From contig JAJTHM010000055.1 of NCBI GenBank assembly GCA_021297855.1, positions 1 through 64,000 of the forward strand: a stretch of 64,000 nucleotides of DNA. The letters run 5' to 3'. Numbering within the stretch: position 1 is the first letter of the stretch; each line of letters begins with the position of its first letter. Position numbers and translations under genes: made by a program. The stretch comes from Sphingobacteriales bacterium. GTDB taxonomy: Bacteria > Bacteroidota > Bacteroidia > Chitinophagales > JADJOU01. Below the pieces are notes generated by a model. That model was not told where the DNA came from. It made no database searches and saw only the letters and a list, made by a program, of their open reading frames with translations. Of this stretch, positions 1 to 64,000 are shown piece by piece.

Positions 1-63
1 CTGCGCAGAAGTAGAGCTAACAGCTATGCTAAGAAGCAATAAGGTCAATAGCGAGCGTGTCAT
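1..63 (-). CDS. Partial CDS (5' end only): secreted protein with signal peptide, MTRSLLTLLLLSIAVSSTSAQ...
   Basis: Reverse complement of 63..1 reads as an open ATG frame encoding a typical signal peptide. A TAnnTTTG-like element (TATCTTTG) lies upstream at 91..84. Truncated by the window edge. Confidence 0.6.
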   Translation of the reverse strand, partial: MTRSLLTLLLLSIAVSSTSAQ

Positions 64-111
64 GATTGAATTCTAGTCTAATACAAAGATAGTGAATATT
101 TTAGAACTGAG

Positions 112-219
112 ATGTTAGATTTTAGATATTAGAGGTTAGATATTAGAGGTTAGATTTTAGAGGTTAGATTTTAGAAATTAGAAGTAAGAGATAAGATATA
201 AGAGATTGGAAATAGGAGA
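112..219. repeat. Degenerate 7-bp-period TTAGANN array
   Basis: Reads as gttagat tttagat attagag gttagat attagag gttagat tttagag gttagat tttagaa attagaa gtaagag ataagat ataagag attggaa. Confidence 0.85.
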
Positions 220-297
220 TATATTATGTCGGATTGGTATAGAGCCATGAAGGCACTGCGATATATAGTCCTCACAGTGCCTTGGTGGCTAGAGTTA

Positions 298-3200
298 TTA
301 TTTCAGTTCGCTGTCTTGGTGATGCACAGCGATTCGCTGCACGAATACCAAGCCTTGTCCATCCGATACTCGCACGATATAGGTACCCGAAGTGGCAGAA
401 TGATTGACTTCTACACGGTTACTGACAGGAGTATCGAAGCTGCGCTGATAGACGACCCTTCCTTGCATATCCAGCATTTCTACATGGAGCTTATCTGCTG
501 TTTGCTTGAGTCCTTGGAGCTCGATGCTAAACTGGTCACGTGCTGGATTCGGGAAGATGTAGCAGTTCACTTTTTCTTCTGTCTCGGTCTCCTCCTCGGC
601 TGCTATTTTGTGCATAGGGGGGGCTGATTGCTGAGGCGGAGCTTCAGTTGGTTTAGGGGGACAGACGATAGCGCAAGCCGGGTTGCCCGCCGTACTCGTA
701 GTAGATGAAACTGTAATATTAGTACGGGTTGCATCCCAGAAAGAATATGGCAGTAGGCTAGGCGCGTAGCAAATACCAGCAGGGCATGTTAGCCTAAAGG
801 TATTGTTTTGCGCAGCAAATCGACTGCCTATTGATGTACCTGTTGTAATATTATGTGCGACTTTAAAAGCTGAAAAAGCACAAGTAAATTTATTGGAATG
901 GGTAGGAATAAGCTTCGTGGCATTGGCATAGTTTTGAAATAACATGCCATAATATCCAGCGGTAAAATGATTTGCTACGATATCCAATCCGTTAAACGTC
1001 TGACTAGTCGTATTATTTAGAAAACAAGCCCCTGATATGGTATAGAAATGATTGCAGCCTAACTGACCATTTTCTACAGCCGTCAAGATAGCTCCTGCTG
1101 GTGCAGTATTCGCCAAAGTAGCGGAGGTATGAGGTGATGGCAAAGAAAAAATAGCGGGAGTATATTTTCGAAACTGATTGTTGGAAATATCGACATTACG
1201 CAGATTGTTAAAAAATGCCGCAGCATAGGTACCATTGGTTCCCGTGCCTGTATTGAATATATTAAATGTATTATCAACAATAGACATCTGACTCATTGTA
1301 GAGGGCGAACTTGCCTTGAGGTTGGTTATGGATAATCCGTAGCGAGATTTATTGATCTTAAATGAATTTCTAGCTATAGTGGCTATCGGTATTAGATTGA
1401 TAGTGGATGAAATATCGACCATAGGGGCTAGTATAGCTGCTGCTGTACTGATGTCTTCGAAGCTATTGTCTTGTAAATTGATAGTCTGCATATAGTTCGC
1501 ATGAACGGGTTTAGTTGCCTTTATCGAACACCCTGTGATGTGTAGCGATTTATTGTAGTGGGTAGAAGCATTGGTACATGTAGCCTCTATCGCTCTATCG
1601 ATTACATTATCTATTTTGAGATTCTGAGCCGTCAGACTGTAGTTAGATGTCATGATACCCTTTCCTGCATTGTCTATATCCAGGGTAGTGCCCCCTAGAC
1701 CGCTGTAGCTGATGGTTTTAGCAGCAGAAGTAGTAGATTCGGCGGAGATAGCTCGTTCTCTTCTACATTGTGCACATGTATAGATAGTAGTTAGATCTCT
1801 GATATCTTTAAATTGCACCTTGGATATGGCGTAGTTTCCTCCATTTATTAGAATACCATTGGCGAGATTGGACATCAAGATAGGACTAGAGCCAGAGCTG
1901 GTCAGCGTCCAACCCGAATTTTCAGATACGATACCAGCATAAGATTTCGTATATGTAGTCATCGAATTTCCTGCAGGCTCAAGATTTGAAAAAGAAAGAT
2001 TGGTTGTTAAGTATCTAGTATTAGGCATTATTGTCTTTATCGTCCCTCCTCTGATATTAAACTGATGACCTCCATTGAGATTATAGCTCGTAACCGTTTG
2101 ATTCAGTAGTTTGATGCCGATAAAATTATTCTCTAGTGTGGTGTTATTTCGCAGGCGCATATCGGCATTGGCTATGATCTGAAAAGCGGAGTACATATCC
2201 TGCACGAGACAGTTGTCGAAGTCCACACGACCCGTTCCTTGCACCACCATACCTTTTTGCATATTGGCATCGCAGGTATGGATATGGGTATTTTTAGCAT
2301 TGAAGATAATACCAGAGCTTAGGTTTACATTGGTCAGAATAGTTGAACTATTAGTAGGTGTTTCAAATATAACGTCGCAGTGATTCCAATTGGCATTGAC
2401 ATCCAAATTAAAGTTCCCTTTTATTCTTATTCTTAAATTATTAGCTGTTTGAATCGTTGTTAAACTCAAATTTGGTGCTCCATTTTCTGAACCTACATTA
2501 CGAACCGTCGGATTATTCACTGAAGCATCAATAATTTTCTTAAAACAGTAGCCATTGGCATCCGTGACTATGACGGATAGATTGGTTTGGTCATTCGTTT
2601 CATAGATAGGACTATTCGTGCCTACCGGAGTTGTTCCATTGCGCAGCCAGCTATAGTTGTAGCCCGGAGTACCTCCGCTAGGATAGGCGGTATAGCGCAC
2701 GATGTTCGGAGTTATCGCACAGTTCATCAAAGACTGAACTACTTCTGCTTGTATCAGAGAGTTATAGTTAATTATGGTATAGGAGTTCACTTTAGTACAG
2801 CCATTGCAGTCGGTCACCTTCACAGTATAAGTGCCTCCAGTAAGGTTGGTTGCCGTAGCGGTGGTTTGTCCATTGCTCCATAGATAGGTATATGTTCCCG
2901 CTCCGCAGCTTCCTGTAGTCGAAGAATTGACTATAGCTATGCTGCCCGCAGAGGCACAGGTGTTGTGGGTGAGGTTGGCAGTGAAGTTTACAGTATTAGA
3001 AATATTTCCTACCTGATAGGTTTGTACTCTAGTACATCCATCACAATCAGTCACGGTGACGGTATAGCTGCCTGGAGATAGGTTCGTGACGGTAGCGGTC
3101 GTTTGTCCATTGCTCCATAGATAGGTAAATGAGCCAGCGGTGCATGTCCCCGTGGTGGTAGGATTGATGATGGCTATACTTCCTTTCGCAGTGCAGATTT

Positions 3201-6200
3201 TAGGGGTAATGGTTGCGGTGTAGTTTAGCGTATTAGACCTAGTAGTCAAGTTAAAATTGAGTGAGCTCGTACACCCATTCGCATCTCTCACCATGATTGG
3301 GTAATTAGCTGCTAAGAGGTTGTTAAAAACATTGGAGGTCGTGTAGTTTGTACCATTATTTATGGAGTACTCGTAAGGTGCTGTACCGCCTGTGACATTG
3401 ACTGTGATACTGCCATTATTCCTAGTACAGACAGGCTGCGTGGATGAATGAGTGATGGTCATAGGGGTGCTTATCCTCACTTGTTTTTCGTCTGATTTCA
3501 TGCATCCATTTCTACTTATTTCCACTCTATAAAGTCCGCTAGTATTCGCAGTCTGTGAGGCTGCAGTAGCAGCAGGTATAGGTGTGCTATTTCGCAACCA
3601 TTGATAGGTAAATCCTCCTGTGGCAGGTGCTCCGCTGAGGGTAATAGGTGCACCAGTGCAAGATGTCAAATTCGTGTTGGTTATCTGAGCAGTAAAATTA
3701 TTGCCCTGCCAGTATGGCTGCGAATGGGTCACTGTCCCACAGGTATAGATAGGGTCTGTAGAGCTAAGCCATGCCATATTGGTAGCGGGGCATTTATTGA
3801 CCCTTACAGGCATGACTATGGGCGTACACGTAGGAGATGTAGGAGATGTGGCCGCTAATAATAATGGTATAGTATAGGTGTAGTTACCGCCAGTATTGAT
3901 CCAGCCTGCACTGGCAGAATTATTGTCGAGAATAAGGGGGGGGGCTAGAGAGGTAGTTAGTTCTACATTCATAATATCAGATGTATTATGATTACATATC
4001 GTAAATACTAAATCTTCATTCGTACTATTGGTCTCTGTGATGGCTTGTGTAAGGGTAATGTCTCTTTGAGTAAGATCAATTTCAAGTTCATCTTCACATA
4101 AATTGTTATATATGACTTTCACTGAATAATGTCCCAGAACATTGGTCGCATAAGTAGCCGAATTACTTACGACAGTATAAGTAGCCCCATTCCAGCGTCT
4201 CCATTCATAGGAACTAATATCTGTATTATTTACAGATAGAGTGGCGGTCTGTCCTTGACAGAGTTGGTTCGAAGGCGAAGCTAAGATTTGGTCATCAAAT
4301 GGAGCTCTGATGACGACTTCGTATGCTGCAGTGCAAACCCCCAAACTCTCCGTATGGGTGCAGACGACCCTATAGGTTACTGGTAGAGAACCCACTGGTA
4401 CATCGGCTTCACAGACCTGCAAATTACAATCTGTAGCACCATTGATAGCTGTACCATTTCTCGACCATTGATAGGTATTCTCACCTAGTCCAATGCCATG
4501 TCGGAATGTAACACTTAAATCTATGCAATCGTCCTGGCACAGTCGCATATTATCTGGTCTATTTCCAGGCAATGGATTCGAGGTGTTATATATAGTACCG
4601 TTTTGATCTACCTGCAGATCATAGAAATATGCGCAAACATTTGGATTGGCAGAGCTTTGCGGTACTAGATTCTCATCAATAGGCTGGTCACAGAAATGCT
4701 TAAAATCTTCTCCGAAATCGATATTTGCTCTAGACTCGGTATTGACCTCTATACCAAGTTCTGTCTGCAGGAATCCAGGACCACTCGTGGTTACGAAGGG
4801 CATGGTAGGTTCTGTAGGATCTGCTGACTCTAGGCACATAGGTCTTCTTTCACAGTTTAACCTTCCTCCTGGATTAACGACGTAAGTTTGCAAATCAACT
4901 AATGGAAAACGGTCTACGAAATTAGATTGCTGAAAAGGGCTCACACTAACTCTTCTCTTGCCCGAAGAAAAATAAATATCATTACCAGCATCCCTACTAA
5001 ATATGCGTCCATTAGGGACTACAATATCCCAACCTTTTTTAAGAGCTAGGTTTGTTTCAAAATCCTCTAATGGTTGATCATTTCTATAACCATAACTCGA
5101 ATGAAACGGGAATGGGCCGTTGTTAGTTGTAATACTCGGATTATGGTCTACTACAAAAGCAAAGTAATCTTTTATTACATGTGTATTCTTAAGATTAGTA
5201 GGTAAGGAACCTGGAGGGAGTGATACATCTTGCATGTAACCTCCTATTAAAATACTGGTAGGACTTACGTATTCTATTTGTGATAAAATAATTTCGTTAT
5301 TTTCTGGCGGAAAAGCGGTAGGTGCTACAAAAGGATTTGGAGCATTGTTTAACCAAAAAGCAGTGTGTCCACCTAGAGCTAAAGGCACTATAGCATTGGT
5401 ATTATCCATTCGTAATATACCACCTATATAGCTAAACGGATCTGTATATAGAAGTAACAAATGATTATTAATAGGTTCTATAGTCATAGAATTAAAAGAT
5501 ATGGTAGGCCAGATACCAGATCCTGGCGGCGGAACCCTTGGCGGCATACCACCTGTAAAATTTTGCTCAAAACTCCAACATTCCCCGTCATCCCAACGAG
5601 ATAGTAATCCCCATCCAATTTTTGCAGAAGGACTTCCTATTCCAAAATATCCGCACGCGTATATTCGTCCATTAAACTCTATGAGATCATTAAACCACGA
5701 AATCCAATTAGAGTTCTGATGTGGAATCACTCGAACCTCAATGTCTCCCGTACATCCAAATCCTGAACAGTTAAAGTTTGGATTATTAAAAACTGTTGGA
5801 TTAATTCTCACCATAAACGCTTGAGTCCAATTATTAAGAGTGCCACCTGTAACATAGGCATAACCCACAGCAAAAATATCCCCACCGGATTCTATCATTT
5901 TAGTAATCACAGTGCCGTCATATCTAATTGCATTTCCTGCTGTGTTATTGATATGCCTTCTAATTAAAAGATCTATATTTCTCGGTACATTTGGAGGTGG
6001 GGCGTTAAAATCAAACCGCTTAATTAAAGCAGGATTATCATGCCATCCCAATGTATAATTTTCTAAGCCTCCTGTGATATAATTTCCTGTAGTTCCGAAA
6101 AAACTGCTCATCGCTGTAGCAGGAATAGTGCCACCACCATATCTATATTTAAGTTCATCCACTGCTCCATTCGCTGGATTAAATCTATGTAGTTTGATTA

Positions 6201-6456
6201 ATTTACCGGAACCTGTATGATCCACAATAGTAGATGTTGAAACAAAATTTCCCCCTTGAAGTGCTGCATCTGTATGCTGGGTATGATAGTCTGTAAATGG
6301 AGTCGCAAGTCGAGGAATAGCAGAAGCATTTTTCCAGTTGGCCCCATAATGATAGGGTAAGGGATCTGCGTTGCATTCACCGGGCACTTGGGCAAGCACC
6401 TGCCCACCATTAAGAATAAGAAAAGCTATGATGCTAAAAATGATTGTGTAGTTCAT
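298..6456 (-). CDS. Very large T9SS-secreted protein with Ig/SprB-like repeats, a right-handed-beta-helix-like region and a type A C-terminal sorting domain
   Basis: ORF 298..6522. The likely start is the internal Met at 6456 (MNYTIIFSIIAFLILNGGQVLAQ signal peptide). C-terminus 'CYIFPNPARDQFSIEL...GTYIVRVSDGQGLVFVQRIAV' is a typical Por secretion tail. Confidence 0.85.
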   Translation of the reverse strand: MNYTIIFSIIAFLILNGGQVLAQVPGECNADPLPYHYGANWKNASAIPRLATPFTDYHTQHTDAALQGGNFVSTSTIVDHTGSGKLIKLHRFNPANGAVDELKYRYGGGTIPATAMSSFFGTTGNYITGGLENYTLGWHDNPALIKRFDFNAPPPNVPRNIDLLIRRHINNTAGNAIRYDGTVITKMIESGGDIFAVGYAYVTGGTLNNWTQAFMVRINPTVFNNPNFNCSGFGCTGDIEVRVIPHQNSNWISWFNDLIEFNGRIYACGYFGIGSPSAKIGWGLLSRWDDGECWSFEQNFTGGMPPRVPPPGSGIWPTISFNSMTIEPINNHLLLLYTDPFSYIGGILRMDNTNAIVPLALGGHTAFWLNNAPNPFVAPTAFPPENNEIILSQIEYVSPTSILIGGYMQDVSLPPGSLPTNLKNTHVIKDYFAFVVDHNPSITTNNGPFPFHSSYGYRNDQPLEDFETNLALKKGWDIVVPNGRIFSRDAGNDIYFSSGKRRVSVSPFQQSNFVDRFPLVDLQTYVVNPGGRLNCERRPMCLESADPTEPTMPFVTTSGPGFLQTELGIEVNTESRANIDFGEDFKHFCDQPIDENLVPQSSANPNVCAYFYDLQVDQNGTIYNTSNPLPGNRPDNMRLCQDDCIDLSVTFRHGIGLGENTYQWSRNGTAINGATDCNLQVCEADVPVGSLPVTYRVVCTHTESLGVCTAAYEVVIRAPFDDQILASPSNQLCQGQTATLSVNNTDISSYEWRRWNGATYTVVSNSATYATNVLGHYSVKVIYNNLCEDELEIDLTQRDITLTQAITETNSTNEDLVFTICNHNTSDIMNVELTTSLAPPLILDNNSASAGWINTGGNYTYTIPLLLAATSPTSPTCTPIVMPVRVNKCPATNMAWLSSTDPIYTCGTVTHSQPYWQGNNFTAQITNTNLTSCTGAPITLSGAPATGGFTYQWLRNSTPIPAATAASQTANTSGLYRVEISRNGCMKSDEKQVRISTPMTITHSSTQPVCTRNNGSITVNVTGGTAPYEYSINNGTNYTTSNVFNNLLAANYPIMVRDANGCTSSLNFNLTTRSNTLNYTATITPKICTAKGSIAIINPTTTGTCTAGSFTYLWSNGQTTATVTNLSPGSYTVTVTDCDGCTRVQTYQVGNISNTVNFTANLTHNTCASAGSIAIVNSSTTGSCGAGTYTYLWSNGQTTATATNLTGGTYTVKVTDCNGCTKVNSYTIINYNSLIQAEVVQSLMNCAITPNIVRYTAYPSGGTPGYNYSWLRNGTTPVGTNSPIYETNDQTNLSVIVTDANGYCFKKIIDASVNNPTVRNVGSENGAPNLSLTTIQTANNLRIRIKGNFNLDVNANWNHCDVIFETPTNSSTILTNVNLSSGIIFNAKNTHIHTCDANMQKGMVVQGTGRVDFDNCLVQDMYSAFQIIANADMRLRNNTTLENNFIGIKLLNQTVTSYNLNGGHQFNIRGGTIKTIMPNTRYLTTNLSFSNLEPAGNSMTTYTKSYAGIVSENSGWTLTSSGSSPILMSNLANGILINGGNYAISKVQFKDIRDLTTIYTCAQCRRERAISAESTTSAAKTISYSGLGGTTLDIDNAGKGIMTSNYSLTAQNLKIDNVIDRAIEATCTNASTHYNKSLHITGCSIKATKPVHANYMQTINLQDNSFEDISTAAAILAPMVDISSTINLIPIATIARNSFKINKSRYGLSITNLKASSPSTMSQMSIVDNTFNIFNTGTGTNGTYAAAFFNNLRNVDISNNQFRKYTPAIFSLPSPHTSATLANTAPAGAILTAVENGQLGCNHFYTISGACFLNNTTSQTFNGLDIVANHFTAGYYGMLFQNYANATKLIPTHSNKFTCAFSAFKVAHNITTGTSIGSRFAAQNNTFRLTCPAGICYAPSLLPYSFWDATRTNITVSSTTSTAGNPACAIVCPPKPTEAPPQQSAPPMHKIAAEEETETEEKVNCYIFPNPARDQFSIELQGLKQTADKLHVEMLDMQGRVVYQRSFDTPVSNRVEVNHSATSGTYIVRVSDGQGLVFVQRIAVHHQDSELK
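2864..3127 (-). repeat. 237-bp-period (79 aa) SprB-like repeats within the large T9SS protein
   Basis: The 27-mer gtttgtccattgctccatagataggta occurs at 2864-2890 and 3101-3127. The surrounding protein repeat is 'GSFTYLWSNGQTTATVTNLSPGSYTVTVTDCDGCT'. Confidence 0.8.
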
Positions 6457-6642
6457 AAGTTGAAATTTTGAATTAAATATTAATACTAAGATTTTGACCC
6501 CTAAAGAATAAAAACACCCCAATTGAAACTAAAAATCTATATTATAGCTTTTACAATTTCTGTTTGTATTTTTACAATTTTGTTATCGCCTGCAAAGTAA
6601 GTGGAAAAAAACATATCCTGTAATATCGTAACAAGGAATCGT

Positions 6643-6660
6643 TTCCCAAAAAATTGGGAA
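6643..6660. promoter_or_regulatory. Palindrome TTCCCAA-aaaa-TTGGGAA upstream of the XRE regulator (candidate operator)
   Basis: Perfect 7-bp inverted repeat in the divergent intergenic region, 46 bp upstream of the XRE start codon. Confidence 0.5.
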
Positions 6661-6705
6661 TTATTAGTTGTTTTATCTTAGTTTTGTACTTTAAACAACT
6701 TAAAA

Positions 6706-7038
6706 ATGGAATTAAATCAACTCATAGGTGCCAGAATAAAAAAAATTCGCGAGGATAACAACTTACTTCAAAAAAATATTTGTGACGAACTAAATATTAG
6801 CAAGAATACCTACAGCAGTATAGAAAATGGCAAAACTAAGCTCACGGTAGAAATGCTATTTCAATTGGCAAAATGTTTTCAAGTAGGCATCGATGTTATC
6901 TTAGACATCGATCAAAAGCAGAATCAATCCAATATCCATAATAACAATGTAGTTTTATATGGAGTTAGCAATAATGGTAAGGTAGAGTTCCATCTGACCA
7001 ATGATTTTATAGATAATATCAAGAAGAAAGATAGCTAA
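6706..7038 (+). CDS. XRE-family helix-turn-helix transcriptional regulator
   Basis: N-terminal 'IGARIKKIREDNNLLQKNICDELNISKNTYSSIENGKTKLTVEMLFQLAKCF' is a classic HTH_3/XRE domain. Confidence 0.9.
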   Translation: MELNQLIGARIKKIREDNNLLQKNICDELNISKNTYSSIENGKTKLTVEMLFQLAKCFQVGIDVILDIDQKQNQSNIHNNNVVLYGVSNNGKVEFHLTNDFIDNIKKKDS

Positions 7039-7288
7039 TTTGATTCCGATTTTGGATTCAGTTTAGTTCCTCTCTATAGTTATCGGAACGACTATCGCCT
7101 TGTTTTACTATTTTTATACTATATCGGCATTTACCATGATTTTGGAAAATTGTTTCTTCATAGTTATTCTTTTTTTACAGTTTCGAATGATTATCCTGAC
7201 AAAGGATCAGAGAATTTGAAATATAGATTCAATACCTGACTTATGAATCTTAGATTAGCATTGCTATAAGACACAATCTTATACTTTT

Positions 7289-8857
7289 CTACTTCATCAA
7301 ATCTATCTCAGCTTGCAGGATATTTTTTAACCACATTTCTATCTGTGTCCGACGCCAAATTGTGGCCGCATTGGCATACATTTTTTCCAAAACGGGTTTT
7401 TCATCCGTGAGAACTTCTGCATCTTTCATATCAAGTTGAGATTTATCCAGCATAAACTGACTAATATTTTCAGCGGTGATTTGAAAACGCGATGGCTCAG
7501 AGTAGCTAATTTTAGACCAATCTGGTTTATTTATGCTAGCACAAATGAAAAGATTTCTTCCTTCCTCGGGCTCGGGAGTAGGGAGCAGTGTAGTCTGAAA
7601 CCCAGCTGCCTCAAAAGTTTTGATCACAGAACGCGCAGCGCGACCATTTTCACCATTAGTAAATCCATAGAAATTCATCATGACCATGCCATTTTGATTT
7701 AGCATGCCTTTTAACCTTTGAAATGATTCTATCGTTGGCACCTGAGATGGGGGTGTCTCATTGAAAAACAAATCTAAGACAATTACATCGTATTTCTTTT
7801 TGGATGTATTAATGACATGACGTGCATCATCTACGATAATAGGAGTAGATGAAGGAACGGAGAAATGATTGACAGCTGCTTCTTTAATGCGCTGATCCAA
7901 CTCTACTACCTCTATATCAAATCCCAAACGCTGAAATTGATGAAAAAGCATACCGCCACCTAATCCCATGAGAAGCATGGAGCTGCCTTTCGGATAAATA
8001 CTCGCTGCACTTGGCATCAATACTGACCAATCCCATAAATTATAGTCCAGGCTATCCCTATCTAGTATTGACTGAAGCGTATTATTGACTACTAAACCAC
8101 GGGCCATCTTCTCGCCTTTCATTTCTGTATAAAAAGGAAAGTCAAACACCCGAACCTGACCATGGATTCCCTCAGATTCCGAAAGCAAGGTCACATTCGC
8201 ATTATCATGAATATCTATAGCTAGATTTGACTTAAGAGCAAAAAAAAAGGGCAGAAGAATGGCCAGCGCTTTAAATGATTTTCCCTTTACAAGAGCTATC
8301 ATTGGAAAAATAGCTAATAAGGACCCAAACATAAAACATGGCCATTTGATTCCAAATTCTGGCAACATATAAAACCCAACTAAAAAAGTGGCTACAATAC
8401 CCCCTAGGGTAGATATAGCATAGACAGATCCAGCACTTTTTCCCGTTTCATCGACTTTGGTATTGATCATATTGATGATGACTGGAGAAGTCATACCCAT
8501 AAAAAGTAGCGGGGGGAACATAAAGATCAAAAGTGAAATCGTAGAACCCCAGCGAATATCCATATCTATATTTCTTGTCATAATCCATTGACTGGTGAAG
8601 GGCATTATAGCCAGAAAAACACCTGCCAAAATCAATATCAAATACACTAAATCTTCACGTTTATATTTTTCTGACACATAGCCCCCAATATAGTAGCCAC
8701 TCATCAAGCCAAATAGCGTAATACCAAGCACAGCAGCCCACACATAAAGAGAGCTACCAAAGAAAGGAGCAATCATTCTCGCACCTAATAATTCGCAAGC
8801 CATAACACTGGCACCTTCTATAAAGGCTAAAAGAAATAAAAATCGGAGTTTATTCAT
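7289..8857 (-). CDS. Membrane-fused spermidine synthase-like protein (MFS-like TM domain + SpeE-like methyltransferase)
   Basis: N-terminal polytopic TM region, then 'LLMGLGGGMLFHQFQRLGFDIEVVELDQRIKEAAVNHF' (SAM-binding Rossmann). Confidence 0.85.
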   Translation of the reverse strand: MNKLRFLFLLAFIEGASVMACELLGARMIAPFFGSSLYVWAAVLGITLFGLMSGYYIGGYVSEKYKREDLVYLILILAGVFLAIMPFTSQWIMTRNIDMDIRWGSTISLLIFMFPPLLFMGMTSPVIINMINTKVDETGKSAGSVYAISTLGGIVATFLVGFYMLPEFGIKWPCFMFGSLLAIFPMIALVKGKSFKALAILLPFFFALKSNLAIDIHDNANVTLLSESEGIHGQVRVFDFPFYTEMKGEKMARGLVVNNTLQSILDRDSLDYNLWDWSVLMPSAASIYPKGSSMLLMGLGGGMLFHQFQRLGFDIEVVELDQRIKEAAVNHFSVPSSTPIIVDDARHVINTSKKKYDVIVLDLFFNETPPSQVPTIESFQRLKGMLNQNGMVMMNFYGFTNGENGRAARSVIKTFEAAGFQTTLLPTPEPEEGRNLFICASINKPDWSKISYSEPSRFQITAENISQFMLDKSQLDMKDAEVLTDEKPVLEKMYANAATIWRRTQIEMWLKNILQAEIDLMK

Positions 8858-8937
8858 TTTTGTTAATTGAGTTGAACAAAAGTCAATGTTTCTACTGTGA
8901 ATCTAACTAAATAAAACTCGTGCATGTAAAACATTCA

Positions 8938-10509
8938 TCATTTTATCAAGTTAATTTCAGATTCTAAAATAGGTTTAATTTGGTATTCGATGGTTCTTTT
9001 TCTCCAATCCAGTGATGGTTCTATATACATATAATCAAATCTCGGCCTCTCATCCGTAAGGATTTCCGAATCATCCAGGTCTATGTCATTGAGATGGAGA
9101 AAGTACTTTCGTATGTCCTCTATTTTTGGCAGCCCCTCTTCGATATAATTCGTTTTGGAATAATCTAACTTCTGATGAGAGGCTAAAAATACAACGTTTC
9201 TACTAGACTCATCTTCATTCGGCGTCACCATGATCTCTACCTGAAACCCAGCTTCAAGGAGTGTTTTCAAAATAGATCTTGCTGATTTACCTTTCGAACC
9301 TTTTGTATATCCAAAATAATTTATCATCCACAAACCATTCTCCCGAAGTATTTTCTTCACTTTTAAAAAAGTTTCTAATGTCAGAACTTGGGCTGGAGGG
9401 GTTTCATTGAGAAACATATCAAAGGTGATGAGATCATAGGTTTTTGAGGTTGTATTGATAAAATGACGTGCATCGTCAATTTTAATATCTGCCTTAGGTG
9501 AAACACCAAAATATTGAATAGCTGTTTGTTTAATTCGTTCGTCAAGTTCTACGACTTCTGTTTTCATGCCTAGTCTGTCAAACTGGTGGAGGATGGTTCC
9601 TCCTCCCAATCCCATAAGCAAGGCGTCGCTGCCTCTTGGAATTATATTCGCTACGGTAGGGAAAAAATAAGACCAGTCCCAACTATCGTAATTCAATTTA
9701 TCTCTAAAAGCGGTAGATTGTCCGACGTTGTTGACGAATAAAGTTCTGCCGATATGATGGCCACGAAAATGGGTTTCTACGGGTGCATCGATAACACGTA
9801 TTTGTCCAAAGATACCTTCAGATTCATAAATCAGTTCTGTGTCACCACCCATAGTGGTTTTAATACTATAATTTGAGTATAAAAATACAAAAGGCAGAAG
9901 CACAAGAGTAAGTCTGAATTTTTTCAACCAAATCATAGATATCAAACATAGAAGTATTAAAGATAGGCCAAGATAACAACACGGCCAACTTATTCCATAG
10001 GTAGGCATAACATAAAATCCAAAAGCGAAGGTAGAAAGGATGCCGCCCAGAGTAGAAATAGCATAAACAGAACCAGAGGTTTTACCCGAAGTCTTGGCAT
10101 CCAAATTTAAAATTCGGATGAACATAGGTGTAGAAATTCCAAAAAAACAGAGGGCAGGAAAAAGAAAAACCAAGAGTGAAACAATGGCCCCTGAAATAAT
10201 ATTCCCACTGATCAATTGAGTCATAATCAATAGGCTAAAATATGGTATGCAACCAAGACCCAAAGCGCCTAAAGTCAAAGAAGTCACTGCAAGCATCTCA
10301 ATCCTATATTCATATTTAAGGGATAACACCCCCCCTAGGTAATAACCTAAAGTCAGAGAAAACAAGGTGATACCTAAAACAGAAGCCCATATATAAAGTG
10401 AATTTCCATAGAAAGGTCCAATTAATTTAGCGCCCATAAGCTCTGCTGCCATCACTGCGGCTCCTTCTATGAGAACTAACATATAAATATAGGAGCGCGG
10501 GAACATCAT
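8938..10509 (-). CDS. Membrane-fused spermidine synthase-like protein, tandem paralog
   Basis: ORF 8938..10566, probable start MMFPRSY at 10509. Collinear with the neighbouring 7289..8857 ORF (shared EGA.VMA.EL.GA, ISTLGGI, LLMGLGGG, VVELD.RIK, DDARH.INT). Confidence 0.85.
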   Translation of the reverse strand: MMFPRSYIYMLVLIEGAAVMAAELMGAKLIGPFYGNSLYIWASVLGITLFSLTLGYYLGGVLSLKYEYRIEMLAVTSLTLGALGLGCIPYFSLLIMTQLISGNIISGAIVSLLVFLFPALCFFGISTPMFIRILNLDAKTSGKTSGSVYAISTLGGILSTFAFGFYVMPTYGISWPCCYLGLSLILLCLISMIWLKKFRLTLVLLPFVFLYSNYSIKTTMGGDTELIYESEGIFGQIRVIDAPVETHFRGHHIGRTLFVNNVGQSTAFRDKLNYDSWDWSYFFPTVANIIPRGSDALLMGLGGGTILHQFDRLGMKTEVVELDERIKQTAIQYFGVSPKADIKIDDARHFINTTSKTYDLITFDMFLNETPPAQVLTLETFLKVKKILRENGLWMINYFGYTKGSKGKSARSILKTLLEAGFQVEIMVTPNEDESSRNVVFLASHQKLDYSKTNYIEEGLPKIEDIRKYFLHLNDIDLDDSEILTDERPRFDYMYIEPSLDWRKRTIEYQIKPILESEINLIK

Positions 10510-10525
10510 CGTGAATTGAGTATTT

Positions 10526-11476
10526 CTATATCCACTTCTTTTTAAAAAAAATATAAACCGTACCAATGATCAATAAAGCTGTCAAGGCTGTGACAAATAC
10601 AAATCCAAAAGGATTAGAACCAAAAGGTACAGGTACATTCATCCCCCATAATCCTGAAATAATACTCGGCAACATGAGAATAATAGTGGCGCCTGTCAGC
10701 CTTTTTACGATGGTGTTGACATTATTGGATATGATGGTAGATATGGTATGCATAGAGCTATCTAAGATTCTTGAATAGACCTCAGTCATTTCAATTGCTT
10801 GCTGATTTTCAATAATGACTTCATCAAAAAAATCGTCGTACTCCTCATTGTCTCTTGTATCCAAAAAATTAGTGCGTTTCATCTTTACCATCATCAAGTT
10901 ATTTGACCGCAGGTTGGTTTCAAAATAAATGAGTGATTTTTGCAACTGAAGGATGGATACAAAATCCTTATTAGAAGCTTGTGTGTCGAGTATTTTCTCA
11001 ATATCATTGAAGCGAATATTAATTTGCTTTAAATAGTAGTGAAAGAAATCCGTGTTTTTGTCAAAAATATTTAAAACTAAATTAGGGATATCGTGAAAGA
11101 TATTTTTTCGACTCGCCTTTGTAATAATACTATCAATAATAGGATTTTTATAGAGTGAGGTCGTAATAACTATGTTTTCCTTTATAACGATTGAAATAGG
11201 AATTGTGATGAAACTAGCGCGCTTACTGCTGACTAACTGCTCATTGCGCACTGGAATGTTTAATAAAATAAACTTCGTATCATCATCATCTTCATACCGT
11301 GATTGCTCATCGATATCCAAGGCATCTGTAAAATATTCAATGTAGACTCCTAGTTTTTCAGAAATCTCATTGATGGCATTATAGTCGAATGGTGGATAAA
11401 TATTGATCCAACAGCCAGCGCTCATCTCTTCTACCTCTGTGAGTTTGTCGTCTATGGTTTGATAAATAGTTATCAC
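10526..11476 (-). CDS. corA: CorA-family magnesium/cobalt transporter
   Basis: C-terminal 'LPSIISGLWGMNVPVPF...' contains the CorA GMN motif followed by a second TM helix. Confidence 0.9.
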   Translation of the reverse strand: MITIYQTIDDKLTEVEEMSAGCWINIYPPFDYNAINEISEKLGVYIEYFTDALDIDEQSRYEDDDDTKFILLNIPVRNEQLVSSKRASFITIPISIVIKENIVITTSLYKNPIIDSIITKASRKNIFHDIPNLVLNIFDKNTDFFHYYLKQINIRFNDIEKILDTQASNKDFVSILQLQKSLIYFETNLRSNNLMMVKMKRTNFLDTRDNEEYDDFFDEVIIENQQAIEMTEVYSRILDSSMHTISTIISNNVNTIVKRLTGATIILMLPSIISGLWGMNVPVPFGSNPFGFVFVTALTALLIIGTVYIFFKKKWI

Positions 11477-11569
11477 TGTCGGGACCCATTTATGAATGAA
11501 TAATTAGAATGAGCAAATATAATAGAATTTTACCAAGGCGGTTCACCCTAATCAAAAAATAACATTACC

Positions 11570-12286
11570 TTAGTTATCTTTTGTGTCGGTATCTATTGTT
11601 TTTGAACTAGACTTATTTCTGAAAATCTCGACAAAATAACCAATCTGCAGGAAGTCGCGACCTATCTCATCCTTGATTCGATAATCAAACTGATAAAGAT
11701 AGCCTATTTGAATGGTAGAATTTTTGCTCGGTTTATAATTGAAGGCAAATAGCAATCTATTTCTCTCAAAATAGGGTTCGTTGTCTGTAAAAAAGAGCTC
11801 ATTATTGACCGCAACTTGATAGGGTTGATATCCTTTAGTTTCATTTCCAAATGGAAATCCAAACCCAACTCTATACCTAAATCTATTGCGATAGCCATTG
11901 CTCGTAAAACGCATCTCCATTCTGTATCTTTGTTCGATTTTTATTAAACCAACGGTCTGAGTAAGTATAACTTGAGGCCAAAGACGAAATTCATCATTGT
12001 TTTTTGGTGTAACAAAATTACCGCCTTCTCTATAAGTTTGATAGCTTCCGGCACCCAAGGTAAATTTTACATTAGAAAATGCTTTATAGTTTATCCCTCC
12101 TTTAATTTCATAATAATGAAAATGGTCATAAAATTTAAGCGAGCGCAATTGAGCCTCTGCAAAGCCACTCCATTTATCATCATAATTGTATTTTACGTTT
12201 AGAATATTCCACGAACCAAGGTCAGAAGACTGTCCTACAAGAGTAAAACTCAAAAAAAAGAAGACCCAATAAAAGGTTTTTTTCAT
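11570..12286 (-). CDS. DUF2490-like outer-membrane beta-barrel protein
   Basis: Signal peptide; 'SWNILNVKYNYDDKWSGFAEAQLRSLKFYDHFHYYEIKGGINYK...' resembles DUF2490. Confidence 0.65.
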   Translation of the reverse strand: MKKTFYWVFFFLSFTLVGQSSDLGSWNILNVKYNYDDKWSGFAEAQLRSLKFYDHFHYYEIKGGINYKAFSNVKFTLGAGSYQTYREGGNFVTPKNNDEFRLWPQVILTQTVGLIKIEQRYRMEMRFTSNGYRNRFRYRVGFGFPFGNETKGYQPYQVAVNNELFFTDNEPYFERNRLLFAFNYKPSKNSTIQIGYLYQFDYRIKDEIGRDFLQIGYFVEIFRNKSSSKTIDTDTKDN

Positions 12287-12302
12287 AGAAAATTAATTTA
12301 AT

Positions 12303-13085
12303 CTATTGAATCTCAATACTGCCTTCATAGACCTTTAAAGCAGGACCAATAAGTTTAATATCAAAATACTTTCCTGCTTTTTCATTAAATTCTACGCTGA
12401 AATTTCCCCCGCGGGTCTCCACGATTATTTTATTGTCTGAAGTCATTTTCAAATAATGAAAAGCGATGGCAGCGGCCGTAACTCCTGTGCCGCAACTGAG
12501 GGTCTCATCCTCTACTCCTCGCTCATAGGTTCTCATTTTAATAGTAGAATAATCTAATTTTTCAACCAAATTGACGTTTATACCCTTTGGGAAATCTTCT
12601 GAATACCTAATACTTCTGGCATAAGGGATCAAATCGATAGTATCTACATGATCTGTAAAATGAATATAATGTGGACTGCCAGTATCCAAAACCAAGTCTT
12701 CGCCTATGGAGCTGAACTCAGCTATATCCTGCATATGAAGAGAAATAGAATTATCATTCAGATAATCAGCAACATAGGTAGTTTGATTGAAAGAAAAATG
12801 AGCAATATTACCCTTAATAATACCTAACTCTTGCGCAAACTGGGCAATACAACGACCCCCATTCCCGCAAAAACTACTCTCTTGTCCGTCACTATTGTAG
12901 TATCGCATTCCAAAATCAGTCCCCTCGTCATTTATCAGCTCCATAAGACCATCCGCACCGATTCCAAATCTTCTATCACAGAGGTACTGAATCTGACCAC
13001 TACTTAGCGAAAAACTAGACGCACGCTGGTCTAACAAGACAAAATCATTGCCACAACCTTGGTATTTATAGAACTTAATCGTCAT
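12303..13085 (-). CDS. dapF: Diaminopimelate epimerase
   Basis: 'KYQGCGNDFVLLDQR', 'NSDGQESSFCGNGGRC' and 'ERGVEDETLSCGTGVTAAA' are DapF signatures with both catalytic Cys. Confidence 0.96.
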   Translation of the reverse strand: MTIKFYKYQGCGNDFVLLDQRASSFSLSSGQIQYLCDRRFGIGADGLMELINDEGTDFGMRYYNSDGQESSFCGNGGRCIAQFAQELGIIKGNIAHFSFNQTTYVADYLNDNSISLHMQDIAEFSSIGEDLVLDTGSPHYIHFTDHVDTIDLIPYARSIRYSEDFPKGINVNLVEKLDYSTIKMRTYERGVEDETLSCGTGVTAAAIAFHYLKMTSDNKIIVETRGGNFSVEFNEKAGKYFDIKLIGPALKVYEGSIEIQ

Positions 13086-13178
13086 TATTTTAATTGAAAA
13101 TTAATCAAGATTTTAAAATTCAAAAATATGAGAGATTTTTTTAAAACATCCCATCTGATATTTTTTATAAAAATTTTA

Positions 13179-13208
13179 TTGCAAACTGTCTAGTAATCTG
13201 TATATTTG
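13179..13208 (+). promoter_or_regulatory. Bacteroidota-type promoter (TTG-19-TATATTTG) for the lytic transglycosylase gene
   Basis: TTG at 13179-13181 and TATATTTG at 13201-13208, upstream of the ATG at 13303. Confidence 0.55.
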
Positions 13209-13302
13209 TTAATTACAAACCAAGTCAAATAGCCAGTAAAATTTGATTTGTAGTAAGTTTGTATACGCAGTATTGCTTAACAATTTATTAAAATAGATCA
13301 TA

Positions 13303-15198
13303 ATGAATAGTAAGATCATAGCCACTTTTTTTGGGATAACTTTAATATTACAAGCTAATTCTCAATATGATAGCCGCAATTTCACCTATGATGAGAGCTT
13401 AAAAAACTATATCAATTACGATCAATTAGAGGAATTGACGAATAAATTCCTCTTAAAAGATAAATCCATGGTGGATGATGAGGCGCTAAGACAGCAGATT
13501 TTTATTGAAAAGAGTGCGCTCCCTTACTACACAGATGAGGAAATGCATAAAAAAATACTAGCAATACCTGCAACGATTCCAATGAAATACCACCCTGAGG
13601 TAGGTCGAATCGCGAAGTATTTTCTTTTCGAGAAGAGAGATTATTTAACCAGAATGTTAACTGCATCCAAAACCTATTTTCCCATTTTCGAAGAAGTACT
13701 GGATGAGCATAATCTTCCTATAGAGCTTAAATACCTCGCTATAGTCGAAAGTGCATTGAATCCTCAGGCCAGATCTAGAGTAGGTGCTACAGGTTTATGG
13801 CAGTTTATGCATGGTACGGCAAAGCATGAGGGTATGGAAATCAATTCATTGGTAGATGAGCGCAGTGATATTTATAAATCCACAGAGCATGCAGCCATTT
13901 ACCTTAAAAAGCTATATAACATTTATGGGGACTGGTTACTCGCTTTAGCTGCCTACAACTCTGGTCCTGGCAATGTAAATAAAGCTATACGGAATTCCGG
14001 TGGTTATGATTTTTGGTCTATAAAGCATAGATTACCAAAAGAAACTCAAAATTATGTCCCATCATTTATAGCCATAGTATATGCAATGCACTATGCTAAA
14101 GAGTATAAACTTCAGCCAGGCAAGCCTATGTTAAATTTTCAGGCTTGTAAAATCGAAAAAGTATATGACAAGCAATCACTCAAATACATTTCAGAACTTG
14201 TTGGCTGCACAGAAGAACATTTATGTAAGTATAATCCCGCATTGAAAAAAGGAATAATCCCTAAAGTAGATATTGGGTATGGCTTAGTCTTACCGAAAGA
14301 ATATGCTTTAAAATTCAGTGAGAAAAGAAATTTGTTAGCACAAGATCCTTATATCTACAATCCTTCATTCACTCCTCCTGTCGTTGCTGAAGATTTATTG
14401 GCAAGCAGCACGAATGCGGATCCTAATACCTTGAGCACTGCTTCAAACATTGCGGCATATACAAAGCCAGTAGAAGAAAAGAAGTTAACTCTTTCGGAAA
14501 TAGCCAATACCGTCACTTTAAGGGATCCCAAATCCTTCGCAAGCAGCGCCTTGGATGAATCCGAAGCACAAAATAATTCTACAGAACCAAAAAGACTAAT
14601 CGCCAGTTCTCCTCCATCTTATAAGATAGTTAAAGTGATGGATGTGCAGAAAAAGACCATTTACCATAGTGTCAAAAGGGGTGAAAACCTGACTCAGATA
14701 GCTAATAAATACGGTGTAAACTTGAATGATTTGAAAGATTGGAATGATTTAAATTCAAAATCCAATTTATTTGTTGGAAAGAAATTAAAGGTTGAACAAT
14801 CTGAGACTATCGTGAAGCCTCAATTTGCTCTGGATTCTAAATCGAAATCGAATGACGAAGCGGTTAGTGCTGTAACTGAAAATGTCATAGTACATAAAAT
14901 CAGAAGAGGAGAAACGCTTCTTCAATTGACTAGACTATACAATTGCTCTTTAAATGATTTAAAAGAATGGAATAATCTAAAATCAACAGATGTAAAAGTA
15001 GATCAAGAGGTCTATGTATATATTGAATCCAATCCTAAATTTAAAAGCTACTCATACTATGAAGCAAAACTCGGCGATACTTTAGTTACCGCGAGCATTC
15101 AGTTCAATGTGCCTGTCGAAGTTTTAAAAAGCCTGAACAATAGGGGCGAAAATGAACCGCTCAAAAAAGGAGAGAAAATAAAAATCCCAACTCTATAA
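13303..15198 (+). CDS. mltD: Membrane-bound lytic murein transglycosylase D-like, SLT domain with C-terminal LysM repeats
   Basis: 'ESALNPQARSRVGATGLWQFMHGTAK...LALAAYNSGPGNV' is an SLT domain. LysM-like segments include 'YHSVKRGENLTQIANKYGVNLNDLKDWNDL'. Confidence 0.92.
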   Translation: MNSKIIATFFGITLILQANSQYDSRNFTYDESLKNYINYDQLEELTNKFLLKDKSMVDDEALRQQIFIEKSALPYYTDEEMHKKILAIPATIPMKYHPEVGRIAKYFLFEKRDYLTRMLTASKTYFPIFEEVLDEHNLPIELKYLAIVESALNPQARSRVGATGLWQFMHGTAKHEGMEINSLVDERSDIYKSTEHAAIYLKKLYNIYGDWLLALAAYNSGPGNVNKAIRNSGGYDFWSIKHRLPKETQNYVPSFIAIVYAMHYAKEYKLQPGKPMLNFQACKIEKVYDKQSLKYISELVGCTEEHLCKYNPALKKGIIPKVDIGYGLVLPKEYALKFSEKRNLLAQDPYIYNPSFTPPVVAEDLLASSTNADPNTLSTASNIAAYTKPVEEKKLTLSEIANTVTLRDPKSFASSALDESEAQNNSTEPKRLIASSPPSYKIVKVMDVQKKTIYHSVKRGENLTQIANKYGVNLNDLKDWNDLNSKSNLFVGKKLKVEQSETIVKPQFALDSKSKSNDEAVSAVTENVIVHKIRRGETLLQLTRLYNCSLNDLKEWNNLKSTDVKVDQEVYVYIESNPKFKSYSYYEAKLGDTLVTASIQFNVPVEVLKSLNNRGENEPLKKGEKIKIPTL

Positions 15199-15199
15199 A

Positions 15200-15919
15200 T
15201 TGGAGATTTTTCAATTTAAGAAATTTAAAGTTAAACAAAATTCTGCCTCTGTATTTAAAGTCAATACAGAGGCAGTTTTGCTTTCTGCTTGGGTAAATAT
15301 TGAGTCCAAAATGGAAATTCTAGAGATAGGTTCGGGAACTGGTGTTATAAGCCTTGGGTTAGTCCAAAGAATTGATATTTCCTCCAACATAACCACCTTA
15401 GATATAGACAAAAATGCCTATGCATTGACAATGGAAAACCTAGAATTAAATCAAACAACTAATATCTGCGCACAGCATAAAAGTATTCAAGAGTATTATC
15501 AAGAAAATTCAACTAAACTATTCGATTTAATCATTTCAAATCCCCCTTATTTTAACTATAAATCAAAATCAGTAAAACCAAGGAATCTACTCTCAAAGTA
15601 TACAGATAGTCTAGACTATGCTACCTTAATTGAACTAGCTAATAAATTACTTAAAAGCGAAGGTAGGATAGCCATTATTATTCCTTACGAAGACATGAAA
15701 AAAATGAATGTTATCATTCAGACGAACCAGTTACATATACGAAGAGCATTGCTACTTTCAAGTGTGCCTCACAAGTTACCTTTAAGAGTTTTACTAGAAA
15801 TAAAAAAAGGGTCCAAAAAAGAGGATTTTCTTGTGGAAGAACTTTTGGTAAAAGACCAAGAAGGTCAATTTACTGAAGAGTATAAGCGCTTAACCAAAGA
15901 CTATTATACCATCTTCTAA
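15200..15919 (+). CDS. tRNA1(Val) (adenine(37)-N6)-methyltransferase-like
   Basis: TTG start directly after the upstream stop; 'ILEIGSGTGVISL' and 'LIISNPPYF' motifs of the TrmN6/YfiC family. Confidence 0.88.
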   Translation: MEIFQFKKFKVKQNSASVFKVNTEAVLLSAWVNIESKMEILEIGSGTGVISLGLVQRIDISSNITTLDIDKNAYALTMENLELNQTTNICAQHKSIQEYYQENSTKLFDLIISNPPYFNYKSKSVKPRNLLSKYTDSLDYATLIELANKLLKSEGRIAIIIPYEDMKKMNVIIQTNQLHIRRALLLSSVPHKLPLRVLLEIKKGSKKEDFLVEELLVKDQEGQFTEEYKRLTKDYYTIF

Positions 15920-16569
15920 TATTTGTCCGTATCTACAGTTTTTTTCTTCTTTTTATTTCTCCCTAGAAATTCTATAAACTCAGCCCAAGCGAATGGGTTA
16001 GCAATATTGTTTACTGGCATCAGACCCGTACTTTGACGCAAATTATCTTGGTTGTGCTGTTGCAAATATCCCGCTCTATTTTCAGCTAAACTAGGCATCA
16101 TACCATCTCGAATTTGGGTCCATCGCTCATACTGAAGATTTTGATATGCGATAACAAGATCGCCTTCGCTTATATTCAAATCTAAAACTGCTCGCTTTAA
16201 TTCTTCGACATTTTTCCAAGGGACTATCACTACGGCCTCAAGTCTATTGGTATCTCGAATCATTGGTTGTGTAGCAAAAAAACGATCTCGCTTTAAATTT
16301 TCTGGTATGATTAGGATACTTTTTTTGAATCCAACGGACGAAAACTCTATCGTGTCACCACCTCTAACTACTAAGCTGAAAAAACCATCTGGCCCAGAAT
16401 AAGCACTCGATCGACGGGATTTATTTTTAATAGTTACGAATGCCACTGTCTCCACTGAGTCGTTGAAGGAAAGCAAGGTATTGCCAGAAAACTGAATCAA
16501 TCCAGAATTATCTTGACTAGATAATTGTGTGGCAAGAAAGAGACCTAGAACTAAAAAAAATTTACTCAT
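15916..16569 (-). CDS. Secreted protein with carboxypeptidase-regulatory-like (CarboxypepD_reg-like) domain
   Basis: Signal peptide and 'VAFVTIKNKSRRSSAYSGPDGFFSLVVRGGDTIEFSSVGFKK'. Stop overlaps the convergent upstream gene by 4 bp (CTAA). Confidence 0.7.
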   Translation of the reverse strand: MSKFFLVLGLFLATQLSSQDNSGLIQFSGNTLLSFNDSVETVAFVTIKNKSRRSSAYSGPDGFFSLVVRGGDTIEFSSVGFKKSILIIPENLKRDRFFATQPMIRDTNRLEAVVIVPWKNVEELKRAVLDLNISEGDLVIAYQNLQYERWTQIRDGMMPSLAENRAGYLQQHNQDNLRQSTGLMPVNNIANPFAWAEFIEFLGRNKKKKKTVDTDKY

Positions 16570-16632
16570 GTTGGATTCTGTTATGATACAAAACTAATCC
16601 GAATAAAATGCAATCATGGGTTAAAAAAACAA

Positions 16633-16657
16633 AAGGCAGCCCAAAAAGAGCTGCCTT
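16633..16657 (-). terminator. Intrinsic terminator of the 16679..19426 gene
   Basis: AAGGCAGC (16633-16640) / GCTGCCTT (16650-16657), followed on the minus strand by a T-rich tract. Confidence 0.8.
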
Positions 16658-16678
16658 CAATTTGAACATATTATCTGA

Positions 16679-19426
16679 TTAATTCTTTACTATAATCTTT
16701 CCTCCCACGATATTATTGCCATCTTCTACACGCACGATGTATTTGCCATCTTGAAGGCCACTAATGTCTGTATTAATTATATTATCCCCTGAAATAGCAC
16801 GATAAGCCATTCTTTTCACATTTCTACCAGCCATATCATATATAGCAATCATGTAGTTTGCGCCTATTTTAGACTCGAACGAAATATTTATTTTATCTGT
16901 GGTTGGATTTGGATAAATATCAAAATTAATCCTCAAATTATTGATATAATCTAGTCCACTTCTCACCTTTTTCTTGTAATCACAACTTGTTTTGAATGGG
17001 AAAGGAGCTCTCCAAAAGCCTCTACCATGCGTAGCAGCATATATCAAAGTACATTCTTCTGCATTCAGAGAATTCACTCTGAGTTTAAAGACTGGAACTC
17101 TTCCTATCTTTTTGTTGGATTCGGTCCACACTGGTGAGGCATCGCTGATATTGAATGTTTCCCATATACCAAACTCCGTACCTATTACAACGTGGTCTCT
17201 GTCCTCTGGATCTATAGCACATGTATAAACTGGCATGACTGGAAGATTTCCCTGCTTACTGATAAAACTAGTTCCGTTTTCAGATAGGAATACTTTTGAA
17301 GTACCTCCAAATCCAATCTGGGTAGCTACTACGTAGTTCGGATCCGTTTGATGGACATAAAGTCCACCTATTGGTCCAGTAGCACCAGTTAAATTTGTCC
17401 ACGCTAAGTTTGGTCTTTTTAAACAAGGTTGATTCGGAATAGTTCTATCCACACCAAAGGAGTCAAAGTCCTTCAATGTTGTATTTTTTCTAACTCCACC
17501 TGCACCAAATAAGTAAACAGTCCCAATGTCTTTTGTACTATGAATACCATAAATAGCTCCTACACCACCCGATTCCCAATTAGTGAAGGCTGTAGGTTGT
17601 GATGGTATATGTGCATTGGACGAGATTGTATATTGTCCGTTTTGATTAAATACGAATAAAAATGATTTTTCCACTTCATCAAATAATCCAGGAGTGACCT
17701 TCACCTTTTCTACTAAACCGATTCTAGTATGAAATCCTACATTGGCAAAATTACCTCCTTCTTCAATACAGCCCGAGGCTAATGGTTTTCTCGTTGTTGT
17801 CAAATCAGTTGTTCGAGATAAAGAACCTGTGTAAACAGTTGTATAGGCCACTTGGTAATTATTCGCAGCTGAAATAGCACAATCAAAACCATCGCCACCA
17901 CTAATCTCAAGAGCGATATTACTATTTCCTCCTGTTAGCGTAATAAATTGAGTACCATTGTCTTGCGTACCACCTACTAGTTCTCCATATTTATTTACCG
18001 CCATATCATAAAACTGTGTAATATTTAATCCAGTAAATATAGGTTTCCATGTAGCGTTTGGAAAAGATGATAATGAATTGAATGAGATATAAGGACCACC
18101 ATCTGTACAAACTACCATGGTATCTGGGCGCGTAGGGTGGAAAGCAAACTCATGATTATCTGCATGAACTAGATTCAGACCCAAAATGGCAGGTGAATTC
18201 CAGTTAGATGCTTGTACCCAACCCAAATTGCGTGACCATCCATAAGATTTTACTGATCCTCCTAGAAAAATTTTATCGTCATCCTTTGGATGAGCAGTTA
18301 AACACAAATCGTAAAACCCTTGACAACCCAGTGTTGAGCATAGTGGACTAAAACTTGCATCTGATTTTCCAATTAGTTCCCAAGTAGTACCTCCATCTTC
18401 GGATCGAATAACGTATTTTAGGTCTCCTCCTCTAGTTCCAGTAATTCCGCATGCATATAGCTTTTTAGCGTCATATGCTGAAACTGCAATTCTCACATGT
18501 TGATTTCCGTCTGCGATCCAATCAGGTCTATTTCCAATTAAATCAACAAAACTGGTGCCTCCATTCTCAGATTTAAAAACCCTGCCACTCCATGCAGCAT
18601 AAATGACTGTGCCATCATATGAGTATTTGACCTGTGCTATTGCAGTATTAGGAACTGATGTTGACTTTGTCCATGTGGTTCCTCCATCTTTGGATACCTG
18701 CATACCATTGTCAGTAGCAGCAAAAACAATATCATTATCTAGTGGATTGCACGCTATATCCAACACTCTTTTAAATTGAGCTGGTTGAGCATTAGTCAAA
18801 GAGCCGTTAATGGTGGACGTCAAATGAACAAATTCTTCTTCATCCGCTTTTTTCTTGTAAATTCCATGTCCGTTAAACTGTGAACCAAATCCCGCATTAG
18901 GTGTATTGCCCCAATATTCCCCAGTTCCTGCATAGATATCCCCATCTTTTGATTGAATCAAGCAGCCTATAGGCATTACCTTAAAAATATCCGCCATATT
19001 TTTCACTGGAGTCCAGTTGTGTCCAAGATTTTCTGAAACAAACACGCCTCCTGAAACCCCTGCACAATAAACTCTACCTTCTTTTGTCTTATCAAAAACA
19101 AAACCGCGCGTTCTACCACCTACTTGGTTAGGGCCTTGATCTTCCCATACGAGTTCCTCGCCTCTTGAAGATAATCTAGAGCCCGAGAGTTCTTCTATCT
19201 CAGCCAAGGCTTTATACCAATCATTTTCTTCTACCTTACCAGTCACGACATTGCGCAGCTGATTCGCACGCTCTTCTGCTCTTCCTTGGATTCTAGATTC
19301 CAAGGGCATTTTCTTGGACTTTTTGTAGGAAGCCATGTATTCAAAACGTTTCATCGGTTCTTTCGCTACAAAAGCAACCAGAAGTAAAAAGAAAAATGAA
19401 AATAATACTAAGTTGAATTTCTTCAT
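16679..19426 (-). CDS. T9SS type A sorted protein with BNR/sortilin-like beta-propeller repeats
   Basis: Repeated 'S.DGGTTW.' propeller motifs; C-terminal 'FDIYPNPTTDKINISFES...GKYIVRVEDGNNIVGGKIIVKN'. Confidence 0.9.
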   Translation of the reverse strand: MKKFNLVLFSFFFLLLVAFVAKEPMKRFEYMASYKKSKKMPLESRIQGRAEERANQLRNVVTGKVEENDWYKALAEIEELSGSRLSSRGEELVWEDQGPNQVGGRTRGFVFDKTKEGRVYCAGVSGGVFVSENLGHNWTPVKNMADIFKVMPIGCLIQSKDGDIYAGTGEYWGNTPNAGFGSQFNGHGIYKKKADEEEFVHLTSTINGSLTNAQPAQFKRVLDIACNPLDNDIVFAATDNGMQVSKDGGTTWTKSTSVPNTAIAQVKYSYDGTVIYAAWSGRVFKSENGGTSFVDLIGNRPDWIADGNQHVRIAVSAYDAKKLYACGITGTRGGDLKYVIRSEDGGTTWELIGKSDASFSPLCSTLGCQGFYDLCLTAHPKDDDKIFLGGSVKSYGWSRNLGWVQASNWNSPAILGLNLVHADNHEFAFHPTRPDTMVVCTDGGPYISFNSLSSFPNATWKPIFTGLNITQFYDMAVNKYGELVGGTQDNGTQFITLTGGNSNIALEISGGDGFDCAISAANNYQVAYTTVYTGSLSRTTDLTTTRKPLASGCIEEGGNFANVGFHTRIGLVEKVKVTPGLFDEVEKSFLFVFNQNGQYTISSNAHIPSQPTAFTNWESGGVGAIYGIHSTKDIGTVYLFGAGGVRKNTTLKDFDSFGVDRTIPNQPCLKRPNLAWTNLTGATGPIGGLYVHQTDPNYVVATQIGFGGTSKVFLSENGTSFISKQGNLPVMPVYTCAIDPEDRDHVVIGTEFGIWETFNISDASPVWTESNKKIGRVPVFKLRVNSLNAEECTLIYAATHGRGFWRAPFPFKTSCDYKKKVRSGLDYINNLRINFDIYPNPTTDKINISFESKIGANYMIAIYDMAGRNVKRMAYRAISGDNIINTDISGLQDGKYIVRVEDGNNIVGGKIIVKN

Positions 19427-19577
19427 AATTTTAGTTTAAATTTTTATATCACAAAGATATTTTTAAAACTCTCAAAAATATAACTTTTTTCTCAACAATA
19501 ATTTTTTTCTAAAGGATTTGCTACATTTTTTAAAGAATTTAAAATTCTAACTAAAAAAGTGCAATTTTAGACAAATT

Positions 19578-20141
19578 TTAACTATCCAAATTGGAGCCTT
19601 CGGAAAGTTGAATAATACAAAATATAGAGTAGTTTAATATATCTTGGTAATTGGAATAGGCGCCTTCAGAAATCGTAGTCTCCCCTTGATTATCTTCGAT
19701 TTGCTTTATTCTAAGAAGCTTGGCCAGAATGATATCGGTCATAGAGGATACGCGCATATCTCGCCAGACTTCCCCATAATCTGTATTCTTCCTCGAAAGT
19801 AAATCTAATGTATCGTTGACTATTTCTGTATATCTAGCTTTTAGCGCTTCAAAGGACATAGATTCAAGACCTTCTGGTTTATTTGTAGCAATAATCATAG
19901 CCATGATACAATAGTTGATAATGCTGTGAAATTCATCTTGCTGACTATCTCCTATGACATTTCTTTTGGATTCTTGAATATTTCGAATGCGTTTAGCTTT
20001 AATGTAAATTTGATCCGTAAGTGAACTCAGACGCATAATGGTCCAAGACATGCCATAATCTTGATTTTTCTTTAAAAAGACCTCTTGGCAGTTGGCTATT
20101 ATTTTCTTAAAAGAATTTATTGTTGTATTCTCCATGTTCAT
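19578..20141 (-). CDS. DUF1599 domain protein with two internal repeats
   Basis: Duplicated motif: 'KKNQDYGMSWTIMRLSSLTDQI' and 'RKNTDYGEVWRDMRVSSMTDII'. Confidence 0.85.
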   Translation of the reverse strand: MNMENTTINSFKKIIANCQEVFLKKNQDYGMSWTIMRLSSLTDQIYIKAKRIRNIQESKRNVIGDSQQDEFHSIINYCIMAMIIATNKPEGLESMSFEALKARYTEIVNDTLDLLSRKNTDYGEVWRDMRVSSMTDIILAKLLRIKQIEDNQGETTISEGAYSNYQDILNYSIFCIIQLSEGSNLDS

Positions 20142-20149
20142 AAAGTGTA

Positions 20150-20180
20150 CAAATGTACATATATTTTTTCTTCGTCAAAT
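20150..20180 (-). promoter_or_regulatory. Promoter of the DUF1599 gene (TTTG...TACATTTG)
   Basis: Minus strand: ATTTGACGAAGAAAAAATATATGTACATTTG; -33-like TTTG and -7-like TACATTTG separated by 18 nt. Confidence 0.7.
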
Positions 20181-20367
20181 TTATAAACAGACGAATAAAA
20201 AATTATATGGGATAAAAGCGAAGCGTTAAATTGATGCCATTAAAATAAATCAATAATTGCTCCTAACCATTAAAAATGAACCAATATTACTGGAGAAATA
20301 TAAATGAAAAAGTCAAATTTGAATTAATCCTTACATTTGCCTTAAACCTAATTCCTACCAATGCATT

Positions 20368-21222
20368 ATGATTTCTGCATCTAGAAAAAAAAACTATTCA
20401 TTTAATATTCACGGTCGTCTATGGAATTTAGACCAGCCAAAGGTCATGGGTATCTTGAATCTGACACCAGACTCCTTTTATGACGGTGGTAAATTTATCA
20501 CGACAAAAGACCTTCTATTTCAAACAGAAAAAATGCTCGATGAGGGTGCAGATTTAATCGATCTCGGCGCCATGAGCTCAAGACCATATAGCAAAGAAAT
20601 GCCTGTTGAAGATGAACTGAAGCGGCTCCAAACTGCCTTGCCAGATTTATTGAAAAATTTCCCATCGACTATTTTTAGTATTGATACCTACAGAAGCCAA
20701 GTCGCCAAATATGCGTTAAATCAAGGGGTAGCCATAATCAATGATATAACAGCTGGCACGAAAGATGAAGAGATGCTTAAGGTTGCGAAAAGCTTTAGTG
20801 CACCCTATATAGCTATGCATATGCAGGGCAGTCCTGATACTATGCAGCATAAACCAGAATATCAAAATGTCATCACTGACGTATTCCAATACTTTGGTCA
20901 GCGATTGATTCAAATGAAAAATCAAGGAATTTCAGATATCATTTTAGATGTAGGGTTTGGATTTGGCAAATCAATCCGCGATAATTTCACCCTACTGAAA
21001 CATTTATCTACCTTTCAAGAATTAGATTGTCCATTGCTAGTAGGAATATCTAGAAAAAGCATGATATATAAAAGTCTCGATACCGACCCAGAAAATGCCC
21101 TCAATGGCACTACAGCATTGCATTTTGAGGCCTTAAGGAACGGGGCTCAAATACTGAGAGTGCACGACGTAAAAGAAGCTAAGGAGGTGGTTCGGCTCTA
21201 TTTAGAATATGAAAATGCCTAA
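20368..21222 (+). CDS. folP: Dihydropteroate synthase
   Basis: 'PKVMGILNLTPDSFYDGGKF', 'DLGAMSSRPYS', 'LDVGFGFGKS', 'LLVGISRKSMI' are FolP signatures. Confidence 0.96.
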   Translation: MISASRKKNYSFNIHGRLWNLDQPKVMGILNLTPDSFYDGGKFITTKDLLFQTEKMLDEGADLIDLGAMSSRPYSKEMPVEDELKRLQTALPDLLKNFPSTIFSIDTYRSQVAKYALNQGVAIINDITAGTKDEEMLKVAKSFSAPYIAMHMQGSPDTMQHKPEYQNVITDVFQYFGQRLIQMKNQGISDIILDVGFGFGKSIRDNFTLLKHLSTFQELDCPLLVGISRKSMIYKSLDTDPENALNGTTALHFEALRNGAQILRVHDVKEAKEVVRLYLEYENA

Positions 21223-21327
21223 TATTTCGTTTCAAGTCTGAATAAAAGATTCAAACAGCAACAACCTTTAAAATAAATATTTTGGACTACATTTGTAGTT
21301 TTATACAAATAAACAGAGTAATTTAAG

Positions 21328-22428
21328 ATGGGATTAAAATGTGGTATCGTAGGATTGCCAAATGTAGGAAAATCAACAATTTTTAATGCTTTAACCAATG
21401 CAAAGGCACAGGCGGCAAATTTTCCATTTTGCACCATAGAGCCTAATGTCGGTGTCATAACTGTTCCTGACCAACGATTGACTAAAATATCGGATATCGT
21501 GGTTCCAGAGAAATTGGTTCCAACTACCGTAGAGATTGTAGATATCGCTGGACTCGTCAAAGGTGCCAGCAAAGGTGAAGGCTTGGGAAATCAGTTTCTA
21601 GGAAATATTAAAGAAACGGATGCCATACTGCACGTAATTCGTTGTTTTGAAGATGGGAATGTAATCCATGTGGACGGTAGCGTGAATCCTGTCCGCGACA
21701 AAGAAGTCATTGATATAGAACTGCAGCTGAAAGACTTGGAAACAGTAACCAAATCCATGCAAAAATATGAAAAGCAGGCCAAAGTCGGCAGCGACAAACA
21801 AGCGATAGCTGCTATGGAGCTTTTGAACAAGTATAAAGCTTGCCTAGAAGATGGCATATCTGCAAGAACAATTACTATCCGAGAAGATCAGGAGTGGATA
21901 GTCAAAACATTGAATCTATTGACCAATAAGCCAATTCTCTATGTATGCAATGTGGATGAAGCCTCCGCCAAGACAGGGAATGCCCATGTCGATGCGCTGA
22001 AACAAGCTGTAAAAGATGAAAATGCGGAAGTACTCGTCATCAGTGCTGCTATAGAAGCTGATATCGCACAGCTGGAGAGCTTTGAAGATAGAAAGGCCTT
22101 TCTTTCCGATTTAGGGTTAGAACAATCCGGAGTAGAACAATTAATTCAGAAATCTTATTCCCTATTGAAGTTGATTACCTACTTTACTGCAGGGGTCAAA
22201 GAGGTCAGAGCCTGGACCATACATGAAGGAGATACTGCACCTCAGGCTGCCGGTGTCATTCATACGGACTTTGAAAAAGGGTTCATACGAGCGGAGGTCA
22301 TAGCCTATCAGGATTTTATAGGTCTGGGAGGAGAGTCTAAAGTCAAGGAAGCCGGAAAACTTAGGGTAGAGGGCAAAGAGTATCTGGTCAAGGATGGCGA
22401 TATTATGCACTTCCGTTTCAATGTCTAA
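21328..22428 (+). CDS. ychF: Redox-regulated ATPase / GTP-binding protein YchF
   Basis: '[38 protein letters not shown]' and C-terminal TGS '[36 protein letters not shown]'. Confidence 0.97.
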
Positions 22429-22455
22429 ATAGAAAACACTTCCTAGTCAAATCCA

Positions 22456-23481
22456 TTGGATAAACTTAAAGCATTTTGGAATAAGCATCATAAGATAAAT
22501 ATTGTTATCTTAAAATTAGGCTTGGCGGTTCTCTTGTTCTATAATTTATATGCCAAATTCTCAGAAAAAGGCTTTCAAGAGACCTTAGAAATATTTCAAC
22601 GTGAGTTTTCCCCGGACAAGCTCTATTACTTGTTATTCGTTATATTTCTTACCTTCTTTAACTGGGGGTTCGAGACACTCAAATTCTATCTTTGTGTGCA
22701 ACGTTTAGAAAAGATAAGTTTCTGGTTGGCATATAGAGCAATTCTGTATGGAAATGCAATGAATCTTATTTTTCCAGCTAGCATAGGCGAACTCACTGGA
22801 AGACCTTTGGTACTGAAAGAAGAAAATAGAATTAGTGGATCAGGTATTGCGTATTATGTTTCTATTGTACAGAAGGTTGCTTCTCCTTTGATGGGAATGA
22901 TATTTCTTGCCTATGCGCATTATTACGGATTTCTCTCCAAAGAAAAATTGAGTTTTTTAAATCTAGGCTTATCCATAGCGGGAATCATAGTTTTGATATC
23001 TATCATAGATGTCGTATTCTGGTTGTTTATGTACTTGAAACCTGAAGTCATGGTCAACTGGCTAGCCAAGGTCAAGTCTTTAAAAAAAATATTTGAGTCT
23101 TTAGGAGTGTTTTTACATTACAATTTAGCCACCAAACTGACCCTTGTCGGAATAGGTTCTATCCGTTTTTTCATTTTCGTCACCCAGTACTGGCTGTTAA
23201 TGTTTATATTTTTCAATGAGTTTCCTTATTTTGAATTCTACATTTTGTGCGGAGTATATTTCTTAGCTCAATTTGTCATCCCCTCCATGGGAGCATTGGA
23301 CGTTGGTATTCGAGCGAATCTCGTGCTCTTTGTCTTTAGTCTATACACCAAGAACTTTGCACAGCTCATGGCGGTGAACTACCTCATTTGGATTATCAAC
23401 CTATTGATTCCATCGCTTTTTGGATTTTATCTTATGCGTAAAACTATCAATCCATTCAAAGTCAAGGAAGCGAAGTTTTGA
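22456..23481 (+). CDS. Polytopic membrane protein, lysylphosphatidylglycerol synthase TM/flippase-like (UPF0104-like) family
   Basis: TTG start; about 8 hydrophobic segments; 'AYRAILYGNAMNLIFPASIGELTGRPLVLK' resembles the LPG synthase TM family. Confidence 0.7.
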   Translation: MDKLKAFWNKHHKINIVILKLGLAVLLFYNLYAKFSEKGFQETLEIFQREFSPDKLYYLLFVIFLTFFNWGFETLKFYLCVQRLEKISFWLAYRAILYGNAMNLIFPASIGELTGRPLVLKEENRISGSGIAYYVSIVQKVASPLMGMIFLAYAHYYGFLSKEKLSFLNLGLSIAGIIVLISIIDVVFWLFMYLKPEVMVNWLAKVKSLKKIFESLGVFLHYNLATKLTLVGIGSIRFFIFVTQYWLLMFIFFNEFPYFEFYILCGVYFLAQFVIPSMGALDVGIRANLVLFVFSLYTKNFAQLMAVNYLIWIINLLIPSLFGFYLMRKTINPFKVKEAKF

Positions 23482-25078
23482 ATCCTTTCCTCTCCGCAAT
23501 AAAAAAGGTATCCACCTTTCCCCTATCGCTTATCCAGCCATATATTGGAGTCAACTTGAAAGAGTCTGGCATTTCATCAAGATGATGATAATTTCTTCTC
23601 TGTAGCATGAATAAATTGTTTTTCGAATAACGAAGCGAATCGAATGTGACCAGCTCATAATTATCTCTTGGAGCTGTTTGATAGGTATATCCTGCCCAAG
23701 AGAGATATACCGGTAGGCTAGACATGGAGTAATCTGCCGAGAAAAATACATGCTTTGGTTTATAATTCAATGCGATAATTTTTTCAGCAATAAGTTTAGG
23801 AAACCTTCGCGTAGTCTCAAAGGCAGGAAGAGCTATGCTCCAGGCTATAAAATTCAAACCAAAAGCATAAGCTAAAGCGAGCTCAGGAAGTCGATTTTGA
23901 GGAAATTTTATCTTGGAATGTAGCAGATAAATCAAACCAAAACTACTAAAAAATAGGGAGAGAACGAGCGCGGTCGTTTGAAAATTTTCGAATGGAATCT
24001 TATCTTTCACTATTAAAATACCTATGCCAATTAGTATAAAAAGAATACCTAATCCTTTGGCATAATTTAAAATAATCCTCGATGGATTTTCTTTAAAGCT
24101 CATTACAGCCTGGGCTATATATAAGGACCAAAGCGGTATAACTGCAAAAGCATAAGAAGGCAATTTACTTTTGATAAGTTCATAAAACAACCAACCACAA
24201 ATTATCCATGAAAATTGGAAAAAGAAATGGCTAGACTTATTTTTCAGTAAAAAGTCCTTTAACATAGTATTCAACACCTTTGGTATAAAAAGAATCCATG
24301 GAAAGAAACAAACCACCAATACAAGGAAATAATATCCAATAAAACCTGTTTGCCCATAAATCGTACCAGAAGTTCTTTTCAATATATACCAATCTATCCA
24401 CCAATTTATAAACTGGCCTTGATCTTGTCTCCAGGTCAAAAGCGCCCATGCTAAAAAAGGAGTCAAACTCAAAATACATACCATCAAAAGGGTGAAAAAC
24501 GTCTTTCGCTCTTTACCAAAAATAAAAGACAATCCCAATGCTCCAAATGTAGTGATAAAAATCGGTGGACCCTTAGTCAGTCCTCCCATAGAAGTAAAAA
24601 CAAATAAATAAAACAACCATTTAATATGTTTAGATTGGATATAGGATTGTATACTGAAATAGGATCCAGTGAAACACATAAGCAAGGTAGCATCCGTCAT
24701 ACTTATCTTTCCATAAACTGGTATGAGCAGACTACCCATAAATACAAAAGCTGTCCAAGTAGCTATCCTCTCGGAGTATAATCTTTTGGAAAAATAGTAG
24801 AGGAGCAATAAGCTAACTAAAATAGCTAAAACAGAAGGGACTCTAGTCGCAAATTCATTGTAACCAAAGATGGAGTAGGAGGCCGCTATGAGCCAAAAGT
24901 GAAGGGGTGGTTTTCTATGTGGCCAACTCCATTCAAAATCAGGAATTGTATAATCCCCCGTCTCTACCATAGTATAAGCAAAGCCCGCATAGGCTGCCTC
25001 ATCTTGCTCCCATAGGCATAGACTATCATTCTTGTGAAAAAGAAGGATAACAAATAAAATGAAAATGAAATATTTCAA
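23462..25078 (-). CDS. Glycosyltransferase family 39 / ArnT-like membrane protein
   Basis: 'LWEQDEAAYAGFAYTMVETGDYTIPDFEWSWPHRKPPLHFWLIAASYSIFGYNEFATRVPS' is the typical N-terminal loop. Overlaps the convergent gene by 20 bp. Confidence 0.85.
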   Translation of the reverse strand: MKYFIFILFVILLFHKNDSLCLWEQDEAAYAGFAYTMVETGDYTIPDFEWSWPHRKPPLHFWLIAASYSIFGYNEFATRVPSVLAILVSLLLLYYFSKRLYSERIATWTAFVFMGSLLIPVYGKISMTDATLLMCFTGSYFSIQSYIQSKHIKWLFYLFVFTSMGGLTKGPPIFITTFGALGLSFIFGKERKTFFTLLMVCILSLTPFLAWALLTWRQDQGQFINWWIDWYILKRTSGTIYGQTGFIGYYFLVLVVCFFPWILFIPKVLNTMLKDFLLKNKSSHFFFQFSWIICGWLFYELIKSKLPSYAFAVIPLWSLYIAQAVMSFKENPSRIILNYAKGLGILFILIGIGILIVKDKIPFENFQTTALVLSLFFSSFGLIYLLHSKIKFPQNRLPELALAYAFGLNFIAWSIALPAFETTRRFPKLIAEKIIALNYKPKHVFFSADYSMSSLPVYLSWAGYTYQTAPRDNYELVTFDSLRYSKNNLFMLQRRNYHHLDEMPDSFKLTPIYGWISDRGKVDTFFIAERKGFKTSLP

Positions 25079-25118
25079 AAACGTATAAAATAGAATTTAC
25101 AAACGGATATATCTACAG

Positions 25119-26819
25119 CTATACATGCAATTTACTATTCTTATGACTATATAGAAAATAAACTACCAAACCAATAAGCATCCATATCAAAAAATACATC
25201 CAATTGAGTATAGTCATACTAGTCAATAAATAAGCACAGCTCAAAAGACCTAGCACGGGAATCAAGGTGAAATTTTTCACTACTGCCAAGCCAGTGAACA
25301 CAATTAAAAGTCCATAAAAAATTAGCAGTGCTATATTATTTACATTGTTATCTGCGTATTGAAAGAAAGAAACACCTAGCAGTGAAAATGTTTTATCATC
25401 TGGTAGCATTTGAACTAAACTTGAAAAATAGCGAGAGCCTTCCTCATGCCATAGGCCCCAGACTATGAGACCCACCAATAATGCCAAAAGTGGAAAACGC
25501 GAACCAATCTTAGGCAAGCTGAATTTAGACTTGTCTTTAGGTTCTTCAGGTAATAATAGAACACCCCCACAAACCAATACGAAGGCAAACAAAGTAGATA
25601 TACTTGTAAAATCAATAACCCAATTATAATCTACGAAGAGAATAGGAATACCTACTACGAGACCTGTAATAATGGTGGCGTAGCTAGGTGTTTTATACTT
25701 CTTATGAATTTTAGAAAACTTTTTTGGCATCAATCCATCTCTACTCATCGACATCCAGATACGAGGCTGCCCCATTTGAAAAACCAATAATACGCTGGTC
25801 ATAGCCACAATAGCACTAACACTCACGACACCTCCTATCCAGTGCAATCCTTTTTCGAAAAATACAAAAGCCAAAGGGTCTTTGACATCCAGTAGACTGT
25901 AAGATACCATGCCCGTGAGCACGAGAGCCAATAAAATATAGAGAATCGTACAAATGACTAGGGCGTAAAACATCCCCTTCGGTAAATCAGAACGGGGGTT
26001 TCTGCACTCCTCTGCTGTAGTGCTGATAGCATCAAAACCAATATAGGCGAAGAAAACAGAAGAAACGCCTGCCATCACTCCTCGAAATCCGTTTGGCATT
26101 AAAGGATTCCAATTCGCACCATCGACATAGAAGAAACCAACGGTAATCACCAATATGATTACAACTACTTTCAACAATACCATGAAGTTGCTAAAATTTT
26201 TAGATTCCTTGATACCGACGTAAACCACTGCAGTAATCAAAATATTGATGACGAAAGCCGGTAGATTGATAATAAATTTAAGACCCCATAAATTGGGAGC
26301 ATTGGCATAAGCCGCTGCATACTTATTGGATAAGCCTTCGGCAAAAGCTCTTTTAGCCGTAGGATAATCTATGCCAAGCCAGTCCGGCAAATGCAGCCCT
26401 AAATTTTCTAATAAGGTCTGAAAGTATTCTGACCATGAAATAGCCACGGCAATATTCCCTATACTATACTCCATGACGAGAGCCCAACCGATGATCCAAG
26501 CAAATACTTCACCAAAGGTGGTATACGCATAAGTATAAGCGCTGCCCGCCGCGGGTATTCTGGAGGCAAATTCAGCATAACACATGGCGGTAAATCCAGA
26601 GGCAATAGCTGCGAAGATAAAAAGAAAGATGACTCCGGGTCCTCCACTAAAGCAGGCCTTGCCCACGGTGGAGAATATCCCTGCACCAATCACGGCGGCT
26701 ATACCGAAAGAGGTCAAATCCACTACGGAGAGATTTTTGTGAAGCTTATCTCCATCCTCCAATAAATTGTGACTTTCTATAATCCCTTGGATAGACTTTT
26801 TTCTAAAAATTTTCCGCAT
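25119..26819 (-). CDS. APC-superfamily amino acid permease
   Basis: 'VVDLTSFGIAAVIGAGIFSTVGKAC', 'FFAYIGFDAISTTAEECRNPRSDLPKGM'. Confidence 0.92.
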   Translation of the reverse strand: MRKIFRKKSIQGIIESHNLLEDGDKLHKNLSVVDLTSFGIAAVIGAGIFSTVGKACFSGGPGVIFLFIFAAIASGFTAMCYAEFASRIPAAGSAYTYAYTTFGEVFAWIIGWALVMEYSIGNIAVAISWSEYFQTLLENLGLHLPDWLGIDYPTAKRAFAEGLSNKYAAAYANAPNLWGLKFIINLPAFVINILITAVVYVGIKESKNFSNFMVLLKVVVIILVITVGFFYVDGANWNPLMPNGFRGVMAGVSSVFFAYIGFDAISTTAEECRNPRSDLPKGMFYALVICTILYILLALVLTGMVSYSLLDVKDPLAFVFFEKGLHWIGGVVSVSAIVAMTSVLLVFQMGQPRIWMSMSRDGLMPKKFSKIHKKYKTPSYATIITGLVVGIPILFVDYNWVIDFTSISTLFAFVLVCGGVLLLPEEPKDKSKFSLPKIGSRFPLLALLVGLIVWGLWHEEGSRYFSSLVQMLPDDKTFSLLGVSFFQYADNNVNNIALLIFYGLLIVFTGLAVVKNFTLIPVLGLLSCAYLLTSMTILNWMYFLIWMLIGLVVYFLYSHKNSKLHV

Positions 26820-26941
26820 AGGTTAACTCTATATTAAATGGTAAATATAGGGGTGTAACCACGAACTCGTACTGATTTTTCGTCAGTATTCACGAATTAA
26901 TATTTTGAATAAATCAACTATTGATCGCTGTAATCTAATAG

Positions 26942-29900
26942 CTATCTAACCATCATCACCTCGCCAGTTTTCGTGAAATACCTACCTAAATAGGAATAGC
27001 GGAGCGAATAGGAATAAACTCCATTGGCGGCGGGCATTCCTTGATAGCTTCCGTCCCAGCCTTTGGATGAAGGATTGTGTTCATAGACTTTCTCGCCCCA
27101 GCGGTTGTAGATTTGGAAGTAGTCGATTGAAATATTACCTGAAAGGTTCGGAGTGAAATAATCATTCAATCCATCTCCATTCGGAGAGAAGGCGGTGGGA
27201 AAATCAATTAATGGTTGGTCTATTGCAAATATCCTAAACTGCATTTTTTCTTCGCAGTCTGCTAGATTCCAAGCCGTCACTTCAAAGGTCTTATCATCGC
27301 TGATTTGCGGGCGGATAGATGGGCTTTGTTCACCCGATGTCCAGCGATAATTCTGCGCTCCACTCACTTGTATGTTTGTTGTTTCTCCTTTGATGACGGT
27401 GTCGATTTGCTTGCTTATGGCAGTTAAGACTGGTCTACTTTCTCTACGGTAATAATAAGGCTGATAGAGGCTGTCGCAGTAAGGAAATTCTAAACTTTTG
27501 ATGGTATCTTGCGTAAAAAAACTCGCAGTTTTCAGTTGTCCTTTGTGTATGATTTCTTCACAAAACTCTATCGTCTTATCCGCTAAAAATTTCGGCTTGG
27601 GATTTGTGATATAGACAAAATGCTTAGTCACGATACTATCACAGCCGAGATAGTTTTTAATCGTTTCTATAAAGCTATCATTTTGCGTATAGGTTCGTGT
27701 ACCATAGGTAAACGAACCGCATTTACTATGATTTATCGTATGATAGTTCGTAGGAGTCGTATGCTTGAGATAGATCGTCAATATACTATCGCAACCTTGG
27801 CTAGATTTATAGGTTTCATAATAAGTACCAGGGCTGCTATAACCTCGATAAACTTGTCCTGTGCAGACCGTCTGACGAATCGTGTCGTAGAGGACGAGAT
27901 TAAAGCTGAGATTGAGTGTCACAAAACTATCACAACCTAAATAATTCGTCAAGGTATCACGATAGAGACCCGACTGAGTCAAAATCTGATTATTAAAGGC
28001 AAAAGTCTGACCCTTGCACAGCAATCTAGAAAAGCTAGAACTGGTGCTATCTATAACCGTCAAAGTCAATATCAATGTGCTATCACAACCGTTTTTATTT
28101 GTCAGTTTATGATAATATGTTCCTGCGGTAGTCAGGGTTTGGCTATAAAAATTATGTGATTGACCTCGGCAGATAATTTTTGACTGTGGAGTCGTGTCCT
28201 GTGGGTTAATCGTCAAACTAAGTCTTAGAACACTATCACAATTTTTTATGTTTTTCAAGGTATCATAATAAATTCCTGCTTGTTTTCGGTATTTTCCTCC
28301 AAATAAACTTGAATCACTAGAGCAAATAGCCCTAGAAATAGGCGTTTCATAACTAGGTTTAGGTATAAACTGATAGAAGATATGGCTATCGCAGCCAGCG
28401 ATATTTTTCAAGGTATCTCTATAAAAACCCGCTAGCGTCAATGAAGAACCATTAAATGTCTTAGGCATATTGCCGCAGAGGGTATCATATACATAGGTGG
28501 TATCGACGGTTCGCACGATGAGAGTGAGCACTAGGATACTGTCGCAGTTTTGTATCGACTTAAGTGTATCTGTATATACGCCCGCAGTTTTGAGATATTG
28601 TCCATCAAAAAAGCTACTGTCTGTAAAACATATAGCTCTATTTATAGGCATCACATAGCTTGGTTTAGGGATGAAGTGATAGAAAATGTGACTATCACAG
28701 CCATTTAATTTTATAATTGTATCACGATATATCCCTGCTATTGATAGGCTTTGTCCATTAAATACTTTCGGCATATTACCACAGAGGGTATCATAGACAT
28801 GGGTCGTATCTACATTTTTTATATATAGATTTAGAATAACAAGGCTATCACAACCTACGAAATTAGGCAGGGTATCTCTGTATACACCCGCTGTAGTGAG
28901 CTGATTTCCATTGAATAAAAAAGATTTACCTTGGCAGATATATTTATCTATAATAGTAGTATCTTGATGTACTTTCACAGATATGGAAGTATAGGCTGGA
29001 CACCCAGTAGAGTTCGTCGCAGTGACTTTAAATGTATCCGTCGTACTGACCTTTATACTCTTGGTAGTAGCCCCTGTACTCCAGAGATAGCTCGAGGCGT
29101 GGCTCGCAGTTAGTTCTACCGTATCTCTTGGACAGATATTGGTGTTTCTTGAGGGTGTTATAGTCACAGGAGCGGTTACACAATTATTCCACTTGGATAA
29201 GAAAACTTCTTCGGATGTACCACCTGCTAAATAGCTAGTAGGATTATTCCATAAGGCATCCATTATATAGGTGCCAGCCGTCGGGTCGAAATCAACCGAA
29301 TCTTTAAAATGCCCTGTCGTGTGAATATTACCCGATTTTGACACAGCGATAGCATGCCCCCAAGTTCTATATTTACCGCCTATAGAGCGCGCCCAGACGA
29401 AGTTACCTAATTCATCGAGTTTGGAGACGTATTGATCTTCGGGTCCAGTGGCAGTCATAGCATAGACAGCCGAGCTAGGGTTCATATCGGTAATGCCTTG
29501 AAATGCGCCTGTGGTGTATATATTATTCGCTGTATCAGTAGCTATCGACTTACAATATTCATTACTCGCACTGCCCATGGATTGAATCCAATGGAGAACG
29601 CCATTGCTATCTAGTTTCCATACAAAAATATCATTGGCACCAGCGGACAATTTATGAGATACTCCTGTATTGGGGTCAAAATCAACCTGATGCTGAAAAT
29701 CACCAGCTGTGATGATTTTATTTTTAGAATCTACCGCTACAGAGTAGGCGACATCATCGCCCGGACCACCAGCAGATTTAGCCCAGATGAAATTGCCTGC
29801 GGTATCTAGCTTTAGAATAAAGGCATCATTACGACCATTTGTGGGTATAATAAACTGGCTAGTACCTGGGTCGAAATCGCAGCTATCCGAAAAAGAACCA

Positions 29901-30667
29901 ACGATGACCAGATTCCCTTGTTTATCAAAAGCTAAAGAATTGGCTTTGTCTTCCTTTTTACTGCCTATCCGTCTAGCCCAGATAAAATTACCATTGCTGT
30001 CTAGTTTAGAAACAAATACATCATAGTGTCCCGCCGAAGTCAGGTTGTAAACTCCACTTCCTGGGTCGAAGTCCACGGTATTAAAAAAACAACCTACGGT
30101 ATATACATTACTATTATTGTCGACCTTAATATCAAATCCACCAGCAAATATGGACTCAAATGCTCGTGCCCATTTGAATTTTCCATTGGCATCGAGCTTG
30201 AGTATAAAGGCACTGGCAGTTGCGTTCGGTATAATATAGTCGCTTGTATCTAGGTCAAAATCGGTCGTATCACGAAAACTAGAGGTAATATATACATTGG
30301 ATCTGGAATCTGTAGTGATACCATATCCTCCTGCATGTTGGAAAATAACTGAATTATTTGGAAATTGAGTAAATACAAAGCCCCATTTATATAGACCATT
30401 AGAGTCCACCTTGGATACAAACATTTCACTATGGTATCTACTTACAAAAGTATCTGAGCCTTGATCAAAAATCAACCATCCTCTACATTGACCTGTGGTA
30501 TATAGATTGTCGTGTAGGTCAAGAGTCGTAGCAGACCCTCCATCATGATTTAATCTTTGTCTATGCGATCGCGACCATTTAAAATTGACCTGCGAATATA
30601 ATGTACCATCAATTCCTAATAGGATAAGAATGAAAAAAAGCAATGCAATTATTGACATTATTCTCAT
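26942..30667 (-). CDS. T9SS cargo: SBBP-type beta-propeller repeats, ~45-50 aa 'GCDS' repeats, gliding-motility-associated C-terminal domain
   Basis: C-terminus 'FPTAFSPNGDGLNDYFTPNLSG...YFQIYNRWGEKVYEHNPSSKGWDGSYQG...NGVYSYSLRYS'; many repeats of 'G.Y.DTL.N..GCDS...L.L.V'. Confidence 0.9.
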   Translation of the reverse strand: MRIMSIIALLFFILILLGIDGTLYSQVNFKWSRSHRQRLNHDGGSATTLDLHDNLYTTGQCRGWLIFDQGSDTFVSRYHSEMFVSKVDSNGLYKWGFVFTQFPNNSVIFQHAGGYGITTDSRSNVYITSSFRDTTDFDLDTSDYIIPNATASAFILKLDANGKFKWARAFESIFAGGFDIKVDNNSNVYTVGCFFNTVDFDPGSGVYNLTSAGHYDVFVSKLDSNGNFIWARRIGSKKEDKANSLAFDKQGNLVIVGSFSDSCDFDPGTSQFIIPTNGRNDAFILKLDTAGNFIWAKSAGGPGDDVAYSVAVDSKNKIITAGDFQHQVDFDPNTGVSHKLSAGANDIFVWKLDSNGVLHWIQSMGSASNEYCKSIATDTANNIYTTGAFQGITDMNPSSAVYAMTATGPEDQYVSKLDELGNFVWARSIGGKYRTWGHAIAVSKSGNIHTTGHFKDSVDFDPTAGTYIMDALWNNPTSYLAGGTSEEVFLSKWNNCVTAPVTITPSRNTNICPRDTVELTASHASSYLWSTGATTKSIKVSTTDTFKVTATNSTGCPAYTSISVKVHQDTTIIDKYICQGKSFLFNGNQLTTAGVYRDTLPNFVGCDSLVILNLYIKNVDTTHVYDTLCGNMPKVFNGQSLSIAGIYRDTIIKLNGCDSHIFYHFIPKPSYVMPINRAICFTDSSFFDGQYLKTAGVYTDTLKSIQNCDSILVLTLIVRTVDTTYVYDTLCGNMPKTFNGSSLTLAGFYRDTLKNIAGCDSHIFYQFIPKPSYETPISRAICSSDSSLFGGKYRKQAGIYYDTLKNIKNCDSVLRLSLTINPQDTTPQSKIICRGQSHNFYSQTLTTAGTYYHKLTNKNGCDSTLILTLTVIDSTSSSFSRLLCKGQTFAFNNQILTQSGLYRDTLTNYLGCDSFVTLNLSFNLVLYDTIRQTVCTGQVYRGYSSPGTYYETYKSSQGCDSILTIYLKHTTPTNYHTINHSKCGSFTYGTRTYTQNDSFIETIKNYLGCDSIVTKHFVYITNPKPKFLADKTIEFCEEIIHKGQLKTASFFTQDTIKSLEFPYCDSLYQPYYYRRESRPVLTAISKQIDTVIKGETTNIQVSGAQNYRWTSGEQSPSIRPQISDDKTFEVTAWNLADCEEKMQFRIFAIDQPLIDFPTAFSPNGDGLNDYFTPNLSGNISIDYFQIYNRWGEKVYEHNPSSKGWDGSYQGMPAANGVYSYSLRYSYLGRYFTKTGEVMMVR

Positions 30668-30790
30668 GGATGGATTTAATCTTACTTCTAAGTTTGAATT
30701 ATAACTTTATTCTCATTCTCGAAAAGAATCGTCCTAAGTTTTGAATATTCAATTTGATAGAGTTTCATGAGGTTTTTTCTGGTTTGCCCT

Positions 30791-30832
30791 ATAGAAAATT
30801 TCACCCTAACGCCCACACTTGAAATTTTCTAT
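30791..30832. repeat. Perfect 13-bp inverted repeat ATAGAAAATTTCA-N16-TGAAATTTTCTAT
   Basis: Read directly. Lies in the leader of the 26942..30667 gene; a TATATTTG element is at 30842..30835 on the minus strand. Confidence 0.85.
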
Positions 30833-30934
30833 TACAAATATAACAAAAAATAGTCTAGAAAATAAAAAATCTAGTCAAACATGATAACTAAAATGAATAC
30901 AGTAAGCTAACTTTAAAAATTTCTACGGCTTAAC

Positions 30935-31975
30935 TTACCTACCTAGCCACTCATTCATCTTCATACTAAACGTAAAAGTATGATTCACGCCGATGGGGCC
31001 GAAGCGAGAAAAGGAATAGCCGAGATCGAATTTTCGTGTATAAATGCCGAAACCAAGTCCTAGACCCGTCAATCCGCGCATATTATCGAAGGAGTTTTCC
31101 AAGCCTCGCTTGACATCATAGTTGGCTCCTATCTTGACTGCCTGACCGAAATTGATCTCGACACCGAATACAAAATGACTCAAAATGGCAGAAACTACAC
31201 TTGGTTCTTGGATTCTATAGAGACTATTTTGAGGCCATAGACCATATCCCCTCCCCTCCACTGTGGTTGTGGCAGCATTCCAATGATAGAGCTCCTGAGT
31301 CATAATGATTACCCTGAGAGGATTATTTTTGAACTTTTTGCTTACGGCAAACTGGATATCAAATGGTGTCGAACTCGTCTGCGTTCTGTCTCCTACAAAC
31401 TGATAGCCAATATTTTTTAATAGTAAGGTAGCGTATATTTGTCGCTCATCATCACGATAAAGCATAGACAAATCCGCTGAGGCTCCAAACATATTGGCTA
31501 AAATATAATTGGCATAGGCGAGTTTGACTGTAGCTCCAAATTTATAATGCTCGTAGGTTTTGGATGCAGCTATATAGGCAGAAACTTCATTGGGACTAAT
31601 GGTTCCAGATTCATTTCCATTGACATCGATGCGCTGTTGCTTGCCGTAGTTTATAAAATTGATTCCAACGACATATGGAATATCAAACTTATAATTATTC
31701 ATAGAATAAGCTAAATGCCCATAGAGCGACTGAAAATAAAGGCTGCTGGTTGCCATCAACTTGCCTTTACTACTAAATTCTAGTAAAGCTGGATTGGCTA
31801 AAACCAGATCAATATGCTCGTCAGGCACAGCGATTGCTGATTTACCTAAATAATTATGCCTAGCCGAACCCGGTATATTTAGGAATTTGAAGGTGGAAGA
31901 CTCCACTATATTCTGGCTAGAAAGAGGAGTCAGACATCCAAGGATAAAAATACAATGGATGACTTTGTTTAACAT
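30935..31975 (-). CDS. porQ: Type IX secretion system protein PorQ-like
   Basis: Signal peptide; 'FKFLNIPGSARHNYLGKSAIAVPDEHIDLVLANPALL', 'LLKNIGYQF', 'GLGLGFGIYTRKFDLGYSFSRFGPIGVNHTFTFS' fit the PorQ pattern. Confidence 0.8.
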   Translation of the reverse strand: MLNKVIHCIFILGCLTPLSSQNIVESSTFKFLNIPGSARHNYLGKSAIAVPDEHIDLVLANPALLEFSSKGKLMATSSLYFQSLYGHLAYSMNNYKFDIPYVVGINFINYGKQQRIDVNGNESGTISPNEVSAYIAASKTYEHYKFGATVKLAYANYILANMFGASADLSMLYRDDERQIYATLLLKNIGYQFVGDRTQTSSTPFDIQFAVSKKFKNNPLRVIIMTQELYHWNAATTTVEGRGYGLWPQNSLYRIQEPSVVSAILSHFVFGVEINFGQAVKIGANYDVKRGLENSFDNMRGLTGLGLGFGIYTRKFDLGYSFSRFGPIGVNHTFTFSMKMNEWLGR

Positions 31976-32036
31976 AGATTTTGATGTAGTGTTCTTCTAT
32001 TACGTGATTTAAACTCCAATTTGTTCAAATTATTGC

Positions 32037-32612
32037 TTATTCCGCATTAGTTTCTTCCGTTGGAGTGCCTAATTCATTCTCATACACTTGAATATCAGTA
32101 AGTCTTGGTAGGTCCTCGATAGAATGGATGCCGAAATAGTCTAGGAATTTTTCAGTCGTGCGATAGGTGGTAGGATGCCCAGGGGTATCCTTTCTTCCGG
32201 AAATTTCAATTAACTCCCGTTCCAACAATCTCTCTATCGCATAATCGGAAGAAACACCTCGGATAGTCTCCATATCCAATTTGGTACAGTCTGGCTGAAA
32301 CGCAATGATAGAAAGCGTTTCTAAGGCAGATTTTGATAGTCTTCTCTTCTGAATCGTTTCGATATAATGGACTATATATGGATAATAGGCAGCCTTAGAA
32401 ACGAAGGAATAACCCGAGCCCGTTTGCTGAATTTCAATACCATACTTATCTGTTTGATATTCATACTGCAGCTCTTTCAGTGCCTCAAGGATAAGTGCGT
32501 TTTCTATTTCTGGATGTTCCTTTTGAATCAGGCCATAAAGTTCCTCCTCCTTTATAGGATGCGGAGAGGAGAATAAAACAGCTTGTATAATAGGTTTTAA
32601 TGCAATGCTCAT
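32037..32612 (-). CDS. scpB: Segregation and condensation protein B
   Basis: 'QKRRLSKSALETLSIIAFQPDCTKLDMETIRGVSSDYAIERLLERELIEISGRKDTPGHPTTYRTTEKFLDYFGI'. Confidence 0.95.
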   Translation of the reverse strand: MSIALKPIIQAVLFSSPHPIKEEELYGLIQKEHPEIENALILEALKELQYEYQTDKYGIEIQQTGSGYSFVSKAAYYPYIVHYIETIQKRRLSKSALETLSIIAFQPDCTKLDMETIRGVSSDYAIERLLERELIEISGRKDTPGHPTTYRTTEKFLDYFGIHSIEDLPRLTDIQVYENELGTPTEETNAE

Positions 32613-32615
32613 AAT

Positions 32616-33872
32616 CTATTCTGTTGGTTCAAATTCTTTAACCCAGCCATTGTTTGTAGCTCTCAGAAGGTTTTTTAAATCATTTTCGAAAAATAACAAC
32701 CCATTACTGGCATCATAAATAGGTCTCATATTCACGTTGATGTATGCACCTTTATACTGATAGTCCTGTACGGATAATGGAAATTTAACTCCATAATTAT
32801 TTAGTACGGTCGTGACGTACATCGCCACATCATAACCGAGAAAAACATCTGTGACTGCTCTATCTCTGGTCAAAGAGGCGTAGTCTGATTTAACTTTGCT
32901 AAGGAGGTTAGGGTTGTTTTCTAAAAAAGCATCCGTATAAACCTTGGCATCCAGCGTATCGAGAAAAGACTTGTTGATTTTATTATTTATAACCCAGTAG
33001 CTGTGACCAAAAACAGTCACATTATGAGGCTTCAATTTCACCAATTTTCCGAGAATTTCATTCACAATAGCTGTTTCATGATAACCTACCATGTAAACTG
33101 CGTCTCGGGTAGTATCTAAATAGGACTTAAAACTTAAATCTGAATTATATTCGAGCAATTTGAGTCTTTTAGAACCATCTTTTTCAGACATAAATTTCAA
33201 ATAATTCGCTACCTTTCTCTCTGCCTTGTTTATGCCATCATAGACATAAAAAATATCGGTGTTTCTTTTGTTCTTATCCAGAATAATCTTTACGTAATAG
33301 TCGTAATAAACTCTGTTTTTTGGCGCATGAAACTTGAACACATAAGGGTTATCCTTAGCAGGAAGGTCTGAAGTATTCTGAGCAAGAAACATCGGTATTT
33401 TTTTATCTAAGCAATACTTTGAGACTAAAATCGCTTGAGAAGAATGAAATGGAGCTATAATGGCATCGAATTTCTTCTTAGATAATTCTTGAATAATGGC
33501 CTGAGTTGAAGAATCGCTTCGATCATTATCCCAAATGTGAATATTAAATTTCGCATTCATTTTGGCTATTTGCGGAAAGGCGACATTGACCCCTTCCCAA
33601 AAACCTAAAGCTTCGCGGGACTCTGAAGACATGCTTGCAGGCTTATCTTTTCCATCACTTTTGACAATGCTATTTTTTCGAATAGGCAGAATAAAGGCAA
33701 TATTATAAATAGCTTTTCTAGAGTAATTAAGAGAATCTAAATGTTTGTAAGGATTGTCCCTTAGCACCGGAGTGGTTGTATTTTCAAGGGCAGGGCTGTT
33801 CTCATCTTCTACAATTTGAGAAAAGCTGAACAGGTGCAAAACCGAAAAAAATAATATAAATATATACTTCAT
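32616..33872 (-). CDS. Periplasmic-binding-protein-like (ABC substrate-binding/receptor family ligand-binding fold) secreted protein
   Basis: ORF 32616..33917, likely start at MKYIFILFF (33872). 'YNIAFILPIRKNS...FDAIIAPFHSSQAILVSKYCLDKKIPMFLAQNTSD' is a type I PBP-like fold. Confidence 0.7.
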   Translation of the reverse strand: MKYIFILFFSVLHLFSFSQIVEDENSPALENTTTPVLRDNPYKHLDSLNYSRKAIYNIAFILPIRKNSIVKSDGKDKPASMSSESREALGFWEGVNVAFPQIAKMNAKFNIHIWDNDRSDSSTQAIIQELSKKKFDAIIAPFHSSQAILVSKYCLDKKIPMFLAQNTSDLPAKDNPYVFKFHAPKNRVYYDYYVKIILDKNKRNTDIFYVYDGINKAERKVANYLKFMSEKDGSKRLKLLEYNSDLSFKSYLDTTRDAVYMVGYHETAIVNEILGKLVKLKPHNVTVFGHSYWVINNKINKSFLDTLDAKVYTDAFLENNPNLLSKVKSDYASLTRDRAVTDVFLGYDVAMYVTTVLNNYGVKFPLSVQDYQYKGAYINVNMRPIYDASNGLLFFENDLKNLLRATNNGWVKEFEPTE

Positions 33873-33873
33873 T

Positions 33874-35415
33874 TTATTCCCATTCAATGGTAGCTGGAGG
33901 TTTAGAACTGATATCATAAACCACTCGATTTATACCTTTAGCGTGGTTGATAATTTCATTTGAAATTTTCGCCAGTAATTCATATGGCAAATGTACCCAA
34001 TCGGCGGTCATTCCATCAAGAGAATGCACACAACGCAGCGCTACGACTTGCTCATAAGTGCGCTCATCGCCCATAACGCCGACACTATGCACAGGTAGGA
34101 GGATGACTCCGCTCTGCCATACCTTTTCATACCAGCCACTCTCATGTAGGTTTTTGGTAAAAATAGCATCTGCTTCTTGGAGTAGTTGCACATTTTTCGC
34201 ATTGACTTCGCCTATGATTCGGATACCCAAGCCTGGCCCAGGAAAAGGATGTCGATTTAAAATATGGGGAGGTACGCCTAAATCTGCACCTACTCGACGC
34301 ACTTCATCTTTGAAAAGCAATCTAAGCGGTTCTACAATTTTCAATCCTAATTTTTCTGGAAGACCCCCCACATTGTGGTGTGACTTTATGGTAGCACTCG
34401 GGCCATTGACCGATAGGGATTCAATAACATCTGGATAAATGGTCCCCTGAGCAAGGTATTTGGCATTCTCCACTTTTTTGGCCTCCTCTTCAAATACCTC
34501 AACAAAAACCCTTCCGATGGCTTTTCTTTTAGCTTCTGGCTCGGTAATGCCCTTCATCGCTGCGTAGAATTTTTCTGCTGCATTGACTCCGATAATGTTC
34601 AACCCGCTTTCTTTGTAGGAATGAAGTACTTCTTCAAATTCATTTTTGCGCAATAATCCGTTATCTATAAAAATACAGATTAACTGCTTGCCAATAGCTC
34701 TATGAAGTAGATAGGCAGCTACCGAAGAATCGACTCCACCACTCAATCCTAGAATCACATAATCCGTCCCAATTTTTTCTCTAAGTTCAGTTTCCTGCGT
34801 TTGAATAAATGACAATGTCGTCCATTCTGCATGGCATTGACATGTATCTTTGACAAATCGCTCGATCAATTCTTTACCACATTGGGTATGAGTCACTTCA
34901 GGATGAAATTGAACTCCAATTAAATCATTCTTAAACAATCCTTCATTAGAAGCAAAAGCCGCTACGATGCCATTTTCAGTTTTGGCGATGGTGTGAAAAT
35001 GAGGACCTACCTCTACAATGCTATCGCTATGGCTCATCCAAACCTCTGAATGGTCCTCTACATTTCTAAACATAAGGTGACTATGATCAAATATGACCTT
35101 AGCGCGTCCGTATTCTCGCACTTTACTTTTGGTCACATGACCCCCGTGATTTTTGATAGTATATTGAGCCGAATAGCATACAGCAAACACAGGAACATAA
35201 TTTGTAATTCCTTCAATATCTATTTGTGGACAATTCTCATCCAAAGAAGAATATGGACTACCCGATAGGATAACACCTTTGATAGACTTGTCTGTCCAAT
35301 CAATCTCTTTGTGGAAAGGGATGATTTCACAATACACATTTAACTCTCGTACTCTTCTGGCTATCAATTGTGTATACTGCGAACCAAAATCTAAAATCAG
35401 TAATTTTTCTGTCAT
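33874..35415 (-). CDS. guaA: GMP synthase (glutamine-hydrolysing)
   Basis: '[18 protein letters not shown]', '[14 protein letters not shown]', '[15 protein letters not shown]', C-terminal '[19 protein letters not shown]'. Confidence 0.98.
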
Positions 35416-35577
35416 TTCTCTATCAATCTACAAATATACATTCTCCCGCTTTTTAGCTTTGATTTTTGTTTAGAATTTTAAATTTTCAAAACAATATTTA
35501 TGCGAGTGCGCTTTCTGACCACAAAACAATTTACAGATTCCTGCATTCTGACGCTTAGGTCAACACAGGTTAACAGA

Positions 35578-35666
35578 AACGAGGCTTCTGACCATCAGCT
35601 GCCGCCTCTGTCGGATGAAGCGCAGCCCTGACTGCCTAACGGGCAGCGGAATTCAGCCAACTCGTT
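35578..35666. other. GC-rich structured intergenic element (candidate ncRNA or degenerate mobile element)
   Basis: AACGAG (35578-35583) pairs with CTCGTT (35661-35666). It encloses GCTTC/GAAGC (35584-35621) and CTGCC/GGCAG (35632-35646). Visibly more GC-rich than the surrounding intergenic DNA. Confidence 0.35.
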
Positions 35667-35768
35667 ATTATTGGTAAAAACAAGCCCTTGCATAATTTAT
35701 TTGAATTGATTTCAATTGAGTAAGCATATAGACATTTAATTTTACCTTTGATTTCTTATCTTTGCCCA

Positions 35769-38168
35769 ATGAGCACGACACAAGTAAATAGCAGAAAAGA
35801 AATCTCATTCGAAGAGTTTAAAAAAGAAATATTGGCTGACTATCAGCTGGCATGGGAAAGCCGACATTTCAGTACGATAGGCAGAAAAGAAGTATTGACA
35901 GGTAAGGCCAAATTTGGAATTTTCGGTGCTGGGAAGGAATTAGCCCAGATAGCTCTCGCCAAATATTTTCAAAATGGCGACTATAGAACAGGGTATTATC
36001 GCGACCAAACGATCGCTTTGGCTTCAGGGAATGTAACCTTAAAGCAACTTTTCGCTCAATTATATGCCCATGCTAATGTAGCTCATGATCCTATGTCTGC
36101 AGGTAGAATGATGAATGCGCACTATGCTACGCGTATGCTCGACGAAAATGGAGATTGGAAAAATCTCATGGAGATGAAAAATATGCCTGCTGACCTCTCC
36201 CCTACGGCTGCTCAATCCTTAAAAGCGATAGGTCTAGCACTTGGCTCCAAACTTTATAGAAATAATAAAGAAATTCAAGATAAAACGACCTTTTCAAACA
36301 ATGGTAATGAAGTTACATTCTGTACCATTGGGGATGCCTCGACGAGCGAAGGAATTTTCTGGGAATCCGTCAATGCTGCTTGCGTCATGCAAGTTCCTCT
36401 TATATTCAATGTTTGGGATGATGGCTATGGCATATCAGTACCTCAAAAATATCAGACTGCCAAGCAATCTATATCCCAAGCGATGAGTGGGATGAAGACA
36501 GATAGCCATTCTGTAGGCATGAATATCTTTACTGTTAAAGGTTGGGACTACCCTTCTTTAGTCAGCACCTATAAAACAGCTGTAGAGGCTACGCGGAAAT
36601 CTCATTCACCTGCCTTGGTGCACGTCACGGAGGTCACACAACCACAAGGGCACTCCACGTCGGGCTCTCACGAGCGCTATAAAAGCCCCGAACGCATGCA
36701 GTGGGAGCAGGATTTCGATTGTCTAGTTCATTTTAAAAACTGGATTATCGCGAATAAAATAACGGACGAAACTCACTTAGCTGAAATTGAAAAAGAGGCA
36801 CTAGAAAAAGTACAGACGGCTAAAACAGAAGCATACGAAGCCTATTTACAAGAAATAGTGCAACTAAAAGATGAAGTGAGACCATTTGTTGATTTACTTA
36901 AGTCTAGTTCAAGTCAAGCAGGAGCTATAGAAGAACAAGTGCAAATTATCGAATCTAAAAATACCATATACAAGCGTGAAGTTTTAAAAGCAGTGCATAC
37001 GATTCTGAGTTTAACTGAAAAGGAAGAGCTCGCTGCATATGAAAATTTAAAGTCATGGTACTATGATGTCGTGCGCGCAGAAGAAAAAGTATATGGCTCA
37101 CATTTACATAGTCAGAGTAAAGAAAATGCATTAAATGTAAAAGAGATAAAACCAGATTATAGCGATGCTACAGAAAAGTCTGGTCATGAAATTATCAATC
37201 ATTATTTTGATCAACTATTTGCTATTAGACCTGAAATGGTCGCCTTTGGAGAAGATGTAGGAAAAATTGGGGATGTAAATCAAGGGTTTGCAGGCTTACA
37301 GGATAAATACGGAGAAAATCGGATTTTCGATTCAGGTATTCGAGAAGCTACTATCATAGGACAAGGACAAGGGCTGAGTATGAGAGGCTTGAGACCAATC
37401 GCAGAAATTCAATATCTAGATTATTTACTGTATGGATTGATGCCACTGAGTGATGATGTAGCCACCCTTCAATACAGAACCTGCGGTGGACAAAAATCAC
37501 CGGTGATTGTGCGCACACGAGGACATCGATTGGAAGGTATATGGCATTCGGGAAGTCCTATGGGTATGATTTTGCATTCACTGAGAGGTATGTACGTATG
37601 TGTACCTAGAAATCTGACTCAGGCTGCAGGTATGTATCAAACGCTTGTGCAGAGTGATGAACCAGCGCTCGTCATAGAACCCCTCAATGGCTACAGATAC
37701 AAAGAACTGATGCCAAATAATCTAGGAGAATTTACCCTTCCTCTGGGAAAAGTAGAAATATTAAATGAAGGAACAGATATCACTATGGTGAGCTATGGTT
37801 CTACGATTCGCATCTGTCAAGATGCCATAGAAAAACTGAAAGCAAGAGGTATTTCAGTAGAACTCATCGATGTGCAAACTTTATTGCCTTTTGATCTTTC
37901 TCAAGATATTGTTTTCTCTCTTAAAAATACGAATCGTTTGATTATAGTAGATGAAGATGTGCCTGGAGGTGCTTCGGCCTTTATACTACAAGAGATATTA
38001 GAAAAACAAAAGGGTTATCAATATCTAGACTCTGCGCCTAAAACCATCACCGCTAAACCGAATAGACCTGCCTATGGAACGGATGGCGATTATTTCTCCA
38101 AACCCAATGCAGAGGAAATCTACGATGCAGTGCTAGCTATGATGAAAGAAGTGAAACCAAATCTGTAA
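35769..38168 (+). CDS. Branched-chain 2-oxoacid dehydrogenase E1, fused alpha and beta subunits
   Basis: ORF 35748..38168, likely start MSTTQ at 35769. N-terminal TPP domain 'GDASTSEGIFWESVNAA'; C-terminal beta part 'FGEDVGKIGDVNQGFAGLQDKYGENRIFDSGIREATIIGQGQGLSMRGLRPIAEIQY'. Confidence 0.93.
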   Translation: MSTTQVNSRKEISFEEFKKEILADYQLAWESRHFSTIGRKEVLTGKAKFGIFGAGKELAQIALAKYFQNGDYRTGYYRDQTIALASGNVTLKQLFAQLYAHANVAHDPMSAGRMMNAHYATRMLDENGDWKNLMEMKNMPADLSPTAAQSLKAIGLALGSKLYRNNKEIQDKTTFSNNGNEVTFCTIGDASTSEGIFWESVNAACVMQVPLIFNVWDDGYGISVPQKYQTAKQSISQAMSGMKTDSHSVGMNIFTVKGWDYPSLVSTYKTAVEATRKSHSPALVHVTEVTQPQGHSTSGSHERYKSPERMQWEQDFDCLVHFKNWIIANKITDETHLAEIEKEALEKVQTAKTEAYEAYLQEIVQLKDEVRPFVDLLKSSSSQAGAIEEQVQIIESKNTIYKREVLKAVHTILSLTEKEELAAYENLKSWYYDVVRAEEKVYGSHLHSQSKENALNVKEIKPDYSDATEKSGHEIINHYFDQLFAIRPEMVAFGEDVGKIGDVNQGFAGLQDKYGENRIFDSGIREATIIGQGQGLSMRGLRPIAEIQYLDYLLYGLMPLSDDVATLQYRTCGGQKSPVIVRTRGHRLEGIWHSGSPMGMILHSLRGMYVCVPRNLTQAAGMYQTLVQSDEPALVIEPLNGYRYKELMPNNLGEFTLPLGKVEILNEGTDITMVSYGSTIRICQDAIEKLKARGISVELIDVQTLLPFDLSQDIVFSLKNTNRLIIVDEDVPGGASAFILQEILEKQKGYQYLDSAPKTITAKPNRPAYGTDGDYFSKPNAEEIYDAVLAMMKEVKPNL

Positions 38169-38377
38169 TGGTTCGAAGTGTACTCAGTGATTCTTGGAAT
38201 AAGTATTGTAAATTGAAAATTTACTAACACTAAGACGAAGAGACTTCGCCTAACAAGGAAAGAAGGAAAAGATTATATCCGCAATAATCCCAGAAGAAGA
38301 GAAGGGTGCTATAATCAATAGTTACTGAAATTATTTTTTAGGACATTGATTTTTTAAATTATATTTGTTCTAGTTAT

Positions 38378-38396
38378 TCCCGTATTTATTACGGGA
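38378..38396 (+). terminator. Hairpin TCCCGTA-tttat-TACGGGA
   Basis: Perfect 7-bp stem in the 3' intergenic region, just before a stronger terminator. Confidence 0.4.
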
Positions 38397-38420
38397 TTAG
38401 TTTTGTTTTCATAGTATTCT

Positions 38421-38455
38421 GGAGTTCGGTTTCCCCTACCGAACTCCTTTTTTTT
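38421..38455 (+). terminator. Strong intrinsic terminator
   Basis: GGAGTTCGG (38421-38429) / CCGAACTCC (38439-38447) followed by TTTTTTTT. Confidence 0.9.
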
Positions 38456-38460
38456 GCATA

Positions 38461-38491
38461 AAAAAAGCCTAGTGTAGACCCACTAGGCTTT
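38461..38491 (-). terminator. Intrinsic terminator for the 38517..39449 gene
   Basis: AAAGCCTAGTG (38464-38474) / CACTAGGCTTT (38481-38491), continuing into T-rich sequence on the minus strand. Confidence 0.85.
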
Positions 38492-38516
38492 ACCTAAGAA
38501 AAAATCACGTTAAAAT

Positions 38517-39449
38517 CTACCTTATTAGTCTAATCTTTTCAATATTTCCATCTGACTTATAAAGCCAAAGATAATAATTACCCCGACTTCTTAGCTCTGA
38601 GCCAAAATGTATAAATTCAGGTTTAATCCACGTCGATAGCTTCTGCCCTATGTCATTATAAACTTCTACCTGCAAAATTCTAGTCTCGCTATTAATTTTA
38701 AAAATAGAGTTATCTGAAATTGGGTTATGGAAATTAAGGATTGTTGAAGGTGAATTAACGGAGCTGATAGAATTAGTATTCACGACTACATCTATACCAT
38801 CTGATGCTTTACAGCCAAAAGAATCCACAGCATAACTCATGTAAAAAATGCTGCTCGACACATATGTTCTGGGATTAACTGAATTTGTATCTATAAGTGA
38901 CTTATTAGGTGACCAGGAATAACGAACGGGTGATTTGCCCTTTTTTATATTACTTGAAATCTGAATAGTATCGTATTTAGACTTATAGAAATGGGAAACC
39001 GCTGTATAAACATATTGAGAATATGACACTAGAAGAGAGTCTCTTGATTTATTACCTACACTATCTGTAACTTCAAGAACAACATAAAATAAGTCCTTAT
39101 TTAAACTACCAAAATAAGGATTGGTTATTTCGAAAATCGTAAGTTTAGGATTGGCATCGGTAGTGTCATTTAAGATATCCTTTGCATATAAAAATGGCTT
39201 AGATTGTAAACTAGTCTTAAACTCAAATTTCCATGCATATTTATATGGTTTTATCCCACCTATAGCAGAGGGGTTTCCCCCAAGATAGAAGTTCTTGTTT
39301 AAACTTATAGGGGCTGGTATTTTTTTACCTAAACTATCACACAAATATAAATCACTACCTGCATCTGCAGTTAATTGTGATAGCAAACATTTACTTGAAA
39401 GCAAGAAAATAAAAAGTCCAGTTCTAAATACTATTGGCATCATATTCAA
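38517..39449 (-). CDS. Secreted protein with PKD-like domain and T9SS-type C-terminal tail
   Basis: Signal peptide; 'ILNFHNPISDNSIFKINSETRILQVEVYNDIGQKLSTW...SRGNYYLWLYKSDGNIEKIRLIR'. Confidence 0.75.
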   Translation of the reverse strand: MNMMPIVFRTGLFIFLLSSKCLLSQLTADAGSDLYLCDSLGKKIPAPISLNKNFYLGGNPSAIGGIKPYKYAWKFEFKTSLQSKPFLYAKDILNDTTDANPKLTIFEITNPYFGSLNKDLFYVVLEVTDSVGNKSRDSLLVSYSQYVYTAVSHFYKSKYDTIQISSNIKKGKSPVRYSWSPNKSLIDTNSVNPRTYVSSSIFYMSYAVDSFGCKASDGIDVVVNTNSISSVNSPSTILNFHNPISDNSIFKINSETRILQVEVYNDIGQKLSTWIKPEFIHFGSELRSRGNYYLWLYKSDGNIEKIRLIR

Positions 39450-39499
39450 TAAAATTTAAGAATGTAGGTATTCAACATTGAATACCTACATTTTGTGAA

Positions 39500-41134
39500 T
39501 TAAAAACAAGGAGAGTCTCTTACTATTATTTCAAAACTACTTCCAGAATGCACTTCAAAGCCATCATGGAGTTCAGTTCCTCTGAAGGATTCATATTTTA
39601 CATTTGACCCGTTAGGAATAATTACGTTACCCTGAGTGCCTCCAGTAACATTTCTGCCTGCCACTATTAGAGTATTTCCCCAGATAGTAGTGTTTCCTGA
39701 AGAATATTTTGTAGATCCAGATGAAAGCCTATTCTGTTGAAAATTAGTTCCTAGCCTCATTGCTTCTTTCAATGCTTCAAAGGCATCTATACGTCCTGTA
39801 CCTAATCTCCCTGCAAACTGGGTGTTAAGATTAATACTATAAATAGAGTTATTTGCAGTACTTTTTACAATGTTAAAAATTTGTCTAGCTGTTAGACATG
39901 GGTTTGTAGATGCAATTAAGGCGCAAAGTCCAGCCGTCATTGGCGAGGCATATGAAGTTCCAGAGCTTGGACGATATCCACCATTTAGTGCATTTATAGT
40001 TGTTAAGGCTACTAAGTATCCTGGGGCGCAAACATCCACTCTTGAATTGTGCATATGAGATTGCCCATTTCTAAAACCCGTTAAGTGAACATCTCGCCAA
40101 CTAATCTCTTCTCTCCACCCCGCATATCTATTAGGAGATCCAGGTGCTTCCATATGACCAACTGAGGTTACACATAATACATTATCTAACGCTGATGGCC
40201 ATACCCAAGAAGTGTCCATTCCAGGCAGTCCACCACCACCACCCCATAATGAACCATTGCCAGCTGCTGCTACAAATACTACATTATTACTATCAACAAT
40301 TTCATTTACAACTGCATTTGAAATTAATGGAAATCGCATAGATGCTGTATCCATCCTACCTCCCCAGCTTGCATTAACTGCTCTAACGCCAGGGTGTTGA
40401 GACATACGTAACAGACCATCCAAACCAAGTGTAGTTCTAGTATCAACGAAAACTAATTTACAATTCCCTCCAGTAATGGAAGCAATACCTTTGCCATTAT
40501 TCGATCTACCAACAGCCATACCTGAAACTTCTGTACCATGATTATCTTGAGCCCCATTTGCATATATTGCATCAATCACCCCAGAATAATCTTCATGATT
40601 TTGCTCTATGTGCCAATCTTCAACACCGACTTTAATTCGATGGTCTCCTTTGGAAATATTCCAAGCCTCTCCTGCTCTTATCAAATTTAACTGAGTATTC
40701 ACACATATCGTTGAAGTTTGACTTGAAGTTGGAGTTAATGAATCAGATCTATTTGTACAAGTGTAGTAGTCATTAGAATAGGCTGGTACTTTATTCGGGA
40801 TTTTTTCAGCAAATTCAAAATGAGTTCCATATGCGTTAAGCAATGTCTGTAGATTTGAAGTTGTAGAACGAATAAAAATTACTTTTTTTAGCAAAGGAGT
40901 TTTTACTATTGGAAATGCTCTTTGTGTTATTGTAACAGTGTTGTTAATATTATTGTAAAGACTAGATGCTCCGTATATGCCATTAATGTAAGTTAATAGG
41001 TTTGATTTATTAAAATTAGTAGGGACAACTGAATAATTCTTCAACACTACATAATAATCATGAGTGTTTTGACCAAACAAGGATATTGATATGGTAAGAA
41101 AAAAAGCAATTATTAATTTGTTAAAATTTCTCAT
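39500..41134 (-). CDS. S8 (subtilisin-like) serine peptidase, secreted
   Basis: Catalytic motifs 'VGVEDWHIE' (Asp), 'DNHGTEVSGMA' (His), 'SGTSYASPMTAG' (Ser). Confidence 0.92.
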   Translation of the reverse strand: MRNFNKLIIAFFLTISISLFGQNTHDYYVVLKNYSVVPTNFNKSNLLTYINGIYGASSLYNNINNTVTITQRAFPIVKTPLLKKVIFIRSTTSNLQTLLNAYGTHFEFAEKIPNKVPAYSNDYYTCTNRSDSLTPTSSQTSTICVNTQLNLIRAGEAWNISKGDHRIKVGVEDWHIEQNHEDYSGVIDAIYANGAQDNHGTEVSGMAVGRSNNGKGIASITGGNCKLVFVDTRTTLGLDGLLRMSQHPGVRAVNASWGGRMDTASMRFPLISNAVVNEIVDSNNVVFVAAAGNGSLWGGGGGLPGMDTSWVWPSALDNVLCVTSVGHMEAPGSPNRYAGWREEISWRDVHLTGFRNGQSHMHNSRVDVCAPGYLVALTTINALNGGYRPSSGTSYASPMTAGLCALIASTNPCLTARQIFNIVKSTANNSIYSINLNTQFAGRLGTGRIDAFEALKEAMRLGTNFQQNRLSSGSTKYSSGNTTIWGNTLIVAGRNVTGGTQGNVIIPNGSNVKYESFRGTELHDGFEVHSGSSFEIIVRDSPCF

Positions 41135-41138
41135 AAAA

Positions 41139-42233
41139 TCAATTTTCTTTTAAAAACATTTTTGAATCCTTTATACTACCATTGATCTTGAGTGTATAGA
41201 TATAATATCCTGGTGACAAGTTACTACCATTATACTCAGTACTGCCTATACCAGTGCCATCGTTTAATACAATAGTAGACTGAAGCGTCCCCATTATATT
41301 GCGCACCTCAATTGTTGCAGAAGTAACAGGTGTGCTTTCATCTATAAAATAGGTGATTGTAGTAGTGCCATCAAAGGGATTGGGATTATTTTGAAATAAT
41401 CTAGATCTTGACTGCCCTATAGTGTCAATTGAGCGACCTTGCCAATTGATGATTTCTTGGCGCAGTTGTGCAATTTCAAGTCGTTGGCTGTCTATAATCT
41501 TTTGTTGGTCTTGGATTCCACGCACAATTATAGGGATAAATTCAATATAATTAACAGCTTCACTATTTCCTATTCCAGATACTAAATTTGGGAACAATCT
41601 TGAAATTGCCTGTGCTGTAAATCCAAAATGTAAACTTGTATCATTATTTGGGTTTAAGCTATATGATTTGCCAGTAACAGAGGAATCGAGTATCGCCGTA
41701 TCTACATCATAGCCACCAATATTGAAGTTTTGTTTATAATTATACTTTAAAGGAACTAATTGTAATAGTTTAGACAATGTGTTTTCAGGTAAATTGGTCA
41801 TATTTTCCTTTGCAGCAGAATCAGAATGAGTAAAATAATTACCCCCTATAGCCACTACATTTCCATGAACTTGAAGTTTGAAATTTTGTACCTGATATTG
41901 AAACGGCCACGTTCCAGCAGTTTTCTGAAACCAAGGATTTGCAGGATTGCCTATACTGACGTGTCCATAATCTGAAATATGCAGTTTGAAATTTCCGCTA
42001 TTAAATGAAGGCCAAGGTTTCCAAAAATTTAGTCCTGAGGCATAATGCTCTATTCCCCATTGACTTTGATTTGAAGCAGGGCTGCTTGAATTAAACCCAA
42101 GACCTAGCCAGCGATAGTTTTGATATCCAATCTGAGTACTTCCACCACTAACACGGAATATTCCTTGGGCACTTATATTTAAAGTCATAATACTTAAAAT
42201 GACCAAAACTATTTTTATTGATTTTTTTTTCAT
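41139..42233 (-). CDS. Secreted protein with S74-type intramolecular chaperone (endosialidase chaperone) domain and T9SS C-terminal tail
   Basis: 'SDSAAKENMTNLPENTLSKLLQLVPLKYNYK...FGFTAQAISRLFPNLV...VNYIEFIPIIVRGIQDQQKIIDSQ' (S74 chaperone), then 'NNPNPFDGTTTITYFI...GYYIYTLKINGSIKDSKMFLKEN'. Confidence 0.88.
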   Translation of the reverse strand: MKKKSIKIVLVILSIMTLNISAQGIFRVSGGSTQIGYQNYRWLGLGFNSSSPASNQSQWGIEHYASGLNFWKPWPSFNSGNFKLHISDYGHVSIGNPANPWFQKTAGTWPFQYQVQNFKLQVHGNVVAIGGNYFTHSDSAAKENMTNLPENTLSKLLQLVPLKYNYKQNFNIGGYDVDTAILDSSVTGKSYSLNPNNDTSLHFGFTAQAISRLFPNLVSGIGNSEAVNYIEFIPIIVRGIQDQQKIIDSQRLEIAQLRQEIINWQGRSIDTIGQSRSRLFQNNPNPFDGTTTITYFIDESTPVTSATIEVRNIMGTLQSTIVLNDGTGIGSTEYNGSNLSPGYYIYTLKINGSIKDSKMFLKEN

Positions 42234-42445
42234 TTGTCTTTTTATTTAAGTGAATTTCATTTGATTTACTTTGCTCAGGCATTCAAGCCTAAGGCTTGTA
42301 TTTGAAAACTTTGTTTTAAAGTACCTCATATCGATCTTGCATCGTATGATTGAATAACTAATGCTCCAAGTCCAAGGTTTAAACGTGAATAAAAAATATA
42401 AAGAAGGGTGTGGAGCCTGTTGCTTATTTACTAACGCCGTACTCG

Positions 42446-42553
42446 GTACTGGAAACCTACAAGGAAATTATTAAACAAGCAAAGGACACACCCAAAGGGT
42501 GTGGTCTCTGCCCGTCTCCTCTCTTCCTTGTTTAAAATTTCCAGTTTTAGTAC
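42446..42553. other. Structured intergenic element (imperfect long inverted repeat with inner perfect hairpin)
   Basis: GTACT/AGTAC outer arms; GGAAATTATTAAACAAG (42463-42479) vs CTTGTTTAAAATTTCC (42527-42542); inner CACACCC-AAA-GGGTGTG (42487-42503). Confidence 0.5.
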
Positions 42554-42734
42554 GATGAGAAGAAATAGCGTGACCGCTTTATATTTTTACGTTTTTTATC
42601 TAGGCTGTCATCTGTATCATTGTTTTAGTTTTGAATTGATATTTGTTCTAGTACAACATAAATTAGATATGACAAATATACTAAAAGGTGTGTAATATTC
42701 TATCAAAAAAGAAAAAACTTATCATTTTGCCCTC

Positions 42735-42904
42735 CGAGGTGGTTCGTTTAGCTTAGTGCATTAAAGTTTTAGCATAAAAAGCTAAAATCTTATCAAATTT
42801 GTCTAAAGATTTATACATATAATCTATACGCTTTGGCGATTTTGTCTAAACTTTTAGATAGAATTATTAACGCTTTAGCTTCGGTCGCTAAAACGACCAC
42901 CTCG
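42735..42904. repeat. 170-bp span bounded by inverted repeats CGAGGTGGTTCGTTTAGC / GCTAAAACGACCACCTCG
   Basis: 18-nt arms pairing almost completely with two 1-nt bulges; an internal hairpin TTTTAGC-ATAAAAA-GCTAAAA is also present. Confidence 0.6.
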
Positions 42905-43035
42905 ACACCTAAAGGCTAGGCACTGCTGCTAGTTTAGCGCATTTTATCACTAAGAATTTTTAACTATAATATTTGAGGAATATCCTACGTTATAGTCTTG
43001 ATAATAAATTTCATAACCACTTAAATTTTTGGACT

Positions 43036-43512
43036 ATGCCATTAAACAATTTAGGTAAGACACACATTACCGCTGCACAGATTACAGACTTTGACAAAGC
43101 CTTGGACGATCTCATTACCATAGCTACCGCTATCACTCAAAACCTCACGGATGAAGAACGCAGTCGATACGGGAGTATCAATGAAAAGAACAAGCTTCTA
43201 GTCAATGGTACGATGGATTTTCATAAGAATCAGCCCAATCTCGAAAGTCCAGACATTGACTGGACGGAATTTGAAGCAGACTATGCAGATAGACAATTTG
43301 CAGATACGAGAGCAGATAAGATTCAAAGCTTGTTGCGTCTAATCACAGATTTCAAGATAGTACATGATTATGACAACTACCACGATGCCCTAACAGATTA
43401 TGACTATACGAAATATAAAGCAGGTACCAATACCGCAGGATTTTCAGAAAAACAAAACTATCTCAAACAATTTTTTCCCAATACCGGTAATACTACACCT
43501 CCTGTGGAGTAG
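43036..43512 (+). CDS. Conserved-hypothetical-type small protein of unknown function
   Basis: ORF 42973..43512; probable start at MPLNNLGKTHITAAQITDFDKALDDL (43036). Followed immediately by a strong hairpin. Confidence 0.75.
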   Translation: MPLNNLGKTHITAAQITDFDKALDDLITIATAITQNLTDEERSRYGSINEKNKLLVNGTMDFHKNQPNLESPDIDWTEFEADYADRQFADTRADKIQSLLRLITDFKIVHDYDNYHDALTDYDYTKYKAGTNTAGFSEKQNYLKQFFPNTGNTTPPVE

Positions 43513-43536
43513 CTATAATATAAGTTTTTAAGGGTT

Positions 43537-43570
43537 AACAAAGGACTGCTAGAAATGGCAGTCCTTTGTT
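43537..43570 (+). terminator. Hairpin downstream of the 43036..43512 gene
   Basis: AACAAAGGACTGC (43537-43549) / GCAGTCCTTTGTT (43558-43570), perfect 13-bp stem. Confidence 0.8.
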
Positions 43571-43872
43571 ACGCATGAAAGCCACTGCTACTCCCTCGTC
43601 AACTTCATCAGCTCTTTACTACCAGATTTATCCACTTTCTACTTTGTCGGTATTATTAACCAGTAACCCATTTAAAATCTGAGTTTTATTGTTGGTAAAA
43701 ACACCCAAAGGGAGGAAATATAAGCACTAGCATTTTTAACTTTTATCTTTCTCCTATACTTATCTCTTTTTAATTGTTAGGAGTAATTATTGATTTATTT
43801 TAATGGTATTTTGAAGGTATCAATTTAACGCTTAGCTTTTATCCCAGAAAATTTTTATTCATCTGATTATAA

Positions 43873-43903
43873 TTTGACGAAGAAAAATTTTATGTACATT
43901 TGA
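43873..43903 (+). promoter_or_regulatory. Promoter of the methylase gene (TTTG...TACATTTG)
   Basis: ATTTGACGAAGAAAAATTTTATGTACATTTG; 29/31 identical to the DUF1599 promoter at 20180..20150. Confidence 0.75.
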
Positions 43904-43960
43904 GCATAGAAATAGACGATTAGAAAAAGAAATAATACCCACTGCAAATACCAACTCGCT

Positions 43961-46354
43961 ATGACCCTCTACGAAAAACTCCAACTAGCCTCTAGCGAAG
44001 AAGATGTCAAAGACGCTTATATCAAAGCCATAGGTATCAAGGAGTATCAGAAAAATTTGATAGATATTCAGACCAAGGAAATCTGGTTTGAAGCTAAAGA
44101 GGGTGGACGAAACTCGACCTATGCCATGTTTACCCAGCTAATGCACTATGTACAAGTGGCACTCGACCGAGGGGAATATATACCGCCATTCTTAGCGGTT
44201 ATCGATACGCAGAAAGCAGCTATCATGAAAAGTGAGGATGTCATACCCTTTCTAGCTAAAAAGACTATCAAGTGGGGTAAATCGGCGAGTGGCTATACAC
44301 AAGAAGCCTTAGATGAAGTCTCGGCTTATATCGGGACGTATTTTGTCAGCTTCAAGATAGAAACCCACGAAGAGGAGTTTATCCATACGATAAAAAATGC
44401 TATAGTCAAAGGCGATATTATCCGCACCCAAATCACCCCGGACAATCTCAAGCAGGTATTTGATAAATGGGTAGCGATGATAGGGCGAGAGATACGAGAC
44501 ATAGCCGAAGAAGATTATGCCTTGCTCTTCTTTGCCGACATCATGAGCGATGGCACGGTATCGACCCATACAGACTTGACTGCCGAGCTGCTGCATCGAA
44601 ATAATCAACCTGTATTTATGCTCAATGGCAAGCTCTACGAACTATCCAACCGAGAAGGCTACCGACAGTTCTGGGCTATCTATCATCGACCGCCTAAGGC
44701 TGAATACCGAAATTATCTTCTAGAGCGCAGAGATAGTCTGATCCCTATCGACGAGCGCAGCTTCAAAGGGGCGTATTATACCCCACTCGCTGTGGTGGAC
44801 AAGGCTTATGATAAACTGACCGAAACCCTCGGCAAAAACTGGCAGAAAGACTATATCGTCTGGGATATGTGCTGTGGGGTAGGAAACCTCGAAATCAAGC
44901 ACTCCAACCCTCGCAATATATTTATGTCCACCCTCGATAGCGAAGATATCGATGTGATGAAAGCCACCAAAACCTGTGTAGCTGCTACCCGATTTCAGTA
45001 TGATTATCTCAATGATGACATAGCCGACGATGGCTCGATAGATTATACACTGACCAATAAAGTCCCCCAAGCTCTCCGACAAGCTATAGCCGATGGAAAG
45101 AAAATACTGGTGCTGATCAATCCGCCGTATGCGGAAAGTGGCAGTGGTATAGGTAAAGGGGATAAAAATAAAATAGAAGTAGAACAAACACAAATAAATA
45201 CTCTAATGAAAACCCAAGAAATGGGTTATGCAAGTAAAGAATTGTTTGTTCAGTTTTTGGCAAGAATTGCAAAAGAAATACCTTCTGCAACTTTAGCCAT
45301 GTTTAGTACATTGAAATATGTCAATGCTCCAAATTTTGAGAAATTTAGAGGAATTTGGAATGCTAAATATTTAGGTGGATTTGTAGTACATAGTAAAGCA
45401 TTTGATGGATTAAAAGGTGATTTTCCTATTGGATTTTTAGTGTGGAAAACAGATCACCGTTCTCAAAAAAAACAACCAATAATTGAAATTATTACTGAAG
45501 TTATTGATAAAAATGCTAAGCCTATTGGAGAAAAAAGTTTTCATAATTTGCCAAATAAAATATTCCTAAATGCATGGATGAAAAAGTCAATGACAAATAA
45601 TGAACTTGCATTGCCTTTATCTAATGCTTTAACTATTTCGAAAAATCCAAGAATAAAAATGTCATGTGATAATATGAAAGGATTTTTATTTGCTGGAAAT
45701 AACGATTTTCAAAATTCATTAACAGGCACTTTAATTACATCATCAATATATACAGGTCGAAATGGTGGAGGTGTATATATAGACCAAAAAAACCTTTGGC
45801 AGGCTGCAATTGTATTCTCCGTTCGAAGATTAATTAAACCTACATGGCTAAATGACCGCGACCAGTTCCTGCAACCTACAGAGCCGCTGACCGAAGAGTT
45901 TAAGACTGACTGCCTGATATGGATGTTATTTAATGGTTCTAACCTCACTGCCTCTGCCAATGACCTCGACTGGAACGATAAAAAATGGTCGATAGTCAAT
46001 CACTTCATTCCTTTTACAGAAGAAGAAGTCGGCGCACCTGATCGGTTTGAGTCAGACTTTATGGTCCAATATCTCCGAGATAAGAAGCTCAGCTCTGAAG
46101 CCAAAGCTGTCCTCGATGAGGGGCGCAAGTTATGGAGAGCCTACTTCGCCCATACCGATGTACGAGCTATGCGCGATGAGCTGAAACTAAACCGCCCCGA
46201 TGTAGGCTGGTATCAAGTCCGCAAGGCACTGGAAGCTCGAAATAAAAGTGGAGATTTTTCTGTAGTCAGTTTTGTAGCATTTAAAACGGCTTATGAAGTC
46301 TTGAGTGACAAGCTAAGACCCATGGTGTATGAATTGGGATTTTTGAGGAAATAG
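43961..46354 (+). CDS. Stand-alone N6-adenine DNA methyltransferase / type IIG (Eco57I-like) restriction-modification-like protein
   Basis: Motif I 'VWDMCCGVGNLEIKH', motif IV 'LINPPYAESG', N-terminal possible nuclease 'IDIQTKEIWFEAKEG' (D...ExK-like). No separate specificity subunit nearby. Confidence 0.8.
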   Translation: MTLYEKLQLASSEEDVKDAYIKAIGIKEYQKNLIDIQTKEIWFEAKEGGRNSTYAMFTQLMHYVQVALDRGEYIPPFLAVIDTQKAAIMKSEDVIPFLAKKTIKWGKSASGYTQEALDEVSAYIGTYFVSFKIETHEEEFIHTIKNAIVKGDIIRTQITPDNLKQVFDKWVAMIGREIRDIAEEDYALLFFADIMSDGTVSTHTDLTAELLHRNNQPVFMLNGKLYELSNREGYRQFWAIYHRPPKAEYRNYLLERRDSLIPIDERSFKGAYYTPLAVVDKAYDKLTETLGKNWQKDYIVWDMCCGVGNLEIKHSNPRNIFMSTLDSEDIDVMKATKTCVAATRFQYDYLNDDIADDGSIDYTLTNKVPQALRQAIADGKKILVLINPPYAESGSGIGKGDKNKIEVEQTQINTLMKTQEMGYASKELFVQFLARIAKEIPSATLAMFSTLKYVNAPNFEKFRGIWNAKYLGGFVVHSKAFDGLKGDFPIGFLVWKTDHRSQKKQPIIEIITEVIDKNAKPIGEKSFHNLPNKIFLNAWMKKSMTNNELALPLSNALTISKNPRIKMSCDNMKGFLFAGNNDFQNSLTGTLITSSIYTGRNGGGVYIDQKNLWQAAIVFSVRRLIKPTWLNDRDQFLQPTEPLTEEFKTDCLIWMLFNGSNLTASANDLDWNDKKWSIVNHFIPFTEEEVGAPDRFESDFMVQYLRDKKLSSEAKAVLDEGRKLWRAYFAHTDVRAMRDELKLNRPDVGWYQVRKALEARNKSGDFSVVSFVAFKTAYEVLSDKLRPMVYELGFLRK

Positions 46355-46355
46355 G

Positions 46356-46416
46356 TTTAGATGTAAGAGGTTAGATATGAGATGTTAGATATTAGAAGTG
46401 AGAAATAAGAAATAGG
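46356..46416. repeat. TTAGANN heptad array downstream of the methylase
   Basis: ttagatg taagagg ttagata tgagatg ttagata ttagaag tgagaaa taagaaa. Confidence 0.8.
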
Positions 46417-46515
46417 TATTCAGCTCTTAGTGCGCTTTGTGGGATTCTTTATTCATGTTGAAATGGTTTTATTAAGGAATTCATATTTGCTGCGCAGGAG
46501 TGCACTTGGTGGTTA
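46403..46515. repeat. 113-bp direct repeat, copy 1
   Basis: aaataagaaataggtattcagctcttagtgcgctttgtggg...gagtgcacttggtggtta; one mismatch to copy 2. Confidence 0.95.
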
Positions 46516-46526
46516 ATAAAAGGGTG

Positions 46527-46605
46527 ACTTGAGATATGAGATGTAAGATGTTAGATATTAGATGTTAGAGATGAGAAGTGAGAAATTAGAAATAAGAAAT
46601 AGGTA
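46527..46605. repeat. TTAGANN heptad array between the two 113-bp repeats
   Basis: tgagata tgagatg taagatg ttagata ttagatg ttagaga tgagaag tgagaaa ttagaaa taagaaa. Confidence 0.8.
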
Positions 46606-46702
46606 TTCAGCTCTTAGTGCACTTTGTGGGATTCTTTATTCATGTTGAAATGGTTTTATTAAGGAATTCATATTTGCTGCGCAGGAGTGCACTTGGTGGT
46701 TA
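46590..46702. repeat. 113-bp direct repeat, copy 2
   Basis: Same as 46403-46515 at offset 187 bp; tgcActttg instead of tgcGctttg. Confidence 0.95.
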
Positions 46703-46730
46703 GAGGTTAGAGATGAGAAGTGAGAAAACG
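46700..46730. repeat. Short TTAGANN heptad array upstream of the 388-aa gene
   Basis: ttagagg ttagaga tgagaag tgagaaa. Confidence 0.7.
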
Positions 46731-46765
46731 AGCTGTATTTGGTAATATAAATGAAAAATTAGGGC

Positions 46766-47932
46766 ATGAAATTAAGTATCGAGAAAAAAATAGAATACCT
46801 AGACAAGGTAAGCGCCTATTACTGTAGTTTAAGTCATAATGTATTCAGTGATTATAAAAATCAAATGGATATAGTGCTGGGGCTAGAAGATGAATACACC
46901 TATCTCACCTCTACGGAAACCTATGAAAATGATATAGAGAATCCTTATCTGCGAATAGAATTGAACGAATGGGATCAGCTCCTAGCAGAAATAGAAATTC
47001 AACATCAAGATAAAAGGCTCTATCCTCATTTTTACCAAGATGCCTCCTTGGATCTCGGGTCTATTGAAGCTAGTTTAGATATCGATGGCACTAAATACAA
47101 ATTGGACAAATATCAGCTTCTCAGATATACCAAACTCCAATTGCAGAATTTGACTAGATTTAAAATCATGGATAGCCTGCGACCGCAGAATAAGGAAAAT
47201 CGAAATAGAGTGAAAGAAATGTTTAAGGACTACAATGAAAGTCTAGATAAAAAGCTTTCAAACGTCGAAGAGACAGAACTCAATCATAAAAAAGACATTG
47301 AATTAGCCGATTTTTATCTATCCGTAATTAATAAATTTAAGACCGTAAAACCGCTAGGAGAGATCATAGCTCAGGAGTTCAGACCCTATCAGCCAGACTA
47401 TAAAAAAGAATATAGGTATAGTGACCATCCTGTGTGGGATATGCCTTGTATTTTCCGATTAAAACAGGGTCGTATAGATCCTACTATCCAGTATTCTATA
47501 GTATATAAAAATGAATTCTTATACCAAGGGATAAAGGAGATAGACAATTATCATGACTTTACATTGATATCAGAGTTCAATCATGGTATGCTAGTACCGA
47601 CCGATAGCTGTCAGATATTTTCTATCATAGATCCATCGGTGAGTATTGGGCTTTGGTATATTTTAGGATCCTATTACTATAAAAAAATCGGATATAGAGC
47701 TTTTGCTATGAATACTCCTTTTTTAGATATTCCTATCCCTATACTCGATGCTATGTATCAGCCATATTTTGCAGATAGCTTGAATCTATATGGATATTAT
47801 AAAGAAAGGCAAGAATCTTATCGTAGATTAGTGGATAACACAAAAGCTATCTATGCTCATCAAGGAGAAAAAGCGGCTAATTATTATATAGAGTTGACAT
47901 TAAATGAACTAGATGAAGGTTCTGCTTTTTAG
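46766..47932 (+). CDS. Protein of unknown function (388 aa)
   Basis: Long plus-strand ORF in accessory context; no family recognised. Confidence 0.8.
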   Translation: MKLSIEKKIEYLDKVSAYYCSLSHNVFSDYKNQMDIVLGLEDEYTYLTSTETYENDIENPYLRIELNEWDQLLAEIEIQHQDKRLYPHFYQDASLDLGSIEASLDIDGTKYKLDKYQLLRYTKLQLQNLTRFKIMDSLRPQNKENRNRVKEMFKDYNESLDKKLSNVEETELNHKKDIELADFYLSVINKFKTVKPLGEIIAQEFRPYQPDYKKEYRYSDHPVWDMPCIFRLKQGRIDPTIQYSIVYKNEFLYQGIKEIDNYHDFTLISEFNHGMLVPTDSCQIFSIIDPSVSIGLWYILGSYYYKKIGYRAFAMNTPFLDIPIPILDAMYQPYFADSLNLYGYYKERQESYRRLVDNTKAIYAHQGEKAANYYIELTLNELDEGSAF

Positions 47933-47933
47933 A

Positions 47934-48021
47934 AATTAGGGATGTATAGATGATAGATATTAGACGTTAGAAGTTAGATCATAGATACTAGATGTTGGAT
48001 ATTAGATGCTAGAGATGAGAG
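47934..48021. repeat. TTAGANN heptad array between the two unknown-function genes
   Basis: ...tagata ttagacg ttagaag ttagatc atagata ctagatg ttggata ttagatg ctagaga tgagagg. Confidence 0.75.
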
Positions 48022-48092
48022 GGGTAATTTTAAAAGGAAAATATGAGTGTATTTTGTGAAGTTTTATCAATAAAAAATGATGCGAGTAAACT

Positions 48093-50009
48093 ATGATTAA
48101 AAAATGGTTTGACAAATTATTGGGTAAATACGAAGATCTGAATCTAGATACTGATAAAGATAGGCTAGCAGACACATTTGACCAGCTGGCTAGGTATAAA
48201 GCCGAGGACAGAGCGATAGGATTTAAAATAATAGAATCTCGCCAATCAGGATTCATCGTCAAGGTTGAGGGACTATACGCTTTTGTAGCTTATCTTAAAA
48301 TGCCATGGTTCTATGCTGATATTAAAAAATGGCATACTATAGCACCCTATATGATCGATTGTAAAATGGGGGGTAAGATACAGCGTATGTCCTATGAGGA
48401 CAATCTTTATGTGACCATCGATGCTTCAGATACTGTACTGAAAACTGCTACATTTCAAATCCATAAGGCTTATCGATGTATCGTATTATGGAAGAATAAT
48501 CAAAGTGTGCTAGTAGAGTTAGGGCAAAATTTTGACTGGAAATGTGGGTCAATCGAAGCCGAGGTCAAAAAGTCATCATTTTACTTTCTAGAAGAATTTA
48601 AAGACTTGAATATCGGAGATTCATTTGTCACTTTTTTCCACGGATTCGAAACCGAAGGTAAAATGATATTTGGACACCAATGGGTGGACAAAGAATTAGA
48701 AAATGGAGAATTAGAAAAACTAATAGGTAGTGTACAACCTATCACGATACACAAGGAATCGCGCCATAAATATACCTATTGGTATAGAGGACAGTATCAG
48801 TGCCAACTCAGTATTACAGAAGATATTTATGGCGATAGTTATCCGCTGGATATTCTAGAACAATATTTAAATAATTTGGCAGATAATAGTACAATCTTAT
48901 GCGAGTTTATAGCTATAGGAAAGCTGAAATATAAAATAAAGCTAAAACTAGCCGACCAACTTTGCCAAGCAATTTATGATATTCATATTCAGAAAAATAA
49001 GAAACAAATTGTAGAGATCGCAGACAAGCTGAACTCAAAATCGAAACCTGCACCTAAACCAATAGTAGTAAATCGCAAGGATGAAAAAGTGCAATATCTC
49101 CATACGATACAAGAATTTACAGTAAAAATAGATGAAAATGGAGTCAAGACCTACTGGTTAGACGATAACTATAATGGCATTCCCCATTTAATGTTCAAAG
49201 AAATAAAATCAGATCAACCACTCAAAAAAAAATTGCGAAAACTAATCAATCTAGCAGTGAACGGGGATAAGTTATGGTTTTATATTTCGGATAAATTAGG
49301 TAAGAAAAACATACTTTATATACAGCAAACCATAGAATCAGCCAATAAGAATTTAACCGATTGGCCTATAAACAAAGAAAAAAATAAGGTAGAGATAAAA
49401 AAGGCCATCGTATCTGACAGGATAAGCGAATCGATGGCTGATGAACTAGATTCTATAATGGATACAGAGCAGGATATCGCTATTAGATATGATGCCGATG
49501 GTAAACGAAGGTATTGGTTTCAGAACTATGAGTGCAAGAAAATACGTTTTTTTGAAAACTATCTCGAAAATGTAAAATATATTAATCCTGTCAAGCGCTA
49601 TTTACAAGGCCTGAGCGATTGTTCGACCATTCGGTGTGTGATTACCGGTATAGATACTCGGAAAAATAAACTGCATATCAAACTGAGTAATATGTATAAA
49701 GAAGCGCCTCATCAATCCATGATTTTAGATACTGAAAAGGAACGATTTATAGGCAAAGAGGAACTAATTGATATTCGTTATGAAAATAATCTGCCTATAT
49801 TCTATCTCAAGAATCAATGGAAGTGTCGGTTTCCTCGATCTTATAGCGCAGTACCCAATAATAAAGGAAAGATAATGAAGTATATAGAACTAAATAATCC
49901 TTTCTGGATGACTTGTATCATTACAGGGCGCGATCGCCATTCGGAAGAGTATATATTAGAATTGACCAAAGAGCAGCAGGAGGAGATAATCAAGTCTATA
50001 ATTGAGTGA
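48093..50009 (+). CDS. Protein of unknown function (638 aa) with about five internal ~60-aa beta-rich modules
   Basis: Recurring modules with '(Y/F)W/Y.....(Y/W).C/G ... (I/F).C.I.G' starting near aa 139, 227, 350, 471 and 566. Confidence 0.8.
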   Translation: MIKKWFDKLLGKYEDLNLDTDKDRLADTFDQLARYKAEDRAIGFKIIESRQSGFIVKVEGLYAFVAYLKMPWFYADIKKWHTIAPYMIDCKMGGKIQRMSYEDNLYVTIDASDTVLKTATFQIHKAYRCIVLWKNNQSVLVELGQNFDWKCGSIEAEVKKSSFYFLEEFKDLNIGDSFVTFFHGFETEGKMIFGHQWVDKELENGELEKLIGSVQPITIHKESRHKYTYWYRGQYQCQLSITEDIYGDSYPLDILEQYLNNLADNSTILCEFIAIGKLKYKIKLKLADQLCQAIYDIHIQKNKKQIVEIADKLNSKSKPAPKPIVVNRKDEKVQYLHTIQEFTVKIDENGVKTYWLDDNYNGIPHLMFKEIKSDQPLKKKLRKLINLAVNGDKLWFYISDKLGKKNILYIQQTIESANKNLTDWPINKEKNKVEIKKAIVSDRISESMADELDSIMDTEQDIAIRYDADGKRRYWFQNYECKKIRFFENYLENVKYINPVKRYLQGLSDCSTIRCVITGIDTRKNKLHIKLSNMYKEAPHQSMILDTEKERFIGKEELIDIRYENNLPIFYLKNQWKCRFPRSYSAVPNNKGKIMKYIELNNPFWMTCIITGRDRHSEEYILELTKEQQEEIIKSIIE

Positions 50010-50028
50010 TAGCAACGCAAAAAATCTC

Positions 50029-52392
50029 CTAAAAATATACATACGTCACCCCTTCCCCGCCATTTTCTGGCAAAGCCGCTTCGTATTTGGTCACACTCTT
50101 ATATTGGCGCAATTGGTTAATTATCTCCGTTCGAAGTTTCCCTTTGCCATGAATGATCTTGATTTCATGGAAATTATTGAGTAAAGCCCTATTAATAAAA
50201 TCATCGAGTTCAGCTATACCCTCATACGTAAATTTTCCTCTTATATCCAACTCGCGCGAGCTGGATCTATCTATTGCAATTAATCGCTTAGTTACTGCCT
50301 TTTTCTTATTTTCCTCAGGCGGCAGAAGAATCAATTCAGAAGCAGAAATAGTAGATTTCATATTATCAAAAATAACTGTCACCTTATCCTTATTCATTTT
50401 TTCAATAATACCTATGGCATTCGTTTGTATAAATTGAACTCGATTCCCTATAGATAGTTTTTGATTAGGATCTACTTGATGAATTTGTTTGAAAAGTTCT
50501 TTAGATGTTTTAGCAGATTCTACTTTTTCTTCATTCAGCAGTTCCTGCTCATGAGCTAACTCTTCCAACTTCTTCTTGTTCTTTAACCCGTCTTTGAATA
50601 GTTTCAATTCTTTCTCCTTTTCCGCGATTTGTTCTTGAAGCAAAAGTGTTTTTTCATAGCGCATTTTTTTTCGCATAAGATCCATATCCAGATGGAGTCT
50701 ATTCCAATCTTTCAATTGCTTTTTCAACTCCATTTCAGATTTTTCCAATTCCTTTTTCTGCAGATGTAAATCTTTTTCCTTCTTTTCCAATTTGAATAAT
50801 TGTCTATCGTATTTCACCTTTTCGCTTTCGCTTAAGGCTTCCGCTCGCTTAATCACTTCTGCATTTAAACCCATCTTGCGCGCGATATGAAACGTGTATG
50901 AGCTGCCAGGAAATCCTACGGATAATTTAAACAAAGGTTCTAATTTAGTCTCATCGAAAAGCATACTGGCGCTAAACGTATCTTTTCTCGATTCAGAAAA
51001 CTTCTTTAAATCACTATAATGTGTAGTAGCTATGATAATAGACTTGTGGCTTAAAATTTTCTCTAATACAGATTGTGCCATAGCAGCACCAAAGGAAGGA
51101 TCTGTGCCATCTCCAAGCTCATCGAAGAGAAACAATGAGTCTTGATTCGCGCACTTCATCATATGATTCCATAATCTCAATTTAGAAGAATAAGTACTTA
51201 ACTCATCTTCTATCGACTGTAAATCCCCTAAATCTCCAATGATATCCGCAAAAAGGGGGACAACAGAGTTTCCTTCGGCTGGGATAGGGATAGCCTTCTT
51301 AGTCATGAGGCCAAGAAGGCCTAAGGTCTTTAATGTAACCGTTTTTCCTCCTGCATTCGGCCCACTAATTACGAGTAGATGATAACCTTCCTCAAAAGTT
51401 AGATGGAAGGGGACAACTGATGTATGGTCTTTCTTTGTCTTTAATTTCAATAATGGGTGAAAGGCATTTTTTAAATTAAACTTATTGCCTATTTTTGGGA
51501 TACTCCCATCGATCTTAGCCATGAATCTAACGAGGGCTTGAATAGAATCCCATTCTGCCATGTACTCTTGGTATTGAAATATTAGATTCTTATATTTAGC
51601 CAGAAAGGCCGTGAGTTGCATTAGAATTTTTCGAATCTCTCTATCTTCTTCACGCTCCAATTCTGAGGCTTCATTATTCAGATAAATAGTTTCAGCTGGC
51701 TCCATATAGACTACATTTCCAGATTCTGATTCATCGAGAATAATCCCTTTTATAGATCGCTTAAAGGCAGACTGCAATGCTAGTACTCTTCGGCTCTGTC
51801 TCAAAGATTCTTGAATCTCGTGAAGATGTCCCGATTGTTTTGCTGCATTTAGAGCTCGAGAAAATGCATTATCAATTTCAGATTGAATAGATTTTTTCCT
51901 GTCACGGATTTGAGCTAACTCTTTGCTTGCAGAAGATTTTACCTTTCCATTTTCATCTATAACGCGCTCGATTTCTCGAAGCAATGCTGTATCATAAAAC
52001 AAAACACCCGCCTTATGCATAAGCATTTCCAACTCATTCTGATTGGTAGTCTCTTTAAAAAATGTTTTGATATCTCTCACATTTGAAACGAGTAAACCGA
52101 GATTGAATATATCCTCGACAGGTACCACATAATTTTCAATATCTAATTTATTCAAATGAAAATTGAACTCAAATATATGCTGTATAGTAAAATCAGGAAA
52201 TTGCGTTTTCAAAAAACGATATTCTGAAAGATAGATATATACCTTCTCAATTTCAGACCTCTTTAACTCTTTATCAATAAAATTTTTCTTATAAAATTCT
52301 ATACCATATTCAGACAAAAAGCATCGATAGACTTCATTTAAAACCAAGTCAAATTCAAGTAGTTTTTCTGTTTGTTCTTTATAGTTAATCAT
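50029..52392 (-). CDS. mutS2: Endonuclease MutS2 with C-terminal Smr domain
   Basis: 'LLVISGPNAGGKTVTLKTLGLLGLM', 'LFLFDELGDGTDPSFGAAMAQSVLE', C-terminal 'LDIRGKFTYEGIAELDDFINRALLNNFHEIKIIHGKGKLRTEI'. Confidence 0.96.
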   Translation of the reverse strand: MINYKEQTEKLLEFDLVLNEVYRCFLSEYGIEFYKKNFIDKELKRSEIEKVYIYLSEYRFLKTQFPDFTIQHIFEFNFHLNKLDIENYVVPVEDIFNLGLLVSNVRDIKTFFKETTNQNELEMLMHKAGVLFYDTALLREIERVIDENGKVKSSASKELAQIRDRKKSIQSEIDNAFSRALNAAKQSGHLHEIQESLRQSRRVLALQSAFKRSIKGIILDESESGNVVYMEPAETIYLNNEASELEREEDREIRKILMQLTAFLAKYKNLIFQYQEYMAEWDSIQALVRFMAKIDGSIPKIGNKFNLKNAFHPLLKLKTKKDHTSVVPFHLTFEEGYHLLVISGPNAGGKTVTLKTLGLLGLMTKKAIPIPAEGNSVVPLFADIIGDLGDLQSIEDELSTYSSKLRLWNHMMKCANQDSLFLFDELGDGTDPSFGAAMAQSVLEKILSHKSIIIATTHYSDLKKFSESRKDTFSASMLFDETKLEPLFKLSVGFPGSSYTFHIARKMGLNAEVIKRAEALSESEKVKYDRQLFKLEKKEKDLHLQKKELEKSEMELKKQLKDWNRLHLDMDLMRKKMRYEKTLLLQEQIAEKEKELKLFKDGLKNKKKLEELAHEQELLNEEKVESAKTSKELFKQIHQVDPNQKLSIGNRVQFIQTNAIGIIEKMNKDKVTVIFDNMKSTISASELILLPPEENKKKAVTKRLIAIDRSSSRELDIRGKFTYEGIAELDDFINRALLNNFHEIKIIHGKGKLRTEIINQLRQYKSVTKYEAALPENGGEGVTYVYF

Positions 52393-52398
52393 GGTGAA

Positions 52399-53310
52399 TT
52401 ATTCCTTCTTGTATAGTGGATGATAGAGTTCTATTGTTTTCCTCAAAAATTGGTTATCTAAATGAGTATATATCTCTGTAGTGGTTATGGATACATGGCC
52501 GAGCATTTCCTGGACAGCGCGCAAATCAGCTCCCCCTTCCACTAAATGCGTAGCAAAAGAATGACGGAAAGTATGTGGGGAAATATTTTTTCGCAATCCG
52601 ATGAGACTCGCTTGTTTTTTTATCATATTGAAAACAGAAATTCGCGACAAAGGAGTCCCTTTCAGATTTAGGAAAACAAAATCTTTATGTTCTTCAGCTA
52701 CCGATTTCTTCTTTCTATAGTTATCTAAATATATTTTTAAATACTTGATAGCATCTGACCCTATAGGCACTATGCGCTCTTTATTGCCTTTGCCGATGAC
52801 TTTCACGATTTCTACATCCAATTGAATCTCGGATAGTTTTAAATTCAAAAGTTCAGTAATTCTCAGTCCACAGCTATATAGAACCTCTAGGATAGCCCTA
52901 TCCCGAGTACCACCTTCTGTGCTCACATCAATAGATTCCAACAATTTTTCAATCTCTTCAAAACTTAAAGTATCTGGTAGTTTTCTTATCAATTTTGGAG
53001 CATCTATCAATTCGGCAGCATTTTGATTCGTATAATTTTGATAGACTAAAAAATTGAAAAAAGTTTTCAATCCAGATAAAATTCTAGCTTGCGTGGACTC
53101 TTGTATGGAAAAGTTATCAATAAGATATGCAAAAAAATCCTCAATATTATTTCTACTAAGGTTTAAAACTGTCAGCTTTGGATTTTGAAAATCACAGAAG
53201 ACATGTAATTTTTGAATGTCGTTGAGATAAGCGTCAATAGTATGCCTGGAAGCATTCTTCTCAAGTTTTAGAAAATTTTTGAACTCCAAAATTAAAAAAT
53301 TCCAATCCAT
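52399..53310 (-). CDS. xerD: Tyrosine recombinase XerD/XerC-like
   Basis: 'LYSCGLRITELLNLKLSEI', 'SPHTFRHSFATHLVEGGADLRAVQEMLGHVSITTTEIYTHL' (R-H-R-H-Y). Confidence 0.93.
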   Translation of the reverse strand: MDWNFLILEFKNFLKLEKNASRHTIDAYLNDIQKLHVFCDFQNPKLTVLNLSRNNIEDFFAYLIDNFSIQESTQARILSGLKTFFNFLVYQNYTNQNAAELIDAPKLIRKLPDTLSFEEIEKLLESIDVSTEGGTRDRAILEVLYSCGLRITELLNLKLSEIQLDVEIVKVIGKGNKERIVPIGSDAIKYLKIYLDNYRKKKSVAEEHKDFVFLNLKGTPLSRISVFNMIKKQASLIGLRKNISPHTFRHSFATHLVEGGADLRAVQEMLGHVSITTTEIYTHLDNQFLRKTIELYHPLYKKE

Positions 53311-53313
53311 TGC

Positions 53314-56300
53314 TTATACCCGAATACAGTTTTCCCTTACCCAATCTTTATACATAGCTTCAAAATGCCAAAACTCATTTTCATAAGGTATGAATCCTGC
53401 ATTTAGCATAAGATTTCGCAGCAATTCTCTGTTTTCCTGCTGTTTGTTAGATAACCGAGAATAGCTCCAATGGGCTTTTTCGCTAAAATCATCAAATTCA
53501 CAGCCAAAATCTAATAATTTATTAGGAATATATGGACTATCTGAGATTTCCATAATCAGAACATCTACAGCCATTCCATAATTATGCAAAGAATCAGTGT
53601 CTGGCGATGCTATATAGTTTACCTTATTGGGTCCTTGATAGATATCCCACATTTTCCTTTGAACATCAAATGGACGCAGGGCATCTTTTATAACCAATTT
53701 ATAATTCTTATTGATTTCAAACAAAATCTCCTTGGCTCGCAACATCTTATAGTAAGCTATTTCATTGAGATAAGCTCCCTTAAAACTTTGGTATAAAATC
53801 GTACTAAACGCATTTTCTGACACACTGTACTCTAAGTCAATATAAAACTCTTTTTCACTTAGTCTTATAAATTCCTTACTTACCCAATCCAGTTCTATAG
53901 CAGAAAGCTCTGTTTTTGTCGGTTCGCTCATTTTAGGTAGTGAAATGAAAAAGCTCGTCCCCTGTCCTAATTTTGTATCAAACCAAATAAGACCATTCAT
54001 CGAATGCAATATCTTCTTGGTTATAGCTAGTCCTAGTCCACTTCCAGAAGACTTAGTCGTAAAATTAGGTATAAATATCTTATCTCTTTCTTCTTCTTTG
54101 ATACCCTTTCCATAATCTTTGATTTCAAGAATAAAATACCGTTCATTGTCTCTTAAGGTTATATCTATAATGGTTTCCTCGTCATCATAAGCTTGGATAG
54201 CATTTTTAACTAAATTGTTGAGACAACTAATCATTTGATTTCTGTCGCACTCAACCATAGCGGAAGATAGTCTTGATTTAAATAAAACTTGACACACTCT
54301 TGATTGGAAAACATGGACGGTATTTTGTATAAGGAGTTTCCAATCTAGCTGTTCTATATGCGGAGTATGTAATTTTCCGAAATTGGAAAATGCAGTAGCG
54401 ATATTATCGAGATTATTTATTTGTTCGATCAAGGTTTCCGCAGTGCTGGATACCAATTGATCCAAATTACTAGCCCCTTCCTTCATATTCCTTTGTAGAA
54501 ATTGAATTTTTAGCTTCATAGGAGTCAATGGATTTTTTATTTCATGCGCAATTTGCTTGGCCATTTCACTCCAGGCATCTTCCCTCTCTTGCTCGGCCAA
54601 TAATCTTGCACTCTCTTGAATTTCATCTACCATGATATTGTATCGCTTGACCAACTCACCGATTTCATCTTTATATTGATACTCTAGATACTCATTTTTA
54701 CGAGATAGTCCCAAATTCGAAATTTTCTCAGCAAGTGTTTGTAATGGCTTAGTGATTCTATTAGCTAACCAAATTGCAAACAACATCGATATAAGAAAGA
54801 AGAGTACATATAAATTAATTAATACAACGATTAGTCGCATTTCTTCATTGAGCGATCCTTTACCATCGAAACTCGTCAGTCTTAAATAAAATTTTCTATT
54901 ACCAGGATTGCTTCTTAAAACACTGTAATATTCATTAATTGGGATTTCATTTAGTCTTAGTTTTTCGATATTAAAAAATTCATTGTTTTTTAATCCAAAG
55001 AATATTTTTGACTCTAGTAATCTAGGGTAAATCATATTCTCCATAGACCTATAACTAGACTGAATCAGTTTACCTTCATCGTTATAAAGATCATATTGGA
55101 TGGAAGTTATCCCCTTGAGTTTCTTAAAATGAAGATCAAAATCATTGGCTGGATTCAGAAAACTCGTATTATAAATTTGTTCAATAGCCTGCTGAATAAC
55201 TTTTAAATTATTATATGCTATTTCCTTATTGTAATTCGTAAATCTAGATTTCAGACTACTGAAACTTAATAGGGTAATCCCACTAAATATGCCAATAATG
55301 AGTAAAAATATAGCTAAGACAATTTTACTCCTAAGTTCATTAAAATGAAACAAGGGCTCTGATATATAGGTAATTCTTAGAGACCAAACGACAAAGAATA
55401 GAAAAATAGAGAGGAGAAAATTAATACAAAATATATATGAAAATTGAGTCAAAATAGAAACGGGATTCGCTTTTTGTGTCGTGACTAACACTTTTATCGT
55501 ATCAGAGAAATTAAAAACAAAGTGCTCAAAATCTAAACCAAACAATTCATCAGAAAATCTAGGTACGTCAGGTGAAACGGGATATTTTTTATTATAGTTA
55601 TAGGGCCCCAATTGATCATGCAAGGTGTCATTGATGTATAAGCCATGACTTATCTTATTCTCCCTAATGATGACATCATTAATTGCATCTTTAGTACTGC
55701 TCGCTATATTGGATAAATAAGTCCTTGGATAGACCATAAGCTGAATTTGCTCCTCACCGCTGGATTGCTGAATTAGATACTTCCTTACAGAATTGGACTG
55801 AATTAAAAAAAGTTTGGACTTTTCGTTACTTACTAAAAGTTCTATCGATGGATTTCCGTTTTGATCTAACCATTTTTGATATTCTAATTTATCAATTTCA
55901 TCGCACTCGATATCTTTAAAATCTTGTAAATATGACTTTAGGCTATCTACATTATATCCATCGAGACCCTGAATGATCCTAGCTTCCAGACCCCTATCCA
56001 AACCAAAGGTGACATTTGTAGCAATAGAAGATAAAATAACCTCTTCTTTCTTTATATTATATCGTGAAAGTAAAAAGGTAGTCGTGAAAGAGGCAAAGAA
56101 GAGAAAAACGACAAAGCTATAGACTCTATTTCGAATATTAAAGTAATACCTGCCATAGAACAAAGCGATAAAAAACAAGAGCAGGACAAAGGTGAGCTTG
56201 ACCTCTAAGCGAAAACTCCCCAAAATAAGCAATAGAATAATGGAAAGCAAGAAAACAAAAAAAGACAAGATTATCTTCCGATTGTTCAGTTTAAAATTAT

Positions 56301-57483
56301 AAATAGTTTTTAAAATCAGATTAGATAAAAGATAATAATTCGAAAAGGTCATTAACATGATACCTAAACCTATGAAGCTGTAAATTGTTAATCTTGGGAA
56401 ATAATCAAAATTAAACCAAATAGAGCTCTCTACCACCATACGCTCAAAAATCTTATTGATAGAAAAGGATTCGCCTAAAAGAAATATTAAAGCAATGGTA
56501 TGAATAAAAAAAGCGAAAACTGTGTTTTCCCATTTTTTTAGATTGATGACTAAATTTTCCTGTAAATAATATAAGATAATTTGAGTGGAAAAAACAAATA
56601 AAAACAAATCACCAAGAGATGGTGTGACATCAGAAGAATAGAGGGATGGGTTAAATAATTTGAGGGTGTAAAAAATAGAAGGTAACTTGTAAAATAAAAG
56701 CAACTTTCTGGTAGAATAAACCAACCCTACAAAAACTATACAACCCAAAATAGGATAAATACGCGTAACGGGCTTCGCAAAAAAGTATAAAATTCTAATG
56801 TAAAAAAATGCAGCAATCATTATAGCCAAAAGGCCAAGGATGATCCATAGATCATTCGAATGTACTACTCGCTTAAGACAGAAAAGAAAGTTTCCCTGAC
56901 TATCAGTAAAATCTTTAGAGTTAGTTTCTTTGTACCCAATTATTAAATACTCTTTTCTCTCGTTTTTGTTGTGAAAAAGACGAAAGGAGCTGTTTAATTC
57001 TTCTTCAACAAACCTATTCAAATCATACCAAAAAACAATATATTTACCTTTGAATAATACTTTATGCAATAAAAACTTATCCTGCTCTATTTCTCTGTAT
57101 GATATTGAGTTAATATTGCCTAGAGTATAGGAATTGAGATAGAAGGTACTATGAGTCCAATACTCCAGAGAAAAGTCACTTGAATTGTAAATCTGATAGG
57201 ATAAAAGTCTATTGGATAAATAATTTTTAGTCTTATCAAATGCTAAATTACCTTCAATAATCTTATCTAATAGATTCGAATCTTTTGGCAACTTCTCCAT
57301 AGCTGTAATCTCATTTCGCCAATAATCATACTTTGAGTTTTGTTGCCAAATTTCGAAGGGATTATAAGAAATAAACCAGTAAATTGCTGCAAATAGGATA
57401 AAGAAAAAGGATGAAGTTCTCACACTTTTCTGTTGAAAAGCATACTGAAATAACCCACTAATTCTATACCACCTATAGTTCAA
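53314..57483 (-). CDS. Membrane sensor histidine kinase (NtrY-like) fused in frame to a VanX-like D-Ala-D-Ala dipeptidase (M15) domain
   Basis: HK: multiple TM, HAMP, 'EMAKQIAHEIKNPLTPMKLKIQFLQ' H-box, 'GSGLGLAITKKILHSMNG' G-box. M15: 'DALRPFDVQRKMW', 'SLHNYGMAVDV', 'EFWHFE'. Junction at 'SLPK-MSEPTK' (Met codon 53931..53929). Confidence 0.88.
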   Translation of the reverse strand: MNYRWYRISGLFQYAFQQKSVRTSSFFFILFAAIYWFISYNPFEIWQQNSKYDYWRNEITAMEKLPKDSNLLDKIIEGNLAFDKTKNYLSNRLLSYQIYNSSDFSLEYWTHSTFYLNSYTLGNINSISYREIEQDKFLLHKVLFKGKYIVFWYDLNRFVEEELNSSFRLFHNKNERKEYLIIGYKETNSKDFTDSQGNFLFCLKRVVHSNDLWIILGLLAIMIAAFFYIRILYFFAKPVTRIYPILGCIVFVGLVYSTRKLLLFYKLPSIFYTLKLFNPSLYSSDVTPSLGDLFLFVFSTQIILYYLQENLVINLKKWENTVFAFFIHTIALIFLLGESFSINKIFERMVVESSIWFNFDYFPRLTIYSFIGLGIMLMTFSNYYLLSNLILKTIYNFKLNNRKIILSFFVFLLSIILLLILGSFRLEVKLTFVLLLFFIALFYGRYYFNIRNRVYSFVVFLFFASFTTTFLLSRYNIKKEEVILSSIATNVTFGLDRGLEARIIQGLDGYNVDSLKSYLQDFKDIECDEIDKLEYQKWLDQNGNPSIELLVSNEKSKLFLIQSNSVRKYLIQQSSGEEQIQLMVYPRTYLSNIASSTKDAINDVIIRENKISHGLYINDTLHDQLGPYNYNKKYPVSPDVPRFSDELFGLDFEHFVFNFSDTIKVLVTTQKANPVSILTQFSYIFCINFLLSIFLFFVVWSLRITYISEPLFHFNELRSKIVLAIFLLIIGIFSGITLLSFSSLKSRFTNYNKEIAYNNLKVIQQAIEQIYNTSFLNPANDFDLHFKKLKGITSIQYDLYNDEGKLIQSSYRSMENMIYPRLLESKIFFGLKNNEFFNIEKLRLNEIPINEYYSVLRSNPGNRKFYLRLTSFDGKGSLNEEMRLIVVLINLYVLFFLISMLFAIWLANRITKPLQTLAEKISNLGLSRKNEYLEYQYKDEIGELVKRYNIMVDEIQESARLLAEQEREDAWSEMAKQIAHEIKNPLTPMKLKIQFLQRNMKEGASNLDQLVSSTAETLIEQINNLDNIATAFSNFGKLHTPHIEQLDWKLLIQNTVHVFQSRVCQVLFKSRLSSAMVECDRNQMISCLNNLVKNAIQAYDDEETIIDITLRDNERYFILEIKDYGKGIKEEERDKIFIPNFTTKSSGSGLGLAITKKILHSMNGLIWFDTKLGQGTSFFISLPKMSEPTKTELSAIELDWVSKEFIRLSEKEFYIDLEYSVSENAFSTILYQSFKGAYLNEIAYYKMLRAKEILFEINKNYKLVIKDALRPFDVQRKMWDIYQGPNKVNYIASPDTDSLHNYGMAVDVLIMEISDSPYIPNKLLDFGCEFDDFSEKAHWSYSRLSNKQQENRELLRNLMLNAGFIPYENEFWHFEAMYKDWVRENCIRV

Positions 57484-57531
57484 GACCTTTTTTATGCAAA
57501 GGTAAACTGAAATGCCTTAACAGATAGTGAA

Positions 57532-60500
57532 TTATCGCATTAAAGTAAAGGATCCCTGGTGCTCTTTAATACCCCAAGGAGTTTTCAATTTAGCAAAATA
57601 AACATAAACTCCCATAGGTGCTGGTCTTCCTTTGAAAAACCCATTCCAACCTTTCAATTGATTGGTTTCAAATACCTTTTCGCCCCATCGGTCATAGATA
57701 GCAAAGATGATCACCTCGGTGCATTCGTCCATATTTGGTAGGTACTCATCATTCAGATTATCCTCATTTGGGGAGAAAACATTGGGAAAACCATAATAAC
57801 ATTTCTCAGGTAATTTACCCTGAACTAAATAAGATACCGTATCCCAGCAATCATTCTCATCTGTGACTCTAACTGTAAATAATTTTGGGCCCATATCATT
57901 GATTTTATAATAGATATCAGGCACGTTGCTACCAGTTTGCAGCCAGAAATAAGTCTGACCTCCTGAGGCAGAAAGCGTCACAGTTTGTTTGTACAATACT
58001 GGATTTGGAATAGATGGAGTAATGACAGCCTTTGGCTTAGGATGAACAATTATATGAATATATTTTATAGTATCGCAATCAAACATGAAAACATTGCGTT
58101 GTCTAATTGAATCTGCTTTCATTTTAGATAATAAATATGTTTTTCCATTATAACGGAATGGCGCACAGCCTGCCACCGTTGTGTCTTTATATACTTTATT
58201 GTAAATTTCTACTCGCCCAATATTAATAATTGAATCACAATTCAATATGGTTTTTGACTTTATCGTATCAAACTGAGTGAAAGAAATGGTATGCTTTTTA
58301 CCCTTGGCATCTTGATAAAATTCACATCTACGTATGGTATCAATAGGATTAATTTGCTTTTGTAAAACATTTAATCTTAATAAATTAATAAAGCTATCGC
58401 AGATTCCATCGGCTTTTTTGATAGTATAGAAATAATTATTAGTCGTTTTTCTGTAAATTCCATTGAACAAAACACTATCTCCAAAACAAATACGAAGATT
58501 TTGGGCAGTAGAATCTATCGTTCTATTCGTATAAACCACTACGGTATCATAGGCCTTGCAGCCACTATTCCTATCCATAATTTCGAGTATGTAATTGATA
58601 CTGTCATTTACTATACTGCAAATAGGATCCGCTATAGTAGCATCATTAAGATACTGAGTAGGCGTCCATTTATAAGTCCAGTCTGAGATAGGTGATTCTC
58701 CTAGCTGCGTGGTGAAGGCAGCCAAACAATTATTGGTATCCTTGCCAGCATTCGGATTAATTTGAATGATGGAAACTGTTTTTGTCATCGTGTCGAAGCA
58801 TACGCCATTGGTTACAATGAGTCGTAGCGTATAAGAGCCTCCACTAGGGAAGGTCAAAATAGGCGGATTCGCTCCTGCGAATGTATTCGGAATCGCCGAA
58901 CCAAAGTTCCAGCTGTAGGATGTGATTGGGCCTTTGCTTGTATTGGTTATTGGCAAAGTCTCTCCAAAACAAAGCAAGTCTTTCGGTATAGTGAATCGCG
59001 CTCTCGCAGGGCAGCACACCTTGGTATTCACTATAAAAGTATCCCTATGTAAACAACCGAAAGTATCTCTGAATTCAAGATAATAGGTACGATTGGTCGT
59101 AGGGAAGAAGAATGGATTCTTGGATGTAGTAGAAGAAATAGAAAGATTCGGAGACCAAAGGATATTGGTAGCATAGATAGGTATCGTCATCTGCACAGAA
59201 TCTCCAATACAAATGATCTGATCTTCCATTTTTGGATAAATTGCAGCTGCCTTCACATCGACATCTATAGTATCAATCAATTGACAGTTTTTCAAACTTG
59301 TATAAGAAACTAAATATCGTTGATTATTCGATACAAAAACGTTTGGATTGCGAATGGTATCATTTGAAAGTCCTGAAACAGGGCTCCATTGATATTTACT
59401 TCCAGCACTAGCTAACACTTTGATAGAATCATTGAGACATTGGGTGAAAGTGAATCGGCGAGGGGTGTCGCATGGATGAGGTTGGGTATTTATCCCACAA
59501 CTATCAATAATTAAACTACAATTTGGGTTAGTTTGGTTGATTTGTGCGCTGCCGCCTAATGTCCCATTATAAGCAGTATTTCCTTGTTTATTGAGCAGGT
59601 TGTCAAAGATATAATAACCTATTAATCCAGTTTGGGTGGTTGGATTAGGAAGGGAAGTGTTCATATACTGCCTTATTTGAGATTGTGAACGAGCTACATT
59701 CCAAATTCTGACTTCATTGATAAAGCCTTTTGTAGGTAAATTATTTATTGCTGCATAATTCCCTATAGTTGTTTGATAATTATTTGTAATTAAATTACCT
59801 GAGGCCGCTACTTGACTCATTAAAAATCCATTTCTATAATACGTTAGACTAGTCCCATCATAAACCATTGCAATGTGATAGGATTTATTTAGCACGTTAT
59901 AACAAGATGGTGGCGTTGTAAAAAATCCATTAGTAGTAGTAATATATCCGTGATTTGCCCTTAATGTATAATTTACATCTGCAGGAGTAAAATGTTTAGA
60001 AACAATTTCACGTTCATCTAATGTACCAGAAAATGTATCTTGCTGAATTACTAATGCTTCTACTGTTACCTTATTTCCAGTTATATCCAAATCTCCAATC
60101 GTAATCCTATCACTTGTATTTGTCGATTTTAACCAATTATTGCAATTTATTTGAGTCGGCGGAACATTACACGTCCCACAATAGCCTTTGACTTCGGAGG
60201 GAGCGAGGACACGGTTGTAGATACGGATGTCGTCCACATCGGCATTGAGCCAGTATGGATATGTAGCATTATCTAACTTACCTATAAAAACATCCATGTT
60301 ATGAGAACCAATACTACCGGAATAGCTGCAAGAATATTTCTTTTCACCATTGATATAAGTATGAATACTGTCGCCAGTGTATACCACAACTATACAATAC
60401 CAAGTGTCTCGTTTAACATAAGGCGGATTATGAATTTGACTCAAAGAACAACCACCCGAAGAAGAAACTGACCCATAAAAATTATTCTGATTAGTATCAG

Positions 60501-63500
60501 CGGATGCAGTACAACCATTGATTGGAGAATAGCGCAACAAATAATTACCGCTCAAAAAATCTGTATTGCCTTTCATTAATATAGAATTCCCTTTACATGC
60601 TCCATTATAAAATCCCCTAGGTTTTAAAATAGCTGTAAGGGTAATTTTATTTCCTGAGAAATTATTCAAGCTAGTAGAATTAGCTACTTGCATATAATTG
60701 CTTGTCCCATTAAATCTATATGCCGTATTCGCGACTCCTGCTTTCCCTGTCACTGGTGTGGCTCCAAAATTCGTGGCATGGTTGCCTAATCCTGATTTGT
60801 CCTGGGTATTGCCATTGAAATCTAGGTGGAGGACTTTGCCAGTATTGAGATTGGTGGTGTCGCAGTCGGAAGAGATTGTTTTACAAGAATCTTTATATAC
60901 TATCATTTTCATAGCTACCCATGCACAGGAACCATTTGCATTTGTCCCTTCGATAGTGAATGCATTGACACCGTTTGTAAGTATAGACTTATTTATTAAA
61001 ACGGATGAAACATTATTCCAACCAAAAGGAGTAGAAGTCACATGAGTTCCATTGACCTTAAACGATACTATATTATCATCCGCCTGCACTAGAACTCGAA
61101 TACTGTCGATAACAGATACATTAGGGATATTAATTTCTCTCTTCACATTGCAGGTATTGCTTGTTGTGCTACCCCATATCATTTGATTAGCATTCTGAAT
61201 ACCTATTAAATTAATTGGACTCCATACATGAGAAGGCTGCCCACAAGTATTTATACCTAAGCTAGCTTTTACCCAGTTTCCGCTTGTGTTTTGATAATAC
61301 CAATTAGAGGTATCTGTGTAGTATAGCGTTGAATCTTTACAAGAAACATTACTGCAATCTTTTGTATAATAGACTTTCATTCTAAAATAGGTTCCGTAGC
61401 AACCACCAAAATCGCCTGGTTTGACAATAACTTCATTTAATGGAGAAATAGAATTTCCAAGATTTATCTCAGCACCAGTCATAACAATTTGTCCATAATG
61501 GATGGGATTCGTAGCTTTATACACCACTTTATTATTCACCCAAACAGAATCGATATAATCATCAGAAATCATCCATAATCTGACACTGTCTATAACAGAG
61601 CCTGTGGGCAAGGTAAATTGTTTTTTTAAATAGGGAAAACTTCCAGAAAAAGTTGAAGTGGTCGTATGACTCGAACTATTGTAGGCAGTTCGAGAGCCTG
61701 TATTTATAATAGGACCCCAAAGACAATTTGCAGCTGCCACTCCTGGAAATAAACTCGTGTTGGCAGCAAATGTACCCGCACAATAACTACTCGCTGATAA
61801 TGAACCCCAAGTCCCATTTGTTTGCAAAGCTTGCCAACCAGTCTGGGCGGAGTTGACTTCCATAGAGTCTCTGCAAAAGGAAGAACTAGAGAGCTGAATT
61901 CTAACTATTGTATCCATCCCCATCTTATTCCCCACACACGAACTATCCGAAAAACTACTGATACTAATCCAACTCGTATCCTTTTTAGGAACAATGGAGA
62001 AGAAATAAGGATTAGAGCGGATATTAGATTGGGTAAAGTTATTGGTACCATCTGTTAAGGTCACGTTAAATGGCGGATTTCCCTTGAAATGCACGGTGAT
62101 AATTACAGGATTGGAGTTATAACTCGTATACTTTCGATTGGTTAACCATGCTCGAGGTGTATCAATATTGACATAATTTGTTTTTGTAATCGTATCACAA
62201 CCCAGACTATTGCAGGTAATTAAGGTGGTTGATTTAAGGCCATTGGCTCCATAGGTTACGACTGGATTTGCTATAGTCGAGGCAGAAGGGGAACCTCCAG
62301 GAAAACTCCAATTATAAGTCAAACTAGGTATGCCAAAACTTTTGGCTATATATCGCACAGACTTGCCAATACATTGAAAGGTATCTAATGCTATAAAGTC
62401 TGATTTTGGTTTCTTAGTTAGGCATTGAAGAGCTTGAAATGCATTGATACGACCAGCACCAAGACTATCTTTCAAGATAGGGTTTTGAGCGGCTATATTA
62501 TCACATGTTCTTTTCAAACAAGCTTCAATACTATCAGCAGGCATCGGATTGTAACATTTCATTAGACCACATAGACCCGCAACCAGAGGCGAAGCCATAC
62601 TCGTACCACTCATTAATCCATAAGAGGTTGTAGCTCCTGCAAGACAACTTTGGATATCAACCCCAGGTGCAGTCACGTCAATGGTACTACCATAGTTAGA
62701 AAACCATGCTCGTGCGTCTGTGGAGGCAGAAGCAGCGACACTGATGACATGATTATAAGAGGCTGGATACATATCATTTGAAGAATTACTATTTCCAGCC
62801 GCCGCCACACATATGATACCCTTTGTTTTGGCTATATTGAATAATGTTTGATAGGTCGCTGACCAGCCTCCTCCTCCCCAGCTCATATTAATCACATCAC
62901 AACCACTCGCATTTATAGCATAATCCAGTCCCTGAAATGCACCTGTTAACGAAGAATTGGGGCTCAAACCAATTTTCACTGGAATCATCTTACAATTATA
63001 TCCGATAGCGGCTATTCCTTTACTATTATGGGTTTGTCCAGCGATAATTCCAGCTACATGTGTACCGTGAGTGAAAAAAGAATTAGTAGGTGCCGTCGCA
63101 GAGGGATCATTGTCATTATTGGCAGCATCCCATCCTCTCCAATCGTCAATGTATCCATTGCCATCATCGTCTATGCCATTGCCGTTTATTTCGCCGGTAT
63201 TGATATGCCATTGATTGACTAAATCCTCATGATTCATTAGGAAACCATCATCTGTCACTGCAATTTTTACTTGTGTACAACCTTGACCTAGATTCCACGC
63301 AAGGTCAGCTTGTATCTTAGCTAAATTCCATTGGCTGGAATACAATGGGTCATTCGGAGTAAAAAACAATCTATAAATAGGTACTTTTTCTGCAAAATCT
63401 ATTTGTTCTAATTGATTGAGTTGAATAACAAGTGTATCTAGATTAATCTCTTTTTCAAAAACTATTTCATAAGTAGAACTCAGAAGTGGGTGTTTTGACA

Positions 63501-63681
63501 CAGGTAATATGCTAATTACCTTGGTTCTAGAAAACAATTTGGTGACTATCGGGTCCTTATCGAGGGTGAATGAATTTTTAAACTCCCCACTAACTTTAAC
63601 AAATAGTCTATCTGAGTAATAGTCTTGACTAAAAAGATTTATGGTTCCTAGTAAAATACATAGAAATAAAATGATTCGCAT
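57532..63681 (-). CDS. Giant secreted S8 peptidase with PKD, LamG-like domains and a gliding-motility-associated C-terminal (T9SS type B) domain
   Basis: 'VAVTDDGFLMNHEDL', 'THGTHVAGIIAG', 'MSGTSMASPLVAGLCG'; LamG-like 'LDFNGNTQDKSGLGNHATNFG'; C-terminal 'FPNVFSPNEDNLNDEYLPNMDECTEVIIFAIYDRWGEKVFETNQLKGWNGFFKGRPAPMGVYVYFAKL'. Confidence 0.93.
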   Translation of the reverse strand: MRIILFLCILLGTINLFSQDYYSDRLFVKVSGEFKNSFTLDKDPIVTKLFSRTKVISILPVSKHPLLSSTYEIVFEKEINLDTLVIQLNQLEQIDFAEKVPIYRLFFTPNDPLYSSQWNLAKIQADLAWNLGQGCTQVKIAVTDDGFLMNHEDLVNQWHINTGEINGNGIDDDGNGYIDDWRGWDAANNDNDPSATAPTNSFFTHGTHVAGIIAGQTHNSKGIAAIGYNCKMIPVKIGLSPNSSLTGAFQGLDYAINASGCDVINMSWGGGGWSATYQTLFNIAKTKGIICVAAAGNSNSSNDMYPASYNHVISVAASASTDARAWFSNYGSTIDVTAPGVDIQSCLAGATTSYGLMSGTSMASPLVAGLCGLMKCYNPMPADSIEACLKRTCDNIAAQNPILKDSLGAGRINAFQALQCLTKKPKSDFIALDTFQCIGKSVRYIAKSFGIPSLTYNWSFPGGSPSASTIANPVVTYGANGLKSTTLITCNSLGCDTITKTNYVNIDTPRAWLTNRKYTSYNSNPVIITVHFKGNPPFNVTLTDGTNNFTQSNIRSNPYFFSIVPKKDTSWISISSFSDSSCVGNKMGMDTIVRIQLSSSSFCRDSMEVNSAQTGWQALQTNGTWGSLSASSYCAGTFAANTSLFPGVAAANCLWGPIINTGSRTAYNSSSHTTTSTFSGSFPYLKKQFTLPTGSVIDSVRLWMISDDYIDSVWVNNKVVYKATNPIHYGQIVMTGAEINLGNSISPLNEVIVKPGDFGGCYGTYFRMKVYYTKDCSNVSCKDSTLYYTDTSNWYYQNTSGNWVKASLGINTCGQPSHVWSPINLIGIQNANQMIWGSTTSNTCNVKREINIPNVSVIDSIRVLVQADDNIVSFKVNGTHVTSTPFGWNNVSSVLINKSILTNGVNAFTIEGTNANGSCAWVAMKMIVYKDSCKTISSDCDTTNLNTGKVLHLDFNGNTQDKSGLGNHATNFGATPVTGKAGVANTAYRFNGTSNYMQVANSTSLNNFSGNKITLTAILKPRGFYNGACKGNSILMKGNTDFLSGNYLLRYSPINGCTASADTNQNNFYGSVSSSGGCSLSQIHNPPYVKRDTWYCIVVVYTGDSIHTYINGEKKYSCSYSGSIGSHNMDVFIGKLDNATYPYWLNADVDDIRIYNRVLAPSEVKGYCGTCNVPPTQINCNNWLKSTNTSDRITIGDLDITGNKVTVEALVIQQDTFSGTLDEREIVSKHFTPADVNYTLRANHGYITTTNGFFTTPPSCYNVLNKSYHIAMVYDGTSLTYYRNGFLMSQVAASGNLITNNYQTTIGNYAAINNLPTKGFINEVRIWNVARSQSQIRQYMNTSLPNPTTQTGLIGYYIFDNLLNKQGNTAYNGTLGGSAQINQTNPNCSLIIDSCGINTQPHPCDTPRRFTFTQCLNDSIKVLASAGSKYQWSPVSGLSNDTIRNPNVFVSNNQRYLVSYTSLKNCQLIDTIDVDVKAAAIYPKMEDQIICIGDSVQMTIPIYATNILWSPNLSISSTTSKNPFFFPTTNRTYYLEFRDTFGCLHRDTFIVNTKVCCPARARFTIPKDLLCFGETLPITNTSKGPITSYSWNFGSAIPNTFAGANPPILTFPSGGSYTLRLIVTNGVCFDTMTKTVSIIQINPNAGKDTNNCLAAFTTQLGESPISDWTYKWTPTQYLNDATIADPICSIVNDSINYILEIMDRNSGCKAYDTVVVYTNRTIDSTAQNLRICFGDSVLFNGIYRKTTNNYFYTIKKADGICDSFINLLRLNVLQKQINPIDTIRRCEFYQDAKGKKHTISFTQFDTIKSKTILNCDSIINIGRVEIYNKVYKDTTVAGCAPFRYNGKTYLLSKMKADSIRQRNVFMFDCDTIKYIHIIVHPKPKAVITPSIPNPVLYKQTVTLSASGGQTYFWLQTGSNVPDIYYKINDMGPKLFTVRVTDENDCWDTVSYLVQGKLPEKCYYGFPNVFSPNEDNLNDEYLPNMDECTEVIIFAIYDRWGEKVFETNQLKGWNGFFKGRPAPMGVYVYFAKLKTPWGIKEHQGSFTLMR

Positions 63682-63734
63682 AGTAAATTATTTTCAAGGG
63701 CAAATATAAAGAGTAATCTTTAATTTACTATTAA

Positions 63735-64000
63735 TTATTCAATCATAAATGACATTTGATAGTAATTGTTAACAGCAGTAAGGGGCTTATACTTGACATA
63801 AAAATTTTCCGTAAACTCCTTGAACGCTTTAAACTCATGCATCGGTACACTATATTCATCAAAAAACAGAATATCTCCCTTTTTTAAATACGGATATAAA
63901 AGTGATAGAGAAAAAATAGTAGCACTATATAAATCTGCATCTAAATGAATAATTCTTAGGTCTGCACTAGTCAATTCTTGACCTTTGTCATTTAAAAATG
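63735..64000 (-). CDS. Partial CDS (3' end): TylF/MycF-type SAM-dependent methyltransferase-like
   Basis: Frame is open to the window edge (...FLNDKGQELTSADLRIIHLDADLYSATIFSLSLLYPYLKKGDILFFDEY...); 'HLDADLY..T..SL..LYP.L..G.I..FDEY' is typical of the TylF family. Confidence 0.75.
   Translation of the reverse strand, partial: FLNDKGQELTSADLRIIHLDADLYSATIFSLSLLYPYLKKGDILFFDEYSVPMHEFKAFKEFTENFYVKYKPLTAVNNYYQMSFMIE

What the first reader, a model, noticed from the sequence alone, without database searches (positions are those of the whole stretch)
45150..45850. Mosaic methylase gene: AT-rich central segment suggests a swapped specificity module
Within the uninterrupted methylase ORF, composition and codon usage change abruptly. 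Hand counts per 60 nt line: 45061-45120 is 29/60 GC, 45241-45300 is 20/60, 45541-45600 is 15/60, 45601-45660 is 16/60, then 45841-45900 is 32/60. The AT-rich block starts just after the NPPY motif and ends before the conserved C-terminal part. That is where the rest of the catalytic domain and the target-recognition region would be expected in type IIG/Eco57I-like enzymes. It looks like a recombined specificity cassette inside an otherwise conserved shell.
Basis: partly seen in the sequence, partly recalled or inferred. Interest (0 to 1): 0.75.

Follow-up and report, generated by a model that had tools for sequence, protein, structure and literature searches.

The report
Swappable AT-rich specificity cassette in methylase
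This bacterial gene encodes a one-piece restriction-modification-like enzyme whose middle third, probably the part that reads the DNA target, is exchanged between distant bacteria while the rest stays put; the swapped part is AT-rich in nearly every close relative, in a way its foreign origin does not explain.

Summary
The ORF (43961-46354, 797 aa) is a solitary type IIG-like enzyme with a putative nuclease motif and a methylase, and no Pfam or NCBIfam family. In 78 near full-length sequences (77 relatives plus the window gene), mean pairwise identity is 81% before the block, 58% in it and 73% after. Some pairs share 97-100% DNA in most of the shell but only 44-78% in the block. The shell tree follows phylum; the block tree does not.

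One inference needs correcting. The block is AT-rich in 77 of 78 members. Its fourfold-site GC tracks the host with the same slope as the N-terminal shell but about 0.35 lower, so AT-richness is not a donor imprint. Target-recognition domains (TRDs) of type III Mod and MmeI-like enzymes show the same dip; Dam, whose TRD is not exchanged, does not. The bias follows exchange rather than DNA recognition. GC-biased gene conversion confined to the recombining shell would explain it but is unproven. Three more distant relatives lack the dip.

The parts
43961..46354 (+). Single-polypeptide type IIG-like restriction-modification enzyme, 797 aa (nuclease-like N-terminus, adenine-type MTase, TRD, helical C-terminus)
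   Evidence: Open frame. 77 homologs align over most of its length with invariant motifs. Best structural matches are DrdV, BpuSI, BrxX/PglX and LlaBIII. No Pfam, NCBIfam or PDB sequence match.
43961..45130 (+). Conserved N-terminal shell, aa 1-390
   Evidence: Mean pairwise identity 81% (aa 1-396); family GC4 0.61; tree of the two shell parts together follows phylum
44063..44098 (+). Putative PD-(D/E)XK-type active-site motif D35-x8-E44-A-K46
   Evidence: D, E and K present in all 76 sequences that cover it. Lies on a beta strand in the model. Fold match to known nucleases is weak (best DrdV, E=0.05).
44861..44896 (+). MTase motif I region WDMCCGVGNLEI (AdoMet binding), aa 301-312
   Evidence: CCGVGN invariant in 78/78
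45119..45130 (+). MTase motif IV NPPY, aa 387-390; last codons of the N shell
   Evidence: Invariant in 78/78. Family GC4 is 0.59 at aa 386-390 and 0.35 at 391-395.
45131..45844 (+). Exchangeable AT-rich specificity module, aa 391-628
   Evidence: Change points 45143-45844; identity collapse and swap pairs; tree incongruence
45221..45451 (+). Catalytic half of the MTase carried within the module (aa 421-497), after motif IV
   Evidence: Conserved stretches ELF.QF..R / AT.A.FS..KY / FPIGFL.W. GC4 as low as in the rest of the module: 0.34 in the conserved blocks.
45452..45820 (+). Hypervariable, beta-rich putative target-recognition region (aa 498-620)
   Evidence: Lowest conservation in the gene; beta strands 509-607 with high pLDDT
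45845..46351 (+). Conserved C-terminal shell, aa 629-797
   Evidence: Mean pairwise identity 73%; family GC4 0.54. Its own variable patches (aa 701-720, 761-775) are not AT-rich: GC4 0.54 and 0.58.

Best explanation
The gene is a stand-alone type IIG-like restriction-modification enzyme: a PD-(D/E)XK-like nuclease, an N6-adenine-type methylase and a target-recognition region in one chain. Its central third (aa ~391-628) is an exchangeable specificity module inside a conserved shell. New modules enter by recombination in the conserved shell on either side and would change the DNA sequence the enzyme methylates and cuts. The shell stays within a phylum while modules cross phyla. The module's AT-rich third positions are not a footprint of a foreign donor. 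They are a local compositional equilibrium that exchanged modules reach in their hosts, seen also in two other R-M families. Shown by sequence: module boundaries, exchange, host-tracking AT bias. Inferred: the biochemical functions, that the module sets specificity, the homologous mechanism, and the reason for the AT equilibrium.
For: Swap pairs at DNA level: L019/L035 90-100% in aa 1-375, 44-78% in 401-625, then 84-100% in most of the C part (one patch at 701-725 is 64%); L037/L072 the same in collinear contigs. The converse also occurs: L057/L082 module 92% with shell 87/78. The 12-member module class holding this gene is one clade on the module tree (99*) but scattered on the shell tree: 11 changes against 11.2 for shuffled labels, AU p 6.6e-6. 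Phylum labels need 4 changes on the shell tree (minimum 3) and 18 on the module tree (shuffled 22.6). No conserved neighbour genes, so a solitary gene. Fourfold-site GC regressed on neighbouring ORFs: N = 0.23 + 0.79 host, module = -0.13 + 0.79 host with r 0.84 and the smallest scatter. The dip is independent of residue conservation (module t = -24.9, entropy t = -3.3), appears in all eight fourfold codon boxes and is strand-symmetric: A and T both roughly double. Same dip in type III Mod, TRD GC4 0.22 against shell 0.59/0.52 and host 0.48, 18/18; and in MmeI-like, 0.28 against 0.42 and host 0.42, 19/20. No significant dip in Dam: 0.51 against 0.55, lower in 16/30, p 0.06.
Against: No methylome or enzymology, so specificity is not shown. 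The nuclease fold match is weak (best DrdV E=0.05), and the full-length model has modest confidence in places (pTM 0.67). Three more distant relatives on viral contigs (L110-L112) lack the AT dip, as does one 31% homolog, L006. Host composition was estimated from stop-to-stop ORFs in short flanks (at most 12 kb per relative). Homologs are not independent samples. Many are MAG contigs, so some phylum labels may be wrong.
Confidence: 0.82

Rival explanations
1. The AT-rich block is a recent import from an AT-rich donor and still carries the donor's composition (the usual HGT reading).
For: The block is at the 2nd GC percentile of the window. Module histories cross phyla. The same reasoning was used for the modA12 DNA-recognition domain (PMC3311624).
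Against: 77 of 78 members are AT-rich there, including members in GC-rich hosts. The module follows its host with slope 0.79 and less scatter than the shell. At 58-80% protein identity synonymous sites should be saturated (inference), so a donor imprint should be gone.
Confidence: 0.1
2. The module is AT-rich because DNA-recognition or fast-evolving protein segments favour AT-ending codons (translation speed, folding or relaxed codon selection).
For: GC4 falls slightly with column entropy (-0.02 per bit).
Against: Conserved blocks inside the module are AT-rich (GC4 0.34), and variable patches of the C shell are not (0.54, 0.58). All eight fourfold boxes shift alike and strand-symmetrically. 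The Dam TRD, with the same function but not exchanged, shows no significant dip.
Confidence: 0.12
3. Ordinary conserved methylase with a uniformly evolving but compositionally patchy gene, no exchange.
For: Central composition shifts of up to 0.19 in GC3 occur in other long ORFs.
Against: Swap pairs, identity collapse and tree incongruence; this gene's dip is 0.33.
Confidence: 0.02
4. Solitary regulatory methyltransferase with a degenerate nuclease: methylates but does not cut, and module exchange rewires gene regulation rather than defence.
For: No cleavage data, weak nuclease fold match, no neighbouring defence genes.
Against: D35, E44 and K46 present in all 76 sequences that cover them, which suggests selection for catalysis.
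Confidence: 0.2

Closest known systems
Type IIG/IIL single-chain enzymes (DrdV 7lo5, BpuSI 3s1s, MmeI family)
   Same: Nuclease + gamma-type adenine MTase (motif I before NPPY) + TRD in one chain; best structural matches; the MmeI TRD shows a smaller AT dip
   Different: No sequence match to MmeI or other Pfam models or to PDB chains. About 800 aa. The exchanged unit starts right after NPPY and includes the later catalytic half. The C-terminus is conserved.
Type III Mod (EcoP1I/ModA) with exchangeable DNA-recognition domain
   Same: Central variable, GC-poor recognition domain between conserved shells, exchanged between species (PMC3311624; dip in 18/18 here)
   Different: No Res partner here. 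Different motif order: DPPY precedes the AdoMet motif in Mod.
BREX PglX/BrxX and Type ISP LlaGI/LlaBIII
   Same: Large gamma-type adenine MTases with TRD; structural matches
   Different: No BREX neighbours; no room for a helicase domain (797 aa)
Domain movement (DoMo) of HsdS TRDs in Helicobacter pylori (PMC3077401, PMC3983042)
   Same: Specificity change by TRD exchange
   Different: There the TRDs move within separate S subunits by recombination at repeats within a species; here the module is internal to a fused enzyme and crosses phyla

Membership tests
Type IIG restriction-modification enzyme | Restriction and modification in one polypeptide: nuclease active site present | tested here: inconclusive
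   D35-x8-E44-A-K46 present in all 76 sequences that cover it; fold search of aa 1-245 gave only weak nuclease matches (DrdV E=0.05)
Type IIG restriction-modification enzyme | Gamma-type adenine MTase (motif I before NPPY) | tested here: met
   CCGVGN at 304-309 and NPPY at 387-390 invariant; fold matches to M.TaqI, M.BseCI, CamA
Type IIG restriction-modification enzyme | TRD in the same chain, no separate S, Res or helicase partner | tested here: met
   Variable beta-rich aa 498-620; no conserved neighbours
Type IIG restriction-modification enzyme | Cuts outside an asymmetric site, AdoMet-stimulated | not testable with these tools
   Needs purified protein
MmeI family (type IIL) | Match to MmeI Pfam domains (TRD PF20466 etc.) | tested here: not met
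   No Pfam match for this protein and no MmeI-domain match in ten homologs; PF20466 not found in this genome
Type III Mod | DPPY before AdoMet motif and adjacent Res | tested here: not met
   Motif order reversed; no Res (EcoP1I) match in this genome
BREX PglX | BREX gene cluster | tested here: not met
   Solitary gene; neighbours not matched by PADLOC models
Exchangeable-TRD enzyme | Same shell with different recognition modules in related genomes | tested here: met
   L019/L035, L037/L072, L071/L087
Exchangeable-TRD enzyme | Different modules confer different methylation motifs | not testable with these tools
   Needs SMRT/Nanopore methylomes

The most novel reading that the evidence does not exclude
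Exchangeable recognition modules of R-M enzymes sit at an AT-shifted compositional equilibrium because they lack homologous partners and so escape GC-biased gene conversion, while the flanking shell, where the crossovers fall, is GC-raised above its host. Each such gene would then be a within-gene natural experiment for biased gene conversion in bacteria, and the low GC of recognition domains, usually read as foreign origin, would be a by-product of non-recombination.
Probability: 0.3. Interest if true: 0.78.

Novelty: new variant of a known kind. Interest (0 to 1): 0.6.

Why it matters
TRD exchange is known, but here a widespread enzyme family with no Pfam or NCBIfam model shows exchange across phyla inside a shell that itself stays within a phylum. 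The low GC of recognition domains has been taken as proof of foreign origin (PMC3311624). These data show it can be a steady, host-tracking property of exchanged modules in three R-M families and not of a non-exchanged TRD (Dam). That undercuts GC as an HGT marker for such domains. It also gives a within-gene contrast, with the same host and the same transcript, for testing GC-biased gene conversion in bacteria (PMC4450053 argues that within-genome tests are the right ones). Practically, the shared shell suggests a family of enzymes whose specificity might be reassigned by module replacement.

Tried and rejected
Profile libraries: Pfam and NCBIfam found nothing; PADLOC and PHROGs gave only weak MTase matches. 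PDB sequence search was empty; phage records had no homolog. Donor-imprint explanation: rejected by the host regression. Conservation or codon selection: rejected. TRD function alone as the cause: rejected by the Dam control. Silent cassettes: only one other locus in this genome matches the module, a full-length paralog on contig C32, 42% identical in the module. Conserved partner gene: none. Nuclease fold search on the N-terminal domain: inconclusive. The P1 mod gene in the record used is interrupted by IS5, so EcoP1I Res was used instead to find Mod neighbours.

Full report
OBSERVATION. The five per-line GC counts are exact. The ORF 43961-46354 (+, 797 aa) is open throughout. Third-position GC is about 0.50, 0.15 and 0.50 in its three parts, and GC at fourfold-degenerate sites (GC4) is 0.62 / 0.09 / 0.55. 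The dip (0.33) exceeds every one of 79 control ORFs (maximum 0.19). The shell is itself unusually GC-rich for this genome region: the N part is at the 99th percentile and the module at the 2nd.

WHAT THE PROTEIN IS. No Pfam or NCBIfam model and no PDB sequence matches; plasmid records call relatives 'hypothetical protein'. The sequence shows a putative PD-(D/E)XK motif D35-x8-E44-A-K46 (all 76 sequences that cover it), AdoMet motif I CCGVGN and NPPY (both invariant in 78/78). AlphaFold2 on an alignment of 69 sequences (mean pLDDT 81.5) matches DrdV, BpuSI, BrxX/PglX, LlaBIII and M.TaqI-type methylases. The N-terminal domain alone gives only weak nuclease matches, so nuclease function is likely but not established. 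Homologs lie in unrelated neighbourhoods without a conserved partner. The gene is therefore a solitary, single-chain, type IIG-like enzyme.

EXCHANGE. 157 related stretches were found in bacterial genomes and the best 80 kept; 77 of these near full length plus the window gene were analysed. Mean pairwise identity is 81% (N), 58% (module) and 73% (C), and module identity barely correlates with N identity (r = 0.17). Near-identical shells carry different modules. L019/L035 share 90-100% DNA through aa 375, 44-78% from 401 to 625, then 84-100% again in most of the C part, apart from a 64% patch at 701-725. L037/L072 show the same in collinear contigs. The converse occurs too (L057/L082). The 12 members sharing this gene's module class form one clade on the module tree (99*). 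On the shell tree they are scattered as randomly as shuffled labels, and forcing them together is rejected (AU p = 6.6e-6). Phylum labels need 4 changes on the shell tree, against a minimum of 3, and 18 on the module tree, against 22.6 for random labels. Shells thus stay in their phylum and modules travel. This gene's shell is nearest to Weeksellaceae shells (84%), while its module is nearest to one in a Chitinophagaceae MAG and one in a Zambryskibacteria bin (81% each).

COMPOSITION IS NOT A DONOR IMPRINT. GC4 is lower in the module than in the N shell in 77 of 78 members, in several phyla. The step is sharp: family GC4 is 0.59 over INPPY and 0.35 over the next five codons. Conserved blocks in the module are AT-rich too, and variable patches of the C shell are not, so the effect is regional. 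All eight fourfold codon boxes shift, and A and T rise together, which points to a DNA-level process rather than codon choice. Regression on neighbouring ORFs gives module = -0.13 + 0.79 host and N shell = 0.23 + 0.79 host; the module is below host in 58/60 and the N shell above host in 46/60. A block that kept its donor's composition would not track its present host this well.

HOW GENERAL. In genomes of the window's own phylum, type III Mod shows TRD GC4 0.22 against shell 0.59/0.52 and host 0.48 (18/18). MmeI-like enzymes show TRD 0.28 against MTase 0.42 and host 0.42 (19/20). Dam, whose recognition domain is as conserved as its catalytic part, shows no significant dip (0.51 against 0.55; lower in 16/30; TRD limits of E. 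coli Dam, residues 57-144, taken from memory). The bias therefore accompanies exchange, not recognition. It is not universal: three more distant relatives on viral contigs (52-60% identity) and one 31% homolog lack it.

MECHANISM. Shown: boundaries, exchange, host-tracking bias. Inferred: new modules enter by homologous crossovers in the conserved shell. The likeliest reason for the bias, in my view, is that the shell repeatedly recombines with homologs and is raised in GC by biased gene conversion, whereas the module has no homologous partner and drifts to the AT-rich mutational equilibrium. PMC4450053 argues for biased gene conversion in most bacteria and that within-genome contrasts are the proper test. 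I did not test this directly, and direct selection on the module DNA is not excluded. Earlier work read low GC in the modA12 recognition domain as evidence of horizontal transfer (PMC3311624); the present data weaken that kind of inference.

LIMITS. No methylome or enzymology. Homologs are phylogenetically related, so P values overstate independence. Host baselines come from short flanks. Several records are MAGs. Trees were the quick variety.

Noticed in passing
46359-46515 and 46546-46702: A 157-nt intergenic direct repeat (91%) just downstream of the gene, with 14-nt-periodic TTAGATATTAGA-like tracts also at 47946-48029; shorter pieces lie on six other contigs of the genome.
   Followed up: partly
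G000 contig C32:9867-11834 (locus L008): A full-length paralog (38% identity) in the same genome with a weaker central AT dip (GC4 0.33 / 0.18 / 0.35).
   Followed up: partly
L110, L111, L112 (viral contigs): Relatives at 52-60% identity on viral contigs whose central region is not AT-rich relative to the shell.
   Followed up: no
G056 (six contigs): One related genome carries six distant paralogs of this enzyme, some incomplete.
   Followed up: no
L085, L065, L082, around aa 700-720 of the family: Insertions of about 50-60 aa, placed with certainty only in L085, at a variable patch of the C-terminal shell; this patch also differs between L019 and L035 and is not AT-rich.
   Followed up: partly
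type III Mod and MmeI-like genes, loci L114-L223: Recognition domains in these families are AT-shifted at fourfold sites relative to shell and host.
   Followed up: yes
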